Positions 1 through 64,000 of a stretch of 64,000 bases of DNA are shown one piece after another. The stretch lies in contig NZ_CP041406.1 in the NCBI RefSeq assembly GCF_014905135.1, positions 1,364,001 to 1,428,000 of the forward strand, given 5' to 3'. The position numbers and the translations under genes are program-made. Below the pieces are notes generated by a model. It saw nothing but the letters and a program-made list of their open reading frames with translations, was not told the origin of the DNA and ran no database searches. Numbering within the stretch: position 1 is the first letter of the stretch; each line of letters opens with the position of its first letter. Source of the stretch: Sulfurimonas paralvinellae. Its GTDB lineage: Bacteria > Campylobacterota > Campylobacteria > Campylobacterales > Sulfurimonadaceae.

Positions 1-2
1 GC

Positions 3-188
3 GTACGCGAATTGATTTTTAATCCACCTGATGTCAAAAAAGAGTTACAGCTGCGTGAGCATATTTGCGGTTTTTCTTATGATCTCAGCCCTATTATTGT
101 TGTTCAACACATACCGGATACAAAGCTTACACTTCATATCGATGCAAAGCTCTATGAAGACACACGAGAAAAGCTAATCGTTTTATAA
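3..188 (+). CDS. C-terminal part of an unrecognised protein (cut by window edge)
   Basis: An open frame with no start in the window runs to a TAA 49 bases before fabZ and gives about 61 residues, ending in EKLIVL. The fragment is hydrophilic, with a short hydrophobic stretch around SPIIVVQH. I do not recognise a family from this piece. The reading frame has no internal stop and sits directly upstream of the fabZ operon on the same strand, so it is very likely the end of a real gene. The octamer TGCGTGAG occurs inside it near position 52. The missing N-terminus prevents any functional call. Confidence 0.55.
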
Positions 189-237
189 TAATTTTTTTGG
201 TAAAATATCCAAAATTATTATTATTAAGGTTTTCACT

Positions 238-687
238 ATGCTTATGGATGTTATGGACATACAAAAAATTCTTCCTCACCGCTACCCATTTTTACTCGTA
301 GACCGTGTTACAGGGCTAGTTCCGGGTGAATCAATCTCTGCTTACAAGAATGTTTCTATCTCTGAACCTGTTTTTGAAGGACACTTTCCCGGTCACCCTA
401 TCTATCCGGGTGTTATGATACTCGAAGGTATGGCTCAAGCCGGCGGTATTTTAGCGTTTAAAAGCATGATAGATGTCAGCGAAGAAGAGATACAGAACAA
501 AGTCGTCTACTTTATGAGTATCGACAAAGCAAAGTTCAGAAGCCCTGTTAAACCGGGTGACCAACTTGAGTACAGAGTCTCTGTCATTAAAAATAAGGGC
601 GCCATCTGGCTGTTAAAAGGCGAAGCATATGTGAATGATAAACTCACAAGTGAAGCTGAACTAAAAGCTATGATCGTCGATAAATAG
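238..687 (+). CDS. fabZ: (3R)-hydroxyacyl-ACP dehydratase FabZ
   Basis: The 149-residue product has the FabZ hot-dog fold signature. The catalytic motif [11 protein letters not shown] holds the active-site His, and the Glu follows in MILEGMAQ. The enzyme dehydrates 3-hydroxyacyl-ACP to trans-2-enoyl-ACP in type II fatty-acid synthesis, in the cytoplasm. An AAGG ribosome binding site lies about 8 bases before the ATG at 238. Another in-frame ATG lies two codons on. The gene is 8 bases ahead of lpxA, which uses the same 3-hydroxyacyl-ACP pool, so the pairing links phospholipid and lipid A supply. Length is normal for the family. Confidence 0.96.
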
Positions 688-695
688 GGAAAATT

Positions 696-1481
696 TTGAG
701 TAAAATATCTGAATTAGCCATTATTGAAGATGGTGCGATTATCGGAGAAGATGTCGAAATAGCACCTTTTTGTTTTATCTCTAAAGATGCAACAATCGGT
801 GATGGTACTACGATCGCACAAAACAGTTGCATTTATGGAAAAACGACTATTGGAAAGAACAATAGAATCTTCTCTCATGCAGTTATTGGTTCCATTCCAC
901 AAGATCTTAAATTTAACGGTGAAGATGTGGAACTTATTATCGGTGATGACAACACTATCCGTGAATTTACACTTTTCAATCCGGGGACAAAAGGCGGCGG
1001 AGGCAAGACCATCATCGGCAACCACAATCTCTTTATGGGTTATGTTCACCTTGGACATGATGTCATCATTGGAAATCACTGTATCTTAGCAAATGCAGCG
1101 ACACTTGCAGGTCATGTCGAACTTGGAGACCATGTTGTTATCGGTGGGATGACACCGGTACATCAGTTCGTACATATCGGAGATTATGCAATGATCGGTG
1201 GAGCGAGTGCACTTGCACAGGATGTCCCTCCTTTTTGTATGGCAGAAGGCAATCGTGCAAGTCTACGTGGACTCAACCTTACAGGACTTCGCCGTAAAAT
1301 AGAGCGTGATGATATCAATGCACTAAAGTCTGCATACAGAGAACTTTTTGAGTCTGGAAAACCTTTAAAAGATGCAGCAGGCGAACTGCTGGAAACTACA
1401 ACCAACCACTATGTCATCGACTTATGTAACTTTGTTATCAAGACAAAACGAGGCATACCATTTGAGAGGAAGAATATATAA
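696..1481 (+). CDS. lpxA: UDP-N-acetylglucosamine O-acyltransferase LpxA
   Basis: This 261-residue protein catalyses the first step of lipid A synthesis, transferring a 3-hydroxyacyl chain from ACP to UDP-GlcNAc. The N-terminal two thirds show the hexapeptide repeats of a left-handed beta helix (many I-I-G-D/N-N units). The catalytic His lies in the GYVHLGHD segment near residue 120, and the C-terminal third is helical, as expected. Translation starts at a TTG at 696. The stop overlaps the clpX ATG as TAATG at 1479-1483, which implies translational coupling. The order fabZ-lpxA-clpX-mreB-mreC is conserved in Campylobacter and Helicobacter. Confidence 0.95.
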
Positions 1482-2725
1482 TGATACATAGACATTGCAG
1501 CTTTTGCGACGCAAGCGAAAGTGAAGAGAATCCGCTCATAGCAGGAAATGGTGTTTACATCTGTAAAAACTGTGTTATCTCTGCTTACAAGATCATGTTC
1601 GGTGATGAAAAAGAGCTGGCATCTACAGATAATAAAAAACTGACTGATCATGTTGAAAAACTGATGACACCAAAAGAGCTCGATAAATTCCTTGGTGATT
1701 ACATCATAGGTCAAGAACGTGCCAGAAAACTTGTCTCTGTCGCTGTTTACAACCACTACAAAAGAATCTTCAAGCTCCATAATGCAGCTGATGACGATAC
1801 AGAGATCGCAAAATCAAATGTACTGCTTATCGGACCGACAGGAAGTGGTAAGACACTCTTGGCTCAAACTATCGCTAGAGTTTTAAATGTTCCTATCGCT
1901 ATTGCCGATGCAACAAGTTTAACAGAAGCAGGCTATGTCGGTGAAGATGTTGAAAATATTTTAACCAAGCTTATACAAGCTGCAGACGGAGATGTCGAGC
2001 GTGCACAAAAAGGTATTATTTTCCTAGATGAAATCGATAAAGTCTCACGTATGAGTGAAAACCGTTCTATCACACGTGATGTAAGCGGCGAAGGTGTACA
2101 GCAGGCACTGCTGAAAATTATTGAAGGCTCTTCTGTAAATATCCCGCCAAAAGGCGGCAGAAAGCATCCAAACCAGGAGTTCACTGCAATTGATACAACA
2201 AATATTCTCTTTATCTGTGGTGGTGCTTTTGATGGTCTTGAAGAGATACTCAAACGTAAACAAGGTGAAAATGTTCTTGGTTTTGGCCATGAAAAGAAGA
2301 CAAAAGAAGAAGCAAAACCGACTTTTGACATGGTTGAGCCTGATGATTTAGTACATTATGGTCTTATTCCCGAGCTGGTCGGTCGTCTGCCTATTATTGC
2401 TTCACTCAATGAAATCACCGAAGATGATATGGTTCGCATTTTAACAGAACCTAAGAACTCGCTTGTCAAACAGTACAAAAAACTCTTTGCTATCGATGAA
2501 GTAGAGCTTAACTTTGAAGAAGATGCCCTTCGAGCCATTGCACAAAAAGCGATCAAACGCAAAACAGGAGCACGTGGTCTACGTGCGATCTTAGAAGAAG
2601 CTATGATAGACATCATGTATGAACTTCCAGAATATGCGGGTTATGAGCTTCTCATTACAAAAGAGGTCATCGAAGATGGCGAAAAACCTGTATATATAAA
2701 AAAATCAACACAAAAAACAGCATAA
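1481..2725 (+). CDS. clpX: ATP-dependent Clp protease ATP-binding subunit ClpX
   Basis: ClpX is the AAA+ unfoldase that feeds substrates to ClpP. The 414-residue product begins with a C4 zinc finger (CSFC near residue 6, CKNC near residue 28). It has a Walker A GPTGSGKT near residue 117, a Walker B IIFLDEID, and the sensor region and small domain with [11 protein letters not shown]. Length matches the family. The start codon overlaps the lpxA stop. clpP is not adjacent here. No unusual features are seen. Confidence 0.97.
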
Positions 2726-2735
2726 GGGTAAATGA

Positions 2736-3773
2736 ATGATATTTAATAAATTAGTAGGACTTTTTTCAAACGACTTATCGATCGACCTTGGAACGGCAAA
2801 TACGATTGTAATTGCAAAAGGTCGCGGTATTATAATTAACGAGCCTTCTGTCGTTGCAGTCAAAACAGAGAAGTATGGTCATTCAAGAGTTTTAGCAGTC
2901 GGACATGAAGCCAAAGAAATGGTTGGAAAAACGCCTGGAAACATTAAAGCTATCCGTCCTATGCGTGATGGTGTCATTGCCGATTTTGATATGACTGAAA
3001 AGATGATTCGTAAGTTCATCGAAAAAGCACACGGCAGAACTTCATTAATTTCTCCTCGTATCATTATCTGTGTACCGTACGGCCTCACGCAGGTAGAGAG
3101 AAAAGCTGTTCGTGAATCTGCATTAAGTGCCGGTGCGCGTGAAGTATTTTTGATAGAAGAGCCAATGGCAGCAGCAATCGGTGCCGGTGTAGATATTCGT
3201 GAGCCGCAAGGGAATCTTGTTGTTGATATTGGCGGGGGTACAACCGAGATAGGTGTTGTTTCACTCGGTGGACTTGTCCTTTCAAAATCTATCCGTACGG
3301 CAGGTGATAAGATTGACCAGGGAATCGTTAACTATGTTCGTAAAAAGTACAATCTTCTCATAGGAGAAAGAGTTGCCGAAGAGATCAAGATCAACATCGG
3401 AACAGCCGTAAGTCTTGATCAGGAACTCTCAATGGTCATCAACGGCCGTGACCAGGTTGAAGGACTTTTAAGTTCAGTAGAGCTGACAAGTGATGATGCA
3501 AAAGATGCTATGCGTGAGCCGCTTAAAGAGATTGCAGAAGCATTGCGTGATGTCTTGGAGCAGATGCCGCCGGATCTTGCCGGAGATATTGTAAATCATG
3601 GTATTATCCTGACAGGTGGTGGTGCACTTATCCGCCAACTTGATAAATATCTCTCAGATATCGTCAAAATTCCTGTTTTTGTAGCAGACGAACCGCTTCT
3701 AGCCGTTGCACGCGGAACTGGCCGTGCACTCGAAGAGATAGACCTACTACAAGAACTATTTGAGAATGAATAA
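2736..3773 (+). CDS. mreB: Rod-shape-determining actin homologue MreB
   Basis: MreB is a bacterial actin that forms membrane-associated filaments guiding lateral wall synthesis. The 345-residue product shows the actin-type nucleotide motifs: the phosphate-1 loop SIDLGTANT near residue 16, phosphate-2 VVDIGGGTTEIG near residue 165, and the adenosine motif LTGGGALIRQLD near residue 293. It lies 10 bases after clpX and overlaps mreC. An ATG preceded by AAGGGTAA supports the start. The reverse complement of the octamer TGCGTGAG occurs near 3084 and a forward copy near 3511. Confidence 0.96.
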   Translation: MIFNKLVGLFSNDLSIDLGTANTIVIAKGRGIIINEPSVVAVKTEKYGHSRVLAVGHEAKEMVGKTPGNIKAIRPMRDGVIADFDMTEKMIRKFIEKAHGRTSLISPRIIICVPYGLTQVERKAVRESALSAGAREVFLIEEPMAAAIGAGVDIREPQGNLVVDIGGGTTEIGVVSLGGLVLSKSIRTAGDKIDQGIVNYVRKKYNLLIGERVAEEIKINIGTAVSLDQELSMVINGRDQVEGLLSSVELTSDDAKDAMREPLKEIAEALRDVLEQMPPDLAGDIVNHGIILTGGGALIRQLDKYLSDIVKIPVFVADEPLLAVARGTGRALEEIDLLQELFENE

Positions 3774-4527
3774 GAAGTTATTTACTTACCTGCTTATTTT
3801 ACTAGCACTCTTTATGGGTGCTCTGTATTACACAAAAACCATCCAATCTCCTCTGCTCTCTTCCTTAAACACTATTAAAATCATGTATCATAATATTATA
3901 CAGTCTATTGACGATACAATTGACAGACACTTTTTTCAAGCTCAAGAGATCACCGATCTTAAAGAACAACTTCAAAAGTATGAGAAAAATCACCTTGTTA
4001 TGCAGCAGCTCGCAAGTGAAATCGATGATATGTACAAAGAAAACAATGCCACGCTTGCAGAAAATCCAAAAACAGAACTTGTTCGTGCCATTTCTTATGA
4101 AAAATTTGGAAACCTAAACCGCCTCTGGCTTGATATTCCCGACTACAACAGCTCGAAAATTTACGGATTGGTATATAAAGAACTCGTTGCCGGTATTGTC
4201 GTTCCAAAAGACGGTAAACCGCTAGCACTTTTAAACAGTGATCTTAAGAGTACCTATGCTGTTTATATCGGGGATAAAAAGGCACCGGGAATAGCTCATG
4301 GCAATAATGCCGAGCATCTTGTTGTCAGTTTCATTCCGGCATGGTTTGATATAAAAGTTGGTGACGAAGTCATCACATCCGGACTTGATGATATTTTTTT
4401 CAAAGGTCTTAAAGTTGGTCGTGTTATCACTGTTTCAAAATCGCAAGGCTATCAGAATGCCGTTGTTGATCAATACTATAAATCAAACGAGCCCTCTTAT
4501 TTCCATATCATCAGGAGTCTACGATGA
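3760..4527 (+). CDS. mreC: Rod-shape-determining protein MreC
   Basis: This is a membrane-anchored periplasmic scaffold that works with MreB, RodA and PBP2. The 255-residue product has one N-terminal transmembrane helix (residues 5-25). It is followed by a helical stretch rich in E, L and Q (about 45-85) and a beta-rich domain ending near SLR, the usual MreC arrangement. It overlaps the mreB 3' end. The longest frame begins with TTG at 3760, but the ATG at 3766 (MNKKLF) is an equally good start. No mreD was recognised; the next gene encodes an outer-membrane protein instead. Confidence 0.9.
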   Translation: MRMNKKLFTYLLILLALFMGALYYTKTIQSPLLSSLNTIKIMYHNIIQSIDDTIDRHFFQAQEITDLKEQLQKYEKNHLVMQQLASEIDDMYKENNATLAENPKTELVRAISYEKFGNLNRLWLDIPDYNSSKIYGLVYKELVAGIVVPKDGKPLALLNSDLKSTYAVYIGDKKAPGIAHGNNAEHLVVSFIPAWFDIKVGDEVITSGLDDIFFKGLKVGRVITVSKSQGYQNAVVDQYYKSNEPSYFHIIRSLR

Positions 4528-5273
4528 GATATTTTTTAGTGATCTTGCTCTGTTCAACACTCTCACTTTTTGCAGGCGAAAGACAAAAAGTGACGCTCGG
4601 TTTTGGACCATATATCCAGTCTGAACCTTACAAAGGCACTAAGGATTTAATACTACCTTCTCCTGTCATCTTTTTTGACAACGGCATAGTCTATGCACGA
4701 TGGAGCCGCTTTGGTATCTACTTTTTGGGAGAAAAAAAAGAAGATTATGCCTGGGGCTTTTCAGTAACCGCACAGCCAAGAACACTTGGATACAAAGCTT
4801 CCGATTCAAACTATCTTAAAGGCATGAATGAACGAAAATCGACATTTGAAGGCGGACTAGCTTTTTCTGCCAGTTATCAAAACTCAAAATATATTGAGAT
4901 CATGCTCTTAGGAGATATGCTCAACAGATATAACGGATGGATTAGCAGAGCTGAAATTGGAGACAAGTACAACCTTGGAGATTTTACTTTTTATCCAAGT
5001 ATGGTTCTGCTATATCAATCAAGGAAGTTCACTGATTATTATTATGGTGTCAAAAACTCCGAAGCCACAGCCGATAGACCTGTATATTCACCGCATGGCG
5101 GATTGGAATATGGTGCGCAAACCTACATCAAATACCCTTTCACAAAAGAGCTTTCAGCACTGGTCAACCTCCGTTATGACATCATTTCTAAAAACGCAAA
5201 AAACAGCCCCTTAACAGATGACAATTATATATACTCAGGTCTTTTTTCCTTGATATATACTTTTGAGTACTAG
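4524..5273 (+). CDS. MipA/OmpV-family outer-membrane protein
   Basis: The 249-residue protein has a signal peptide (MRYFLVILLCSTLSLFAG). The rest alternates aromatic and polar residues in short amphipathic strands and ends in an aromatic residue (IYTFEY), typical of outer-membrane beta barrels. Overall look and length fit the MipA/OmpV family, members of which act as porins or as scaffolds for murein enzymes. The ATG overlaps the mreC stop (ATGA), so it is translated with the cell-shape genes. This is consistent with a wall-related role, but that is inference from position. Confidence 0.72.
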   Translation: MRYFLVILLCSTLSLFAGERQKVTLGFGPYIQSEPYKGTKDLILPSPVIFFDNGIVYARWSRFGIYFLGEKKEDYAWGFSVTAQPRTLGYKASDSNYLKGMNERKSTFEGGLAFSASYQNSKYIEIMLLGDMLNRYNGWISRAEIGDKYNLGDFTFYPSMVLLYQSRKFTDYYYGVKNSEATADRPVYSPHGGLEYGAQTYIKYPFTKELSALVNLRYDIISKNAKNSPLTDDNYIYSGLFSLIYTFEY

Positions 5274-5295
5274 TCTCTCATCAAATATTAAGTGC

Positions 5296-5345
5296 CGTTT
5301 GGCTATAATCTCTAAATTTTTATAATGATTTTTAAGAGGTAAAAG
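5296..5345 (+). promoter_or_regulatory. Probable sigma-70 promoter(s) and RBS for carB
   Basis: Two TATAAT hexamers lie at 5304-5309 and 5321-5326 in the gap between the OmpV-like gene and carB. An AAGAGG ribosome binding site sits a few bases before the carB ATG at 5346. No clear -35 box is visible, which is common in this phylum. Which hexamer is used cannot be told from sequence. Confidence 0.45.
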
Positions 5346-8300
5346 ATGCCAAAACGCACCGATATACATACTATTTTACTTATAGGTTCTGGCCCGATCG
5401 TCATCGGTCAAGCATGTGAGTTCGACTACTCTGGAACACAGGCGGTAAAGACTTTAAAAGAGTTAGGTTACCGTGTTATACTTATTAATTCAAACCCTGC
5501 AACCATTATGACAGATCCTGAATTTGCGGACAGAACATACATCGAACCTATTAAAGAAGAGATCATTGCACGTATCATACAAGATGAAAATGTTGATGCT
5601 GTTCTACCGACTATGGGAGGACAGACTGCACTCAATGTTGCCATGAGTATGTATGAAAAAGGTATGCTTGAGGGTATTGAGTTTCTAGGTGCGGACCCTG
5701 CAGCGATAAATAAAGGTGAAGACAGACAACTTTTCAATGAAGCCATGACAAAAATCGGTATGGACTTACCAAAAAGCAGAAATGCCTATAGTGTTGAAGA
5801 GGCTATCGAAGTTGTCAAAGAAATCGGTTTTCCTGTAATTTCAAGAGCATCTTTTACACTTGCCGGCGGTGGTTCAGGTGTCGCTTACAATATGGAAGAG
5901 TTTAAAAAACTTGCACAAGAAGGCATCTCTGCTTCTCCTGTTAATGAAATTGAAATCATGGAATCCATGCTCGGTTGGAAAGAGTATGAGATGGAAGTCA
6001 TACGTGACAAAGCAGACAACTGTATCATCGTATGTTCCATTGAAAACTTTGATCCAATGGGCGTTCATACAGGTGATAGCATCACTGTTGCACCAGCACT
6101 TACGCTTACAGATAAAGAGTACCAGAGAATGCGTGATGCTTCTTTCGCCATTTTGCGTGAGATCGGTGTTGATACGGGCGGATCGAATGTTCAGTTCTCA
6201 ATTGACCCAAAAACAGGACGTATGATAGTTATTGAAATGAATCCTCGTGTAAGCCGTTCATCTGCCCTCGCATCAAAAGCCACAGGCTATCCTATCGCAA
6301 AAGTTGCAACACTTTTGGCAGTCGGTTTCACACTCGATGAGATCACCAATGACATCACAGGAACACCGGCTGCATTTGAGCCTGTTATCGATTATATCGT
6401 TACAAAAGTTCCTCGTTTTACATTTGAAAAATTCCCTGAAGCAGAATCGACTCTCAGTACTTCTATGAAATCCGTCGGTGAAGCGATGGCAATAGGAAGA
6501 ACATTTAAAGAGTCTGTTCAAAAAGCACTTTGTTCTTTAGAAACAGGACTATGCGGTTTTGATGATATCGATGCAGATGACGAGTTTGTTCGTCACGAAA
6601 TCCGTCGTCCAAATGCTGATAGAATTCTTTATGTTGCCGAAGGTTTCAGACGCAGTATGAGTATAGAAGAGATGTTTGATACATGTCAGATAGACCCATG
6701 GTTCTTATATCAGATAAAAGAGCTTATAGAGACAGAATCAACAGTCACAGACAAGATTCTTTTTGATGCAGATCTTATGCGTCAGATTAAAGTTGATGGT
6801 TTCTCAGACAAACGCATTGCCCAACTCATTGCTAAAAACAGTAATGAAAGCGTGAGTGAAGACATTGTGTATGAAGCAAGAAAAAAACTTGGAATCAACT
6901 TAGAATACAATGAAGTCGACACCTGTGCCGCAGAGTTTGAAGCACTCACTCCATACCTTTATTCAACTACTAACATTACAAAGCTTCCTGAAATAAGCTC
7001 ACGCAAATCAGACAAGAAAAAGGTACTGATCTTAGGCGGTGGACCAAACAGAATCGGTCAGGGAATCGAATTTGACTACTGTTGTGTTCACGCAGCATTT
7101 GCTCTTAAAGAGATGGATATTGAAACAATCATGTACAACTGTAACCCTGAAACAGTCTCAACAGATTATGACACTTCCGATGTTCTTTATTTTGAACCTA
7201 TTGATTTTGAGCATGTGCGTGAGGTCATTGAGGCAGAAAATCCTGACGGTATCATTGTGCACTTTGGCGGACAAACACCACTCAAACTTGCAGACGGTCT
7301 TACAAAAATCGGTGCAAAGATCGCAGGAACACCATCAAGTGTCATTGACCTTGCAGAAGACAGAGAACAGTTCTCTGATTTTGTCAACCGTCATGGACTC
7401 AAACAACCGGCAAATGGGCTAGCTCGTACCAAAGAAGAGTCTTATGTCATTGCAAATAAGTTAGGCTATCCTGTCCTCGTTCGTCCATCTTTTGTTCTTG
7501 GTGGTCGCGGTATGCGCATCGTTTACTCTGAAGCTGAGCTCAAAGAGTATATGGATCTTGCCATTTCAGTCAGTAATGAAGCTCCTGTACTTATTGACAA
7601 GTTCTTAGATCAGGCAATTGAGCTTGATGTCGACTGTATCTCTGACGGTAAGGAAGTTTACATCGGATCAGTCATGCAGCATATCGAAGAAGCGGGTATC
7701 CACTCCGGAGATTCTGCTTGTTCACTGCCACCGGTAAACCTTACAAAAGAGATGATAGAAAAAGTTGAACAGCAGACAAAGACGATTGCTCTTGGTCTTG
7801 GTGTTCGCGGTCTTATGAATGTTCAGTATGCCATCTATCAAGATGAGATATATCTCATCGAAGTCAATCCTCGTGCAAGCCGTACAGTTCCATTTGTAAG
7901 CAAGGCTACAGGTATGCCTCTGGCAAAAGTAGCTACACGTGTTATGATGGGGGAAACACTCAGAAGTTCTTTGGATTATTATGACAAATATAATATCGTT
8001 GAAGAGCATAACGGCCTCTTACGCCCACGTTTAAAAGGTCATGTATCTGTCAAAGAGGCGGTCTTTCCTTTCCATAAACTCTATGGTGCAGACCTTGTAC
8101 TTTCTCCCGAGATGAAATCTACCGGTGAAGTTATGGGTATAAGCAAAAACTTTGGTGTCTCTTTTGCAAAATCACAGCTTAGTGCCGGTAATAAAATTCC
8201 GACAGGCGGTACATGTTTCCTCTCTTTTGTTGACTCAGACAAAAAGCATGCAGCCGAAATTGCACAAGGCCTTGTGAAACATGGATTTAAACTTGTTGCG

Positions 8301-8603
8301 ACAAAAGGAACACAAAAAGCCATTGAGGAGGCAGGGATTCCTTGTGAACTGGTTCTTAAAATCTCAGAGGGTCGTCCAAATATTGAAGACAGCATGAAAA
8401 ACGATGAAATTCATATGGCCATCAATACTTCAGACAACAATACAAGTAAAAAAGATGCTGTTGTCATTCGTCAGGAAGTTCTTAAACGCAGTATTCCATA
8501 CTTCACAACACTTTCTGCTACACGTGCACTCATTCTGGCTCTTGATGAGATGAAAGATGACAAATGGTCAAGCGCGACTGCATTACAAGATTTTTTAGTA
8601 TAA
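5346..8603 (+). CDS. carB: Carbamoyl-phosphate synthase large subunit CarB
   Basis: The 1085-residue enzyme makes carbamoyl phosphate from bicarbonate, ATP and glutamine-derived ammonia, for pyrimidine and arginine synthesis. Two homologous ATP-grasp halves are visible. The N-terminal one starts with the [18 protein letters not shown] motif near residue 13, and the second starts with [17 protein letters not shown] near residue 565. An MGS-like allosteric domain occupies roughly the last 130 residues. Length is normal. carA is not in the window. The last 40 bases overlap the next gene in another frame. A strong AAGAGG site precedes the ATG. Confidence 0.97.
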
Positions 8604-9037
8604 ACAACTCTATCATCCTCACGCAAACCGACACTACCGTCGGTTTCTTATCGCAAGATGCAAAGTTGCTGCGTGAAATAAAATCCCGTCAATCAAATAA
8701 ACCTTTTATAAAAGTTTTTCAAACATTTGCCATAGCAAAAAAAGAGCATATCCGTATTCCAAACCGTTATAAAAAGAGCGTTCGACGTTCTCATACAACA
8801 ACTTTTATTGTCAAAGATCAAGCTTTTCGTGTTGCTCCTGCACATCTAAATTCTAGTATATTACGTAAATTACCCTGGAGTTATTCTACATCAGCCAATG
8901 AAAGCGGTAAAAGATTCAATAGAGAATTTTGTGAGCAAAAAGCTGATATAATAATAGAAGATAAAGAGAGACTCTTTGAAGGAAAAGCTTCAAAACTCTA
9001 CAAAATAAACAATAAAACCAAAAAGAGGCTGCGATGA
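8564..9037 (+). CDS. Short Sua5/YciO/YrdC-like protein
   Basis: The product is 157 residues from the ATG at 8564, inside the carB 3' end. It carries [12 protein letters not shown], matching the N-terminal signature of the YrdC/Sua5 fold, and a [15 protein letters not shown] segment matching the conserved STSANxSG motif. Full TsaC/Sua5 proteins make threonylcarbamoyl-AMP for the tRNA t6A modification and are longer (about 180 residues or more). The middle here is shortened and the usual KRP-type residues are hard to place, so it may be a diverged paralogue. No ATG, GTG or TTG lies after the carB stop before the conserved region, so the overlapping start is preferred. Confidence 0.7.
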
Positions 9038-9480
9038 GTAAAATAGTTCAAATGATACTAAGTGGTATATTCTTTACTTTCATACTTGACTTCTTTCTCT
9101 TCCTTGGGATAAAAGAGAATTATATCGATGCTCACGGCATCAAGCTCTATTATAATATCCTGTTTGCAGATAATCAAAATATCTTTGTATTCATAATATT
9201 TACACTGATTATCGGCTATGTCGTCATGTATCTTTCAAACAAAACAGCCATTATTATCGTTTCAACCCTCTTTTTGCTCTCAGCATCAACTCTCATTCCT
9301 CCTATCGGTTCATTTGCGGGAGAAATTCTTTTTATGAAAAAAGACATTACAATGCGAACCGATAAATTTTCTTACCATGGTGATATACTTTATAGTGGTA
9401 GAAAAAAGGTCACATTTTACGATCATGAACTAAAAAAAGTTATACTTCTAGATAAAAAAACAATTCAAGGTAGTTATTAA
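9034..9480 (+). CDS. Small membrane protein of unknown function
   Basis: The 148-residue protein has three hydrophobic segments (about residues 7-25, 48-66 and 70-90) and a C-terminal soluble tail of about 50 residues with alternating charges. I recognise no family. Its ATG overlaps the upstream stop (ATGA) and is preceded by AAAGAGG, so it is translated with the YrdC-like gene. The following lipoprotein gene starts 2 bases after its stop. A role in the envelope is a guess from topology. Confidence 0.7.
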   Translation: MSKIVQMILSGIFFTFILDFFLFLGIKENYIDAHGIKLYYNILFADNQNIFVFIIFTLIIGYVVMYLSNKTAIIIVSTLFLLSASTLIPPIGSFAGEILFMKKDITMRTDKFSYHGDILYSGRKKVTFYDHELKKVILLDKKTIQGSY

Positions 9481-9481
9481 A

Positions 9482-10039
9482 ATGAAACACATTTCTTCAC
9501 TTGCTTCCGGCGTTGCTTTAGGAACTGCCGGTATGATCATGATGAGTACACTCACTGGCTGTGAACAACGACAACAAGAGACACAAAATAAATTTCTTGT
9601 AATTGAACAACTCCCTAACGGGAAATACAAAGTCGTTGAAGAGATGCCGACAGAAGGTCCTACACGAGCCATTATCCGTGAACATGATGAGTATGGAAAC
9701 ATCCGTGAACGCTTTATGAATGAAGATGAGATGAAAGCACTTGCTGCGCAGGAGTATGAAAAGGTACAAAACGGCACGAGTGAGACAGTTCAAGAAAATC
9801 CTTCAGGTGAGGGTATGGGACTTGCAGGAACAATACTCGCAGTTGCAGCCGGAAGTCTGCTTGGAAATATGATAGCCAACTCACTGATGAATAACAAAGC
9901 CTTCTCACGCAACACACGTAGTGCCTATACATCTTCAGCATATAAACAATCCAAACAACGCACCTCTACTAAAAAAAGCTTTTTTGGTAAAAGTTCTAAA
10001 AGCTCTACCTATAAAAGGAGTAGTTTCTTTGGAGGCTAA
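9482..10039 (+). CDS. UPF0323-family lipoprotein
   Basis: The 185-residue protein has an N-terminal hydrophobic segment ending in a lipobox-like LTGC near residue 27, so it is probably lipid-anchored. A central region rich in E and R follows, then a glycine-rich hydrophobic stretch (about 108-132), and a Ser/Lys/Phe-rich tail with SFFGKSSKSS and SSFFGG repeats. This matches the UPF0323 lipoproteins of Campylobacter and Helicobacter. It lies 3 bases ahead of the glutathionylspermidine-synthase-like gene, as in Campylobacter, which suggests a shared process. Function is unknown. Confidence 0.8.
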   Translation: MKHISSLASGVALGTAGMIMMSTLTGCEQRQQETQNKFLVIEQLPNGKYKVVEEMPTEGPTRAIIREHDEYGNIRERFMNEDEMKALAAQEYEKVQNGTSETVQENPSGEGMGLAGTILAVAAGSLLGNMIANSLMNNKAFSRNTRSAYTSSAYKQSKQRTSTKKSFFGKSSKSSTYKRSSFFGG

Positions 10040-10042
10040 AGT

Positions 10043-11221
10043 ATGATATCTACACTTAAAGTCAATCCAATAGACGAGGCCACGCTTGATGAGATAGGTT
10101 TTACATGGCACACAGATAGTGACGGCAGTAAATATGTCAGTGATGAACTCGTTCAAATTACACAGGAAGAGGCTGAAGCCTATTATGAAGTGGCCAATAC
10201 TCTCTATGATATGTATGTAGAAGCTGCAGAATATGTCATCGACAACAACCTTTTCTTTGAACTCGGTATCCCTTTTAATCTTATTGATATCATAAAAAAA
10301 TCATGGGAAAATGATGTCCATTGGCATATTTATGGTCGATTTGACCTTGCCGGAGGTATTGACGGAAAACCCATCAAACTTATCGAATTCAACGCTGACA
10401 CACCAACAGCCCTTTTTGAAACTGCTCTACTGCAGTGGGCAATTTTAAAATCAAATGAGATGGATGAGGCCAAACAGTTTAACAATGTCTATGAAGCTGT
10501 CAGTGAAAATTTTAAACGACTCATTACCCTCTTTGATGATACAGAAAAATTCAATGAACTTTATGACGGTTGGAAAATACTTTTCTCTTCTGTTGAAGGC
10601 AATGATGAAGAGGAAGCTACCACAAAACTGCTGCAGCAGATAGCAACGGACGCAGGCTTTGTTGCCGGATTTGAATTCTTGCAAAACGTGCAGTTTGACG
10701 ATGAGGGTATTTACGATAAAAACGGCAATCCTTATGAGTATTGGTTTAAACTCTACCCATGGGAAGATATTGCTACTGATGAACCAGAGCTTGCAACAAC
10801 ATTGACGCATATCATCCAAAATCAAAAAGTCATCATCCTCAATCCTGCCTACACCCTGCTCTTTCAATCAAAAGGGATGCTGGCAATCCTTCATCAGCTC
10901 TTTCCAGACTCACCTTACCTCTTACAAACATCCTTTACACCATTAGAAGGTATAAAACAGGTAGAAAAACCTGTTTTTGGCAGAGAAGGGGCTAATACAA
11001 AAATAATAGAAGCAGACGGCTCTGTATCAAATGAAACGGACGGACCATACGAAAACTATAAAAAAGTATATCAGGAGTTTGTAGAGTTTGCTGAAGATAT
11101 CCATAATGCAAAATATCAAGCGGGAGTATTTTTCGCCTATGAAGCTTGTGGTCTAGGATTTAGAAAAGGCGGTTATATTTTGGACAATATGAGTAAGTTT
11201 GTAGGGCATATGATAGTATAG
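10043..11221 (+). CDS. Glutathionylspermidine synthase-family ATP-grasp ligase
   Basis: The 392-residue protein looks like the C-terminal synthetase domain of glutathionylspermidine synthase. It shows an ATP-grasp-like core with KLIEFNADTPTALFET near residue 117, the KPVFGREGANTKI segment near residue 310 and the C-terminal FAYEACGLGFRKGGYI. The family forms amide bonds using ATP. Free-standing bacterial members have no proven substrate, so polyamine or peptide ligation is only an inference. An AGGAG-like site overlaps the end of the lipoprotein gene. Confidence 0.8.
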   Translation: MISTLKVNPIDEATLDEIGFTWHTDSDGSKYVSDELVQITQEEAEAYYEVANTLYDMYVEAAEYVIDNNLFFELGIPFNLIDIIKKSWENDVHWHIYGRFDLAGGIDGKPIKLIEFNADTPTALFETALLQWAILKSNEMDEAKQFNNVYEAVSENFKRLITLFDDTEKFNELYDGWKILFSSVEGNDEEEATTKLLQQIATDAGFVAGFEFLQNVQFDDEGIYDKNGNPYEYWFKLYPWEDIATDEPELATTLTHIIQNQKVIILNPAYTLLFQSKGMLAILHQLFPDSPYLLQTSFTPLEGIKQVEKPVFGREGANTKIIEADGSVSNETDGPYENYKKVYQEFVEFAEDIHNAKYQAGVFFAYEACGLGFRKGGYILDNMSKFVGHMIV

Positions 11222-11228
11222 AATATAA

Positions 11229-12407
11229 TTAAAAATAGCTAATCCACCAATCTTTTCGGCTGGCTTTTAAACCTGCAAACCAACGACTTGGATAATATAA
11301 AATAACAACAGCGCTTATCCATGCCAAATAGGTTGGCAAAAGTTCATAACCATAAGAGTATCCTGATGGTGTCTCTCCTAAAGGCGCTTGAAATAGCCAG
11401 CTTGCATCATTAAAAACATACAAAGCTAAAGCTATGCCACCTAAATGCAGTAGCGGTATATGTAGGATATAGAAGAAAAAAGGCACCTGACCAAAAACTT
11501 TTAATGGCTCAGACCATCTGCCTAAAGGTCTGTCCAAAAGACCCATGAGCATCATTGCCGAACCTAATAGAAAGAGAATGTAAATCAATGACGGCGGATA
11601 CTTTGTAAAGTTTAAAAAACTCATTATAGAGTACTCTAGTGTAGGATGAGGAGACCAGAATGACGGATCACCATAAATATTTCCCCAGCGAAGCATAATG
11701 GAGATAACAAAAAAACTTAATCCAGTAAACAGAAATACCTTTTTTCTATCGGCTCTTGGCAACTTTGTTACCGGTCCAAACAGATAACCCAATGCCATTA
11801 CGCCAATCCAAGGAGCTAGAGGATAGATAACTCTCAATTCAATATCACCGATATAAATATTACCAGGTACATGTAAGAGATGCCATATCCAAAAATAATC
11901 CTTAAACATATGAGGCTCGATACTGTCAAACATATTGTGTCCAAATATTAAAAATAGACTTATAAATGCTATGAGATATCTTGGAAGATAGATAATAACC
12001 GACATAGCAATCATAGCAATACCTATGGCAAAAAGAACTCCTACTTTTGGTTTATAGATAAAATCAGATGAAAAACACCAAAAGAATCCAACCAAGGTTA
12101 ACTCCAAAAATATCAACCAAATCCCTCTAGTCAATGCTAATGTTGCCAACTGTGATTTAGTTCTGCGTCCTGATGCAAAAAAAAGTCCGATGCCTGCTAA
12201 AAATATAAAAGTAGGTGCAGCAAAGTGTGTAATCCATCTTGTCAGAAACACTTCCATATTTGTCATAGCAAGATCAGTAGGAGAAGATAAAACAAAATCC
12301 AGAGCAAAGAAATCCCTCGCATGATCTAGCGCCATGATAACCATAGCAAGACCACGAAGAATATCTAAAGCTTCAAATCTTTCTTTTTTTTGTGTTAATG
12401 CAGACAA
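11229..12407 (-). CDS. DUF1624 / acyltransferase-like integral membrane protein
   Basis: This is a 392-residue polytopic membrane protein with about ten hydrophobic helices. Near the start it has RFEALDILRGLAMVIMALDHARDFF, the hallmark of the DUF1624 family related to heparan-alpha-glucosaminide N-acetyltransferase. The conserved DHxRD histidine is present. Such proteins are thought to acetylate sugars across the inner membrane, but the substrate here is unknown. The gene is convergent with the preceding ligase gene (7 bases apart) and stands alone between it and the rRNA operon. No TGCGTGAG octamer is seen in it. Confidence 0.8.
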   Translation of the reverse strand: MSALTQKKERFEALDILRGLAMVIMALDHARDFFALDFVLSSPTDLAMTNMEVFLTRWITHFAAPTFIFLAGIGLFFASGRRTKSQLATLALTRGIWLIFLELTLVGFFWCFSSDFIYKPKVGVLFAIGIAMIAMSVIIYLPRYLIAFISLFLIFGHNMFDSIEPHMFKDYFWIWHLLHVPGNIYIGDIELRVIYPLAPWIGVMALGYLFGPVTKLPRADRKKVFLFTGLSFFVISIMLRWGNIYGDPSFWSPHPTLEYSIMSFLNFTKYPPSLIYILFLLGSAMMLMGLLDRPLGRWSEPLKVFGQVPFFFYILHIPLLHLGGIALALYVFNDASWLFQAPLGETPSGYSYGYELLPTYLAWISAVVILYYPSRWFAGLKASRKDWWISYF

Positions 12408-12564
12408 ATTAAACTCTCATTATAAGATAATTCAATTTTATAATGTTTTTGCACAAAGAATAATTAAATGAGGCTGTAAAGTAATAGTAGTTGAGTAAGA
12501 GCTTGCTTAGTAAAATAAAAATTGCATTGATTCATTGAATAAAAAAAGAGAAAGGGTAAATGTG
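12408..12564. other. Intergenic region between the DUF1624 gene and tRNA-Asn
   Basis: This AT-rich stretch would hold the promoter of the leftward DUF1624 gene. A TATAAT read on the minus strand lies immediately upstream of its ATG near 12420 and another in the ATTATAAAATT run near 12440. It also receives the 3' end of the rRNA operon transcript. I see no open reading frame, no strong hairpin terminator and no repeat. Confidence 0.4.
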
Positions 12565-12639
12565 TGGCTCCGGATACTGGATTCGAACCAGTGACCAAGT
12601 GATTAACAGTCACCTACTCTACCGCTGAGCTAATCCGGA
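12565..12639 (-). tRNA. tRNA-Asn (GTT)
   Basis: Read on the minus strand this forms a complete cloverleaf. The acceptor TCCGGAT pairs with ATCCGGA, the anticodon loop carries GTT, and the T arm has GGTTCGAATCC. The discriminator is G and CCA is encoded. It lies about 27 bases beyond the 5S gene and is probably co-transcribed with it. Confidence 0.96.
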
Positions 12640-12666
12640 ATGTAAATACGATTAAATTGATCCGAA

Positions 12667-12783
12667 CTAGGCAGCGACCTACATTCCCACACCTGAAAGA
12701 TGCAGTATTATCAGCGATGAGAGGCTTAGCTTCTGGGTTCGGAATGGGACCAGGCGTTTCCCTCTCTCTATAGCCACCTAGAC
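12667..12783 (-). rRNA. rrf: 5S ribosomal RNA
   Basis: About 117 nt on the minus strand hold the typical 5S core, including CCGAACCCAGAAGCTAAGC-like bases and closing complementary ends (CTAGGTGGC with GTCGCTGCCTAG). It sits downstream of 23S and upstream of tRNA-Asn. The exact ends are estimated from the terminal helix. Confidence 0.95.
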
Positions 12784-12784
12784 A

Positions 12785-12830
12785 AGATCAAGTATAAACT
12801 CATCGTGATTGATGAACTTATATTTGATCT
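12785..12830 (-). promoter_or_regulatory. Long hairpin between 23S and 5S, probable processing stem
   Basis: Arms at 12785-12804 and 12811-12830 are complementary with a few bulges around a 6-base loop, beginning AGATCAA and ending TTGATCT. It lies just before the 5S 5' end. This is the position expected for an RNase III or RNase E processing signal. Function is inferred from location. Confidence 0.5.
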
Positions 12831-13029
12831 TGAAAGATCATATAAGAGTTGAAGTAACTCATTAAAATATCAATTGGTAAAGTCAACATACTAAAGAACT
12901 TCTAAAAGATTCTTCTTATTCATGTATTAGCACAGAAAAAAATTTAGTTTTTTTCTTGCACTCGCCCGTTAGGCATCGTACACTAAATAAGGTAGTGAAG
13001 CAACAGCGTTCGTAAGAACATAAAAAAAG

Positions 13030-15905
<2,876 letters not shown>

Positions 15906-16076
15906 ATTCTATATTGCGTTCACTACCTTATTTAATGTACTATCTCTAATACAACAAACAAGATTGAATGAATCCATTTTTTTGTAGTTATTTAGTTTAT
16001 AATTAAATCTCTTTAATTATATGTTGTTGACTTTAACAATTGTAATTTAATGAACATAAAAAGTTTAATTTTTATA
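15906..16076. other. rRNA spacer between tRNA-Ala and 23S
   Basis: This is an AT-rich internal transcribed spacer. I looked for a tRNA-Ile, which commonly accompanies tRNA-Ala in rRNA spacers, and found none. Only short A/T-rich inverted segments that could form processing stems are visible. Confidence 0.5.
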
Positions 16077-16152
16077 TGGTGGAGAATAGCGGGATCGAAC
16101 CGCTGACCTCCTGCGTGCAAGGCAGGCGCTCTCCCAGCTGAGCTAATTCCCC
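16077..16152 (-). tRNA. tRNA-Ala (TGC)
   Basis: This is a complete minus-strand cloverleaf. The acceptor GGGGAAT pairs with a GGAGAAT-complementary strand, the anticodon is TGC in the loop flanked by GCCT and GCAGG, and the T arm has GTTCGATCC. CCA is encoded. It lies in the spacer between 16S and 23S. Confidence 0.96.
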
Positions 16153-16295
16153 ATAACTGTAAAACTTTTTGTAGTGATTATGTCAAATGAACACAGATCA
16201 CTGAAAACTAAGCAAGCAAGCAGACTGAAGTAACTAATATCTCTGTGAGATTCTTTTGTGTTGAGCCGATCAAACGAATGATCGCTCTTTACTCT

Positions 16296-17815
<1,520 letters not shown>

Positions 17816-18123
17816 ATTGTTTATGAAAAGATAAATAAATTTAATTACTGATCTTTGCCCAAGATTTAAAAATCATTGGCTTTGTTAAGACATTAAGAGT
17901 GCTTAAGCTCTTAATGAATATAGTTATCTATTACTATAGGGAAACTAACTATATCAATAGCTAGAATTCAAATAGAATAGACGGTTGTTGTTTTATTAGT
18001 TATTTCTAAATAAGATTTAACTGATAGTTACATCAGTCTCTCTTACTTGCTTAGTTTTCAATGATCTCAAACGTCTTTAACCTTCCGGTCTTTAAACTTC
18101 AACTCGAAGTCTCTTCGTTTGTG
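17816..18123 (-). other. 16S leader region with perfect 9-bp hairpin
   Basis: This is the leader of the rRNA transcript between the promoter and 16S. A perfect hairpin lies at 17891-17916, with arms CATTAAGAG and CTCTTAATG around an 8-base loop. The remainder is AT-rich and would contain the 16S processing stem and any antitermination boxes, but I cannot identify a boxA with confidence. No gene is seen. Confidence 0.5.
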
Positions 18124-18165
18124 GAGGGGAATTATAGGGGGATGTTGCTTAGAAATCGCTTAAGG
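18124..18165 (-). promoter_or_regulatory. rRNA operon promoter
   Basis: On the minus strand a perfect TATAAT (18131-18136 on the + strand as ATTATA) sits between C-rich flanks. The bases after it, TCCCCTCC, form a GC-rich discriminator typical of growth-rate-controlled rRNA promoters. A weak -35 would lie around 18154-18159. It is about 310 bases upstream of mature 16S. Exact start is inferred. Confidence 0.6.
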
Positions 18166-18207
18166 TTTTAGGAAAGGAGGGAGAAGTTTCGAAAAATTTT
18201 ACAGATT

Positions 18208-18867
18208 TTAGAAAATCACTTTTGCATAGCCGGTTTCCGGACTAATTTGTACTGTTGCTGTTTCCGTTCCATCTGTTAATGAAATATTGCAATCTGATGT
18301 TATAAGCCTTTGTGTTGCTGCACTATATGGACCTGTCATTGTTGATTGGTCACCTGTAAATGGTCTACCTAAATAATCAAATGAAATTCTCATTCCAATA
18401 TTACAACCACCACTGAAAGAAATATTTGTAATACCGTATTTTTCACCTAGATTCAACTCTTTCATACCCTTAAAACCAGCATTATTATAATCTAATGCAA
18501 CTGTATTATTATATCCACCTGTCATTATTAAATTTGGATTTTGAGGGTCTACTGCAACTTCAGACTCTTTAGGATCTCCACTATATGCTCCTGAATCTGC
18601 AAAAATTGTATATGCAGGTTTATTGTTGGCAAAGTTATTATTATTTCCAAAAACTATTTGCCATCTCCCCATATACCAATTAGCATCACTATCATTATAT
18701 TTGTCATCAACAAGAGCAAGATGCTGTGTATATCGGATATGTGACAAGACTTGAACCGCCGCTTCTTGAACCGGATTAGTCTTTGTACGCGGTAGAATCA
18801 ATGCCGCTAAAATACCGATGACAACAATGACAAAAACTAACTCTAATAGTGTAAATGCTTTTTTCAT
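18208..18867 (-). CDS. Type IV pilin-like / pseudopilin protein
   Basis: The 219-residue protein has a type III signal (MKKA, then FTLLELVFVIVVIGILAALILP). The methylation-site Phe and Glu+5 are present, but Ala rather than Gly is at -1. The globular part is rich in Asn, Gly and Tyr, with a single Cys pair (CNIG and CNIS) that may form a disulfide. Such proteins build type IV pili, type II secretion pseudopili or competence pseudopili. It stands alone, 41 bases before a ComEA-like gene on the same strand, which favours a DNA-uptake role, but that is inference. Confidence 0.8.
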   Translation of the reverse strand: MKKAFTLLELVFVIVVIGILAALILPRTKTNPVQEAAVQVLSHIRYTQHLALVDDKYNDSDANWYMGRWQIVFGNNNNFANNKPAYTIFADSGAYSGDPKESEVAVDPQNPNLIMTGGYNNTVALDYNNAGFKGMKELNLGEKYGITNISFSGGCNIGMRISFDYLGRPFTGDQSTMTGPYSAATQRLITSDCNISLTDGTETATVQISPETGYAKVIF

Positions 18868-18908
18868 ATAGTAAGTATAGCTAAATAATTTGAATCATTC
18901 AATATGAG

Positions 18909-19157
18909 CTACTTTTTGCAGCTACCTACTTTTATATTTGCTTTGTTTTTTGCAATAAATTTCGAACCAATACCTTTAACGGCTGTCAAATCTTCTGCTT
19001 TTTTAAAACAATGACCTTTTCTGTACGATACAATAGCTTCGGCTTTTTTAGCACCGATACCTTTTAAACTCATCAACTCACTTTGATTTGCACTGTTAAT
19101 ATCAACTGCTCCAAATACAAAACTACATACTAATACAACTATGGCTAAAATCTTCAT
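18909..19157 (-). CDS. ComEA-like helix-hairpin-helix DNA-binding protein
   Basis: The 82-residue protein has a signal peptide (residues 1-17, ending in FGA) followed by a double helix-hairpin-helix domain. The motifs VDINSANQSELMSLKGIG and LTAVKGIGSKFI match the ComEA family. These proteins bind double-stranded DNA in the periplasm and ratchet it in during natural transformation. Two Cys residues (about 50 and 79) could form a disulfide. It lies just upstream of the pseudopilin gene. A DNA-uptake role would fit the over-represented octamer seen across the window. Confidence 0.88.
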   Translation of the reverse strand: MKILAIVVLVCSFVFGAVDINSANQSELMSLKGIGAKKAEAIVSYRKGHCFKKAEDLTAVKGIGSKFIAKNKANIKVGSCKK

Positions 19158-19209
19158 CTTAACTCTCCTTTTTTTAATTGAAAGACAGTATACAATAAAA
19201 TTTAATATT

Positions 19210-20415
19210 TTATGATTGTAATTTCTTTTTTAATATGATTTTACCACTTTCAACTCCAGGTTGGTCATATGTGTTTATATACATAAACTTTCCGCATAGA
19301 GATGTAAGAAGTTCATACTCATACATAAGTGATGCAATCGCACTCTCACAGACTCCATCTATGGTTATAACATCACAAGGAATATCATTTAGGTTTTGAA
19401 TGGCTTCTATGGTTGCATCTGCCTGACTTTTTATGAGTGATGAAAACTCCAAGTCGTTGAGATAGTCTAACTCTTCTAAACCTTCTAAGGTAATAGCAGG
19501 GATTTTCAAGTCATTATCAAAGTTTTCTACTTTTATGACGGTTACTGTTTTATCACGTCTGCCTTCAATGATGAGTTGAAGAAATGAGTGTTGGTCTATT
19601 GGGCCTATGATGCCAATAGGTGTAAGACCTTGTCTTGTGTTATTTATATCTATTTTACCGAGACTTTCTCCCCAAAGTTGAATGTACCATTTGTTAAAAC
19701 CCTCTAGACGGGAAGAGTATGAAAAAACGACATTGATGTTGAAACTATTTTTGTACTCTACTAAGAATCTGGCTTTTTTCAGAAGTCTCTCTTGTACATC
19801 ATCTTTTTTAATAAAAAAAGCATCATGCAGTTTTTTCGCTCCTTTTAAAAGTTCATCAATATCTATACCGACTATGGCAAGCGGTAGCAGTCCAACTGCT
19901 GAAAAAACAGAAAATCGCCCACCTACATTTTTAGGTATCTCAAATACTTGCATGCCATTTATCTGCGCATATCTGTTGAGTTTGGAATCATTTTCTGTGA
20001 CGATGACGGTATTTGTTTTATCGCATACTACAAGTGAATTTATATACTTAAAGATAGAAACAGTTTCAACAGTTGTGCCGGATTTGGAGATGACAATAAA
20101 AAGCGTATCTTGAAGATCAATGCTCTGAATCTTTGATTGAATGTCAATAGGGTCTGTCGTCTCAAGAAAAATGAGTTTTTTATCCAGCTTGCGTGAATGT
20201 TTTAGGTACTTGTAGATAGCATATGTTCCCAGTGTACTTCCACCTATACCGATAACAACGATGTTTGATTGTTTAACACTTTTTGCATACTCTTTCAACG
20301 GTGCAGTATCTTGAAATGGAAGATTATAGTACCCAATATCTTCTTTTTCCCGGACTATTTCACTAAAGATATCTTCATCAGATATAGTTGGATTAAAATT
20401 GTGGGTGTATTGCAT
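19210..20415 (-). CDS. pgi: Glucose-6-phosphate isomerase
   Basis: The 401-residue enzyme interconverts glucose 6-phosphate and fructose 6-phosphate. Visible motifs include IGIGGSTLGTYAIYKYL near residue 55, VISKSGTTVETV near residue 108 (phosphate-binding SIS loop) and the GGRFSVFSAVGLLP signature near residue 165. It is shorter than the E. coli enzyme (about 550) but normal for Campylobacterota. The start directly follows the galU stop at 20416, so the genes are co-transcribed. It supplies the sugar phosphate pool used by galU. Confidence 0.93.
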   Translation of the reverse strand: MQYTHNFNPTISDEDIFSEIVREKEDIGYYNLPFQDTAPLKEYAKSVKQSNIVVIGIGGSTLGTYAIYKYLKHSRKLDKKLIFLETTDPIDIQSKIQSIDLQDTLFIVISKSGTTVETVSIFKYINSLVVCDKTNTVIVTENDSKLNRYAQINGMQVFEIPKNVGGRFSVFSAVGLLPLAIVGIDIDELLKGAKKLHDAFFIKKDDVQERLLKKARFLVEYKNSFNINVVFSYSSRLEGFNKWYIQLWGESLGKIDINNTRQGLTPIGIIGPIDQHSFLQLIIEGRRDKTVTVIKVENFDNDLKIPAITLEGLEELDYLNDLEFSSLIKSQADATIEAIQNLNDIPCDVITIDGVCESAIASLMYEYELLTSLCGKFMYINTYDQPGVESGKIILKKKLQS

Positions 20416-21246
20416 TTATTTACCACTCTTGCCATAAAAATAGTTCGTAGCTTCTACAAAACCATCTACACTTCCACAGTCAAAACGTCTGCCTTTGAAT
20501 TTATACGCAAGTACTTGCCCCTCTTTTGCAAGTTGTAACAAGGCATCAGTTATTTGAATCTCTCCGCCTTTGCCAGGCTTTGTCTCACGCAGCACATCAA
20601 AGATCTCCGGTGTTAAGATATAGCGGCCGATGATAGCAAGATTTGAAGGTGCATCTTTTGGTTCTGGTTTTTCCACCATATTATAAACTCTTACAAGATT
20701 ATCATTGAAAGGTTCACCCGCTATAACACCATATTTATTAGTATCTTCTTTGGGTATCTCCTCTACTGCAACAATACAGCATTTATATTCTTTGTAAAGT
20801 TCTACCATTTGAGAAAGTACACCTCTCTCAGCATTATCACACAAATCATCAGCAAGTATAACGGCAAAAGGCTCTTCACCTATAAGCGTTTCCCCTGTTA
20901 GTATAGCATGCCCCAAACCCTTCATCTCTATTTGGCGTGTGTAAGAAAAAGTACAGCCGTTAATGACATTTCGAATCTGCGTGAGGTACTCTTCTTTTGC
21001 AGTACCTTTTATCTGATGTTCGAGTTCATAAGATATGTCAAAATGATCTTCAATAGCTCGTTTCCCTCTTCCTGTCACTATTGCCATGGTATGCAGTCCT
21101 GCTTCTATTGCTTCTTCTACACCGTATTGTAAAAGCGGTTTTGTAAGAACCGGCAGCATCTCTTTTGGTATGGCTTTTGTAGCCGGAAGAAAGCGTGTCC
21201 CGTATCCTGCTGCGGGGAAAAGACATTTTGTTATAGTTGTGCGCAC
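20416..21246 (-). CDS. galU: UTP-glucose-1-phosphate uridylyltransferase
   Basis: The 276-residue nucleotidyltransferase makes UDP-glucose from UTP and glucose 1-phosphate. The N-terminus has FPAAGYGTRFLPATKAIPKEMLP (the G-x-G-T-R-x8-K motif) at about residues 10-32, and later VVEKPEP-like (MVEKPEPKDAPS) and GKGGEIQITDAL motifs. Length is standard. It is between pglB and pgi in a leftward operon, so it likely feeds glycan building for the neighbouring glycosyltransferase and oligosaccharyltransferase. The octamer TGCGTGAG occurs twice, near 20584 and 20979. Confidence 0.95.
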   Translation of the reverse strand: MRTTITKCLFPAAGYGTRFLPATKAIPKEMLPVLTKPLLQYGVEEAIEAGLHTMAIVTGRGKRAIEDHFDISYELEHQIKGTAKEEYLTQIRNVINGCTFSYTRQIEMKGLGHAILTGETLIGEEPFAVILADDLCDNAERGVLSQMVELYKEYKCCIVAVEEIPKEDTNKYGVIAGEPFNDNLVRVYNMVEKPEPKDAPSNLAIIGRYILTPEIFDVLRETKPGKGGEIQITDALLQLAKEGQVLAYKFKGRRFDCGSVDGFVEATNYFYGKSGK

Positions 21247-21257
21247 TCTAAGATCCT

Positions 21258-23456
21258 TTAAATTTTCAACTTATAAACTTTTGCACTCGGAGAGAGTATC
21301 ACCGGTTCAAAAAGACTTTTGTCATAATTTTCCAACACCATCAATTGAATATAAGTCGAATTGTATGTATTTTCATCTACAATCAAAAAAGTGTTGTAAT
21401 TTGACATATAGATGACATTGATATCAGATGTAAAATTAACCAGCTGTACATCTTTATGCAGATGCATGCTTTTGTCATAGTATGTTCTTACAAAGCGTCG
21501 AATCGGCACTGTTTTATTGCCCAATGTAAGCATGAGGTTTCTTTTATCTAAGAAAATATTAGCTCCCAACTGAATTCTTTTTCCGTCATCCCTAAAGTTT
21601 CGGCTTACAAAGAAAAAAGGCTGTTTTTTCTGAGCACCATTCATAAGGTTAAGATTTGAAAAAAGTGTCACAGTCGGATAGATATTAACCATTCTAAAAG
21701 GCAGATAGAAATAGACATCTCTTGTTTTCTTTGGTAACTTTATGTCCGAATTCAAGCTCTTTAAGAACTCATTTGTATTCGTAAATCCATAATCTTTTGT
21801 CATCTGTTCAATATTTGAAAAGATTGTCAGATTCTTATCTTGTATCTCTTTTTTATGTTCTTTTTGAAATGTATATGTTTTTTCTGTGTACTCCACATCA
21901 AGGCGTGCCATTTTCGCTGCTTCGACTTGTGGCTGCGTGAGCATAAAACTGACTGGAAAATTCACACTACCGCTGTGTTTTCCACCATCTACTAACGTTT
22001 TTACATCTGCATAAAAGCGAATAGGATAACCGTAATCCCACCAAGAGACGACATAATCATTTCTATTTGCTTTTTTGCCGAGTTCATCCAAAACCTTTAC
22101 TTCATCCGCTGTAAAAACGGTCGGCACCTTATAGGCCTCAATATGTTTATAGTTTGGATAGAGAATGCCCAATGTAAGAATAGTCATCAGCAAAAATCTG
22201 ATACGATTAGCCTGAGCACCCTGCACACCAATCTGTTCTATAAACTTCTGCGCAATCTCAGTGATAATAAATGCAATACCAAAAGCCAAAACAGGCACAG
22301 CATAAATAGTAAAACGAAGCCCGCCGACATACGCTAAAAATCCCAGTCCTGCAAGCGGCAGTGAAAAGAGCATAATTGGCTTTTTATAGAGCAGATAGAT
22401 ATATCCAAATAAAGAGAGAACAAAAACAGTCTCACTTCCGCTTATACGGTTTGCAAAGGTCTCAAACGGAATTTTACCCGCTTCACGCACTGTCTGCATA
22501 ACGGTAAAAAAGTGCAGTCCCAAACCTTTTGTCTCGCTGCTCACATTGTTTCTAAAAACATACCCTTTGAGTTGTAGCCAAATAGGCTCAAGTCCACCAG
22601 AGAATAAAAATCCTATTACGGCAGCACCTAGAATATAAAAAAGATATTTATCATATTTTTCCTGCTTAAAAGTATAAAAAACGGCAAGGACAATGCCCAA
22701 GCGAATAAAACCGTCAATATTCATCATTGCGAGCATCATAATGGCCAACAGTTTATAACTGTAACCGCTCTTTCTGTCAAATATCAAAGTATAGGCAAGA
22801 ATCAAACCAAAAAATGAAAACTCTAACGAATAACTCTGCGGATACCACCAGCGATAGATAAGAATATCTATGGCGGTAATAAGTAAAAAGATATCTTTTT
22901 TTGTATCTATCGCCCAGATGATAGACCAGAGTAGAAACACAGGCAGAACGATATTAAGCATATCGGTATCATAATATCCTGCCATTGTACGGTTATAATA
23001 ACTCCACGCAATTGAAGCAAAAAGTGCAGCGATGAAGCCCATTTCAAGATTTTTGAGATCTTTGGCAATCAAAATAATAGGCACAACAACCAGTGAACCA
23101 AGTACCACCGGCAGATAAAAGATAATTGTCTCAAAAGAAAAAGGCAGTATCTTGGCAAAAAAAGCAGTAAGCTGTGAAGCCGCAGAGGTTACTGGAGAGA
23201 GATCGTTAAACTGGTGAAACTTATCAAAGTATTCTTTTGCATCGGGATTTGTATCGGTACCCGAGAGCAAGTCTCTGGCTCCTTCAGCCCAGATATAGCC
23301 GTCATTGGTATTTATCATAAACTGACCGTTATAATGAAACGGTGCATAATCAGCGAACTGGTAAACCCAGATAAGACGCATAGCGACGGAAAAAGTAAAG
23401 GCAATAAGAATATAGATGAGTGTTTTTTTATTATCAGACGAGGCACTGTTTAGCAA
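21258..23456 (-). CDS. pglB: PglB-type oligosaccharyltransferase (STT3 family)
   Basis: The 732-residue protein transfers a lipid-linked oligosaccharide to asparagine side chains in the periplasm. About a dozen membrane helices fill the first 430 residues, followed by a periplasmic domain with the catalytic WWDYG motif near residue 466. The first external loop has NDGYIWAEGARD, and a later loop has AGYYDTDMLN, both metal- and substrate-binding signatures of PglB. Length is close to C. jejuni PglB (713). It lies outside a recognisable pgl glycan cluster; only galU, pgi and one glycosyltransferase are adjacent. Confidence 0.93.
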   Translation of the reverse strand: MLNSASSDNKKTLIYILIAFTFSVAMRLIWVYQFADYAPFHYNGQFMINTNDGYIWAEGARDLLSGTDTNPDAKEYFDKFHQFNDLSPVTSAASQLTAFFAKILPFSFETIIFYLPVVLGSLVVVPIILIAKDLKNLEMGFIAALFASIAWSYYNRTMAGYYDTDMLNIVLPVFLLWSIIWAIDTKKDIFLLITAIDILIYRWWYPQSYSLEFSFFGLILAYTLIFDRKSGYSYKLLAIMMLAMMNIDGFIRLGIVLAVFYTFKQEKYDKYLFYILGAAVIGFLFSGGLEPIWLQLKGYVFRNNVSSETKGLGLHFFTVMQTVREAGKIPFETFANRISGSETVFVLSLFGYIYLLYKKPIMLFSLPLAGLGFLAYVGGLRFTIYAVPVLAFGIAFIITEIAQKFIEQIGVQGAQANRIRFLLMTILTLGILYPNYKHIEAYKVPTVFTADEVKVLDELGKKANRNDYVVSWWDYGYPIRFYADVKTLVDGGKHSGSVNFPVSFMLTQPQVEAAKMARLDVEYTEKTYTFQKEHKKEIQDKNLTIFSNIEQMTKDYGFTNTNEFLKSLNSDIKLPKKTRDVYFYLPFRMVNIYPTVTLFSNLNLMNGAQKKQPFFFVSRNFRDDGKRIQLGANIFLDKRNLMLTLGNKTVPIRRFVRTYYDKSMHLHKDVQLVNFTSDINVIYMSNYNTFLIVDENTYNSTYIQLMVLENYDKSLFEPVILSPSAKVYKLKI

Positions 23457-23460
23457 GTTT

Positions 23461-24276
23461 TCAACCCTTCAGTTGTTCTAATTTGTTTTCATATAATTGA
23501 ATCTCTTGTATTTTATCATATTTACGAGCACCTTTGTATAACAAAGTATATTTTTTTATGAGTTCTTCTTTTATCTGCTCTTTTCTTTCTCTATTTTCAA
23601 GCCCAGATAGCAATTTTTCAAGCGTTCCAACCCGCCATCTATCCATGCCCCAATGTTTAAAACTAAGCTGATCGGTGTGACCTGCATATTTATTTATTAA
23701 CTTGTGAGGGATATAGCCTATTTTGTGTTTCGATGCTATACGCAGCCATAAGTCATAATCTTCACAAACCTCTAAATCTTCATCAAAAAAACCGATCTGT
23801 TCAAAAATTTTTTTATGTATCAGGACTGAAGATGGAGCGATATTGCAATAAGAAAGATTTTCCAAAAAAGCATCACATCCAATTTTACAATATTTTTTTG
23901 GTAGTTTTATCTCTTTACCATTTCGTATCCAAACCTCATCTGTGTAACTCATCAAAATATCCGGATTTTGTTTATGAAAGTTCGCTTGCTCACGCAACTT
24001 CTCTTTATGCCAGGTATCATCAGAATCTAAAAAGGCTATCCACTCATTTCCTGCCTCATTTATGCCGCGATTGCGAGCAGCAGATACCCCGGAATTTTCT
24101 TGATAGATATATTTTATAGTTGGAAAGTCATTTTGAATCTTTGAAGTCTCATCAGAAGAGCCGTCATCAATGACAATAACCTCTTTTGCTAAATAGCTCT
24201 GCGAAAATACAGACTCTAGAGCTCTACGTAAAAAGGCATAGCGGTTATACGTTGGAATCACAACCGTTATATCCAA
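23461..24276 (-). CDS. Family 2 glycosyltransferase
   Basis: The 271-residue protein has the GT-A fold signature: VVIPTYNRYAFLRRALESV at residues 5-23, VIDDGSSDET near residue 35, and the metal-binding FLDSDD near residue 86. A later EDYDLWLRIA motif is typical of GT2 enzymes making glycans. It starts one base after the mqnE stop and lies 4 bases before pglB, so a role in building the glycan used by PglB is likely. The specific sugar cannot be predicted. Confidence 0.88.
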   Translation of the reverse strand: MDITVVIPTYNRYAFLRRALESVFSQSYLAKEVIVIDDGSSDETSKIQNDFPTIKYIYQENSGVSAARNRGINEAGNEWIAFLDSDDTWHKEKLREQANFHKQNPDILMSYTDEVWIRNGKEIKLPKKYCKIGCDAFLENLSYCNIAPSSVLIHKKIFEQIGFFDEDLEVCEDYDLWLRIASKHKIGYIPHKLINKYAGHTDQLSFKHWGMDRWRVGTLEKLLSGLENRERKEQIKEELIKKYTLLYKGARKYDKIQEIQLYENKLEQLKG

Positions 24277-25314
24277 CTACCAGACCTTTATCTCATTATA
24301 GATACTGTCACGTTCAACCGGAATAAAGCCGCTGTTTTTGATGAGGGCGGTAAACTCTTCTACATCGACACCGTTGGCACTTTTTGCGCCCGCTGCAGAG
24401 TTTATGGACTCTTTTTCAATCGTACCGTCCAAATCATTCGCACCAAACTCCTGCGCGACAAGAGCGAGATTGACCGTTGAAGTCACCCAGTAGGCTTTAA
24501 TATTTGGTACATTGTCAAGCACTAAGCGAGAAATTGCATAGGTTTTGAGTATCTCATTTGCCGTAATTGCTTTTTCAATTTTCAAATAATTATTTTCCGT
24601 TTGATACACAAGAGGAATAAAAGCATTAAATCCACCTGTAATATTCTGCAGCTCACGTATTCGCATCATATGGTCAATTCTATTCTCACGCGACTCAACA
24701 TGTCCAAAAAGCATTGTAACATTGGACTTTTTCCCGCGTTCATGCCACTTTCTGTGAATCTCAAACCACTGATCTGACGTCACTTTTCCCTTGCAGATAT
24801 AATCACGCACCTTCTCGTCAAATATCTCAGCACCGCCGCCCGGCATGGAGTCTACGCCGTTTTCTACCATAAGGTCAAGCACTTCATCATAGCTAAGCCC
24901 ATGATGGCGTGAAAGAAAATCCACCTCGGCAGCCGTCAAAGCTTTTACATGCAGATCAGGGTATTTCTCTTTTATCTTTTTAAAAATCTCCAAATACCAA
25001 TCGAGTGTAACATTAGGATTATGTGCAGAGACGATATGCACTTCTTTTGCGTTATGCCCGACAATTTCATCAACAATCCTCATAATCTCTTCATGACTCA
25101 TCGTATACTGATTCGGATTTTTACGTGTTGCCGAGTAAGCACAGAATTTACAGACATCTGCACAGACATTTGTAGGATTTATATGGCGATTGATATTAAA
25201 GTAGGTCTTTTTACCGTGAAGTTCCTGACGTTTGGCATCCGCCATTGCACCAAGTTCAAAAAAATCTGCATCATATAGTTTCACTGCATCTTCAAAATTT
25301 ATTCTTTTACTCAT
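24277..25314 (-). CDS. mqnE: Aminofutalosine synthase MqnE (radical SAM)
   Basis: The 345-residue enzyme acts early in the futalosine route to menaquinone. It adds the adenosyl radical of SAM to the chorismate-derived enol ether to give aminofutalosine. The cluster motif CADVCKFCAY (CX3CX2C) is near residue 52, and PGGGAEIF and VTMLFGHVE motifs follow. Futalosine-dependent menaquinone synthesis is normal in Campylobacterota. A GAGAGAAA site precedes the ATG. The 130-base gap upstream holds a large stem-loop element (25355-25431). Confidence 0.92.
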   Translation of the reverse strand: MSKRINFEDAVKLYDADFFELGAMADAKRQELHGKKTYFNINRHINPTNVCADVCKFCAYSATRKNPNQYTMSHEEIMRIVDEIVGHNAKEVHIVSAHNPNVTLDWYLEIFKKIKEKYPDLHVKALTAAEVDFLSRHHGLSYDEVLDLMVENGVDSMPGGGAEIFDEKVRDYICKGKVTSDQWFEIHRKWHERGKKSNVTMLFGHVESRENRIDHMMRIRELQNITGGFNAFIPLVYQTENNYLKIEKAITANEILKTYAISRLVLDNVPNIKAYWVTSTVNLALVAQEFGANDLDGTIEKESINSAAGAKSANGVDVEEFTALIKNSGFIPVERDSIYNEIKVW

Positions 25315-25354
25315 AATTATTTCTCTCTTGTTTATTGTACTCTTGGCTATTATA

Positions 25355-25431
25355 GATTTTTTAGAAAATGTTTTGGAGAGACTCAGACCAAAGGGAGGAT
25401 TTGCTCTCTCTAAAATATTTTATAAAAAATC
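25355..25431 (+). repeat. Stem-loop element A with conserved 23-nt loop
   Basis: Arms at 25355-25381 and 25405-25431 form a 27-bp stem: 24 Watson-Crick pairs, 2 G-U/G-T wobbles and 1 mismatch when read on the + strand. The loop (25382-25404) begins CTCAGACC, then two variable bases, then AGGGAGGATTTG and a final C. The same loop with unrelated stem arms occurs at 27046-27120. The element fills the gap between mqnE and the lsrK-type gene. I do not recognise the family. Confidence 0.8.
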
Positions 25432-25444
25432 GGCCAGCTCCGGA

Positions 25445-27013
25445 TTAAAGTCCTGGAGCTTTCCACATTGAAGTCGTGATATTATCATCAACTAGCTTTA
25501 ATTGCACTTCATATGCTTTTTGCCACTTCTCTTTTAGCCCATCATAAACTTTTTTGTTCTTTGCATTTGGCAAGTAAGTTTTTTCCCAAACAACCAGCTT
25601 CTTAGCCGCATCTTCCAAACTTTCATAGATACCGGCTCCTACACCTGCCGCCATCGCTGCTCCGAGAGCCGTTGCCTCACGCACCTTTGGAATTTTAACA
25701 CTGCATCCTGTCACATCAGCTAATATCTGCGACCACAATGCACCCTTACTTGCTCCGCCTGCAAAAACAAGCTCTTTTATCTTCACACCGCTAAACGCTT
25801 CTATCTTTTCAAGATTTATACTAGAGACAATGGCAGCATTTTCTTCCAGTGCTCGAAACATTGAGATAGTATTGTATTTTTCACTCTCAAGTCCAAGATT
25901 TAAAAAACTCGGAGCTGCGTGATACCATTTGCCATACTTCATAGAGTCAGAAAAAATCGGCAATATTTCATAAGAACCAGCCGGTACAGCTTTCGCTTTT
26001 TCTTCTAAAATTTCATAAACATCACATCCCTGCTCATGTGCTTCTTGCTTTTCAAGTGCACAAAAAGCATCACGAAACCAGCGCATCACAAGACCGCTGA
26101 AAAATGTAATGCCCTCAGCCTGAGAGAGCCCTTCAATGACATGTGGATTGACACGCACACTCATATCTTTGGGTGGTTTAACATCACTTTTGATGTTGAC
26201 TACCTGCTGCCAAAACGAACCGCCAAGCACAGCGACATCACCCTCTTTCACTACACCAAGTCCGGTAGAACCAAGCTGTACATCACCGCCACCCATCACT
26301 ACCTGCGTGAGGCTGCTTAGTCCTGTCGCTTGCGCTGCTTCTTGTGTGACATTGCCAATAACTGTTCCTGTCTCATAAACCGGTACAAAAATATCATCTT
26401 TAATGCCCACTTTTTGCGCCATAGAAATATCCCACTTGCGTGAGGCGAGTGAAAATATTCCGGTCGTTCCGGCATTGCTCGGATCAACGACAATGACACC
26501 AGAGAGTTTTGCCAAGATCCAATCACCAATCATAGAAATATGTGCTACTTTTTCATAGATTTCAGGTCGATTGTTTTTCAACCACAAAAGACGCGGCAAT
26601 GCGCCTAACGCAAAGGTCTGTCCGCTTGTTTCATAAAACTGCTCTTCTATCTCAGGAAACTTCTCTTTAAGATATTTAACTTCTTCAGAAGCTCTAGCGT
26701 CAACATTTGCCACACCCCATAGCTCACGTCCATCTTTATCATAAAGAACAATTCCCTCACGCATGCTTGTTGCACTCAATGCCGCAATATCATCAGGGTC
26801 AATCTCTGCCTTTTTAACTGCGTAAGCAATCACTTCACAGGTAAGTTTCCAATTATTATGAAAATCAAAGCTCATAGAATCCGGTACACCCGCTTCTTCA
26901 AGATGCATCCACTCTTGTTGTGCAACAGCTATCTGATTGCCTTCGGTATCAAAAATCACAGCACGGACAGAGCCCGTTCCTGCATCTATTGCCAGTAAGT
27001 ATTGTTGTTTCAT
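25445..27013 (-). CDS. lsrK: Autoinducer-2 kinase-like FGGY carbohydrate kinase (LsrK family)
   Basis: The protein is about 522 residues from the ATG at 27013 (MKQQYLLAIDAGTGS). A longer frame starts at 27040, but it would place 9 extra residues before the conserved N-terminus. The phosphate motif DAGTGSVRAVIFD, the MREGIVLYD segment, the DPSNAGTTG segment, GGGDVQLG and the C-terminal end TTSMWKAPGL closely match E. coli LsrK, which phosphorylates AI-2 (DPD). No lsr transporter, LsrR or LsrF is adjacent. Instead a class II aldolase and an ABM protein lie upstream in the same operon. The true substrate could be another ketose. Confidence 0.85.
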   Translation of the reverse strand: MKQQYLLAIDAGTGSVRAVIFDTEGNQIAVAQQEWMHLEEAGVPDSMSFDFHNNWKLTCEVIAYAVKKAEIDPDDIAALSATSMREGIVLYDKDGRELWGVANVDARASEEVKYLKEKFPEIEEQFYETSGQTFALGALPRLLWLKNNRPEIYEKVAHISMIGDWILAKLSGVIVVDPSNAGTTGIFSLASRKWDISMAQKVGIKDDIFVPVYETGTVIGNVTQEAAQATGLSSLTQVVMGGGDVQLGSTGLGVVKEGDVAVLGGSFWQQVVNIKSDVKPPKDMSVRVNPHVIEGLSQAEGITFFSGLVMRWFRDAFCALEKQEAHEQGCDVYEILEEKAKAVPAGSYEILPIFSDSMKYGKWYHAAPSFLNLGLESEKYNTISMFRALEENAAIVSSINLEKIEAFSGVKIKELVFAGGASKGALWSQILADVTGCSVKIPKVREATALGAAMAAGVGAGIYESLEDAAKKLVVWEKTYLPNAKNKKVYDGLKEKWQKAYEVQLKLVDDNITTSMWKAPGL

Positions 27014-27045
27014 CTCATATTTCACTTTTGATTTCCACATTTATA

Positions 27046-27120
27046 GCTTTGCAAGAGGTTTATTTTATAGGCTCAGACCGTAGGGAGGATTTGTCCTGTA
27101 AAATGAAGCTCTTGCGAAGC
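27046..27120 (+). repeat. Stem-loop element B with conserved 23-nt loop
   Basis: Arms at 27046-27071 and 27095-27120 form a 26-bp stem with 3 G-U/G-T wobbles and 1 mismatch when read on the + strand. The 23-nt loop (27072-27094) matches that of element A at 20 of 23 positions, beginning CTCAGACC and containing AGGGAGGATTTG. The stem sequence (starting GCTTTGCAAGAG) is unrelated to that of element A. It fills the gap between the class II aldolase and lsrK-type genes. Confidence 0.8.
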
Positions 27121-27141
27121 GGCTTTTTCTTGTAAATCTTT

Positions 27142-28317
27142 TTACTTTTTCAATTTCGCCTGTTCTAGTTCCCAGTACTCCATCGCAAAACTATCTTTCT
27201 CACTTATGCTTTTATAGCCGCCGAGTTTATCTGCCCGAAGTACTGCTAGCATTGTATGTTCAACTATGTCATAAATAATCTTTGCTTCCTCACGCGACTT
27301 TCCAAAACTGACGACGGCCAGATTTTTAATAATCATGTAATTCGGTGCGGGATTGAGCATTACCTCATCAGTGGCGTACTTGTTGAAATACTCTGTATAT
27401 GCTTTAATATATCTCTCAATACCGCCAATAAGATCCGTATCTTCCATAATAAGCGGCACTCTCTTGGTACGAATGATATGCTCCGGTGTCAGTACTCCGC
27501 GTGAGGCAAATTCTCTCAGATTTGGCTGACTTGCATAAAAGGCAGCAAGCGGCGTCTGGTTAATGGCGATATGGACTTCATGACCTTTATATGCACCCAT
27601 TGTATTGACAACACGGCCTATATCACAGTCACTGTGAACATACTTATGCACGATCTCTACAGTTGCATTTTCATCCAAAAACTGCTCTGCTTTTGTGACG
27701 GCATCTATCATTTTTGTATAAGATTTTTTTGCATCGTCATCAAAGGTAAATATTCCATGATTATGCAAGATTATACCCTCTATCTCATCCCAGTTCATAT
27801 TTTTAGTCAGCTCATAGATTTTATGTGCCAATTCAAAGCCTGGCATAACATAATCAACGATCAAAAAGTTTGGAAAAAGCTTGACAATATGCTCATCACC
27901 GTTGATAGTGTTTGAGATGGTCACAATGGCATCGGCATGCGTATGATCTACGAATTTGTACGGAATCAGGGCATGGAGTATCGCTTCTACAGAAGGATTT
28001 GGCGCTGAGGAGTTCATCATCGCCTCTTTTTGACGTGCTACCATCTCAGAATCACTTAATGACTCTTCTTTTGCCATCTCTAAAAGTGCATCCAATCGTA
28101 CCGGTGCAAATCCTTCTGCTTTGATGTCAGCCAGATTCCAGCCGCTCCCTTTCACATGCAGGACATCAATGCCGTCTATATCTCCTTTTACAGAGGTATT
28201 GCCCCCGCCGTGAAGGACAAGTTCATCATTGGAACCTAAAAGGTTGGAAGTATAGACACGCAGGTCCAGATTACTCTTGCACTTTGCCGCTTCACTGTCG
28301 CTGTATAAATTATCCAT
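27142..28317 (-). CDS. Class II aldolase/adducin-family protein
   Basis: The 391-residue protein resembles the aldolase half of the large aldolase/dehydrogenase fusions and sugar-phosphate aldolases. The fold signatures are GGGNTSVK near residue 38, PSVEAILHAL (likely catalytic Glu), the zinc-binding DHTHAD near residue 123, and LHNHGIF near residue 183. It should cleave or epimerise a ketose or aldose phosphate using a divalent metal. It lies 2 bases after the ABM gene and upstream of the LsrK-type kinase, so it probably acts on the phosphorylated product of that kinase. The substrate is unknown. Confidence 0.82.
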   Translation of the reverse strand: MDNLYSDSEAAKCKSNLDLRVYTSNLLGSNDELVLHGGGNTSVKGDIDGIDVLHVKGSGWNLADIKAEGFAPVRLDALLEMAKEESLSDSEMVARQKEAMMNSSAPNPSVEAILHALIPYKFVDHTHADAIVTISNTINGDEHIVKLFPNFLIVDYVMPGFELAHKIYELTKNMNWDEIEGIILHNHGIFTFDDDAKKSYTKMIDAVTKAEQFLDENATVEIVHKYVHSDCDIGRVVNTMGAYKGHEVHIAINQTPLAAFYASQPNLREFASRGVLTPEHIIRTKRVPLIMEDTDLIGGIERYIKAYTEYFNKYATDEVMLNPAPNYMIIKNLAVVSFGKSREEAKIIYDIVEHTMLAVLRADKLGGYKSISEKDSFAMEYWELEQAKLKK

Positions 28318-28319
28318 GC

Positions 28320-28607
28320 CTACCCCAATACTTCTAGTTCATCTGTATATTTTTTCTCACAGTATGGCTCATAGCTCGATTTATAAACTGCATAGTGAGC
28401 AGAAGCTTTATGTCCATCAAGAGTAGCCTCATTTTCCCACGTCTCTACTGCCATAAATTTTCTTCTATTGTTCTCATACTGAAATATCTCGTAAAAAATA
28501 CATCCCTGTTCTGCTTTGCTCGGTTTTACCATAGCTGCAAGCAGCTCTTTCATCTTTGCTTCACATCCCTCTTTTGCAATAAATGTCACTCTTTTTGTGA
28601 TTGTCAT
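28320..28607 (-). CDS. Antibiotic biosynthesis monooxygenase (ABM) fold protein, LsrG/YgiN-like
   Basis: The 95-residue protein has the dimeric ABM ferredoxin-like fold signature: TKRVTFIAKEGCE at the start, then FMAVETWENEATLDGHKASAHYAVY. The HKxSxHY motif resembles LsrG, which isomerises phospho-AI-2, and YgiN. It is the first gene of the leftward operon with the aldolase and the LsrK-type kinase. A role as an isomerase for their intermediate is attractive, but quinol-monooxygenase-like activity is equally possible from sequence alone. Confidence 0.8.
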   Translation of the reverse strand: MTITKRVTFIAKEGCEAKMKELLAAMVKPSKAEQGCIFYEIFQYENNRRKFMAVETWENEATLDGHKASAHYAVYKSSYEPYCEKKYTDELEVLG

Positions 28608-28668
28608 TAAATTTCCCCGTAAAAATGTTTTAAAGCCAGATTATATCAAAAACTTTATAGAATAATAA

Positions 28669-31179
28669 ATGGACTTATTATTACGCATTGAAGATATTAT
28701 AGAAAACAACGGCTCGGACTTTGAACTCTCAAAACTTTTTAAGCAATATATAAAAGAGTACAAAGAGTCGCTTCCTGAACTTTTTAAAAAAAATCAGGGA
28801 AAAGATTTTTTAGTCAAACACACAAAACAGCTTGACAGCATCATCACACTGATGTACAAAACAGTACTGCGAAGGCTTTTTGGAAACTTCCTGCCTATGC
28901 GCTCTCAGATTCCAATAGCTATTATTGCACTTGGCAGCTATGGTCGTGAGCAGCTCTGTGTTCACAGTGACATCGATCTTCTCATCGCTTATGAAAAGAT
29001 CGAAGGATACAATGCCGAGCTTATCATAGAAAAGCTTTTCTATCTGGCACTCGATGCCGGTATGAAGCTCGGTCACAGAGTGCATGAAGTCACAGACCTT
29101 TACAAGGCAGCCAATGAAGACATCACCATTCGCACCTCTTTAATGGAAGCACGTCTTATCACCGGCTCACCTTTTATTTGGCATGCAACACAAAGAGAGC
29201 TGGCAAAGATTCGCTCACACAATCAAAAAGAGTTCATTTTGGCTAAGGTTGAAGAGGCACAACTGCGTCGAAAGAAATACCCGATGTCGATGCAGCCAAA
29301 CATTAAAGAAGGTGTCGGAGGATTGCGTGATGCACAACTTATTTTTTGGATAGCCAATACCATTTATGGTGTCAGTTCTATTAAAGAGCTATCAGGAATC
29401 ATCTTTTCCGATGAAGAGTACAAAGAGTTCCGTGTTGCTTTGGAACTGCTTTATCGCGTCCGAAGTGCTCTGCATCTCATCACAGGCAAACAAGAGGACA
29501 GACTGCTCCTTGAACATATTCCACAAACAAGTAAAATGCTGGGGTTTAGAAACCAGCAACGATTCGCATCCAAAGTCCTTCAAGCCGGATGGCGCATCAA
29601 TAACTTCACGCAGATCTTTGTTAAGAAAATGGTGCGGCCGTTTATTGTTGAAAAGAGCTATATTAAAAAGTTCAGACATAACCGTATCCAAAAAGGTATC
29701 TATCTCTTAGAAGAGAGACTCTTTGCATCGTTCAATCTAAAACCGCTGCCAATTGCATCTCTATTGGATATTTTAATCAATTTGGAAGATAAAGATTATC
29801 GATTTGATGCAGGTTTTTTAAATCAATTTACCTATACAAAGATTCCCCATCCTCTTACGGCAAAAACATATCAAAGGCTTAAAAAGTTTTTAAACAAAAA
29901 GCACATAAGCTCCTTTTTGAAGCTTTTTTACAATGCAGGGATACTTCAAGAACTTTTTCCAAACTTCAGAAAGGTAATGCATTTGCCCCAATTTGACGGA
30001 TACCACCACTATCCTGTTGACCTGCACTCTATTGAATGCGTTCATGCTTTGGAAAATATCGAAGAATCTTTTATTGCAGAACTTTTTGAAGAACTAAGCG
30101 ATAATGAAAAACTGCTCTTGAAGATTGTTGTCTTTTTTCATGACAGCGGCAAAGGACGAAAACAAGATCACAGTGAGGTTGGCGCGAAACTTATTGCCCA
30201 ATTTGCAAAACACATCGGCTTGTCTCAAGAGCTGACAGAACGTGCTGTTACACTTGTCAAACAACATGTACTGATGAGTAATGTCGCTTTTAAAGAGAAT
30301 ATTCACAATGAAAAGACGCTTTATAAATTTATGTCAAAAGTAGGTGATACTAAGAATCTAAAGCTCCTCTACATCCTCACGTATGCCGACATCAAAGGTG
30401 TAGGCGGTGATACTTATAACTCTTTTAACTCAAAACTCCTGTATGATCTTTACATGAGCGCTTTAGAGATCGCTGAAAATACCGAACGCATCACCGATGC
30501 GAAAAAACGTCTTATCATTGAGAGAAGAGTAAAAAACCTTCCTGAATTTAGAGAACTCTCAAAACTCATGCAGAAAAAGATTCTCACAGTCGAGTCCAAC
30601 CTCTTCTTTTTCAAACACTCACCGCAGGATATTCTCAATATTGCCAAAAAAGCGAGAGAGACCGGTGAATATAGTTTCACAACCAAAAATACAAACTCCC
30701 TGACAATAGAGATATATAGACGAATTCCTCTGAACATCGGCTATCTTCTTGCTTCACTCTCTCATCTTGACGTTGCTTCTATGGAGATCTTTACTCTCTT
30801 TGACGGAGTAAAATACTTCAAAATAGATTTTATAAAAAATGTTCACGGAAATGAACTTGTTGAAGTACAAGATATCATTGACAATGCTTTTGACATGGAC
30901 CGTGAAGTCCCACTCAAAAAAGTCAAAATAAAAAAAGAAGAGATAAACATAGACTGCGAGCATTCAAAGACACACGCCGAACTTACCATCCATACACAAA
31001 ACCAGATGGGACTGCTTGCATACGTCATGTACAGATTTGAAGAGATGCAGATCAATATTGTCACGGCAAAAATTCATTCAAGCAAACATAAGGTGCGAGA
31101 CAGCTTCTTAATGGAAAAACAAAACAAAATATGCGATAATATCCAAAAAATTTATGAAACTTTATCGAATGAAGAATAA
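28669..31179 (+). CDS. glnD: [Protein-PII] uridylyltransferase / HD-ACT protein GlnD
   Basis: The 836-residue protein has an N-terminal nucleotidyltransferase domain with GSYGREQLCVHSDIDLLI near residue 89. A GlnD helical region with KEGVGGLRDAQLIFW lies near residue 210, an HD hydrolase domain with VVFFHDSGKG near residue 487, and a C-terminal ACT region with QMGLLAYVMYRFEE. It senses glutamine and adds or removes UMP on PII proteins. Length is close to the 850-890 of enterobacterial GlnD. It is divergent from the ABM gene and 12 bases ahead of glmS, another glutamine-linked gene. Confidence 0.9.
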   Translation: MDLLLRIEDIIENNGSDFELSKLFKQYIKEYKESLPELFKKNQGKDFLVKHTKQLDSIITLMYKTVLRRLFGNFLPMRSQIPIAIIALGSYGREQLCVHSDIDLLIAYEKIEGYNAELIIEKLFYLALDAGMKLGHRVHEVTDLYKAANEDITIRTSLMEARLITGSPFIWHATQRELAKIRSHNQKEFILAKVEEAQLRRKKYPMSMQPNIKEGVGGLRDAQLIFWIANTIYGVSSIKELSGIIFSDEEYKEFRVALELLYRVRSALHLITGKQEDRLLLEHIPQTSKMLGFRNQQRFASKVLQAGWRINNFTQIFVKKMVRPFIVEKSYIKKFRHNRIQKGIYLLEERLFASFNLKPLPIASLLDILINLEDKDYRFDAGFLNQFTYTKIPHPLTAKTYQRLKKFLNKKHISSFLKLFYNAGILQELFPNFRKVMHLPQFDGYHHYPVDLHSIECVHALENIEESFIAELFEELSDNEKLLLKIVVFFHDSGKGRKQDHSEVGAKLIAQFAKHIGLSQELTERAVTLVKQHVLMSNVAFKENIHNEKTLYKFMSKVGDTKNLKLLYILTYADIKGVGGDTYNSFNSKLLYDLYMSALEIAENTERITDAKKRLIIERRVKNLPEFRELSKLMQKKILTVESNLFFFKHSPQDILNIAKKARETGEYSFTTKNTNSLTIEIYRRIPLNIGYLLASLSHLDVASMEIFTLFDGVKYFKIDFIKNVHGNELVEVQDIIDNAFDMDREVPLKKVKIKKEEINIDCEHSKTHAELTIHTQNQMGLLAYVMYRFEEMQINIVTAKIHSSKHKVRDSFLMEKQNKICDNIQKIYETLSNEE

Positions 31180-31191
31180 AAGGCTTTTTAT

Positions 31192-33006
31192 ATGTGCGGA
31201 ATAGTTGGTTACATCGGTCAAAAAAATACAAAAGAGATCTTACTTGAAGGTCTTAAAGAACTTGAATACCGTGGCTATGATTCTGCAGGTATCGCTGTTT
31301 TAAGTAACGGAGTATTCAACAGTTTTAAAGCGACGGGGAAACTTGTCAACCTTGAAGAAAAGACCAAAGATTTCACAACAGATAAATTTGCCGTAGGCAT
31401 CGGGCATACACGCTGGGCCACTCACGGAAAGCCGACTGAACTCAATGCCCATCCTCACGTAGGACAAAATTCTTATGTCGTGCATAACGGTATCATCGAA
31501 AACTATGCAGAACTGAAAAAAGAGCTTGTAAATGACGGTGTCACTTTTTTAAGTCAGACAGATACAGAGGTCATCGTTCATCAGTTTGAAAAAAATCTCA
31601 AAAACTCCACAAATACACTTGAAGCCTTTAAAAAAACCATCTCAGAACTTGAAGGTGCCTATGCTATCTTGTTGGTTACAAAAGGTGAAAAAGACAAAAT
31701 TTTTTTTGCAAAACAGGGTTCACCGATGCTTGTCGGCATCAATGATGAAAATGAAAAATATTTTGCATCTTCTGATACACCGCTCATCGGACATGCTACA
31801 GAGGTGAACTACTTTGAAGATGGTGACTATGGTTATGTCTCTTCTGAAGAGATCGTTATTTATGATAAAAACGGCAAGAAAAAAGAGCCTCGTTTTGTAA
31901 AGCTTGACACCAATAAACTTTCTGCGCAGAAAGACGGCTACCGCTTCTTTATGGAAAAAGAGATCTATGAGCAAAGCAGTGTTATTGCTGATACCCTGCT
32001 CGGACGTGTTACTGAGAAAGAGGTAATCTTCGAAGAGCTCGATTCTCAGCTTTTTGACGGCATCAATGAGATAAAACTCTGTGCTTGCGGAACATCCTAC
32101 CATGCAGCACTGACAGCTTCGTATATGTTTGAACGTTATTCAAAAGTAAAAACATCTGTAGAGATTGCTTCGGAATTTCGTTACCGTGAGCCTATCATGA
32201 CAGCAGACACGCTCTTTGTCGTTATCTCCCAAAGCGGTGAAACTGCCGATACACTTGAAACACTCAAAATGGCAAAGAATGCAGGTCTTAAAACACTTGT
32301 CATCTGTAACGTCGACAACTCTTCTATGGTGCGTCTGGCAGATGCGACTATATTAACGCGGGCAGGTGTTGAAAAAGGTGTGGCTTCAACAAAAGCTTTT
32401 GCAACACAGGTAACTGTTTTTTGGATGCTCTCACTCTACTTGGCTCAGTTAAAGCAGTCCCTCATGCAAGAATCTATTGAAAAACAGCTTGAACTTCTGC
32501 GAAGCATTCCGGCATGTGTAAAAGTTGAAGAGAGTATGCATGAACGCATCAAAAGACTCTCAAAACGCTACCTCCATGGACATGGATTTTTCTTTATTGG
32601 CCGTGATATCTTCTTTCCTCTGGCTCTTGAAGGTGCACTCAAACTTAAAGAGATTTCTTACCTTCACGCAGAGGGATATCCAAGCGGTGAAATGAAGCAT
32701 GGTCCTATTGCTTTGGCTGATCCGGAACTTTTTACAATCGCCCTGCTTCCTGAGCATCTATTGTATGAAAAGTCAAGATCTAATGTCGAAGAACTCAGTG
32801 CACGTGATTCCACTATCTGTGCTATCAGTCCCATAGAGTTTGATAAAGCAGATGATTTTATAGAAACAAAGAACCAAAAAGATTATATGCTCGAATTTTT
32901 TGAGATGATGGTTGCTGTACAACTGCTTTCATTAGAGATCTCAGTACGGCTTGGCAATGATGTCGATATGCCGAGAAACCTAGCAAAATCGGTCACAGTA
33001 GAATAA
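31192..33006 (+). CDS. glmS: Glutamine-fructose-6-phosphate aminotransferase (isomerising)
   Basis: The 604-residue enzyme makes glucosamine 6-phosphate for peptidoglycan and LPS. The glutaminase domain starts with catalytic Cys2 in CGIVGYIGQ and has GHTRWATHG near residue 70. Two SIS domains follow, with CGTSYHAAL near residue 300 and SQSGETADT near residue 345, and the C-terminus is AKSVTVE, as in the family. It follows glnD by 12 bases. No glmS ribozyme or leader structure is possible in that gap. Confidence 0.97.
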   Translation: MCGIVGYIGQKNTKEILLEGLKELEYRGYDSAGIAVLSNGVFNSFKATGKLVNLEEKTKDFTTDKFAVGIGHTRWATHGKPTELNAHPHVGQNSYVVHNGIIENYAELKKELVNDGVTFLSQTDTEVIVHQFEKNLKNSTNTLEAFKKTISELEGAYAILLVTKGEKDKIFFAKQGSPMLVGINDENEKYFASSDTPLIGHATEVNYFEDGDYGYVSSEEIVIYDKNGKKKEPRFVKLDTNKLSAQKDGYRFFMEKEIYEQSSVIADTLLGRVTEKEVIFEELDSQLFDGINEIKLCACGTSYHAALTASYMFERYSKVKTSVEIASEFRYREPIMTADTLFVVISQSGETADTLETLKMAKNAGLKTLVICNVDNSSMVRLADATILTRAGVEKGVASTKAFATQVTVFWMLSLYLAQLKQSLMQESIEKQLELLRSIPACVKVEESMHERIKRLSKRYLHGHGFFFIGRDIFFPLALEGALKLKEISYLHAEGYPSGEMKHGPIALADPELFTIALLPEHLLYEKSRSNVEELSARDSTICAISPIEFDKADDFIETKNQKDYMLEFFEMMVAVQLLSLEISVRLGNDVDMPRNLAKSVTVE

Positions 33007-33024
33007 TAGAGGAATCAAACCCAT

Positions 33025-34872
33025 ATGAACAGTAAAATAAAACTTCTCCTTATCGTAGCGCTTATGCTCGTTGGCCTTGGTATTGCGACCATTGTCAACA
33101 TATCTCTTAACTTTAGAGAATACAGCATTAAAAGTGCTACGGAAAAAGCAACTGCAACGGCAAGTATTGTAAAAGACGGCTTAACGGCACATATGGTTAA
33201 TGGTATCATGGATAAACGTGATTACTTTTTAAACCAGATCTATACAAACCATTCTGATATAAAAGCACTTTGGATCATCCGCTCAGACAAGGTCAAAAAA
33301 CAATTCGGTGAAGGTTTTAAAAATGAAACCATTCGTGATGTTCTAGACAAAGATGTTCTACGTACAGGAAAGACAGTACAAACCATTCAAGAGAATGCAC
33401 AAGGTATCACACTCCGTATTTCTATACCATATAATGCAACATCAACGGGTACACCAAACTGCCTCAACTGCCATAATGTCAAAGATGGTGACACACTCGG
33501 TGCTGTCAGTATGGAATTTGATATAACACATATGAGAAATGACGGTATGCTGACAATCCTTAAAATTCTAGGTATCAATCTCATTTTTATTATTATTGCA
33601 CTCTTTTTAATCAACTATTATGTATCACCGTATATGACACTTTTTACCAATATGCAAACAGGGATTAAAAAAGCATATCGGGGTGATTTTACGCATATCT
33701 TTGAAACCAAAGTTGAAGGTGATGCAAAAACGATTACACAACAACTCAATACGCTCTTTAGAAAAATGCAGGAGACTTTTGGTGACATAAAACATAATCT
33801 TGCTACGTTTATACCTCAAGGCTGTGTCTCTTCCAATGACCCTCTTTACGAAGCCAAAACTATCATCAATGAACTCTCAGATATCTATAAATTCAAAAAA
33901 ACAATTGAGCTTGATGATTCTAAAGAGCTGGTTTATAAAAGGATTGTCGATACCTTAAAGTATAAATTTTCTTTTAAACACTTTGCATTGTATGAAGTAA
34001 ATATACAAAAGAACAGTCGTGAACTTATTTACATTTCAGAAGGGAAAAGCATATGTGCATCTGAAGTTGATAGTGATGCTATGCTCTGTCGTTCATATAG
34101 AACAAAATCAGATATTATTTCGACGGAATTCATCAATCTCTGCCAAGAGTGTTCTTGTGAAAACCTCGAATATGTATGCATTCCTTTTGATATTAATGAT
34201 GAATATGCTTTGATAATTTCCATAACAAGCAAGGAAGAAACAGATATTGCAAAAATAAACAAAGATATTCCAAGTATAAAAAATTATCTTGAGGCTGCAA
34301 AACCTGTCATAGAGAGTAGAATTCTCACTGACAAACTGCGTGAGACATCCCTTACAGATCCAATGACAGGACTCTACAACAGAAGATTTTTAGAACAGTA
34401 TATTGACAAATTTGTCAAACAGGCCCAACGTACAGAGGAGACCTATGCAGTTTTAATGCTCGATATCGATTTTTTTAAAAAAGTAAATGACACCTATGGC
34501 CATGATATCGGCGATGCGGTCATCACACAACTTGGAAAAGTTATTCGTGAGAGTGTCCGAGAAGCTGATCTCGCTATTCGTTATGGTGGTGAAGAGTTCG
34601 TTATACTTTTACATAATGCAAGTAAAGAAGGAGCTCTCCGCGTTGCAAAAGTTATCAGCGAAGGCTTTGCCGCACTAAATTTCGATGTCGGCAATGACAA
34701 AAGCATCCAAAAAACACTCAGCATAGGGATCTCACTCTTTCCAGAAGACTGTGACAGCATCTGGCAGTGCATTAAACTAGCAGATACCGCACTCTATGTA
34801 GCCAAAACAACTGGACGAAACAAAATTATAGAGTATCAACCGGAAATGTCACAAAACGATAATTTAAGATAG
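33025..34872 (+). CDS. Diguanylate cyclase with periplasmic c-type haem motif
   Basis: The 615-residue membrane sensor has a TM helix at about residues 7-25 and a periplasmic domain ending in CLNCHNVKDGD near residue 150. This is a CXXCH haem c attachment motif. A second TM helix (about 177-198), a HAMP-like linker, a GAF-like region (about 290-430) and a GGDEF domain follow. The signature is GGEEF, preceded five residues upstream by READ, a canonical RxxD inhibitory site, so both product synthesis and feedback inhibition are expected. It probably reports redox state, oxygen or nitric oxide through haem; the ligand is unknown. Confidence 0.85.
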   Translation: MNSKIKLLLIVALMLVGLGIATIVNISLNFREYSIKSATEKATATASIVKDGLTAHMVNGIMDKRDYFLNQIYTNHSDIKALWIIRSDKVKKQFGEGFKNETIRDVLDKDVLRTGKTVQTIQENAQGITLRISIPYNATSTGTPNCLNCHNVKDGDTLGAVSMEFDITHMRNDGMLTILKILGINLIFIIIALFLINYYVSPYMTLFTNMQTGIKKAYRGDFTHIFETKVEGDAKTITQQLNTLFRKMQETFGDIKHNLATFIPQGCVSSNDPLYEAKTIINELSDIYKFKKTIELDDSKELVYKRIVDTLKYKFSFKHFALYEVNIQKNSRELIYISEGKSICASEVDSDAMLCRSYRTKSDIISTEFINLCQECSCENLEYVCIPFDINDEYALIISITSKEETDIAKINKDIPSIKNYLEAAKPVIESRILTDKLRETSLTDPMTGLYNRRFLEQYIDKFVKQAQRTEETYAVLMLDIDFFKKVNDTYGHDIGDAVITQLGKVIRESVREADLAIRYGGEEFVILLHNASKEGALRVAKVISEGFAALNFDVGNDKSIQKTLSIGISLFPEDCDSIWQCIKLADTALYVAKTTGRNKIIEYQPEMSQNDNLR

Positions 34873-35010
34873 AGGGAAAAAGTAGTTGTTATAACTCTTG
34901 CATTTGCAAAGTTACAAGAGTAGTGCAATGTCAAGGCGCTGACGATGAAGTGTACTTTAGTACATGAAGAGGAAGCAACGCAGAGAGTGCGCTGCTATTG
35001 TAATCTTTGC
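34873..35010. other. Convergent intergenic region with hairpins
   Basis: This gap lies between two converging genes. A hairpin with arms CTCTTG and CAAGAG begins near 34902, and a strong palindrome TGTACT-TT-AGTACA lies near 34953-34966, with GCGCTG-type segments on both sides. It has the look of a dispersed intergenic repeat, but no second copy is in the window. It could also hold bidirectional terminators. No gene is seen. Confidence 0.35.
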
Positions 35011-36168
35011 TTAGCTGCAGCCACATCCGCCGCCACTGCTTTGCGGTGCCGAAGAAGCCCCACCTGTTGAACATGCAGATACACCTGGAGGTGTTGTAGG
35101 CTGAACTGCTTCATTATCCACACCACCGTTCGCATTGATCTCTTCAATGGTCTTCCAAATGGACTCTGCCGCTTTCATATAGCGTTTTGCTGACTCTGAG
35201 GTCGGTGCTACGAAAGTGATAGGTTTTCCTTCATCTCCACCTGTCCTGATTGCAGGCTCGATTGGAATTTCAGCAATAACTTCAGTATCGAACTCTTTTG
35301 CCATAGGCTCAGAAGTTCCTTTTCCAAAGATATCATACTCAACACCCGTATCTGGTGCGATGAATCCACTCATATTCTCAATGATTCCGGCAATTGGAAT
35401 ATTAAGCTTTTTAAACATATCTAATGAACGGCGTGAATCATCAAGAGAAACACCCTGTGGTGTTGTAACTGTAAGACCTGCTGTTACCGGTACAGACTGA
35501 GCAAGTGTCAATTGTGCATCACCAGTTCCCGGTGGCATATCAATAACAAGTACATCCAACTCTGACCATAAAATATCACGCAAGAACTGCTCGATAGCTT
35601 TCATGATCATAGCACCACGCCAGATAAGAGATTGTCCCTCTTCCATCAGTGAACCCATTGACATAACTTCTATACCATAGGCTTTGATAGGAAGCACTTT
35701 ATTGCCGTTTACTTCAGGTTTCACATCAGATATACCGAGCATACGAGGAACATTCGGACCATAGATATCTGCGTCTAAAAGTCCCACTTTTTTTCCTTGC
35801 TGTGCAAGTGCAATAGCGATATTCACTGATGTAGTCGATTTTCCGACACCACCTTTACCTGAACTCACCATCAAAAAGTTTTTAATCTGCGGTGCAATAT
35901 TCTTACCGTGAGAAGAAGATTCTCTCGGCATTACCGGAGCTTTAATATTTACCATTACCTTACCTGCACCTGCAAGTTGTAACTCTTTTTCTGCCTCTTC
36001 AACGATCTGTGCTGCCACTTCGGGAGCTGATGAAGTGATATCAACCGTGAAGCTTACATCTTTACCGTTTATAACTATATCTTTAACAAAACCAAATGTT
36101 ACGATATCCTTGGTGAAACCTGGATACATAACTTTTGAAAGTGCTGATTTTACAATTTCTTCAGTCAT
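35011..36168 (-). CDS. mrp: Mrp/NBP35-family iron-sulfur cluster carrier ATPase
   Basis: The 385-residue protein has an N-terminal MIP18/DUF59 domain (about residues 1-85), then a P-loop ATPase with the deviant Walker A GKGGVGKSTTSVN near residue 105. A conserved DMPPGTGDAQLT motif and the cluster-binding region follow, although the usual internal CXXC is not obvious. The C-terminus ends in a Gly/Cys-rich tail (GGGCGCS). It ferries Fe-S clusters to target enzymes. The neighbouring thiC product is an Fe-S enzyme. In Campylobacter mrp also lies near ispDF. Confidence 0.9.
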   Translation of the reverse strand: MTEEIVKSALSKVMYPGFTKDIVTFGFVKDIVINGKDVSFTVDITSSAPEVAAQIVEEAEKELQLAGAGKVMVNIKAPVMPRESSSHGKNIAPQIKNFLMVSSGKGGVGKSTTSVNIAIALAQQGKKVGLLDADIYGPNVPRMLGISDVKPEVNGNKVLPIKAYGIEVMSMGSLMEEGQSLIWRGAMIMKAIEQFLRDILWSELDVLVIDMPPGTGDAQLTLAQSVPVTAGLTVTTPQGVSLDDSRRSLDMFKKLNIPIAGIIENMSGFIAPDTGVEYDIFGKGTSEPMAKEFDTEVIAEIPIEPAIRTGGDEGKPITFVAPTSESAKRYMKAAESIWKTIEEINANGGVDNEAVQPTTPPGVSACSTGGASSAPQSSGGGCGCS

Positions 36169-36270
36169 TCTAAGTTTTTCCTTTTTCTAAAATTTTTCAT
36201 TTTCAAAGTGTATCATATCTAAATAAGACAAATATTGTCTTATTTTAAATCAATTTCTTCTAAAAACTTT

Positions 36271-37710
<1,440 letters not shown>

Positions 37711-37830
37711 TCAAATAAAGTTAATCTAATATAAAGTCAAGCGAATATTGAAAGAACTCATATGCACTTTAAGATTTAAAAAGCTTTTGATGTGTATAAT
37801 TTCGTAACACTTTTAGATTTTGGAGATTCT

Positions 37831-38955
37831 TTGTCTGATTTGACACTTATTTTACTTGCTGCCGGCAGTTCAAGCCGTTTTTCTCAGGATGTCAAAAAGC
37901 AATGGCTGCGTATCGGACATCAACCTTTGTGGCAATTTGTAGCACAAAGACTCGAAAAAACAAACCGTTTCTCTCAAATCATTATCGTTGCTGCAGCAGA
38001 TGAGATAGAGTTCATGCAGCAGTATGCTTCATATGAATTTATTGCAGGCGGAAGCTCACGCCAAGAATCACTGCGAAATGCTCTCGAACATGTTTCAAAC
38101 AGTTACGTACTTGTCAATGATATAGCACGTGCCTGTATCTCCGAAGATCTCTTAGGACGCATTATAGATGCCAAAGACTCTGCTGACTGCATTGTTCCAT
38201 ACCTCAATGTGACCGATACCATCGTTTATGAGAAAGAAACAATAGACAGAGAGAAAGTAAAAAAAATCCAGACACCGCAACTCTCAAAAACAGCAGTCCT
38301 CAAAGCCGCTCTTGAGACCAATCAGACATATACAGATGAAAGCAGTGCTATTGTTGCACACGGAGGCACAAGAAAGTTTGTTGCAGGCGAAGATGATGCC
38401 CATAAGATAACCTACGCCGAAGATCTCAACAAAGTACCATGCCTGCATACACCCTCAAGTGATATCCTAAGCGGAAACGGATTTGACGTTCACGCTTTTG
38501 ATGACAAAGGTGAGATGTGGCTCGGCGGTGTAGAAATCAAATCTGATTTTGGCTTTAAAGCTCACAGTGACGGTGATGTAGCCATTCATGCTCTCATAGA
38601 CGCTCTTTTAGGAGCAGCTGGAATGGGTGACATTGGCATGCTCTTTCCTGATAATAATGCACAATACAAAGGCGCCGATTCAAAAGAACTGCTCAAGAGA
38701 GTCGTTACCAAGCTTCACAACTTCGGCTTTGTCATCATCAATGCAGACATTACAATTGCAGCACAAACACCACGCTTAGCAGACTATAAACAGCCAATGA
38801 GAACAACACTTGCCGCAATTTTAAACATTGACCCCTCACGTATGAATGTAAAAGCGACGACAACGGAAAGACTCGGCTTTATTGGAAGAAGTGAAGGTGT
38901 CGGTGTTATTGCCAATGCAAATTTAAAATATTTTAACTGGAAAACGATAGGATAA
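37831..38955 (+). CDS. ispDF: Bifunctional IspD/IspF isoprenoid enzyme
   Basis: This fusion joins MEP cytidylyltransferase (IspD) and MEcPP synthase (IspF), two steps of the non-mevalonate isoprenoid route. The IspD part begins LTLILLAAGSSSRF and the IspF part has GNGFDVHAFDD near residue 220 and KATTTERLGFIGRSEGVG near the end. The longest frame opens at a GTG at 37792. The TTG at 37831 is preferred because a GGAG site lies 7 bases before it and the product then starts exactly at the conserved IspD N-terminus. The fusion is typical of Campylobacterota. Confidence 0.93.
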   Translation: MSDLTLILLAAGSSSRFSQDVKKQWLRIGHQPLWQFVAQRLEKTNRFSQIIIVAAADEIEFMQQYASYEFIAGGSSRQESLRNALEHVSNSYVLVNDIARACISEDLLGRIIDAKDSADCIVPYLNVTDTIVYEKETIDREKVKKIQTPQLSKTAVLKAALETNQTYTDESSAIVAHGGTRKFVAGEDDAHKITYAEDLNKVPCLHTPSSDILSGNGFDVHAFDDKGEMWLGGVEIKSDFGFKAHSDGDVAIHALIDALLGAAGMGDIGMLFPDNNAQYKGADSKELLKRVVTKLHNFGFVIINADITIAAQTPRLADYKQPMRTTLAAILNIDPSRMNVKATTTERLGFIGRSEGVGVIANANLKYFNWKTIG

Positions 38956-38956
38956 A

Positions 38957-39844
38957 ATGAAGATATTAATTATAGAGAACGAAGTATATTTAGCGCAAAG
39001 TATTGCAACGAAATTAGGTGAACTTGGTCATACATGTGAAATGTGCACCTCTACAAAAGATGCCATAAGAAGTACGAACTATGATGTGGTTCTCCTCTCG
39101 ACAAATATCAATGGACAGGACTTTAACCCTGTCATAGAGACATTTAGGAACTCCATCGTTATCTTGATGGTCTCTTATATCTCCAATGACACTGTTTCCA
39201 AACCACTGAGTGCCGGAGCAAAGGATTATATATTAAAACCTTTCATGATAGAAGAGCTTGTAAGGAAAATAGACCACTATCAAGATTATGAAAGACTGAA
39301 AAAGAGAAACGATGCTTATGAAAAGTATCTCTCTCACAGCTTTACAAATGCAAAACACGGTCAAGACCTTGAAAACATAGAACTGCCTGTTTTTGTCTCA
39401 TCGAACTTTCAAAAATATGCCGATGCTTTTGCATTTGAATATGCACAAAAACAAAATCTTCCTATCCACTTCATCTCTTTAAGCGATCCAAAGGCGATGA
39501 ACGAGATAGAGTCCCTTGCCCAAAATGTCATTATATACATTATTGACTACCAAACACTCAAAAAATCTGATAAAAAGCTCTTTTGTGACCTTATAGCTGA
39601 TAAAAAAGCCATCATTCTCAGCAGTGACAAACTTGAAGATATGGCGTATCCTGTCATTGAAATCAAAAGTGAGAACAATGTGTTTGATAAAGGAGAGATA
39701 CTGCCTATTGAGGATTATGTTAAGTTTATAGTTCTCAATTATCAAGATAAATACCCAGATACGGAGCTCTCCAAAAAACTGGGTATCAGCCGTAAAAGTT
39801 TATGGGAAAAACGTAAGAAATATGATATCGTCAAGAAAAAATAA
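38957..39844 (+). CDS. cemR: Atypical orphan response regulator, HP1021/CemR type
   Basis: The 295-residue protein has a receiver-like N-terminal domain, a middle domain of unknown fold and a C-terminal Fis-type helix-turn-helix (TELSKKLGISRKSLWEKRK). In the receiver the acidic pair (IIENE) and Lys (ILKPF) are kept, but the phospho-acceptor Asp is replaced by Ser in VVLLSTNING. This substitution and the position right after ispDF match H. pylori HP1021 and C. jejuni Cj1608 (CemR). Those act without phosphorylation and control metabolism, and HP1021 also binds oriC. The gene call rests on synteny and the Ser; symbol transfer is inferred. Confidence 0.82.
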   Translation: MKILIIENEVYLAQSIATKLGELGHTCEMCTSTKDAIRSTNYDVVLLSTNINGQDFNPVIETFRNSIVILMVSYISNDTVSKPLSAGAKDYILKPFMIEELVRKIDHYQDYERLKKRNDAYEKYLSHSFTNAKHGQDLENIELPVFVSSNFQKYADAFAFEYAQKQNLPIHFISLSDPKAMNEIESLAQNVIIYIIDYQTLKKSDKKLFCDLIADKKAIILSSDKLEDMAYPVIEIKSENNVFDKGEILPIEDYVKFIVLNYQDKYPDTELSKKLGISRKSLWEKRKKYDIVKKK

Positions 39845-41012
39845 AACCCTTTTAATAGACAAAGAAGCCGCTTCAGCACTTGAACTTGTAGACGACGGAT
39901 TACTAGCACCCGTCACAAAACTCATGAATGAAGCCGAATCCCAAGAGGTTCTCAAAACCGGCCTGATAAATGGCCAATCTTTTCCCTTCCCTTTCATATT
40001 AGCCCCTTCAGGCAAAAAAAATGAAGAAATTATCAGCTCATTGCAACATGGTGAAGAAGTAACTATTTTGTGTGACGGTGAAGAATTTGCGACACTCATT
40101 GTCGATGAAATCTTTCAAATCGATCCAAACGAACGTGTAAAACATATTTATGGAACAGATGACCTCTCCCACCCCGGAGTTATGGCCACTATAAAAAGAA
40201 TCGGAAAATGGGCGCTCAGCGGTGAGTATACCATTATAAACAAACAAGAGAACACCAACAAAAAAATGATAGCCGAGGTCAAAGAACTCATCGGTGCACA
40301 ACATGTTACTTCTTTGGTCATGGGGGCAAATCCACTGCATCGTGCACATGAAAGACTGATACGCCAGACACTTGAAAGTACGGACATGCTCATCATATTT
40401 TTGCTTAAACCCTACGACAGTGCAAATCTTGCTTATGAAATCCGTAAAGAGGCACTTGAGTTTTTCATAAACAACTTTTTACCAAAAAACAGAGTTGTTA
40501 TCGTCGGACTTGAAAACTCATATATCTTTGCCGGTTACAACGAGATCATCATCGATGCCGTTGTCGCCAAAAACTATGGCTGTGACAGATTGACAATCGG
40601 GCGAAATCATGCAGGTCTTGGCATGTTTTATGACTGTAACTCCAACAAATCGATCATTGACAGAGTGACGGGCATTGACATTGAAATCACCGTTGCAAGT
40701 GAATATGTCTACTGTGATGAATGTAAAACACTTGTCAGTAAGAACACCTGCCCTCACGGACAGCATCATCAGATCTCCTACCATGCAGACTCAATTCTCG
40801 AGCTTCTTGAGGCAGGAATTTTACCTCCTGCCGTTTTGATCAGAAAAGAGATCAGTTCCTTTTTACTTTCAAAACTTTTTCCAAACAGGTTCAAAAATAT
40901 AGAAAAACTCTACTACGACACCTTTCCCGTCAAAGGTCTCTTGGAAGAGCACAGCGAAAAAGATTTTTATCTTGAGTTGATGAAACTCTATCAAACGACA
41001 TCACTTACATAA
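39822..41012 (+). CDS. Sulfate adenylyltransferase-like protein
   Basis: The 396-residue protein has the overall ATP-sulfurylase layout: a PUA-like N-terminal domain, a nucleotidyltransferase core with HRAHE, GRNHAG and a CDECKTLVSKNTCPHG zinc-type site. The usual sulfate/ATP motif QxRNPxHRAHE is replaced by MGANPLHRAHE, so the Gln and Arg that contact sulfate are absent. This casts doubt on true ATP sulfurylase activity. The gene overlaps the upstream regulator by 23 bases and precedes pgpA, as in Campylobacter, where the orthologue is annotated as Sat. Another nucleotidyl transfer reaction is possible. Confidence 0.7.
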   Translation: MISSRKNKTLLIDKEAASALELVDDGLLAPVTKLMNEAESQEVLKTGLINGQSFPFPFILAPSGKKNEEIISSLQHGEEVTILCDGEEFATLIVDEIFQIDPNERVKHIYGTDDLSHPGVMATIKRIGKWALSGEYTIINKQENTNKKMIAEVKELIGAQHVTSLVMGANPLHRAHERLIRQTLESTDMLIIFLLKPYDSANLAYEIRKEALEFFINNFLPKNRVVIVGLENSYIFAGYNEIIIDAVVAKNYGCDRLTIGRNHAGLGMFYDCNSNKSIIDRVTGIDIEITVASEYVYCDECKTLVSKNTCPHGQHHQISYHADSILELLEAGILPPAVLIRKEISSFLLSKLFPNRFKNIEKLYYDTFPVKGLLEEHSEKDFYLELMKLYQTTSLT

Positions 41013-41026
41013 CAAAGCGAGAATAT

Positions 41027-41542
41027 ATGAATTGGTTTTTTTTAACTGTCGGTTATAGCGGCCTCTCACCAAAAGCACCAGGAACTATGGGAACATTGGT
41101 TTCTTTACCGCTTGGAATGGCTTTGCTTATCTATTTTGACGTTACAACACTTTTTTTAGCGGCTTCACTTATTTCCATCGTTGCTATTAAAATCATTAAT
41201 GAGTATGAAGAACAAAGCGGCAATCATGACGATCAGCGAATCGTCATCGATGAGCTTGCAGGAATGTGGTTTGCGCTCAGTGTTGCCCCTGCAACAACAG
41301 TAGCACTCAATCAGGTGCTTGATCTGCAAAACGGTTTTTTGATACAGTCCCTGCTCTCTTTTGTGCTCTTTCGGGCTTTTGACATTACAAAACCTTCTAT
41401 TATCGGTCGTATTGACAGAGAGGCCAAAGGCGGAGTTGGTGTTATGGGAGATGACATCATCGCAGGTTTTGCAGCAGGTATTTTATCTGCTGCAATTTGG
41501 CAGGCATGGATCTACTGGCTGCAACCTTTAGTTTCATCATAA
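41027..41542 (+). CDS. pgpA: Phosphatidylglycerophosphatase A
   Basis: The 171-residue integral membrane enzyme dephosphorylates phosphatidylglycerol phosphate to phosphatidylglycerol. Motifs include GLSPKAPGTMGTL near residue 14, VIDELAGMW near residue 73, KPSIIGRIDREAKGGVGVMGDD near residue 122 and three or four hydrophobic helices. It ends the ispDF operon. Its 3' end overlaps that of the convergent MscS-type gene by 31 bases. Confidence 0.93.
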   Translation: MNWFFLTVGYSGLSPKAPGTMGTLVSLPLGMALLIYFDVTTLFLAASLISIVAIKIINEYEEQSGNHDDQRIVIDELAGMWFALSVAPATTVALNQVLDLQNGFLIQSLLSFVLFRAFDITKPSIIGRIDREAKGGVGVMGDDIIAGFAAGILSAAIWQAWIYWLQPLVSS

Positions 41543-43344
41543 ATCGAGAGAGAAGGAAATGCAAATTCAAGGTTGTTCTCTTCTAAAATCTCCATAATCT
41601 TCTCCATTACATCCTGTTTCGTCTGCAGCCACTCTTCCCATACTACGGACTTGGAAAAACAATAGATTAAGATGTTGATACTCGAATCAGCGAACTCATC
41701 AAGGAAAACAAGCAAGGTTCTTTTGACACCTTCTAGATCATCTTTAGAGACAAGTTTAGCGATTTTTCCACGCTGATAAGCCATATGTTCGTATTTTGTA
41801 TCCTTAGTTGCAATGTCAGGATGGTTTTGCAGCATCTCTCTTATGGCAACAATCGCATTTTTTATATCTTCTCTTTTTGAATCATACTTCACACCGATAC
41901 TCATCTTAATTCTACGTCCAAGTTTTCTTTTATTCCAGTTCTTGATGTCAGCAGAAGCAAATGTTCCGTTAGGAATAGCAATAAGTGCATTGTCAAATGT
42001 TCGCAATGTCGTCACACGCAGACCAATTTCTACTACAGTTCCTTCTTTGCCGTTAATCTCAACCCAATCACCTTGAGAAAAAGCATCACTGGCCAAAATA
42101 GCCAATGTTCCAAAAAAGTTAGAGATAGTATCTTTGGCTGCAAAAGCTACAGCAAAACCACCAATACCAAGACCAGAAAGGAGTGCTGTTAGATTAACAC
42201 CGGCAAAGTAAAGCGTAAATAAAAATCCGAGAAGAAAGATAAAAAAGTTAACGATTTTTATCCCAACATTGATAAGCTCCGCTTTTACACTCGAAGCATC
42301 TTTTGCAAATTTTTCCAAATTGACAAGTGCAACAGTATTGATAACGACATAGATAAAGTAGGTAATAATCAGCGTATAAAGAATGTTGAAAAAACTTGAT
42401 ATCAGTGTGCTGCTGCTAAAGTCATTGAAGACATAGGCGATCATATTTAGATTGATGACAATAATTAAAATATCAATGGTACGTTGTGTTCGTTTTAAGA
42501 TTTCCTCTGCATATTCATGAAGATAATAGCTGTGCATCAAATATCTTTCAAAAACATAGTAAAAAAGTTTTCGTATAAAGAAGATAATAATAATTAAACT
42601 AATGATAATAATCAGCTTAACTACACTCAGCCCTACTGTAGATAATAATGTATCAAGTGCATGGACTGCATTTATAGAACTGATAGTAATAACAACATTA
42701 ACAAGATGAAACTTCGAAAATTTGTTCAAACCATACATCTTTTTATCATACTGATACAGATACGAAATCAAGTCATTATTTATCTCTTGCAGAGCATAAT
42801 ATTCCCGTACATTGTTTCTTAGCGCTTGTATCACCGGTGCTGTTCCTGCAATATTTAAAAACTCTTTATAGTCTCTTTTTGTAATAAGACTAAACTCTTT
42901 TTGATGCTCAGCCGTGTATTGATTCAATTTATTCTCAAATGTTTCAATATCTTTAGAATCAAGAGCTATCAGAACATCACGAAGCAGTTCATTCATGCTT
43001 TTTGCAATTAAATATGACTGAATTTGCACCTCATCCCGTTTGACGGCATAACTATTACCGGCTCTTTTGTTGATGGCAATGATCTTTTTGAGTGCATATA
43101 TCTTTGCGCTGTAATCTTTATTATCATTGATATATTCATTCTTTTTTGCCATCACACGATAGAGTGCTTTTTCATAAGAAGCCTCTTGCTTGGCTACCAG
43201 ATCAGAAATCTCTTCTTGCGTGAGGTTGGCATCTGTCATCTGCAACGTCAGCTTAATCTGTTCATCTATGAATGGTGAATATTTCACATCCGCATTTGCA
43301 TGAAGACCAAAAAGAAAAAAGAAAAGAATAAAAAGATAACGCAT
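41512..43344 (-). CDS. MscS-family mechanosensitive channel (large, with periplasmic domain)
   Basis: The 610-residue protein has a signal peptide (1-18) and a helical, charged periplasmic domain of about 200 residues. Several TM helices follow (around 225-380), then the MscS pore helix LLSGLGIGGFAVAFAAKDTISNFFG and the beta domain DWVEINGKEGTVVEIGLRVTTLRTFDNALIAIPNG. It opens on membrane tension to release solutes. Length is between small MscS and large MscK types. It starts 3 bases after the gdhA stop, so both share a transcript. Confidence 0.9.
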   Translation of the reverse strand: MRYLFILFFFLFGLHANADVKYSPFIDEQIKLTLQMTDANLTQEEISDLVAKQEASYEKALYRVMAKKNEYINDNKDYSAKIYALKKIIAINKRAGNSYAVKRDEVQIQSYLIAKSMNELLRDVLIALDSKDIETFENKLNQYTAEHQKEFSLITKRDYKEFLNIAGTAPVIQALRNNVREYYALQEINNDLISYLYQYDKKMYGLNKFSKFHLVNVVITISSINAVHALDTLLSTVGLSVVKLIIIISLIIIIFFIRKLFYYVFERYLMHSYYLHEYAEEILKRTQRTIDILIIVINLNMIAYVFNDFSSSTLISSFFNILYTLIITYFIYVVINTVALVNLEKFAKDASSVKAELINVGIKIVNFFIFLLGFLFTLYFAGVNLTALLSGLGIGGFAVAFAAKDTISNFFGTLAILASDAFSQGDWVEINGKEGTVVEIGLRVTTLRTFDNALIAIPNGTFASADIKNWNKRKLGRRIKMSIGVKYDSKREDIKNAIVAIREMLQNHPDIATKDTKYEHMAYQRGKIAKLVSKDDLEGVKRTLLVFLDEFADSSINILIYCFSKSVVWEEWLQTKQDVMEKIMEILEENNLEFAFPSLSIYDETKGCSQ

Positions 43345-43347
43345 TAC

Positions 43348-44703
43348 TTAGATTCCTTCTGCTATCATAGCATCGGCTACTTTTTTAAATCCCGCGATAT
43401 TCGCACCGTCAACATAATTTCCTTCAACACCATAATCTTTTGCTGTAAGAGCTACCCGTTTACATATCATCTGCATGGTCTCTTTGAGACGTTCATCTAC
43501 TTTGGCAAAGCCCCATTTTGACATGGCGGCATTTTGACTCATCTCAAACTCGCTTACCACCACACCGCCGGCATTGGCGGCTTTTGCAGGAGCGAAACAA
43601 ACCTTATGTGACTGCAGCAACGAAATTGCTTCAGGAGTTGAAGGCATATTTGCACCTTCTGTTACACTCACGCAGCCATTATTGATAAGATTTTGCGCAT
43701 CTATCTCTGTCAGTTCATTCTGTGTTGCACACGGAAAAGCTGCATAACATGGAATATCCCACACCGCATGTCCCCCTTCGGGATACTCCTCAATAGGAAT
43801 ATATTTTGCCTCAGCATGGACTTCAGCATATTTTGTAAGTGATTGGCGTTTGTTCAGCTTGATATCTTTTAAAAGTTCCACATCGATTCCTCGAGAGTCA
43901 TAGATGGTGCCCTTTGAATCTGAACATGCCACAGGAACAGCTCCTATTTGCGTAAGCTTTTCTATGGCATGGACAGCGACATTGCCCGCTCCGCTGACTG
44001 TACAGACTTTTCCCATTAATGGCTCTTTTCCTTCCATTTCAAGCATGCTCTCGGTAAAGTAGACGGCACCATACCCCGTAGCTTCAGGGCGCATTAAAGA
44101 ACCGCCAAAGAAAAATGGTTTTCCTGTGAGTACTCCTTCGTAAGTTGATGTAATCTTCTTATACTCGCCAAAAAGATACCCTATCTCTCGGCTTCCAACA
44201 CCAATATCTCCTGCAGGAACATCGATGCGTGCACCGATGTATTTATGCAGTTCCGTCATATAAGCAGAACAAAATTTCATCACTTCAAAATCACTTTTCC
44301 CTTTTGGATCAAAATCACTCCCTCCCTTTGCACCTCCTATATGCAGACCGGTCAAAGAATTTTTCAATATTTGCTCAAACCCTAAAAACTTCAAAACACC
44401 TTCATTGACCGTCGGATGAAAACGCAGACCGCCTTTGTAAGGACCAAGCGCATTGTTAAACTGAATTCTATATCCCGTATTAACCTGTATAATATTATTA
44501 TCATCCAGCCATGTCACTTTAAACTTGATAACTCTGTCAGGAACAACCAGTCGTTCCATGATCCCATGTTTTCTGTATTTTTCATCTGACTGCAGCAGCG
44601 GTGCTATGGAATAAATCACTTCTTCCATTGCCTGATAAAAAACATTGTTTTCCGCACAGTTATGATTTTCAAATTTTCGTATTTCTTCTTCAGCTATCGT
44701 CAT
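43348..44703 (-). CDS. gdhA: NADP-type glutamate dehydrogenase
   Basis: The 451-residue enzyme interconverts glutamate with 2-oxoglutarate and ammonia. Conserved stretches include GGLRFHPTVNEGVLKFLGFEQ near residue 90, the active-site Lys in GGAKGGSDFDPKGKS near residue 120, GDIGVGSREIGYLFG near residue 165 and the GxGNVA nucleotide fold near residue 240. Length fits the hexameric NADP-dependent class. The gap of about 180 bases upstream separates it from the divergent chemoreceptor gene. Confidence 0.95.
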   Translation of the reverse strand: MTIAEEEIRKFENHNCAENNVFYQAMEEVIYSIAPLLQSDEKYRKHGIMERLVVPDRVIKFKVTWLDDNNIIQVNTGYRIQFNNALGPYKGGLRFHPTVNEGVLKFLGFEQILKNSLTGLHIGGAKGGSDFDPKGKSDFEVMKFCSAYMTELHKYIGARIDVPAGDIGVGSREIGYLFGEYKKITSTYEGVLTGKPFFFGGSLMRPEATGYGAVYFTESMLEMEGKEPLMGKVCTVSGAGNVAVHAIEKLTQIGAVPVACSDSKGTIYDSRGIDVELLKDIKLNKRQSLTKYAEVHAEAKYIPIEEYPEGGHAVWDIPCYAAFPCATQNELTEIDAQNLINNGCVSVTEGANMPSTPEAISLLQSHKVCFAPAKAANAGGVVVSEFEMSQNAAMSKWGFAKVDERLKETMQMICKRVALTAKDYGVEGNYVDGANIAGFKKVADAMIAEGI

Positions 44704-44882
44704 TTTCTACTCTCTAATATGAATTATAATTTTTTAATATTGTACCACAACTAGCTTCATTTCAGGGAAAATGCAAAAAAGTTACAAGAAACCTAAATGG
44801 ATAGTTATATTGAAAAATTTTATATTCATGCATAAATTTTTATGTTAAGATATCACAATTTAATTATAAAAGGGATTTACTA
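44704..44882. other. Divergent promoter region gdhA / chemoreceptor
   Basis: This AT-rich gap must contain both promoters. A TATAAT read leftward lies near the gdhA start, and several TATAAT-like runs precede the chemoreceptor. An AAAAGGGA ribosome binding site sits 8 bases before the ATG at 44883. No clear sigma-28 or sigma-54 element is visible, and no further gene. Confidence 0.4.
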
Positions 44883-46820
44883 ATGTTTCAAAATCTTAGT
44901 ATAAAAAAGAAGATGAACTATCTCGTAGCGATTGCTACCGTTTCCATAGTATTTGCTGCCATTTTTGTATTTGGTGCGATGAGCGACTTGGAAAAAGATT
45001 ATAACCACCTTTATAAAAATTCGATGAAAGCTGGTCTTAACACCCTCATTATTGAAAAGAACATGAATCATGTCAGCAGAAATGACAGAGATATCATGCT
45101 CGGTGGTCCTAAAGAAAAAGATATTGCTCAGATTCAGGAGAATATTAAAACAATAAAACAAAGTTTCGATGTTCTGGCAGGACTTGACAACTCACCTGAA
45201 GTACACAATCTTGTCATCAAATCCAAAGAGTCTACACTCAAATTTATCAACACAGCATTTGACATGATGAAAAGTTTAACGCCGGAAATGATAAAAAACA
45301 GTAAAGAAGAGATATATCAACAATATCATGACAAACTCACGCCGCTTGCAGAAGAGTCGCGCAAATACTTTAAAAAATTAGTCAAACTCAAACAAACCGA
45401 ACTTGCACAAAATTCAAAATCACTGCAGACAAAAATAACATTTTATAAATACCTTGTACTGATTGCAGGAATTTTTGTAGGCTTGGTAGTACTTGTTCTT
45501 TCTATCATCATTAGAAAATCAATTACTTCAAGCATTGAAAAGTTTACAGAACTTATCACATATGCTGCACGCGGTGATTTTTCAAAAACCTGTACAGATG
45601 AGTCAGAAGATACAGAACTTGGCATCATGGGGAAACATCTTGCTGATCTGCTTGGGCATGTTCAAAAACTCATTGATGAGATCAACACAACTATCACAAA
45701 TGCATCCAAAGGTGATTTTTCAAAAGCCATATCAAGTGCAGGCATGGAAGGCGAGTTTGTTGTTGCCATTAATAATGTCTCAAAAAGTATCGACTTTATG
45801 AAAGAACAGCATCAAAAAGCACAGCGCGATGCATTCAATTCAAAACTAAGCGTTAAAAGTGTCAATGTATCAGAATCACTGACAGTTATTCAAAGCGATC
45901 TCAAAACGAATATCAATGCGATTAAAGACATCACACAAGCGACACGTTTTGCATCAAATCTTGCCAATGAGTCAAGAGAGAATATTGAAAGTATTGTCAA
46001 TGAACTGCATAACATCAACGAACAGGCAACTATGAACAATGCGAACATTGAAGAGTTGGCTTCACAGACAAGTAATATTACCTCTGTTATCGAACTCATC
46101 ACAGACATTGCAGACCAAACGAATCTACTTGCACTCAATGCCGCCATCGAGGCTGCTCGTGCCGGTGAACACGGTCGCGGCTTTGCCGTTGTTGCCGATG
46201 AAGTGAGAAAATTGGCTGAGAGAACACACAAAGCAACAAGCGAAATAGCAATCTCCATTAAATCACTGCAGCAGGGCATGAGTGAAATTCAGGAAAGTTC
46301 TGAAAATATGAAGACAACCGTTGATTCATCAACTCAGGGAATTGAAAAATTTGAAGATACATTGATTCAACTCAGTGACGGTTCCAACACGATTGTAGAA
46401 CAGTCATACTTTATGGAAAATTCCATCTTTGTCGTTCTTGCAAAAATTGATCATATTCTTTACAAATCACGTGCATATAACTCATTGATGTCACTTAAAA
46501 AAGTTCTCAAAGCAGTTGATTCGCACTCATGTAATCTTGGAAAATGGTATGACAATGAAGGCAAAGAACGTTTTGCTCAGACTTCGGCTTATCCGAAAAT
46601 GGCATCACCGCATAATATTGTCCACACAAATGCAAATAACAATCTTGCCTATATTGAAACAAAAGACCCTGAAACGACCGTTCTTATTCATTCAGATGAG
46701 ATCATTGACAGTTTTGACAAAATGGAAGCTGCTTCCGAAGAGCTCTTTGCGCTCCTAGATCAGATGCTGCGTGAGACAGAGGTTGAAAACAAACAAACAA
46801 CAGACGAACAACAGGTCTAA
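44883..46820 (+). CDS. Methyl-accepting chemotaxis protein with C-terminal CZB domain
   Basis: The 645-residue chemoreceptor has two TM helices (about 12-33 and 188-210) flanking a four-helix periplasmic domain. A HAMP region follows, then a signalling hairpin tip with [39 protein letters not shown] near residue 420. The C-terminus is a chemoreceptor zinc-binding domain: [25 protein letters not shown] and the PHNIVH histidines supply the zinc ligands. CZB receptors respond to zinc or hypochlorous acid. The TAA stop lies within an 8-bp target duplication of the IS inserted right after it. Confidence 0.92.
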
Positions 46821-46822
46821 AA
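46815..46822. repeat. Left 8-bp target site duplication of the IS (GTCTAAAA)
   Basis: Identical to 48161-48168. It contains the TAA stop of the chemoreceptor gene, so the insertion left that protein intact. Confidence 0.9.
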
Positions 46823-48160
46823 GGGAGTGTTAGAAATTTCGTATCAGTTTGATAAAATACTATCAAGGACTGACAATGAACGAAGAAGTAGATTTTGATT
46901 TTGATGAAATCTTAAAAGAATTTAGAAGTGGGAAAAAACTCACCGGCAAAGGTGGGCTTTTAGCTCCACTCATCAAGCAACTCACAGAAGCTGCACTTGA
47001 AGCGGAGGTAGAATCACATATTGCTAATGATGTACTTGGCGATAAGCCAAACAGACGAAACGGTTTTAACAAAAAGACCATCAAAGGTACCAGTGATGGA
47101 ACATTTGAGCTTGAAATCCCAAGGGATAGAAACGGTACATTTGAACCCCAAATAGTTAAAAAACACCAAACTACAATTAGTGATGAAATTGAGGAAAAGA
47201 TAATCTCAATGTATGGACTTGGTATGAGTTACAGAGATATATCTTCACATATTGAGGATATATATCAGGTAAGTATCTCTACAGCTACTATCAGTGCCGT
47301 TACAGATAAAATTATTGCAAAAGTGAAAGAGTGGCAGGCTCGCCCATTAGAGCCTTTATATCCCTTTGTATGGTTAGATGCTATTCACTATAAAATAAAA
47401 GACGGTGGTAAATATGTCTCAAAAGCAATTTATACCATCCTGGGAGTTCATCTTGATGGCAAAAAAGAGGTTTTAGGTCTTTATCTCTCGGAAAATGAAG
47501 GTGCAAATTTCTGGCTCTCTGTTCTGACAGACTTGCAAGCTCGTGGTGTTGAAGATATACTCATTGCCTCAGTTGATGGTCTAAAGGGCTTTCCAGAAGC
47601 CATAAATGCGATATTCCCACAGACAGAAGTGCAACTCTGTGTAATACACCAAATACGCAATTCCATTAGATATATTGCTTCTAAAGATCAAAAAGAGTTT
47701 GCAAAAGATTTAAAGCTTATCTATCAAGCACCTACGAAAGAAGTAGCGGAAGAAGAGCTTCTAAAACTTGAAGAAAAATGGGGTAAAAAAATATCCCCTT
47801 GTCATCAATTCTTGGCAGAATAAATGGGATAATCTCTCTGTCTTTTTCAAGTATCCTGCTGAGATTAGAAAAATCATTTACACTACAAATATTATTGAAT
47901 CCGTACATCGCCAATTTAGAAAACTAACTAAAACCAAAGGTGCATTTCCTAATGAAAACTCACTGTTGAAATTACTTTATTTGGGTATAAAAAATGCATC
48001 AAAAAAATGGACTATGCCTATAAGAAATTGGAGTCTCACTATTTCACAGTTGGCTATATTTTTTGAAGGGAGGCTTGATAAATATTTGGAGGTATAAGTT
48101 GGAGGCTGTAGCACAACAGGTGCTACTAAAAGTTACTGACACGGAATTTTAAACGCTCTC
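46823..48160 (+). mobile_element. IS256-family insertion sequence
   Basis: A 1338-bp element with imperfect terminal inverted repeats of about 26 bp. The left end begins GGGAGTGTTAGAAATTTCGT, and the right end, reverse complemented, begins GAGAGCGTTTAAAATTCCGT, with about 20 of 26 matches. A perfect 8-bp direct repeat GTCTAAAA flanks it (46815-46822 and 48161-48168). A hairpin with arms GTAGCAC and GTGCTAC lies at 48108-48126 after the transposase. The transposase is frameshifted, so the copy is probably inactive. Perfect duplication suggests a fairly recent insertion. Confidence 0.92.
46876..48097 (+). pseudogene. IS256-family transposase, frameshifted
   Basis: The Mutator-like transposase starts at ATG 46876 (MNEEVDFDFDE), preceded by AAGGA. 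The first part has PRDRNGTFEPQIVKK, the catalytic Asp of VWLDAIHYK and the second Asp of ASVDGLKGFPEA, and it ends at a TAA at 47821-47823. The rest continues in the +1 frame, with NIIESVHRQFR supplying the catalytic Glu. The frames join at a run of seven A at 47785-47791; six A would restore GKKYPLVINSW. IS256 elements normally have one frame, so this is a mutation, a sequencing error in a homopolymer, or slippage. Confidence 0.88.
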
Positions 48161-48168
48161 GTCTAAAA
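48161..48168. repeat. Right 8-bp target site duplication of the IS (GTCTAAAA)
   Basis: Identical to 46815-46822. It lies just before the stop of the convergent 123-residue gene. Without the IS the two genes would end about 9 bases apart. Confidence 0.9.
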
Positions 48169-48175
48169 TTCTAAA

Positions 48176-48547
48176 TTACTCCCAATCCTCATACTTGGAT
48201 TTGGAGTGCTTATCTTTCTTATATCGTCTTGCATTTTTATTCTTTTCTAACTGATTTATACTGTAAAGCAGATCTTCTTTGATATTTTCAATATCTTCAC
48301 TACTCTCTTTATAAACGATCATCTTTTTAACGAGTTTTTGCAGTTCCTGCAGATCACCCTTATACAAAGCTATCTCTTCTACACGTTGATATACTTTGAG
48401 TGCATTGTCAATCTTTTTGTCATAACGCTCTTTACTCAACTCATCACTGTTACTTAAATAAGAGATAATGCTTTTGGAAAAACGTTCCAATGCACGAACA
48501 TAACGAAGCCTATTTGCGTTGTCAATTGCTTTTTTAGAAGCTGCCAT
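48176..48547 (-). CDS. Hypothetical helical protein
   Basis: The 123-residue hydrophilic protein is rich in Lys, Glu, Tyr and Leu, probably all-helical with a coiled-coil tendency (about residues 30-100), and ends in a Lys/Ser-rich tail. It has no signal peptide, Cys or known motif. I do not recognise a family. It is convergent with the chemoreceptor gene and divergent from the rhodanese gene. The N-terminal MAASKKAIDNANRLRY is basic. Real-gene status rests on clean coding of normal length with no competing frame. Confidence 0.65.
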   Translation of the reverse strand: MAASKKAIDNANRLRYVRALERFSKSIISYLSNSDELSKERYDKKIDNALKVYQRVEEIALYKGDLQELQKLVKKMIVYKESSEDIENIKEDLLYSINQLEKNKNARRYKKDKHSKSKYEDWE

Positions 48548-48604
48548 TTTTATCCTGTTTAGATATTATCGCTACAATTATACACTTAAATATTGGAGAA
48601 AGAA

Positions 48605-49003
48605 TTGAAAAAGATTATTTTAGCATTACTGCTCTTGAGTGTTTCACTGTTTGCAGAGTTGACAAACCAATACCTTACAAAAGATTTTTTAAATAAGAAC
48701 ATTCCTATCATAGATGTCCGCACTCCTAGAGAATGGCAGGAAACAGGGCTCCTAAAAGGAGCTGTTCCTATTATGTTCTTTGATCAAAGAGGTAATTACG
48801 ATGCCAGAAAATTTCTTAAAGAATTAAATAAAAAAGTAGACACGACCAAACCTTTTGCTCTTATCTGTCACACAGGAAGCAGAACCTCAATGATAGCGCC
48901 ATGGCTTTCCAAAGAGTTCGGTTATAAGGTCATTAATCTTCAAGGTGGTATGGAGTACGCAACACGCGGCCTGCATATAAAAACCGTTCCTTACAGACCT
49001 TAA
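48605..49003 (+). CDS. Secreted rhodanese-like sulfurtransferase
   Basis: The product is about 132 residues, with a signal peptide (KKIILALLLLSVSLFA) and a rhodanese domain containing IPIIDVRTPREWQETG and the active-site loop CHTGSRT near residue 95. It can bind and transfer sulfane sulfur in the periplasm, which is fitting in a sulfur oxidiser. A frame from TTG at 48593 exists, but the TTG at 48605 is preferred because GGAG lies about 6 bases before it. The stop overlaps the ATG of a 38-residue membrane protein (TAATG). Confidence 0.87.
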   Translation: MKKIILALLLLSVSLFAELTNQYLTKDFLNKNIPIIDVRTPREWQETGLLKGAVPIMFFDQRGNYDARKFLKELNKKVDTTKPFALICHTGSRTSMIAPWLSKEFGYKVINLQGGMEYATRGLHIKTVPYRP

Positions 49004-49119
49004 TGCCAAACTGGGTCAAATTTCTTTTTTATCTGACACTGCGTATTGTCATTACATTTGCAGTGCTTGGATTTTTTATCTTCTTACTCTGGTGGCTGCT
49101 CTACTCTATTTTTTATTAA
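49003..49119 (+). CDS. Small (38-residue) membrane protein
   Basis: The ATG at 49003 overlaps the rhodanese stop as TAATG, and the frame runs 38 codons to TAA at 49117-49119. The product, MPNWVKFLFYLTLRIV and on to a hydrophobic LLWWLLYSIFY end, is a single hydrophobic segment with a basic N-terminal side. The coupling and composition make it credible, but no family is recognised. Its end overlaps the convergent gene by 4 bases. Confidence 0.5.
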   Translation: MPNWVKFLFYLTLRIVITFAVLGFFIFLLWWLLYSIFY

Positions 49120-49589
49120 AGCAGTGATTTAATGACATTGGAAACACCCTGATGCAGATTGTAGTTTGCAATAGGAAAATCTAAATCTTCACGCTCTAAA
49201 TTTACTATATAACGTGAAAGGTATGTTCCCAGAAGTTCAAGATCTATTGGTTCATATTTTTCACACATTGCTTCATCTATTGAAGTTCTTAGTAACTTTC
49301 CTGCATCATTTGATTTTGCCAGTGTAAAAACTAAAGTTTTCAAACTTAAAAAATCATTCCACTCTAAAAAAAGTTCCGGAGTCAGTATATCTGTTTTTTT
49401 GCCTTCCGGTGTAAAGAGCAGATCCATATCACGCAATGGAATCAGTACTGATAAAACAGCACGTGAGAAGGGAACAACCTTATCGGCCCAAAAAGGCGAC
49501 TCATTTCTCGTTTGCAATTCTTTATCTATCATATCTACAATTGTATCAATGTCGGCATGTTTAAATAGTTCATATGTTTCTTGTTTCAT
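49116..49589 (-). CDS. Hypothetical protein
   Basis: The product is about 157 residues from the ATG at 49589 (MKQETYELFKHAD). A start 21 bases upstream at 49610 is also possible, and neither has a clear ribosome binding site. It is soluble and acidic, with PFWADKVVPFSRAVLSVLIPLRDMDLLFTPEGKKTD in the middle and a single Cys. The ADKV..SRAVLSVLIPL stretch weakly recalls type IV secretion coupling-protein accessory segments, but this is not enough for a call. It is divergent from the DUF445 gene. Confidence 0.6.
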   Translation of the reverse strand: MKQETYELFKHADIDTIVDMIDKELQTRNESPFWADKVVPFSRAVLSVLIPLRDMDLLFTPEGKKTDILTPELFLEWNDFLSLKTLVFTLAKSNDAGKLLRTSIDEAMCEKYEPIDLELLGTYLSRYIVNLEREDLDFPIANYNLHQGVSNVIKSLL

Positions 49590-49630
49590 ATTATAATTAT
49601 ATAATGTCATTTTTAAAAAGGAGATATATT

Positions 49631-50338
49631 TTGAAACTAAATAAGAGCTTTATAACAAACTTTATTGCCGCCATACTCGTCAGCCTTTCATTTATTTTAC
49701 CGCAGTTGAAAGATACCCTGCTCTACACAGGACTCTTCGCTCTTTCGGGAGCACTGACCAATCAGCTCGCCATCCATATGCTCTTCGAAAAAATCCCTTT
49801 TTTATATGGTTCAGGCGTTATTCCTCAAAGATTTGAGGCCTTTAAAAAAGCCATAAAAGATTTGATGATGCAAGAGTTTTTCAACCGTGAGCAGTTAGAA
49901 AACTTTTTTCAAAACGAAGAGAAGAAAATGGATCTTGTTCCCATTATAGAAGAGACAGACTTCTCTCCCGCATATGATGCGTTGACAAAAACTGTCATGG
50001 AGTCATCTTTTGGCGGTATGCTCGGGATGTTTGGAGGAGAGGCTGCACTTGAAAGCCTGCGTGAGCCCTTCAGTACCAAACTGAAATCAGCCGTTATAAC
50101 TATTGTGAATTCAGAAGCTTTTGATGCAACTCTGCAGCAGCATCTTCAAAGTTCTTCTTTGAGTGATGACCTTTTAAAGTCCATCGAAAAAGTAATAGAA
50201 ACAAGACTCAATCAACTCACACCGCAAATGGTAAAAGAGATGGTAGAGCGTCTCATTAAAGAACATCTTGAATGGCTTGTTGTTTGGGGTGGTGTTTTTG
50301 GTGGACTTATAGGGCTGGGAAGCTCTTTTTTACTTTAG
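49631..50338 (+). CDS. DUF445-family membrane protein
   Basis: The product is about 235 residues, starting at a TTG at 49631 (KLNKSFITNF) with AAGGAG about 8 bases before it. An upstream frame begins at 49574 but has no such site. It has a hydrophobic N-terminal region (two helices), the family segment LTNQLAIHMLFEKIPFLYGSGVIPQRFEAFK, a helical middle and a C-terminal TM helix (WLVVWGGVFGGLIGLGSSFLL). The N-in/C-anchored layout matches DUF445/YheB proteins of unknown function. Confidence 0.82.
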   Translation: MKLNKSFITNFIAAILVSLSFILPQLKDTLLYTGLFALSGALTNQLAIHMLFEKIPFLYGSGVIPQRFEAFKKAIKDLMMQEFFNREQLENFFQNEEKKMDLVPIIEETDFSPAYDALTKTVMESSFGGMLGMFGGEAALESLREPFSTKLKSAVITIVNSEAFDATLQQHLQSSSLSDDLLKSIEKVIETRLNQLTPQMVKEMVERLIKEHLEWLVVWGGVFGGLIGLGSSFLL

Positions 50339-50345
50339 GACACCT

Positions 50346-50555
50346 CTAAAGAACTTCTATCTTGACATCATCACCGACAAGCAGAACTTCACCTTTGCGA
50401 ATCTTCGCTCGTTTTCTTGTCTCGGTCTCACCGTTGCGTGAGACATACCCCTCTGCTACTATCATTTTCGCTTCCGCACCGCTGTCAACCAGATCTAAAA
50501 CCTTTAAAAGTTTATAGAGCTCTATATATTCATCTTCTAATGTAAACTGTATCAT
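50346..50555 (-). CDS. S4-domain RNA-binding protein (YbcJ-like)
   Basis: The product is about 69 residues from the ATG at 50555 (MIQFTLEDEYIEL). A start 6 codons upstream is possible. The S4 motif LYKLLKVLDLVDSGAEAKMIVAEGYVSRNG is complete, followed by a short beta segment. Such proteins bind structured RNA, often rRNA. It is convergent with the DUF445 gene, 7 bases away. Function beyond RNA binding is unknown. Confidence 0.87.
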   Translation of the reverse strand: MIQFTLEDEYIELYKLLKVLDLVDSGAEAKMIVAEGYVSRNGETETRKRAKIRKGEVLLVGDDVKIEVL

Positions 50556-50585
50556 AATGAAATCATAGCGCAATAGTGTTACAAT

Positions 50586-50765
50586 TTAAAATCTTTTCGT
50601 ATAGCGATGACAATAGGGCTGTTTTGCTTTTCTTTCATAATAGTTTTGATGATATTTCTCAGCTTTATAAAAAAGCTTCTTCTCACGCACAAATATCGCA
50701 ATATCATATTCTTTGAATTCGAGGTAATACTCAACATCCCAAAAATATCCGCCTGCAAAATAGGC
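50586..50765 (-). pseudogene. Remnant of an MsrA (methionine-S-sulfoxide reductase) domain
   Basis: Immediately after the msrB stop, in the same frame, 59 codons read AYFAGGYFWDVEYYLE, then about 10 residues, then LFYKAEKYHQNYYER and CHRYTKRF before a stop. The start matches the MsrA N-terminal motif (FAGGCFWGVEYYLE type) and the end matches the MsrA C-terminus. The catalytic Cys is Tyr, the nearby residue is Asp, and about 100 central residues are missing. This is a decayed MsrA half of a former MsrB-MsrA fusion, now cut off by the TAA at 50766. Confidence 0.82.
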
Positions 50766-51212
50766 TTATTTCAAAGGAGCTTCTATTTGAAACTTCAAAT
50801 AGATGGAATTGACACAGTATCGTGTATCTTTTTTTGTAAAACCCTCTCCTTCAAACACATGCCCCAGATGAGCCCCGCAATTTGCACAAATAATCTCTGT
50901 ACGATATCCGTCAGTATCCCGCACTCTTTTTACTGCCCCGGCAATGGCATCATCAAAACTTGGCCAACCGCAATGGGCATCAAACTTATCCTTTGATTTG
51001 TATAGTGGTGCATTACAATGCTTACAGAGGTAAACACCTTCTTCATTGAACTCATAATATTTTCCACTGAAAGGTCTCTCTGTCGCTTTATAAAGAATGA
51101 CACTTTTTTCCGCTTCTGTTAATTTGTTTAGTTTCAATACCGGCAGTTCGTTAGAAAGTAGTGATGTTATTATAGAGACAAATAGTAACAAAAATATAGT
51201 TCTTTTTTTCAT
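50766..51212 (-). CDS. msrB: Peptide-methionine (R)-S-oxide reductase MsrB, exported
   Basis: The 148-residue protein has a signal peptide (1-21) and a complete MsrB domain. Zinc ligands are CKHC and CANC, the GWPSFDDAI motif is present, and the catalytic Cys lies in TRYCVNS. It repairs R-methionine sulfoxide in exported proteins. It ends in EAPLK followed by a stop; the in-frame MsrA remnant directly downstream shows that it was probably a longer bifunctional protein. The remaining domain looks intact. Confidence 0.92.
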   Translation of the reverse strand: MKKRTIFLLLFVSIITSLLSNELPVLKLNKLTEAEKSVILYKATERPFSGKYYEFNEEGVYLCKHCNAPLYKSKDKFDAHCGWPSFDDAIAGAVKRVRDTDGYRTEIICANCGAHLGHVFEGEGFTKKDTRYCVNSIYLKFQIEAPLK

Positions 51213-51263
51213 ATCTCTGGTCTTTTCTATTTTATATACGCTATCTTAACAGAGATATGTGCA

Positions 51264-51509
51264 CTATTTGTGTAAAAGTTTCAGTTTCTCCTTGCGTGAG
51301 AGATGTTTTATCTCATACTCTTTTTTCGAAGCACTGCTTCTGTCTGCACACTCTTGCGAATAGACAAGTTTGACAGGTCTGCGGGCTTTTGTGTACTTTG
51401 CACCTTTGTCCGAACTGTTATGTTCTTGGAGTCTTCTTTGCAGATCTGTTGTAATACCGGTATAAAGTGTTGCATCACTGCATTCCAAGATATAGACAAA
51501 ATATTTCAT
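51264..51509 (-). CDS. GIY-YIG domain endonuclease-like protein
   Basis: The 81-residue protein is a single GIY-YIG domain: [29 protein letters not shown] contains the VYIL...LYTGIT core and the conserved Arg. [15 protein letters not shown] and a Glu follow in the [11 protein letters not shown] segment. This small UPF0213-like family (YhbQ relatives) has DNA-nicking activity in some members. It is monocistronic and upstream of msrB on the same strand. Confidence 0.9.
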
Positions 51510-51682
51510 TCTTTTCCTCGCTTGATGTCGTATTTTACACTAATTATTTCTTTCTTTCGTATCATTTTGTAACAAAAATATAATTCTTTGAAGAATCTTC
51601 TTGGAAATAACAAAAAGTTATATTATAATAATAAATAAATTTATCACAAAATAGTCATATTTTTTTGATACAGGATTACCCT

Positions 51683-52432
51683 ATGGAAAAGCATAAAGTT
51701 ATTATTGTCGAAGATGACGAGATAACCTCGCTCAATTTAAATATGTCTCTGCAAAAACACGGTTACAGTGTTGTCGCAGTTTGTGATAATGCCCTGCAGG
51801 CAAAAAACAAAATAGCAGCATATACACCCGATGTGATCATTATTGATATCTCACTGCAAGAGAGCAATGACGGCATCGATCTTGCAAAAACGATCAAAGA
51901 AAAATACGACATCCCTTTTATCTTCCTTACTTCCTACAGTGATGATGACATCATTTCCCAGGCCAAAATGACAGAGCCGTATGGCTATATTGTAAAACCT
52001 TTTGATCCGGGTTCACTCCATGCGACAATTCAGATGGCTCTCTTTAAGTACCAAATGGAAAATGAGCGTAAAGAGGACATTAACTCTCTCAAAGTCGATA
52101 AACTCAATCTTGAAAAACTACTCTACTCAAAAAGAACTTCGGACAAACCGATCGTTCCTTTTGGAAAAGATTACCATTTAGATATAAGCATCTGTGAGAC
52201 GTTCTATAAAGGCAAAAAGATAAAGCTTACTAAAAAAGAAAATGCTTTTTTACGTCTTTTGGTCGCCCAGCTTGGTCTTGTAGTTAGTTTTGAACAGGCT
52301 ATGAACTATGTCTGGGATGAGAACGGAGCAACGGAAAACAGTGTCAGAACACTTGTTTGGCGTCTTAGAAACAAACTTGAGACAGATATCATCAAAAATG
52401 CTTCAGGAATTGGATATTATATAGAAGAATAA
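51683..52432 (+). CDS. OmpR-type response regulator
   Basis: The product is about 249 residues from the ATG at 51683 (MEKHKVIIVEDDE). The frame extends upstream to 51665 without good support. The receiver has the acidic pair EDD, phospho-acceptor Asp in VIIIDISL, and Lys in IVKPFDP. A linker follows, then a winged-helix domain (LTKKENAFLRLLVAQ, SVRTLVWRLRNKL, GIGYYIEE). It faces the hybrid kinase gene convergently, 9 bases apart, and is its likely partner. Confidence 0.9.
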   Translation: MEKHKVIIVEDDEITSLNLNMSLQKHGYSVVAVCDNALQAKNKIAAYTPDVIIIDISLQESNDGIDLAKTIKEKYDIPFIFLTSYSDDDIISQAKMTEPYGYIVKPFDPGSLHATIQMALFKYQMENERKEDINSLKVDKLNLEKLLYSKRTSDKPIVPFGKDYHLDISICETFYKGKKIKLTKKENAFLRLLVAQLGLVVSFEQAMNYVWDENGATENSVRTLVWRLRNKLETDIIKNASGIGYYIEE

Positions 52433-52441
52433 AATAGATTT

Positions 52442-54736
52442 TTAACCTATTTTGATAGAAGCTATTTTTTCTTCCATTGTTTGAAACACATGCTCATAAT
52501 CATACTCGCGCTCTTCACTTTTGGCCATCTTTTCCATCTCAGCAGCATTTTTCAACAGCTCTTCTATGCGAAAATTTCCACTTGAACCTTTAATACTGTG
52601 TGCCTTAAGCGCTATCTTTCTATATTCTTTGGCATCTATTGCCTCTTTTAGCTCCGGTAGTGTCGTCTCCATCTTTTTTATAAACAGTGAAAGCAACAAT
52701 ACCAATTCATCCTGCGTGAGCATTAGCTCTTTTGTCAGTTTATCGGCATCAAGACCTGTAATTGCAGTTTTTTTACTTTTTTCTTTCTCTTGTGCCGGTT
52801 TTTTTTCGACAAAAACATTCTCCATCCTCAAATAAGAGGAAAAGACACGTTCTAGCTCCTTCAGTACAATAGGCTTCCCTAAAAAAGCATCAAAGCCGAC
52901 AAGAAGTCCACGCTCCTTCGCTCCCTTCATCACATTAGCAGTCAATGCAGATATAGGCGTATGTGAGAGGCCTTCATTCTCTTCATATTCAATGATTTTT
53001 TTGACTGATTCTATACCATCCATTATTGGCATCTGCTCATCCATAAGCACAAGGTCATAGCTGTTCTTTTTATAAAACTCGAAAGCTTCGAGACCATTTT
53101 TGGCTATATCAAAAGTAAGCCCGTATTTTGCAAGTATGATTTTTATAAGTTCCTGATTTGCTTCATTATCTTCAGCGACCAGAACATGGCCTTTAAAATT
53201 TTTCGATATCTTTTTCTCATATTCCGCATACTCTTCAGGATTCATCAGTTCATTAAAGATCGTATGAATCTTGGAGCAGTATAGAGGGAAACAGAGAGAA
53301 TTGATATGCAGATATTTTTCATAATCATCATACTCTTTGCTCATCAAGGCTACAAATCGTTTATTATGCGTGAGTATCTCTTTTTTAAATTCAATATCTA
53401 CATCTTCATGAACAAAGATACAGATGTCAAAATCACTCTCTAAAGTATCTACTACAGAGATATCCATACCGAATATTTCAGCATATTTCAAAAAAGATTC
53501 ATGCTTGAAATTGAGAACATTGTCTTTTGCATAGAGTGCCATTTTCAGTTTTTGGAAATAATCTATATTATTGATGACTTTGCACTCTTTATTTGCAATC
53601 TCAATAGGGATTTCCATCCAAAATGTACTTCCCTGACCAAGTACCGAAGCGACTTCCACTTTTCCGTTCATAAGTTCAGCCAGCTGATAAGATATAGAGA
53701 GTCCGAGTCCTGTACCTTCAATATTTTGATAATCACCCGACTCCGCTTGAACAAAAGCGTTAAAAACTTTTTTCAAATCCTGCACATCGATGCCTACGCC
53801 GTTATCGCTGACACTTATTTTCAAAATACTTTTTTCATAGGATGCTTCAATTTCAATGATACCGCCTTCAGGCGTGAACTTGATGGCATTGGATATAAAA
53901 TTCGAGATTATCTGCTTGATACGCAGTGCATCTCCGTAAAGCTCACGCGGAATTTTCGGATTTATAAATGAAGTAATTGTTATATCTTTTGCATTCGCAC
54001 TTGCAACGAATAGCTCCATAGTGTGACTAAGTTCATCGTGTATGGAAAAGACCTTTGGTTCTATGATAAACTCGCCGCTTCGAAGTTTTGAGAAGTCCAA
54101 AATATCATTGATGATACTCAAGAGATTCTCACCGCTGTTAAGGATAATCTCAAGATAGTTTCTGTGCTTCTTTGAAAGATCTTCATCTATCAAAAGATTT
54201 ACAAAACCCAAAATTGCATTGAGCGGTGTGCGAATCTCATGAGACATATTGGAAAGAAAGTACTCTTTCGCCTGACCTGCACGAATAGCTTCCTGCCTTG
54301 CATCGATGAGTTTTTGAAAGATTGTATCTGTATAAAACTTGAGTATGCCACGAAAATTCTTATCAAAAAGATAGGATATCTCATCAAACAGCTCTTTGGA
54401 ATTCATCCCATTATCATAGGAAACATCGACCATTGAACGACGAAAGTGGGTGCATATTTCAAAAAGTTCATCTGCACCTATCTCACGAAACTTCAAGTAT
54501 GCCAAAAGCTCCTGCATAACGGGGCAGTTACCTATCTCAACATCGCCGGAGATGACACCCATGAAGTAATCAAAAACACCGCTTGCATACTTTTCTATAA
54601 AATATGCTTCATCAATTTCATGCAGTGCCAAAATTTCTTTGGGAGAAGTATAACTTACCCACTGTTTTAAAATTGTCTCTTTGGCTGCTATGAACTCTTT
54701 TCTATGTTTTGTAAGTGTAGGAATCGTCTTAAGCAT
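52442..54736 (-). CDS. Cytosolic hybrid histidine kinase (HisKA-HATPase-REC-Hpt)
   Basis: The product is about 764 residues from ATG 54736 (MLKTIPTLTK). The longest frame begins at 54769 and would overlap the upstream gene by 26 bases. The N-terminal helical sensor of about 150 residues has no TM segment. Then come HisKA with SNMSHEIRTPLNA, HATPase with DNGVGI and GTGLGLSIS, a degenerate receiver-like middle region, a full receiver with phospho-acceptor in VLMDEQMP, and a C-terminal Hpt with KAHSIKGSSGNF. It is a phosphorelay kinase sensing a cytoplasmic signal. Confidence 0.9.
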   Translation of the reverse strand: MLKTIPTLTKHRKEFIAAKETILKQWVSYTSPKEILALHEIDEAYFIEKYASGVFDYFMGVISGDVEIGNCPVMQELLAYLKFREIGADELFEICTHFRRSMVDVSYDNGMNSKELFDEISYLFDKNFRGILKFYTDTIFQKLIDARQEAIRAGQAKEYFLSNMSHEIRTPLNAILGFVNLLIDEDLSKKHRNYLEIILNSGENLLSIINDILDFSKLRSGEFIIEPKVFSIHDELSHTMELFVASANAKDITITSFINPKIPRELYGDALRIKQIISNFISNAIKFTPEGGIIEIEASYEKSILKISVSDNGVGIDVQDLKKVFNAFVQAESGDYQNIEGTGLGLSISYQLAELMNGKVEVASVLGQGSTFWMEIPIEIANKECKVINNIDYFQKLKMALYAKDNVLNFKHESFLKYAEIFGMDISVVDTLESDFDICIFVHEDVDIEFKKEILTHNKRFVALMSKEYDDYEKYLHINSLCFPLYCSKIHTIFNELMNPEEYAEYEKKISKNFKGHVLVAEDNEANQELIKIILAKYGLTFDIAKNGLEAFEFYKKNSYDLVLMDEQMPIMDGIESVKKIIEYEENEGLSHTPISALTANVMKGAKERGLLVGFDAFLGKPIVLKELERVFSSYLRMENVFVEKKPAQEKEKSKKTAITGLDADKLTKELMLTQDELVLLLSLFIKKMETTLPELKEAIDAKEYRKIALKAHSIKGSSGNFRIEELLKNAAEMEKMAKSEEREYDYEHVFQTMEEKIASIKIG

Positions 54737-54743
54737 CTTTTGC

Positions 54744-55559
54744 TCATTTATAGATAAAAAAGTAAGCAAGCGTCATAACAACACCCAACTTTAACAAAAC
54801 AATTGCCGCTGTAGCCATGATGTTACCTATTTGGCAACTGCTGCAGGAACTTTGTTGTTTTGCTTCATACTGCGCATAAAAGAAGTAGACAATATCCAAG
54901 CCTATTACAGCAGCGGAACCATACAGCATGCCATTGTATATGCTATGAAGCACTATTTTGTCCTCTATGAATAATGAAGCGATGAAAACGAGTGCCATAA
55001 GTATGATAAGTATATTTATCCCAAAAACGATCTTGTCTCTTTTAAAAGTTGTAGGACAGTAATCTGCATTACCGACATCGGCTCCATATTCAAGTCTCTT
55101 TTCAAAGATCTCTTTTTCTTCTTTAGACATTTTTTGAATGAATGTCGCACCAAAAGTATAATCGATCTTTCTTTGTATAAGAATTGCCAACGAACCAGTT
55201 GCTTTGAGGGATTTGTTCTCACCCTCTCTGTTTTGATATACAACACTGATATTTTCGTGTCGTGTTATCTGTGCTGTATGGCCGGGATAATAAAGTGTTG
55301 ATTCTTCTGTGGTTGTTCTACCGCTGTGTGAGATCAAACGAGGATTTATTATTTCTATGAATTCACCGTTTTCATCTTTAACAACAATGACATTGAAGTA
55401 GCTTCCTATCTGAAAAGCACTCAGACCTTCTAAATTGTTTTGAGTGATAGTATCTTTGAGATCATCTATCAATGAAAACAACTCTTCATTAAAGAATCTG
55501 ACATCGACACCATATTCAACGCTTAATGGTGTCGGGTACTGAATAATCTCTTTTACCAT
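54744..55559 (-). CDS. Inactive peptide-deformylase-like domain fused to membrane helices
   Basis: The 271-residue protein has an N-terminal stretch (about 1-165) with the deformylase layout: a GLSAFQIG version of motif I (GxGLAAxQ). The position of motif II (EGCLS) reads EESTLYYPG, and the position of motif III (HExDH) reads QRKIDYTFG. The metal Cys and both His are gone. Three TM helices follow (about 180-270) with a CSSC pair between the second and third. Catalysis is impossible by the known mechanism, so binding or sensing is more likely. It lies just upstream of the histidine kinase gene and may work with it. Confidence 0.75.
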   Translation of the reverse strand: MVKEIIQYPTPLSVEYGVDVRFFNEELFSLIDDLKDTITQNNLEGLSAFQIGSYFNVIVVKDENGEFIEIINPRLISHSGRTTTEESTLYYPGHTAQITRHENISVVYQNREGENKSLKATGSLAILIQRKIDYTFGATFIQKMSKEEKEIFEKRLEYGADVGNADYCPTTFKRDKIVFGINILIILMALVFIASLFIEDKIVLHSIYNGMLYGSAAVIGLDIVYFFYAQYEAKQQSSCSSCQIGNIMATAAIVLLKLGVVMTLAYFFIYK

Positions 55560-55603
55560 GATAAGCCTTTTGAAAATTAGTTACTGCAGATTTTTACGAG
55601 GTG

Positions 55604-55634
55604 TAAAACTTTGGGATTACTTTCCCAAAGTCTT
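55604..55634 (-). terminator. Rho-independent terminator after the sqr operon
   Basis: Perfect 9-bp arms ACTTTGGGA (55608-55616) and TCCCAAAGT (55623-55631) enclose a 6-base loop. Reading leftward a TTTT run follows. It lies about 10 bases beyond the stop of the 58-residue gene, as expected for the end of the sqr transcript. Confidence 0.7.
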
Positions 55635-55640
55635 TAAAGT

Positions 55641-55817
55641 TTAGTGGCTTTTACCAACCACAATGATCATTTTAATGTTAATGATCAAGAATCTGATGAA
55701 CTGCCAAATAATACATGTTCTCATTTTTCTTGCAAATGCACCCGGCACCATAGTCAGTGATGATTTAAAATCACGCTGAAAATTCAACTCTTCTTCTACT
55801 ACTTTCTTTTCACTCAT
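55641..55817 (-). CDS. 58-residue protein co-transcribed with sqr
   Basis: The ATG at 55817 is preceded by GGAGAGAAC. The frame encodes 58 residues: a charged N-terminus (MSEKKVVEEELNFQRDF), then SLTMVPGAFARKMRTC and a hydrophobic C-terminal helix (IIWQFIRFLIINIKMIIVV) ending in GKSH. It is basic and probably membrane-attached. It begins 16 bases after the sqr stop and ends just before a terminator. A role in sqr assembly or membrane docking is inference. Confidence 0.72.
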   Translation of the reverse strand: MSEKKVVEEELNFQRDFKSSLTMVPGAFARKMRTCIIWQFIRFLIINIKMIIVVGKSH

Positions 55818-55833
55818 GTTCTCTCCTTTTATT

Positions 55834-57303
55834 TTATTCTGGAATTAATGTCCAGCCTGGATTTAGTTTTGCTTTATAGATAAACAAGTAGTGTAATATA
55901 TGTTTAATCCAGTGTCCAGCAAGACCGATCTCACCAAACGTATAGTCTGTATCACGACCTGTTCCAGGATATTTTTCAAAGTCAGGAACAACAGGATAAA
56001 CTGTCATAGCAGCCGCAGTTCCGTCAAATACACCTTTACCAGCTGATGCAACACATGCAGCACCCATTTCTGCCATAGAAGCTTCATGCAGGTGAGCATT
56101 CTCACCTTTGGTCATCAAGTCACATACAGAGTGAGCAACCGCTTTACCGATAATACCTGAAGGCATACCAGTTCTTGGAGGTGTCGGGTTAATAGGAGTT
56201 CCATTTGGAGAACTCATTGGTTTAGAGATAATATGCGGCGGTGCAAATGCAATACCTGCAGCGAACATATTTTTATATGTAGGATTTTGGTATGTTCTTG
56301 GCCAGTCAGATGCTTTCCAGTTTTCATACGCACCAGCACTGTAGTTTGCATCAACTTTCATAAATCCGTTTGGAGCGAATACAGTATCAGTGATATCTTC
56401 ACCTGCTTTGTTATAAGCTTTAAGACCAACACCTGCAAACGGTGGAATAAGCATAGCGAAATCAAATTCTTCCTCACCTTTAGAACCATCTAAAAGTTCA
56501 TACTCAACTTTCCCATCTTCAACTTTTGAAGTATGCGCACCGATGATCCAGTCAACACCACGCTCAACGAAAAGTGATTCTGCAAAAAGATTTGAAGATA
56601 CAACATATCCACCGACCTTCATATGGAGTCCACCCATACCAAAGTCACCGAGGAATGCTTCATTTGAAATCCACTTCATATCTGCCATATCACGTACACC
56701 TGCTTTTCTAAGCTCATGTTCGATATTGAAAATGTACTCAAACGCAGCACCCTGACATGTACACATACCGTGACCTGTACCGATGAGGAATTTTTGACGT
56801 GTTCCGCCTTTCATCTTCTCAATAGCTTCTGCTAATTTTTCTGAAGCGTGAACAGCATGGTCTGCAGTACAAACAGAAACCGTATGTTCACCAAGTTGGC
56901 TGCCTTCACCTAGACCCGGAGTTGCACCGAAGTTAAGTTTTGGTCCTGTCGCATTTACCAGGTAATCATACTCAATTGTCTCAGATTGTCCAGCTTTATC
57001 TGCACTTGTGTACTCTATAGTTACAAAAGGCTTGTCAGAAGATTCTCCCCCTTCAGGATTGATAGAGACCGCTTTTGCCTGATGGTATGTAATACCTGCT
57101 TTTGCATATACAGGAGCGAGATCAAAAGTAACTTCTTCTTTACTCATTTGTCCAACGCCGACCCAGATGTTTGATGGAATCCAGTTCCATTTTGCATTTG
57201 GAGTGACAACTACTACTTCGTGTTGAGATCCTAACCATTTTGCAGCGAAAGTTGCTGTAGTGTGACCAGCAACCCCACCACCTAATACTACTAATCTTGC
57301 CAT
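55834..57303 (-). CDS. sqr: Sulfide:quinone oxidoreductase
   Basis: The 489-residue flavoprotein oxidises sulfide and reduces menaquinone at the membrane. FAD motif LGGGVAGHTTATFAAKWLG lies at residues 7-25. The redox cysteines are in VSVCTADHAVHA, TGHGMCTCQGAAFEYIFN and GAACVASAGKG, matching the three-Cys pattern of SQR. The C-terminal GHWIKHILHYLFIYK segment is the amphipathic membrane anchor. It is longer than most type I SQRs. It fits a chemolithotrophic, sulfide-using cell. A 58-residue gene follows in the same operon. Confidence 0.9.
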   Translation of the reverse strand: MARLVVLGGGVAGHTTATFAAKWLGSQHEVVVVTPNAKWNWIPSNIWVGVGQMSKEEVTFDLAPVYAKAGITYHQAKAVSINPEGGESSDKPFVTIEYTSADKAGQSETIEYDYLVNATGPKLNFGATPGLGEGSQLGEHTVSVCTADHAVHASEKLAEAIEKMKGGTRQKFLIGTGHGMCTCQGAAFEYIFNIEHELRKAGVRDMADMKWISNEAFLGDFGMGGLHMKVGGYVVSSNLFAESLFVERGVDWIIGAHTSKVEDGKVEYELLDGSKGEEEFDFAMLIPPFAGVGLKAYNKAGEDITDTVFAPNGFMKVDANYSAGAYENWKASDWPRTYQNPTYKNMFAAGIAFAPPHIISKPMSSPNGTPINPTPPRTGMPSGIIGKAVAHSVCDLMTKGENAHLHEASMAEMGAACVASAGKGVFDGTAAAMTVYPVVPDFEKYPGTGRDTDYTFGEIGLAGHWIKHILHYLFIYKAKLNPGWTLIPE

Positions 57304-57465
57304 ATATTCATCCTATTTTTCAAGTTCAAAATAATCTTATCAAAATATTATCACTTTTTCATCACAAAATTGGATAACTATATATTATGATTATAATAAA
57401 TTTTAAAAATAAATCTTTAAAAGTACCTGTATAAGGGGATTAAAAAGATTAATTAAATTTTAAAA

Positions 57466-60030
57466 CTACTGTTCTTTTAATATTTTATCAATTATCTCAA
57501 AAGAATTTTTTGAGAGCCCCTGTGTAGAAATTACACGCATGAGTTCTCGCTTCATTAGTTTTTGGTTTTCTTTGTTCATTTTATCATAAATTTTAAATGT
57601 AGAACAGAGCCCTGAAGCCATCTGCGGATTGATTTTGTCAATTTCCACGATCTTATCTGCTACAAATTTATACCCTTCTCCATCTTTTGCATGAAAGTGT
57701 TTATGATTTCTTGCAAATGTCCCGACCAATGAACGAACGAGATTCGGTACTTTGTCATCATAGACCTCATCATTTTGCAATGTTTTGACACGATGGAGAA
57801 TATCATCACGCAGTGAAGAGGACAAGAGTCCAAAATATTTATTCATCACAAGCGTATTATCTTTGTATTTATTATAAAAATCTTTAAATGCTTCTTCGGC
57901 CAACGGTTCATCTGTATGTTCTAGCACATCAAGCGCCGTTACTCTATCTGTCATCGTTATGGAGTTATCATACTGCTCTTTGGCAATAAGCGCTATCTCT
58001 TTTGTCTCTGAAGCAGAAAGCAGCTTTAATACCCGGTTTTTAATCGCGCGTTGTGCAATACTCTTCGCATCAATGGCATCTGAATCAGGATTATGATTTT
58101 CTTTGTATATCTGGAGTAACTTCTCCTGAAACACATCAGCCAAATGTTTTGCCAAATCTTCATGCGCACTATAGATTATTTGACAGTCAATGACCTCCTG
58201 ACGCTGCATCAACGTCGAAATGGATGGAAGTTCCAGAAGCAGTGCTTTATAGGAAAGGTCAATATCCAGATCAAGCAGATAGCCATATGCTTCGACAAAC
58301 GCCTCATCTATCTTTGATCCCTGCATCATCGATTCAAGTGTCTCTATGGCAAAATTTTGCGTGGCTTCATACTGCGTGAAACTGTTTGTATCGTACTTCA
58401 TCAAAAAGGCATAGTCACTCTCTTGCTGCTCAATGATAATCGGTGCGGAAAAATCTCTGTTTATAGAGAGTACCGGTTTAAACGCAAAACCATCAAAAGA
58501 AAAACTCTCTTTTTCTTTTGAGACAATAAGCATCTTCTCCAGTGCCAAAGCACCATCTTGATTGATGAGTGCCATTTTGAGGGGATAGTACATAGGTGCT
58601 TGTTTTGAGCCATCTACATCATCAAGAATTTTCTGCGTGAGCATCAAAGTATAAACACCATTTTCAAACTTCTCATCTACAATAAGCCTCGGTGTACCGC
58701 TTTGATGGTACCAGAGTTGAAACTGTTTGAGGTCTATCCCGCCAGCCTGCTCCATTGCCCAGACGAAATCCCCTGTCGTAACTGCTTCACCGTCAAAGGT
58801 GTTGAAGTAAAGATCCATCGCTGCTCGGTATTTCTCCTCACCAAGAAGTGTATGCATCATTCGAATTACTTCAGCACCCTTTTCATAGACCGTCGATGTA
58901 TAAAAGTTATTCATCGAGATGTAAGATTTTGGCTGGATCGGATGGCGTGTCGGCGAAGCATCTTCAACGAACTGTCGCTCACGCAGACCTTTGACATCTT
59001 CGATGCGTTGCACCTCACGTGAGTTCATATCAGCCGAAAATGACTGGTCACGAAATACGGTAAGTCCCTCTTTGAGTGTCAACTGAAACCAATCACGGCA
59101 GGTGATTCGGTTTCCTGTCCAGTTATGAAAATATTCATGAGCGATAACCGACTCGATGCCCATAAAGTTAGCATCTGTCGCTGTATCGGTATTGGCCAAA
59201 ACATAGGCAGAGTTAAAGATATTGAGTCCTTTGTTCTCCATCGCTCCCATATTGAAGCTGTCTACCGCGACGATATTATAGATATCCAAATCATATTCAC
59301 GTCCGTAGGTCTCTTCATCCCAGCGCATTGCCTCTTTAAGTGAACGCATTGCGTGAGAACATTTTGACTCGTTACCTTTATCTACATAGATATTAAGCGC
59401 TACCTTGTTTCCAGACATCGTTGTAAATTCATCGCTGACACTTCCGAGATCTCCGGCAACCAGAGCAAAAAGATATGATGGTTTTGGATGCGGGTCATGC
59501 CAGGTAACACCATGTCGTCCGTCAAAATTCTCATGGCACTGATGCTTGTTTCCATTGCTAAGAAGAATGGGATATTTTTCTTTATCTGCGATGACCGTCG
59601 TCGTAAATACGCTCATAACATCCGGTCTGTCTAGGTAAGGTGTAATGCGTCGGAAGCCTTCCGGTTCACACTGTGTACAGAAGATATCACCCGACTTGTA
59701 AAGTCCTTCAAGCTCGGTATTTTTATGCGGATAGATTTTATTAACTATCTTCAATGTAAAACTCTCAGCTACATTTTTAACGCTAAGAGACTCTTCATCT
59801 ATAGTGTAACTCTCTTGATCCAATGCAACATCATCAAGAAAAACCTCCAAAAGTTCCAACTCTTCTGCATGCAGGCGCAACTCTTGCACATTATCAAGTT
59901 TTAAAAACTTCATAACATTGGTGACTATCGTGTACTCTTCAAAAAGTTCAAATGTAAGATTTACTTCTCTTATGGCAAATGACGGTTTTTTATAATCTTT
60001 TAGATATATCGCTTGTGGTTCTTTACTCAT
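57466..60030 (-). CDS. pepN: Aminopeptidase N (M1 family)
   Basis: The 854-residue zinc exopeptidase has the substrate motif GAMENKGLN near residue 258 and the zinc motif HEYFHNWTGN near residue 293, with the third ligand Glu in LKEGLTVF about 20 residues later. A large helical C-terminal domain follows. Length is standard for PepN. The gene ends 160 bases before sqr on the same strand and has its own start region after the pseudouridine synthase gene. It degrades peptides in the cytoplasm. Confidence 0.94.
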   Translation of the reverse strand: MSKEPQAIYLKDYKKPSFAIREVNLTFELFEEYTIVTNVMKFLKLDNVQELRLHAEELELLEVFLDDVALDQESYTIDEESLSVKNVAESFTLKIVNKIYPHKNTELEGLYKSGDIFCTQCEPEGFRRITPYLDRPDVMSVFTTTVIADKEKYPILLSNGNKHQCHENFDGRHGVTWHDPHPKPSYLFALVAGDLGSVSDEFTTMSGNKVALNIYVDKGNESKCSHAMRSLKEAMRWDEETYGREYDLDIYNIVAVDSFNMGAMENKGLNIFNSAYVLANTDTATDANFMGIESVIAHEYFHNWTGNRITCRDWFQLTLKEGLTVFRDQSFSADMNSREVQRIEDVKGLRERQFVEDASPTRHPIQPKSYISMNNFYTSTVYEKGAEVIRMMHTLLGEEKYRAAMDLYFNTFDGEAVTTGDFVWAMEQAGGIDLKQFQLWYHQSGTPRLIVDEKFENGVYTLMLTQKILDDVDGSKQAPMYYPLKMALINQDGALALEKMLIVSKEKESFSFDGFAFKPVLSINRDFSAPIIIEQQESDYAFLMKYDTNSFTQYEATQNFAIETLESMMQGSKIDEAFVEAYGYLLDLDIDLSYKALLLELPSISTLMQRQEVIDCQIIYSAHEDLAKHLADVFQEKLLQIYKENHNPDSDAIDAKSIAQRAIKNRVLKLLSASETKEIALIAKEQYDNSITMTDRVTALDVLEHTDEPLAEEAFKDFYNKYKDNTLVMNKYFGLLSSSLRDDILHRVKTLQNDEVYDDKVPNLVRSLVGTFARNHKHFHAKDGEGYKFVADKIVEIDKINPQMASGLCSTFKIYDKMNKENQKLMKRELMRVISTQGLSKNSFEIIDKILKEQ

Positions 60031-60062
60031 TTTCTCTATCTTTCTTTATATTGATTGAGGGA

Positions 60063-60803
60063 TTATACTTTATCTCTCCATCCAAATTCATTAAGTATCA
60101 TCATAAACACTTCATCATAACCGGCTTCAAAGCGTAATGCTTCTTCTGTGTAAGGATGCACTATTTCCAAAGCATTGCAGTGAAGCAGCAGCCGATTCAT
60201 ACTGTAGCGTGAGCGTATGAATTTGTTGTGCTCTCCTCTGCCATACTTCGTATCTCCCAAAATATGATGTGAAATATGTTTCATATGCCGCCTGAGTTGA
60301 TGTTTCCTGCCAGTTTGTGGTAAAAGCTTCACTAAAGAGTATCGGGTTTTTTCATATCTGCCAACAGCATAGTCAAGCTCGACAACTGCCAAGCGTTCAT
60401 AATCTGTCACGGCTTCCTGCGCATCTTTGTCTTTACGCGCTTTTTTGTCAGAAATCTTATCGAGCTTCTCTTTAAGTGCGTGCACTATCTTGCCTTTTTC
60501 TTCTGTATAGCCGCGAACGACCGCGATATACTCTTTTTTGATGCTATGTTCTTTAAACTGCTCACTCAAAAGTCGCGCTGTTTCACTCTCTAAAGCAAAG
60601 AGCAAAACACCCGATGTCGGCTTATCAAGACGATGGACAGGATATACCCACTGACCGCCAAGCTGATCACGCAGCAGCTTCATCGCATAATAGATCTCAT
60701 GTCTGTCTATCATCGACTTATGCACCAATAGCCCGCTTGGTTTGTTAATGGCGATCAGATAGTCATCACGATACAGTATTTCCAAAGTATAATCTCTAAA
60801 CAT
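60063..60803 (-). CDS. RluA-family pseudouridine synthase (TruC-like)
   Basis: The product is about 246 residues from ATG 60803 (MFRDYTLEILY), 3 codons inside the longest frame. The catalytic motif HRLDKPTSGVLLFA has the essential Asp, and INKPSGLLVHKS, LLPQTGRKHQLRRH and GDTKYG follow. Size and sequence style are close to E. coli TruC, which modifies tRNA position 65. It lacks an S4 domain. It is divergent from the cupin gene. Exact target uridine is not certain. Confidence 0.87.
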   Translation of the reverse strand: MFRDYTLEILYRDDYLIAINKPSGLLVHKSMIDRHEIYYAMKLLRDQLGGQWVYPVHRLDKPTSGVLLFALESETARLLSEQFKEHSIKKEYIAVVRGYTEEKGKIVHALKEKLDKISDKKARKDKDAQEAVTDYERLAVVELDYAVGRYEKTRYSLVKLLPQTGRKHQLRRHMKHISHHILGDTKYGRGEHNKFIRSRYSMNRLLLHCNALEIVHPYTEEALRFEAGYDEVFMMILNEFGWRDKV

Positions 60804-60820
60804 TAAGGGCACCTCTAAAA

Positions 60821-60839
60821 TAATAGTACAATACTATTA
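60821..60839. promoter_or_regulatory. Perfect dyad overlapping the cupin start (possible operator)
   Basis: TAATAGTA-CAA-TACTATTA is an 8-bp inverted repeat that ends on the A of the cupin ATG (60839). It lies in the 26-base gap between divergent genes and overlaps likely -10 elements for both. No Shine-Dalgarno sequence precedes the cupin ATG. It is either an operator or part of a leaderless start. Confidence 0.4.
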
Positions 60840-61159
60840 TGAAAAAATCAAATATATTTCAAAATATACCGTCTGACCTCACGCAAGAGCTTTTTGAAAC
60901 AGTCGTAGAGAGTAAGAATGTCAAGATAGAACGTATCATCTCCTACGGACAGAGTTCGCAGGAAGAAGAGTGGTATGACCAGGATGAAAATGAGTGGGTA
61001 GTGCTTTTAGAAGGTGAAGCGATGCTGGCATTTGATGATGGAGCAGAGACTCATCTGCAAGTCGGTGACTCCATAAATATCCCTGCGCATGTAAAACATA
61101 AAGTTCTCTGGACAAAAAAAGAGGCAAAAACAATCTGGCTTGCAGTTTTTTACAAATAA
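60839..61159 (+). CDS. Single cupin-domain protein
   Basis: The 106-residue protein is a small beta-barrel cupin: EEEWYDQDENEWVVLLEGEAMLAFDD (motif 1, with W and E in place of the usual HxH) and VGDSINIPAHVKHKVLW (motif 2 with His). Only part of the metal site is present, so binding of a metal or small ligand is uncertain. It may act as a sugar- or phosphate-binding or isomerase-like protein. It is divergent from the pseudouridine synthase gene. Confidence 0.82.
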   Translation: MKKSNIFQNIPSDLTQELFETVVESKNVKIERIISYGQSSQEEEWYDQDENEWVVLLEGEAMLAFDDGAETHLQVGDSINIPAHVKHKVLWTKKEAKTIWLAVFYK

Positions 61160-61195
61160 GGTATACTTCATTATTATTTTTATGTAGGAGTACCA

Positions 61196-61822
61196 ATGCA
61201 AGAGTACACTTTTTCTATCTTTGGTGTTTTAAAAGAGGCACTGAATCGTTCAAACGGCGTCAAGGGAACATTTATGGGGGCAATGCTCCTTTATCTGCTT
61301 ATTCAAATCGTCATCGCTTTTGTATTACTGCTGATCATGCCGCAGATTCAAGATTATCTTGACTTGATACTCACACTTTTAACACTGCCAATCTCTGTTG
61401 GTATCATCATTCTCGGTATTACACGTGCCAGAGGCGAAGAACTCTCCGTCAAACAGATCTTTGATTATTTTGGACAATATCCCTACTTGCTTCTAGGGTA
61501 TTTTCTTATCGTACTCTTTACTGTTCTTGGGTTGATCGCTTTTATCATACCAGGCATCTATCTCTCTATCGCCTATATATACGCTCTGCCGCTCATTGCA
61601 GACAAAAATCTTTCAGTCTGGAATGCTATGGAGCTCTCACGCAAGACAATTACAAAGCAGTGGTTTCGCTTCTTCGGACTGGGGATTGTTTCATTCTTTT
61701 TTATTTTACTCTCAGCTATTCCGTTTGGCATCGGACTTATCTGGAGTATTCCAACTGTCTATATCGCCTATGGACTTTTATACCACCAACTTTTCGATGA
61801 AGAGGAGGAAGATATTATTTAA
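61196..61822 (+). CDS. Multi-pass membrane protein of unknown function
   Basis: The 208-residue protein has about five hydrophobic segments (roughly 28-50, 55-80, 100-130, 160-190) and an acidic C-terminus (DEEEEDII). The WNAMELSRKTITKQWFRFFGLG stretch between helices resembles the conserved loop of the DUF975/YciC-like membrane proteins. Function is unknown. Its stop overlaps the end of the convergent helicase gene by 4 bases. Confidence 0.7.
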   Translation: MQEYTFSIFGVLKEALNRSNGVKGTFMGAMLLYLLIQIVIAFVLLLIMPQIQDYLDLILTLLTLPISVGIIILGITRARGEELSVKQIFDYFGQYPYLLLGYFLIVLFTVLGLIAFIIPGIYLSIAYIYALPLIADKNLSVWNAMELSRKTITKQWFRFFGLGIVSFFFILLSAIPFGIGLIWSIPTVYIAYGLLYHQLFDEEEEDII

Positions 61823-63096
61823 TCTCTTTTCGTTGTCTTTCTCTTTTTCTTCGCACTCTTTAAAGATTTTGCAGTAACTGCTTTTGGCGCTTGTTTCTTG
61901 ACAAACTTCTTTGCCTCTTTTTTATGTTCGGCTTTGAGTTTTACCTCATCAATATCTTTACGGCGTATGTTAGGATCTGGCTCAAACCCTTCCACGACAT
62001 CTTTTGGTATCTTTTGTCCAATGAGCTTTTCTATCTCTTTAATGTCAAATTTTTCATAGATATCAATAAGACTGATAGCTTCACCTTCACGGCCTGCACG
62101 TCCTGTTCGCCCTACTCTGTGAACATAATCTTCCGGAATGCTCGGCAGTTCATAGTTAATGACATACGGCAGCTCTTCAATGTCAAGTCCGCGTGAGGCG
62201 ATATCTGTTGCTACAAGGACTTTGAATTTTCCCTCTTTAAACTGCGTGAGCGTTTTGAGACGATTTGCTTTTGTTTTGTCACCATGGATCACACCACACT
62301 TGAGACCGTCTTTTTTCAGCTCCTCGGCAAGTTCATCCGCACTCGATTTTGTTCGTGTAAAAACCAAAACCTGTGGAAAGTTGCGTGAGCCGATGAGATA
62401 GGCAAGAAGTTCCGCTTTGCGTGCAGTATCAACCTGATAGGCTATCTGGTTGATCGTATCGACCGTTGTGTTCTTCTTTGCCGTCTCGATAAATGCCGGC
62501 TTTGTCAAAATAAGTTTGGAGAGTTTACGTACTTTGTCCGAAAATGTTGCAGAAAAGAGTAGCGTCTGATGTCTCTTTGGCAGCAGCGGATGAATCTTTC
62601 GAATATCTTTTGTAAATCCCATATCCAGCATTCTGTCTGCTTCATCAAGCACAAAGATCTCGACATCATTAAGATTCAAACCATTTTCAATATGTTCAAG
62701 CAATCGTCCCGGCGTGGCAATGACAATCTCTGTCCCGCTTTTAAGACGCTGGCGCTGTTTTTGAAGATCTTTGCCGCCGACCAAGATATCTGTCTTTATA
62801 TCCATATATTTTGCATAGGCTGTGATATCTTCATAGATTTGTATAGACAACTCACGTGTAGGAGAGAGTATGACAGCACGAATACCTTTATCTTCTTGAT
62901 GTTTACGAAGACGCTGCAATATCGGCAAAGCAAAAGCAGCTGTCTTTCCCGTTCCCGTCTGTGCTGTCGCGAAAATGTCTTTTTTTTGTAAAACCAAAGG
63001 GATGGCCCTTCGTTGTATTATTGTTGGTTCACTGTAACCCAGATCGTCTATGGCATTAAGTAACGGTTTAAATACACCCAGTTTTTCAAATGACAT
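61819..63096 (-). CDS. rhlE: DEAD-box RNA helicase (RhlE-like)
   Basis: The 425-residue protein has all core motifs: Q motif (GYSEPTIIQRRAIP), Walker A ATAQTGTGKTAAF, PTRELS, TPGRLLEHI, DEADRMLDMGF, SATF, and HRVGRTGRAGREG. A Lys/Arg-rich tail of about 60 residues follows, for non-specific RNA binding. It unwinds short RNA duplexes during ribosome assembly or RNA decay. Four copies or near-copies of GCGTGAG lie within it. Confidence 0.9.
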   Translation of the reverse strand: MSFEKLGVFKPLLNAIDDLGYSEPTIIQRRAIPLVLQKKDIFATAQTGTGKTAAFALPILQRLRKHQEDKGIRAVILSPTRELSIQIYEDITAYAKYMDIKTDILVGGKDLQKQRQRLKSGTEIVIATPGRLLEHIENGLNLNDVEIFVLDEADRMLDMGFTKDIRKIHPLLPKRHQTLLFSATFSDKVRKLSKLILTKPAFIETAKKNTTVDTINQIAYQVDTARKAELLAYLIGSRNFPQVLVFTRTKSSADELAEELKKDGLKCGVIHGDKTKANRLKTLTQFKEGKFKVLVATDIASRGLDIEELPYVINYELPSIPEDYVHRVGRTGRAGREGEAISLIDIYEKFDIKEIEKLIGQKIPKDVVEGFEPDPNIRRKDIDEVKLKAEHKKEAKKFVKKQAPKAVTAKSLKSAKKKRKTTKRD

Positions 63097-63246
63097 TGTT
63101 ATCCTTATCTCTTTTATAAAAAGATTTTAGCATAAAGATGCTGTCTTAAAGATAACTGTAATAAATGTGATAATAAAATTTAATAGTAACGTGTGATATA
63201 TTTGTGATATAATTCTCACAAAAAGATAATATTAGGCACCCAGAGA
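63097..63246. other. Divergent promoter region
   Basis: This AT-rich gap lies between the helicase and the GGDEF gene. A TATAAT occurs at about 63208 in the run TTGTGATATAAT, giving a credible rightward promoter. No strong Shine-Dalgarno sequence is visible for the GGDEF gene. No other gene is seen. Confidence 0.45.
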
Positions 63247-64000
63247 ATGATAGCAACGTATAAAAATTATTTTAATGATCTCTCTCAGTTAAACAAGCTT
63301 GAATTTGATTCCAAGAAGCTGCGTGAGATCTCTATCATCATTGTTCCCATGCTTATAGGTCCCATCAGTTTTGTCTGGGCACTTATCTACCTTATTTATG
63401 GCCAATATACTGCGGCATCTGTTCCTATACTATATAGTTTTATTTCACTTTTCAATCTTTGGCATTACAAGAGAACGAATAATCTGCTTGCAGTGCAAAA
63501 AACACAGATGTTTCTTGTACTGATCCTGCCGTTTGTACTGATGTGGATACTCGGAGGTTTTGCAAACAGCAGCTACGTTATGGTCTGGGCATTTTTTGCT
63601 CCTATAGCAGCCATTATTCATGAAAAACGAGGGGAGGCAAAGTTTTGGCTGCTTTCATTTTTGGGACTAATGGCTTTTTCTGTTTTTATCGATCCCTGGC
63701 TCATTGCCCATAATGAGCATCTCATGCCAAAAAGTGCACAGGAGATCTTTTTCTTTTTAAACATATCGGCATCGCTTACAGGTATCTACTATCTGCTTAA
63801 ATTTTTTGTCTATAATAAAAACAGAAATATAAATGCAAAACTAAAAGCCAAAAATGAACAACTTTTAGAGTACACAAAAGAGCTCCAAACTATGCTTTAC
63901 ACGGATTCCCTCACGCAGTTAAAAAACAGAGCCGCATTAGTAAAGAAGAAAAATGAAAAAGAAGGGGCATCACTCATTCTTATCAATATTGACAGATTTT
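63247..64000 (+). CDS. GGDEF-domain membrane protein (3' end outside window)
   Basis: The frame is open from ATG 63247 to the window edge, at least 251 residues. Five or six TM helices (about 30-190) are followed by a short coiled linker and the beginning of a GGDEF domain (LYTDSLTQLKNRAAL and SLILINIDRF). The GGDEF motif itself is beyond the edge. It is probably a membrane-bound diguanylate cyclase; an additional EAL or other domain cannot be excluded. Confidence 0.8.
   Translation, partial: MIATYKNYFNDLSQLNKLEFDSKKLREISIIIVPMLIGPISFVWALIYLIYGQYTAASVPILYSFISLFNLWHYKRTNNLLAVQKTQMFLVLILPFVLMWILGGFANSSYVMVWAFFAPIAAIIHEKRGEAKFWLLSFLGLMAFSVFIDPWLIAHNEHLMPKSAQEIFFFLNISASLTGIYYLLKFFVYNKNRNINAKLKAKNEQLLEYTKELQTMLYTDSLTQLKNRAALVKKKNEKEGASLILINIDRF

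What the first reader, a model, noticed from the sequence alone, without database searches (positions are those of the whole stretch)
25355..27120. Two stem-loop elements with an almost identical 23-nt loop but unrelated, self-complementary stems, flanking the LsrK-type gene
Seen: element A (25355-25431) is a 27-bp stem with a 23-nt loop, and element B (27046-27120) is a 26-bp stem with a 23-nt loop. The loops match at 20 of 23 positions: both start CTCAGACC, then two variable bases, then AGGGAGGATTTG. The stem sequences share nothing: A is A/T-rich and starts GATTTTTTAG; B starts GCTTTGCAAGAG. Across both stems 5 of 7 irregular pairs are G-U/G-T wobbles when read on the + strand and would be C-A mismatches on the - strand. 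Genes here run leftward, so the folded form fits an RNA antisense to the operon, or + strand single-stranded DNA. A constant loop on variable but complementary arms is unlike ordinary REP or MITE repeats, where the stem is conserved. Inference: a structured RNA class or a hairpin-borne mobile element whose recognition sequence is the loop. They sit in both gaps around one gene.
Basis: partly seen in the sequence, partly recalled or inferred. Interest (0 to 1): 0.82.

Follow-up and report, generated by a model that had tools for sequence, protein, structure and literature searches.

The report
Constant-tip, covarying-arm hairpin repeat family
The two hairpins belong to a family of DNA repeats scattered in front of genes in sulfur-oxidising bacteria and their relatives: the tip of the hairpin stays the same while the long arms change freely but stay complementary, which suggests that something in the cell recognises the folded single strand.

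Summary
Confirmed and extended. Elements A and B exist as described and belong to a dispersed family: 15 model hits in this genome, at least one hit in 33 of 100 sampled genomes of the genus, 11 of 397 across the phylum sample (chance hits set aside), 33 copies in one relative. Rfam has no match. The apex CTCAGA-CC-NNN-GG-GAGGATTTG is constant; the ~27-bp arms vary but covary, also between orthologous copies. In 163 non-redundant copies arm mismatches are G·T rather than A·C (110:24), whether the neighbouring gene runs with or against the element (23:5 and 72:15): the element's own strand is the one that folds. Copies lie about 60 nt before start codons, are present or absent between relatives, are flipped at 6 orthologous sites, and form 7 head-to-head doublets. 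Y1 transposases and reverse transcriptases do not track them. Best reading: a hairpin of mobile origin, recognised as a folded single strand (more likely DNA) through its apex by an unidentified factor. Rivals: a structured RNA class; neutral upkeep by template switching.

The parts
25353..25433 (+). Element A, whole hairpin as matched by the covariance model
   Evidence: 78.9 bits, E 2.7e-17; fold
25355..25381 (+). Element A, 5' arm
   Evidence: sequence; pairs with 25405-25431
25382..25403 (+). Element A, constant 22-nt core CTCAGACCAAAGGGAGGATTTG
   Evidence: exact match
25405..25431 (+). Element A, 3' arm
27043..27123 (+). Element B, whole hairpin as matched by the covariance model
   Evidence: 77.0 bits, E 8e-17; fold
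27046..27071 (+). Element B, 5' arm
   Evidence: sequence; pairs with 27095-27120
27072..27093 (+). Element B, constant 22-nt core CTCAGACCGTAGGGAGGATTTG
   Evidence: exact match
27095..27120 (+). Element B, 3' arm
24277..25314 (-). Gene next to element A (A lies upstream of its start, on the opposite strand): aminofutalosine synthase MqnE
25445..27040 (-). Gene between A and B (B lies upstream of its start): autoinducer-2 kinase (LsrK), FGGY family; a second ATG lies at about 27013
27142..28317 (-). Upstream gene of the same direction: class II aldolase

Best explanation
A and B are two members of a dispersed repeat family of Campylobacterota whose working form is a folded single strand of the element's own (+) strand. 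Shown: a constant apex (CTCAGA-CC-NNN-GG-GAGGATTTG) on arms of about 27 bp that only have to be complementary; covariation; a strand-specific excess of G·T over A·C that does not depend on the neighbouring gene; dispersal to unrelated sites; presence or absence between relatives; flips of orientation; head-to-head doublets. Inferred: the family spread as a non-autonomous mobile hairpin; a trans-acting protein recognises the apex of the extruded single strand (more likely DNA than RNA, because the asymmetry ignores transcription direction and no linked promoter was found), much as single-strand recombinases and transposases read hairpins; resident copies stay under selection for the fold, with template switching during replication probably helping to keep the arms matched and to flip the core. 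Not known: the factor, whether copies still move, and what selection on a resident copy is for.
For: Family. Covariation: (66 of the 126 non-redundant copies, all pre-filtered for at least 23 of 28 paired positions): 92.7% of cells paired against 58.9% shuffled, 738 double-change cells against 229. Orthologous sites: (200 elements, 23 site groups; 205 of 220 pairs used, pairs not independent): 1264 Watson-Crick to Watson-Crick changes on both sides, 380 to G·T, 34 to A·C, 350 to other mismatches. Strand: 163 copies, G·T 110 and A·C 24 (p 2e-14), G·A 32 and C·T 8; sense class 23:5, anti class 72:15, unassigned 15:4; G·T and A·C scored alike. Apex: of 199 copies with the AGA-type apex 20 depart from CC/GG, 16 of these still pair. 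Dispersal: 32 copies of one genome, 5' arm identity mean 0.51 (max 0.91) against flanks 0.31. Presence or absence: site B filled in 9 of 21 and site A in 4 of 17 relatives whose gap could be read (counted by eye); further filled/empty pairs. Flips: 6 sites. Doublets: 7 of 7 head-to-head with different apex types.
Against: No factor was found: Y1 transposase matches occur in 12 of the 33 element-bearing genomes and 33 of the other 67, reverse transcriptase in 2 of 33 and 21 of 67. No recurrent transposase-like family appeared among the gene neighbours clustered. No copy with arms in IMG/VR and no plasmid match for one 91-base query. No clear target-site duplication. The apex was used to find the copies and the model was built from apex-exact copies, so its constancy is partly ascertainment. 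In distant ortholog pairs double changes are one third transitions, as for unrelated sequence, so some arms may have been replaced rather than stepwise changed. Nothing here measures DNA or RNA directly. In six genomes element strand and replication direction also agree in 41 of 51 cases, though 3 of 3 operons that run against replication carry the element anti to the gene.
Confidence: 0.42

Rival explanations
1. A structured RNA class: the + strand is transcribed and the apex is bound by a protein or pairs with another RNA; arms covary as in ordinary ncRNA families.
For: Covariation, G·T (G-U) intermediates in close orthologs (11 G·T against 1 A·C in 15 pairs with arm identity at least 0.85), constant apex with paired changes, RNA fold z-scores, position in 5' leaders.
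Against: In 94 of 131 assigned copies the neighbouring gene would transcribe the wrong strand; the G·T excess is the same in both classes; best -10-like scores beside the feet are close to shuffles on both strands; no Rfam match. The only three 4-nt GNNA apex loops seen (GTTA twice, GATA once) are not GNRA, a small number.
Confidence: 0.32
2. Neutral upkeep: long inverted repeats are kept matched, extended and flipped by template switching in replication, without function of the resident copy.
For: Template switching is reported to homogenise arms and invert the spacer (PMC8604942, abstract) and to create and maintain hairpins, including loop inversion (PMC8794818, abstract and passages). Here: 6 flipped sites; in L041 the complementarity runs on into a promoter-like TATAATTTG that the element-free relatives L149/L156 also carry; G474 arms pair over up to about 38 bp by eye.
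Against: Does not predict G·T over A·C in both gene orientations nor the constancy of the apex at orthologous sites whose flanks are 70-90% identical.
Confidence: 0.17
3. A REP/REPIN element moved by a RAYT (Y1) transposase.
For: Dispersed intergenic hairpins, head-to-head doublets, TAG near the 5' foot (36 of 136 copies have TAG starting at -30 to -27, 15 have GTAG at -30 to -28).
Against: Arms are not conserved; genomes with 15, 19, 12, 11 and 7 copies (G000, G031, G048, G013, G054) have no Y1 match.
Confidence: 0.05
4. Intrinsic transcription terminators with a shared loop.
For: Long hairpins close behind stop codons in operons.
Against: No T-run follows the 3' arm (position logo); 31 of the copies tabulated lie between divergent genes.
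Confidence: 0.02

Closest known systems
REP / REPIN elements with RAYT transposases
   Same: Short, dispersed, extragenic hairpins; inverted doublets; a TAG or GTAG-like foot in part of the copies.
   Different: Here the loop is constant and the arms vary; Y1 transposases do not track the copies.
Integron attC sites (recalled, not searched)
   Same: Recognition of a folded single strand, structure kept while sequence varies (recalled).
   Different: attC keeps its constant boxes at the base of the hairpin and varies at the tip (recalled); here it is the reverse. No cassette arrangement was seen; integrases were not searched.
Stem-loop origins of circular Rep-encoding ssDNA replicons (recalled)
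   Same: Constant loop on arms that only need to be complementary (recalled).
   Different: Here dispersed chromosomal copies; no Rep-like gene was found among the neighbours clustered.
Template-switch-maintained hairpins (PMC8794818, PMC8604942)
   Same: Arm homogenisation and loop inversion at orthologous sites.
   Different: Here a 15-base invariant apex and a strand-specific mismatch bias that those papers' abstracts and the passages seen do not describe for a dispersed repeat family.

Membership tests
REP/REPIN | conserved stem sequence | tested here: not met
   Arms differ between copies of one genome and between orthologs
REP/REPIN | association with a RAYT (Y1) transposase | tested here: not met
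   Y1 in 12 of 33 element-bearing and 33 of 67 other genomes; none in the five genomes named above
REP/REPIN | GTAG-type tetranucleotide at the foot | tested here: inconclusive
   15 of 136 GTAG, 36 of 136 TAG near the 5' foot
Structured RNA family | covariation supporting a conserved structure | tested here: met
   the same would be expected of a single-stranded DNA site
Structured RNA family | transcription of the folded strand | not testable with these tools
   No RNA data; promoter scan near shuffles
Any Rfam 15 family | match at the gathering score, or E up to 1 in eight element loci | tested here: not met
   window: rRNA and tRNA only; one unrelated weak match
Intrinsic terminator | T-run after the hairpin | tested here: not met
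MITE of a DDE transposon | conserved terminal inverted repeats and target-site duplication | tested here: inconclusive
   No conserved ends beyond the feet; L173 carries ATGCA on both sides where L185 has one ATACA, one case
Integron attC | core-site boxes at the stem base and an integron integrase | not tested
   No integrase search was made
Retroelement-borne hairpin | reverse transcriptase in the genome | tested here: not met
   2 of 33 element-bearing genomes

The most novel reading that the evidence does not exclude
A so far undescribed class of chromosomal single-strand recognition site: the address is a bulged apex, and the arms are free in sequence and need only fold, so the site can be carried in either orientation, flip, pair up head-to-head with a partner of a different apex type, and persist while its arms turn over completely.
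Probability: 0.35. Interest if true: 0.82.

Novelty: new variant of a known kind. Interest (0 to 1): 0.7.

Why it matters
If the reading holds, this is a natural case where a hairpin's fold is kept for a long time while its sequence is almost free, with the strand that folds readable from the mismatches. It gives a direct handle on two open questions: how single-stranded DNA hairpins are used in bacterial chromosomes outside integrons and REP systems, and how far covariation can be taken as proof of an RNA. It also gives a clean test set (orthologous sites, flips, doublets) for separating selection from template switching.

Tried and rejected
REP/RAYT: Y1 transposases do not track the family. 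Retroelement: reverse transcriptases do not either. A regulon: the genes next to the copies of this genome read are mixed (by name or sequence as I recognised them, not all confirmed by a family search), and the same site is empty in many relatives. Replication-fork signal: element strand agrees with replication in 41 of 51 copies of six genomes, but coding sequence near them is itself 76% co-oriented and in 3 of 3 head-on operons the element follows the gene (the half-way point of G224 was taken as 1.1 Mb). Local GC skew as a proxy for replication strand was confounded by gene strand and dropped. CsrA-type GGA loop: the fold that would expose it is not the one supported by the paired apex changes. 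Helix CTC/GAG inside the apex: invariant by construction, and some model hits break it (L166, L249, L240), so unproven. Phage or plasmid carriage. First stem-extension scripts: one search ran into the flanks and diluted the counts, so I use. An earlier count on a pre-filtered set (51 G·T to 5 A·C) favoured G·T by its filter; others (101:25; 110:24) treat both alike. Literature: (five searches, listings and abstract starts seen) listed nothing that describes this family; subscription journals and preprints are not held.

Full report
The observation. Both hairpins are at the stated coordinates with the stated arms and loop. The + strand folds better than the - strand in both. The shared core is not expected by chance in 64 kb.

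The family. The core with up to 3 mismatches occurs 12 times in this genome (7 exact). A covariance model built from 66 aligned copies gives 15 hits here at E up to 0.01, and hits in 33 of 100 sampled genomes of the genus, several of them with one weak hit only; the pattern with up to 2 mismatches is in 28 of 100. In a sample of 397 genomes of the phylum the looser core is in 12; one of these (G359) has only a chance hit without arms, leaving 11, spread over four families of bacteria (the sequences of L133 and L134 show no arms). One genome has 33 copies, another 19. No Rfam family matches. The exact pattern is absent from IMG/VR; the looser one gives 33 hits there, none with arms (at most 12 of 20 positions paired).

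Anatomy. Around the core CTC-AGA-[CC-NNN-GG]-GAG-GATTTG the arms pair in a fixed register over about 27 bp. Of 126 non-redundant copies 88 pair at 23 or more of 28 positions without any gap; many of the others have a small internal loop near the apex (seen). The apical CC/GG varies in 20 of 199 copies and still pairs in 16. The triloop is purine-N-A in 156 of 195 and A-N-C in 36. A second apex class, CTCGTGAGC-type, exists. In the aligned set 92.7% of pair cells are standard pairs against 58.9% after shuffling, and slid registers give 45 to 55%; this set was pre-filtered for pairing. The 5' arm of one copy pairs with the 3' arm of another at 14.4 of 28 positions on average, its own at 25.6 (same filtered set).

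Which strand folds. With G·T and A·C scored alike and no filter on pairing, positions 10 to 25 of the arms of 163 non-redundant copies hold 2334 Watson-Crick pairs, 110 G·T and 24 A·C (p 2e-14), 32 G·A and 8 C·T. A separate count on 106 in-register copies gave 101:25. The bias is the same where the nearest start codon lies downstream of the element (23:5, 37 copies) and where it lies on the other side (72:15, 96 copies). A fold of the neighbouring mRNA cannot explain that, nor can a mutation bias tied to transcription. It needs something tied to the element's own strand.

Evolution at fixed sites. 200 elements fall into 23 groups of orthologous sites by both flanks. [quoted passage not shown] Arms are 56 to 63% identical where flanks are 70 to 90% identical. 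In the 15 closest pairs there are 11 G·T, 1 A·C, 12 other single mismatches, 5 paired transitions and 1 pair flip. In the most distant class paired transitions are one third of the paired changes, as in unrelated sequence, so there either many steps or replacement of arms has occurred. At 6 of 30 orthologous sites single copies stand in opposite orientation in two genomes (L040/L041, L049/L108, L057/L292, L075/L123, L084/L284, L233/L244); 5 further groups hold two oppositely oriented copies in one locus.

Dispersal and turnover. In genome G474, 32 copies read share a degenerate arm consensus that fades outward, while their flanks are as different as chance, so copies have spread by copying. 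At site B 9 of 21 and at site A 4 of 17 readable relatives hold an element, often with quite different arms (counted by eye). Clean filled/empty comparisons are L173 with L185, and L247 with L076, L100 or L126. In L041 the pairing continues into a promoter-like stretch that element-free relatives also carry, which suggests local copying of one arm from the other.

Place in the genome. Copies lie mostly in intergenic gaps (10 of 130 overlap a predicted reading frame; the gene calls there are mechanical). The nearest start codon is a median 57 nt (sense, 37 copies) or 61 nt (anti, 94 copies) from the core. Most copies of Sulfurimonas stand anti to that gene, but G474 has 16 sense and 8 anti and G475 7 sense and 5 anti. 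In six genomes with a known origin (dnaA near base 400 or 734) operon copies are anti in 30 of 34 cases, including 3 of 3 operons that run against replication. Best -10 scores beside the feet hardly exceed shuffles, although exact TATAAT-like words show a modest local rise. Seven doublets within 260 bp were found among the sequences held, all with their 5' feet facing and each joining two different apex types; G475:C168 has two cores that by position alone would be tail-to-tail, not read.

Mechanism. I take as most likely that the element spread as a non-autonomous hairpin and that a factor reads the folded + strand through its apex. DNA is favoured over RNA because the bias ignores transcription direction and no linked promoter was found; the GNNA-type tetraloops seen (GTTA twice, GATA once) fit what I recall of stable DNA loops, but three cases prove nothing. 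Template switching is a documented way to homogenise arms and flip spacers (PMC8604942, abstract; PMC8794818, abstract and passages) and probably contributes; alone it does not give the strand bias or the constant apex. Y1 transposases occur in 12 of 33 element-bearing and 33 of 67 other genomes, reverse transcriptases in 2 of 33 and 21 of 67, so neither is the factor. The factor remains unknown.

Novelty. Five library searches listed nothing on this family. A recent survey of extragenic palindromes names Sulfurimonas gotlandica in a table; the passages seen give a default maximum loop of 11 nt, which may pass over loops of this size (PMC12306157). I file it as a new variant of the known kind 'dispersed bacterial hairpin repeats', because the mechanism is not shown; the reversal of what is constant and what varies is its unusual point.

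Noticed in passing
L165, L170, L178 at the sites of elements A and B in relatives G011, G094, G033: The same intergenic gaps hold other short hairpin repeats (for example around GGGTTCCGAAA and CGGAATCGGTACTTCAGTGCCGAC), and in G011 and G094 a Y1 (RAYT-like) transposase gene lies there, so these gaps seem to be hot spots for several repeat families.
   Followed up: no
L040, L149, L156 (genome G414): Two copies in direct tandem 96 bp apart; the first has the same 5' arm and core but a different, unpaired 3' side.
   Followed up: no
7 doublets: L058, L079, L116, L148, L154, L181, L207: All head-to-head, and in each the partners have different apex types (A against C at the third triloop base, CC/GG against GC/GC, or AGA against GTGAG type).
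   Followed up: partly
window 12568-17817: A ribosomal RNA operon (16S, tRNA, 23S, 5S, tRNA) on the - strand.
   Followed up: no
window 25445-28607: An autoinducer-2 kinase gene stands next to a class II aldolase gene and an antibiotic-biosynthesis-monooxygenase-fold gene, which by recall resembles an Lsr-type AI-2 processing set, next to mqnE of the futalosine menaquinone pathway.
   Followed up: no
L171 (genome G010) and L236, L245, L246, L250: Apex variants CTCGTAAGTCGAGGGATTTG and CTCGTGAGC(C)AAGGGAGGATTTG that keep the GATTTG bulge; a separate apex class or decay.
   Followed up: partly
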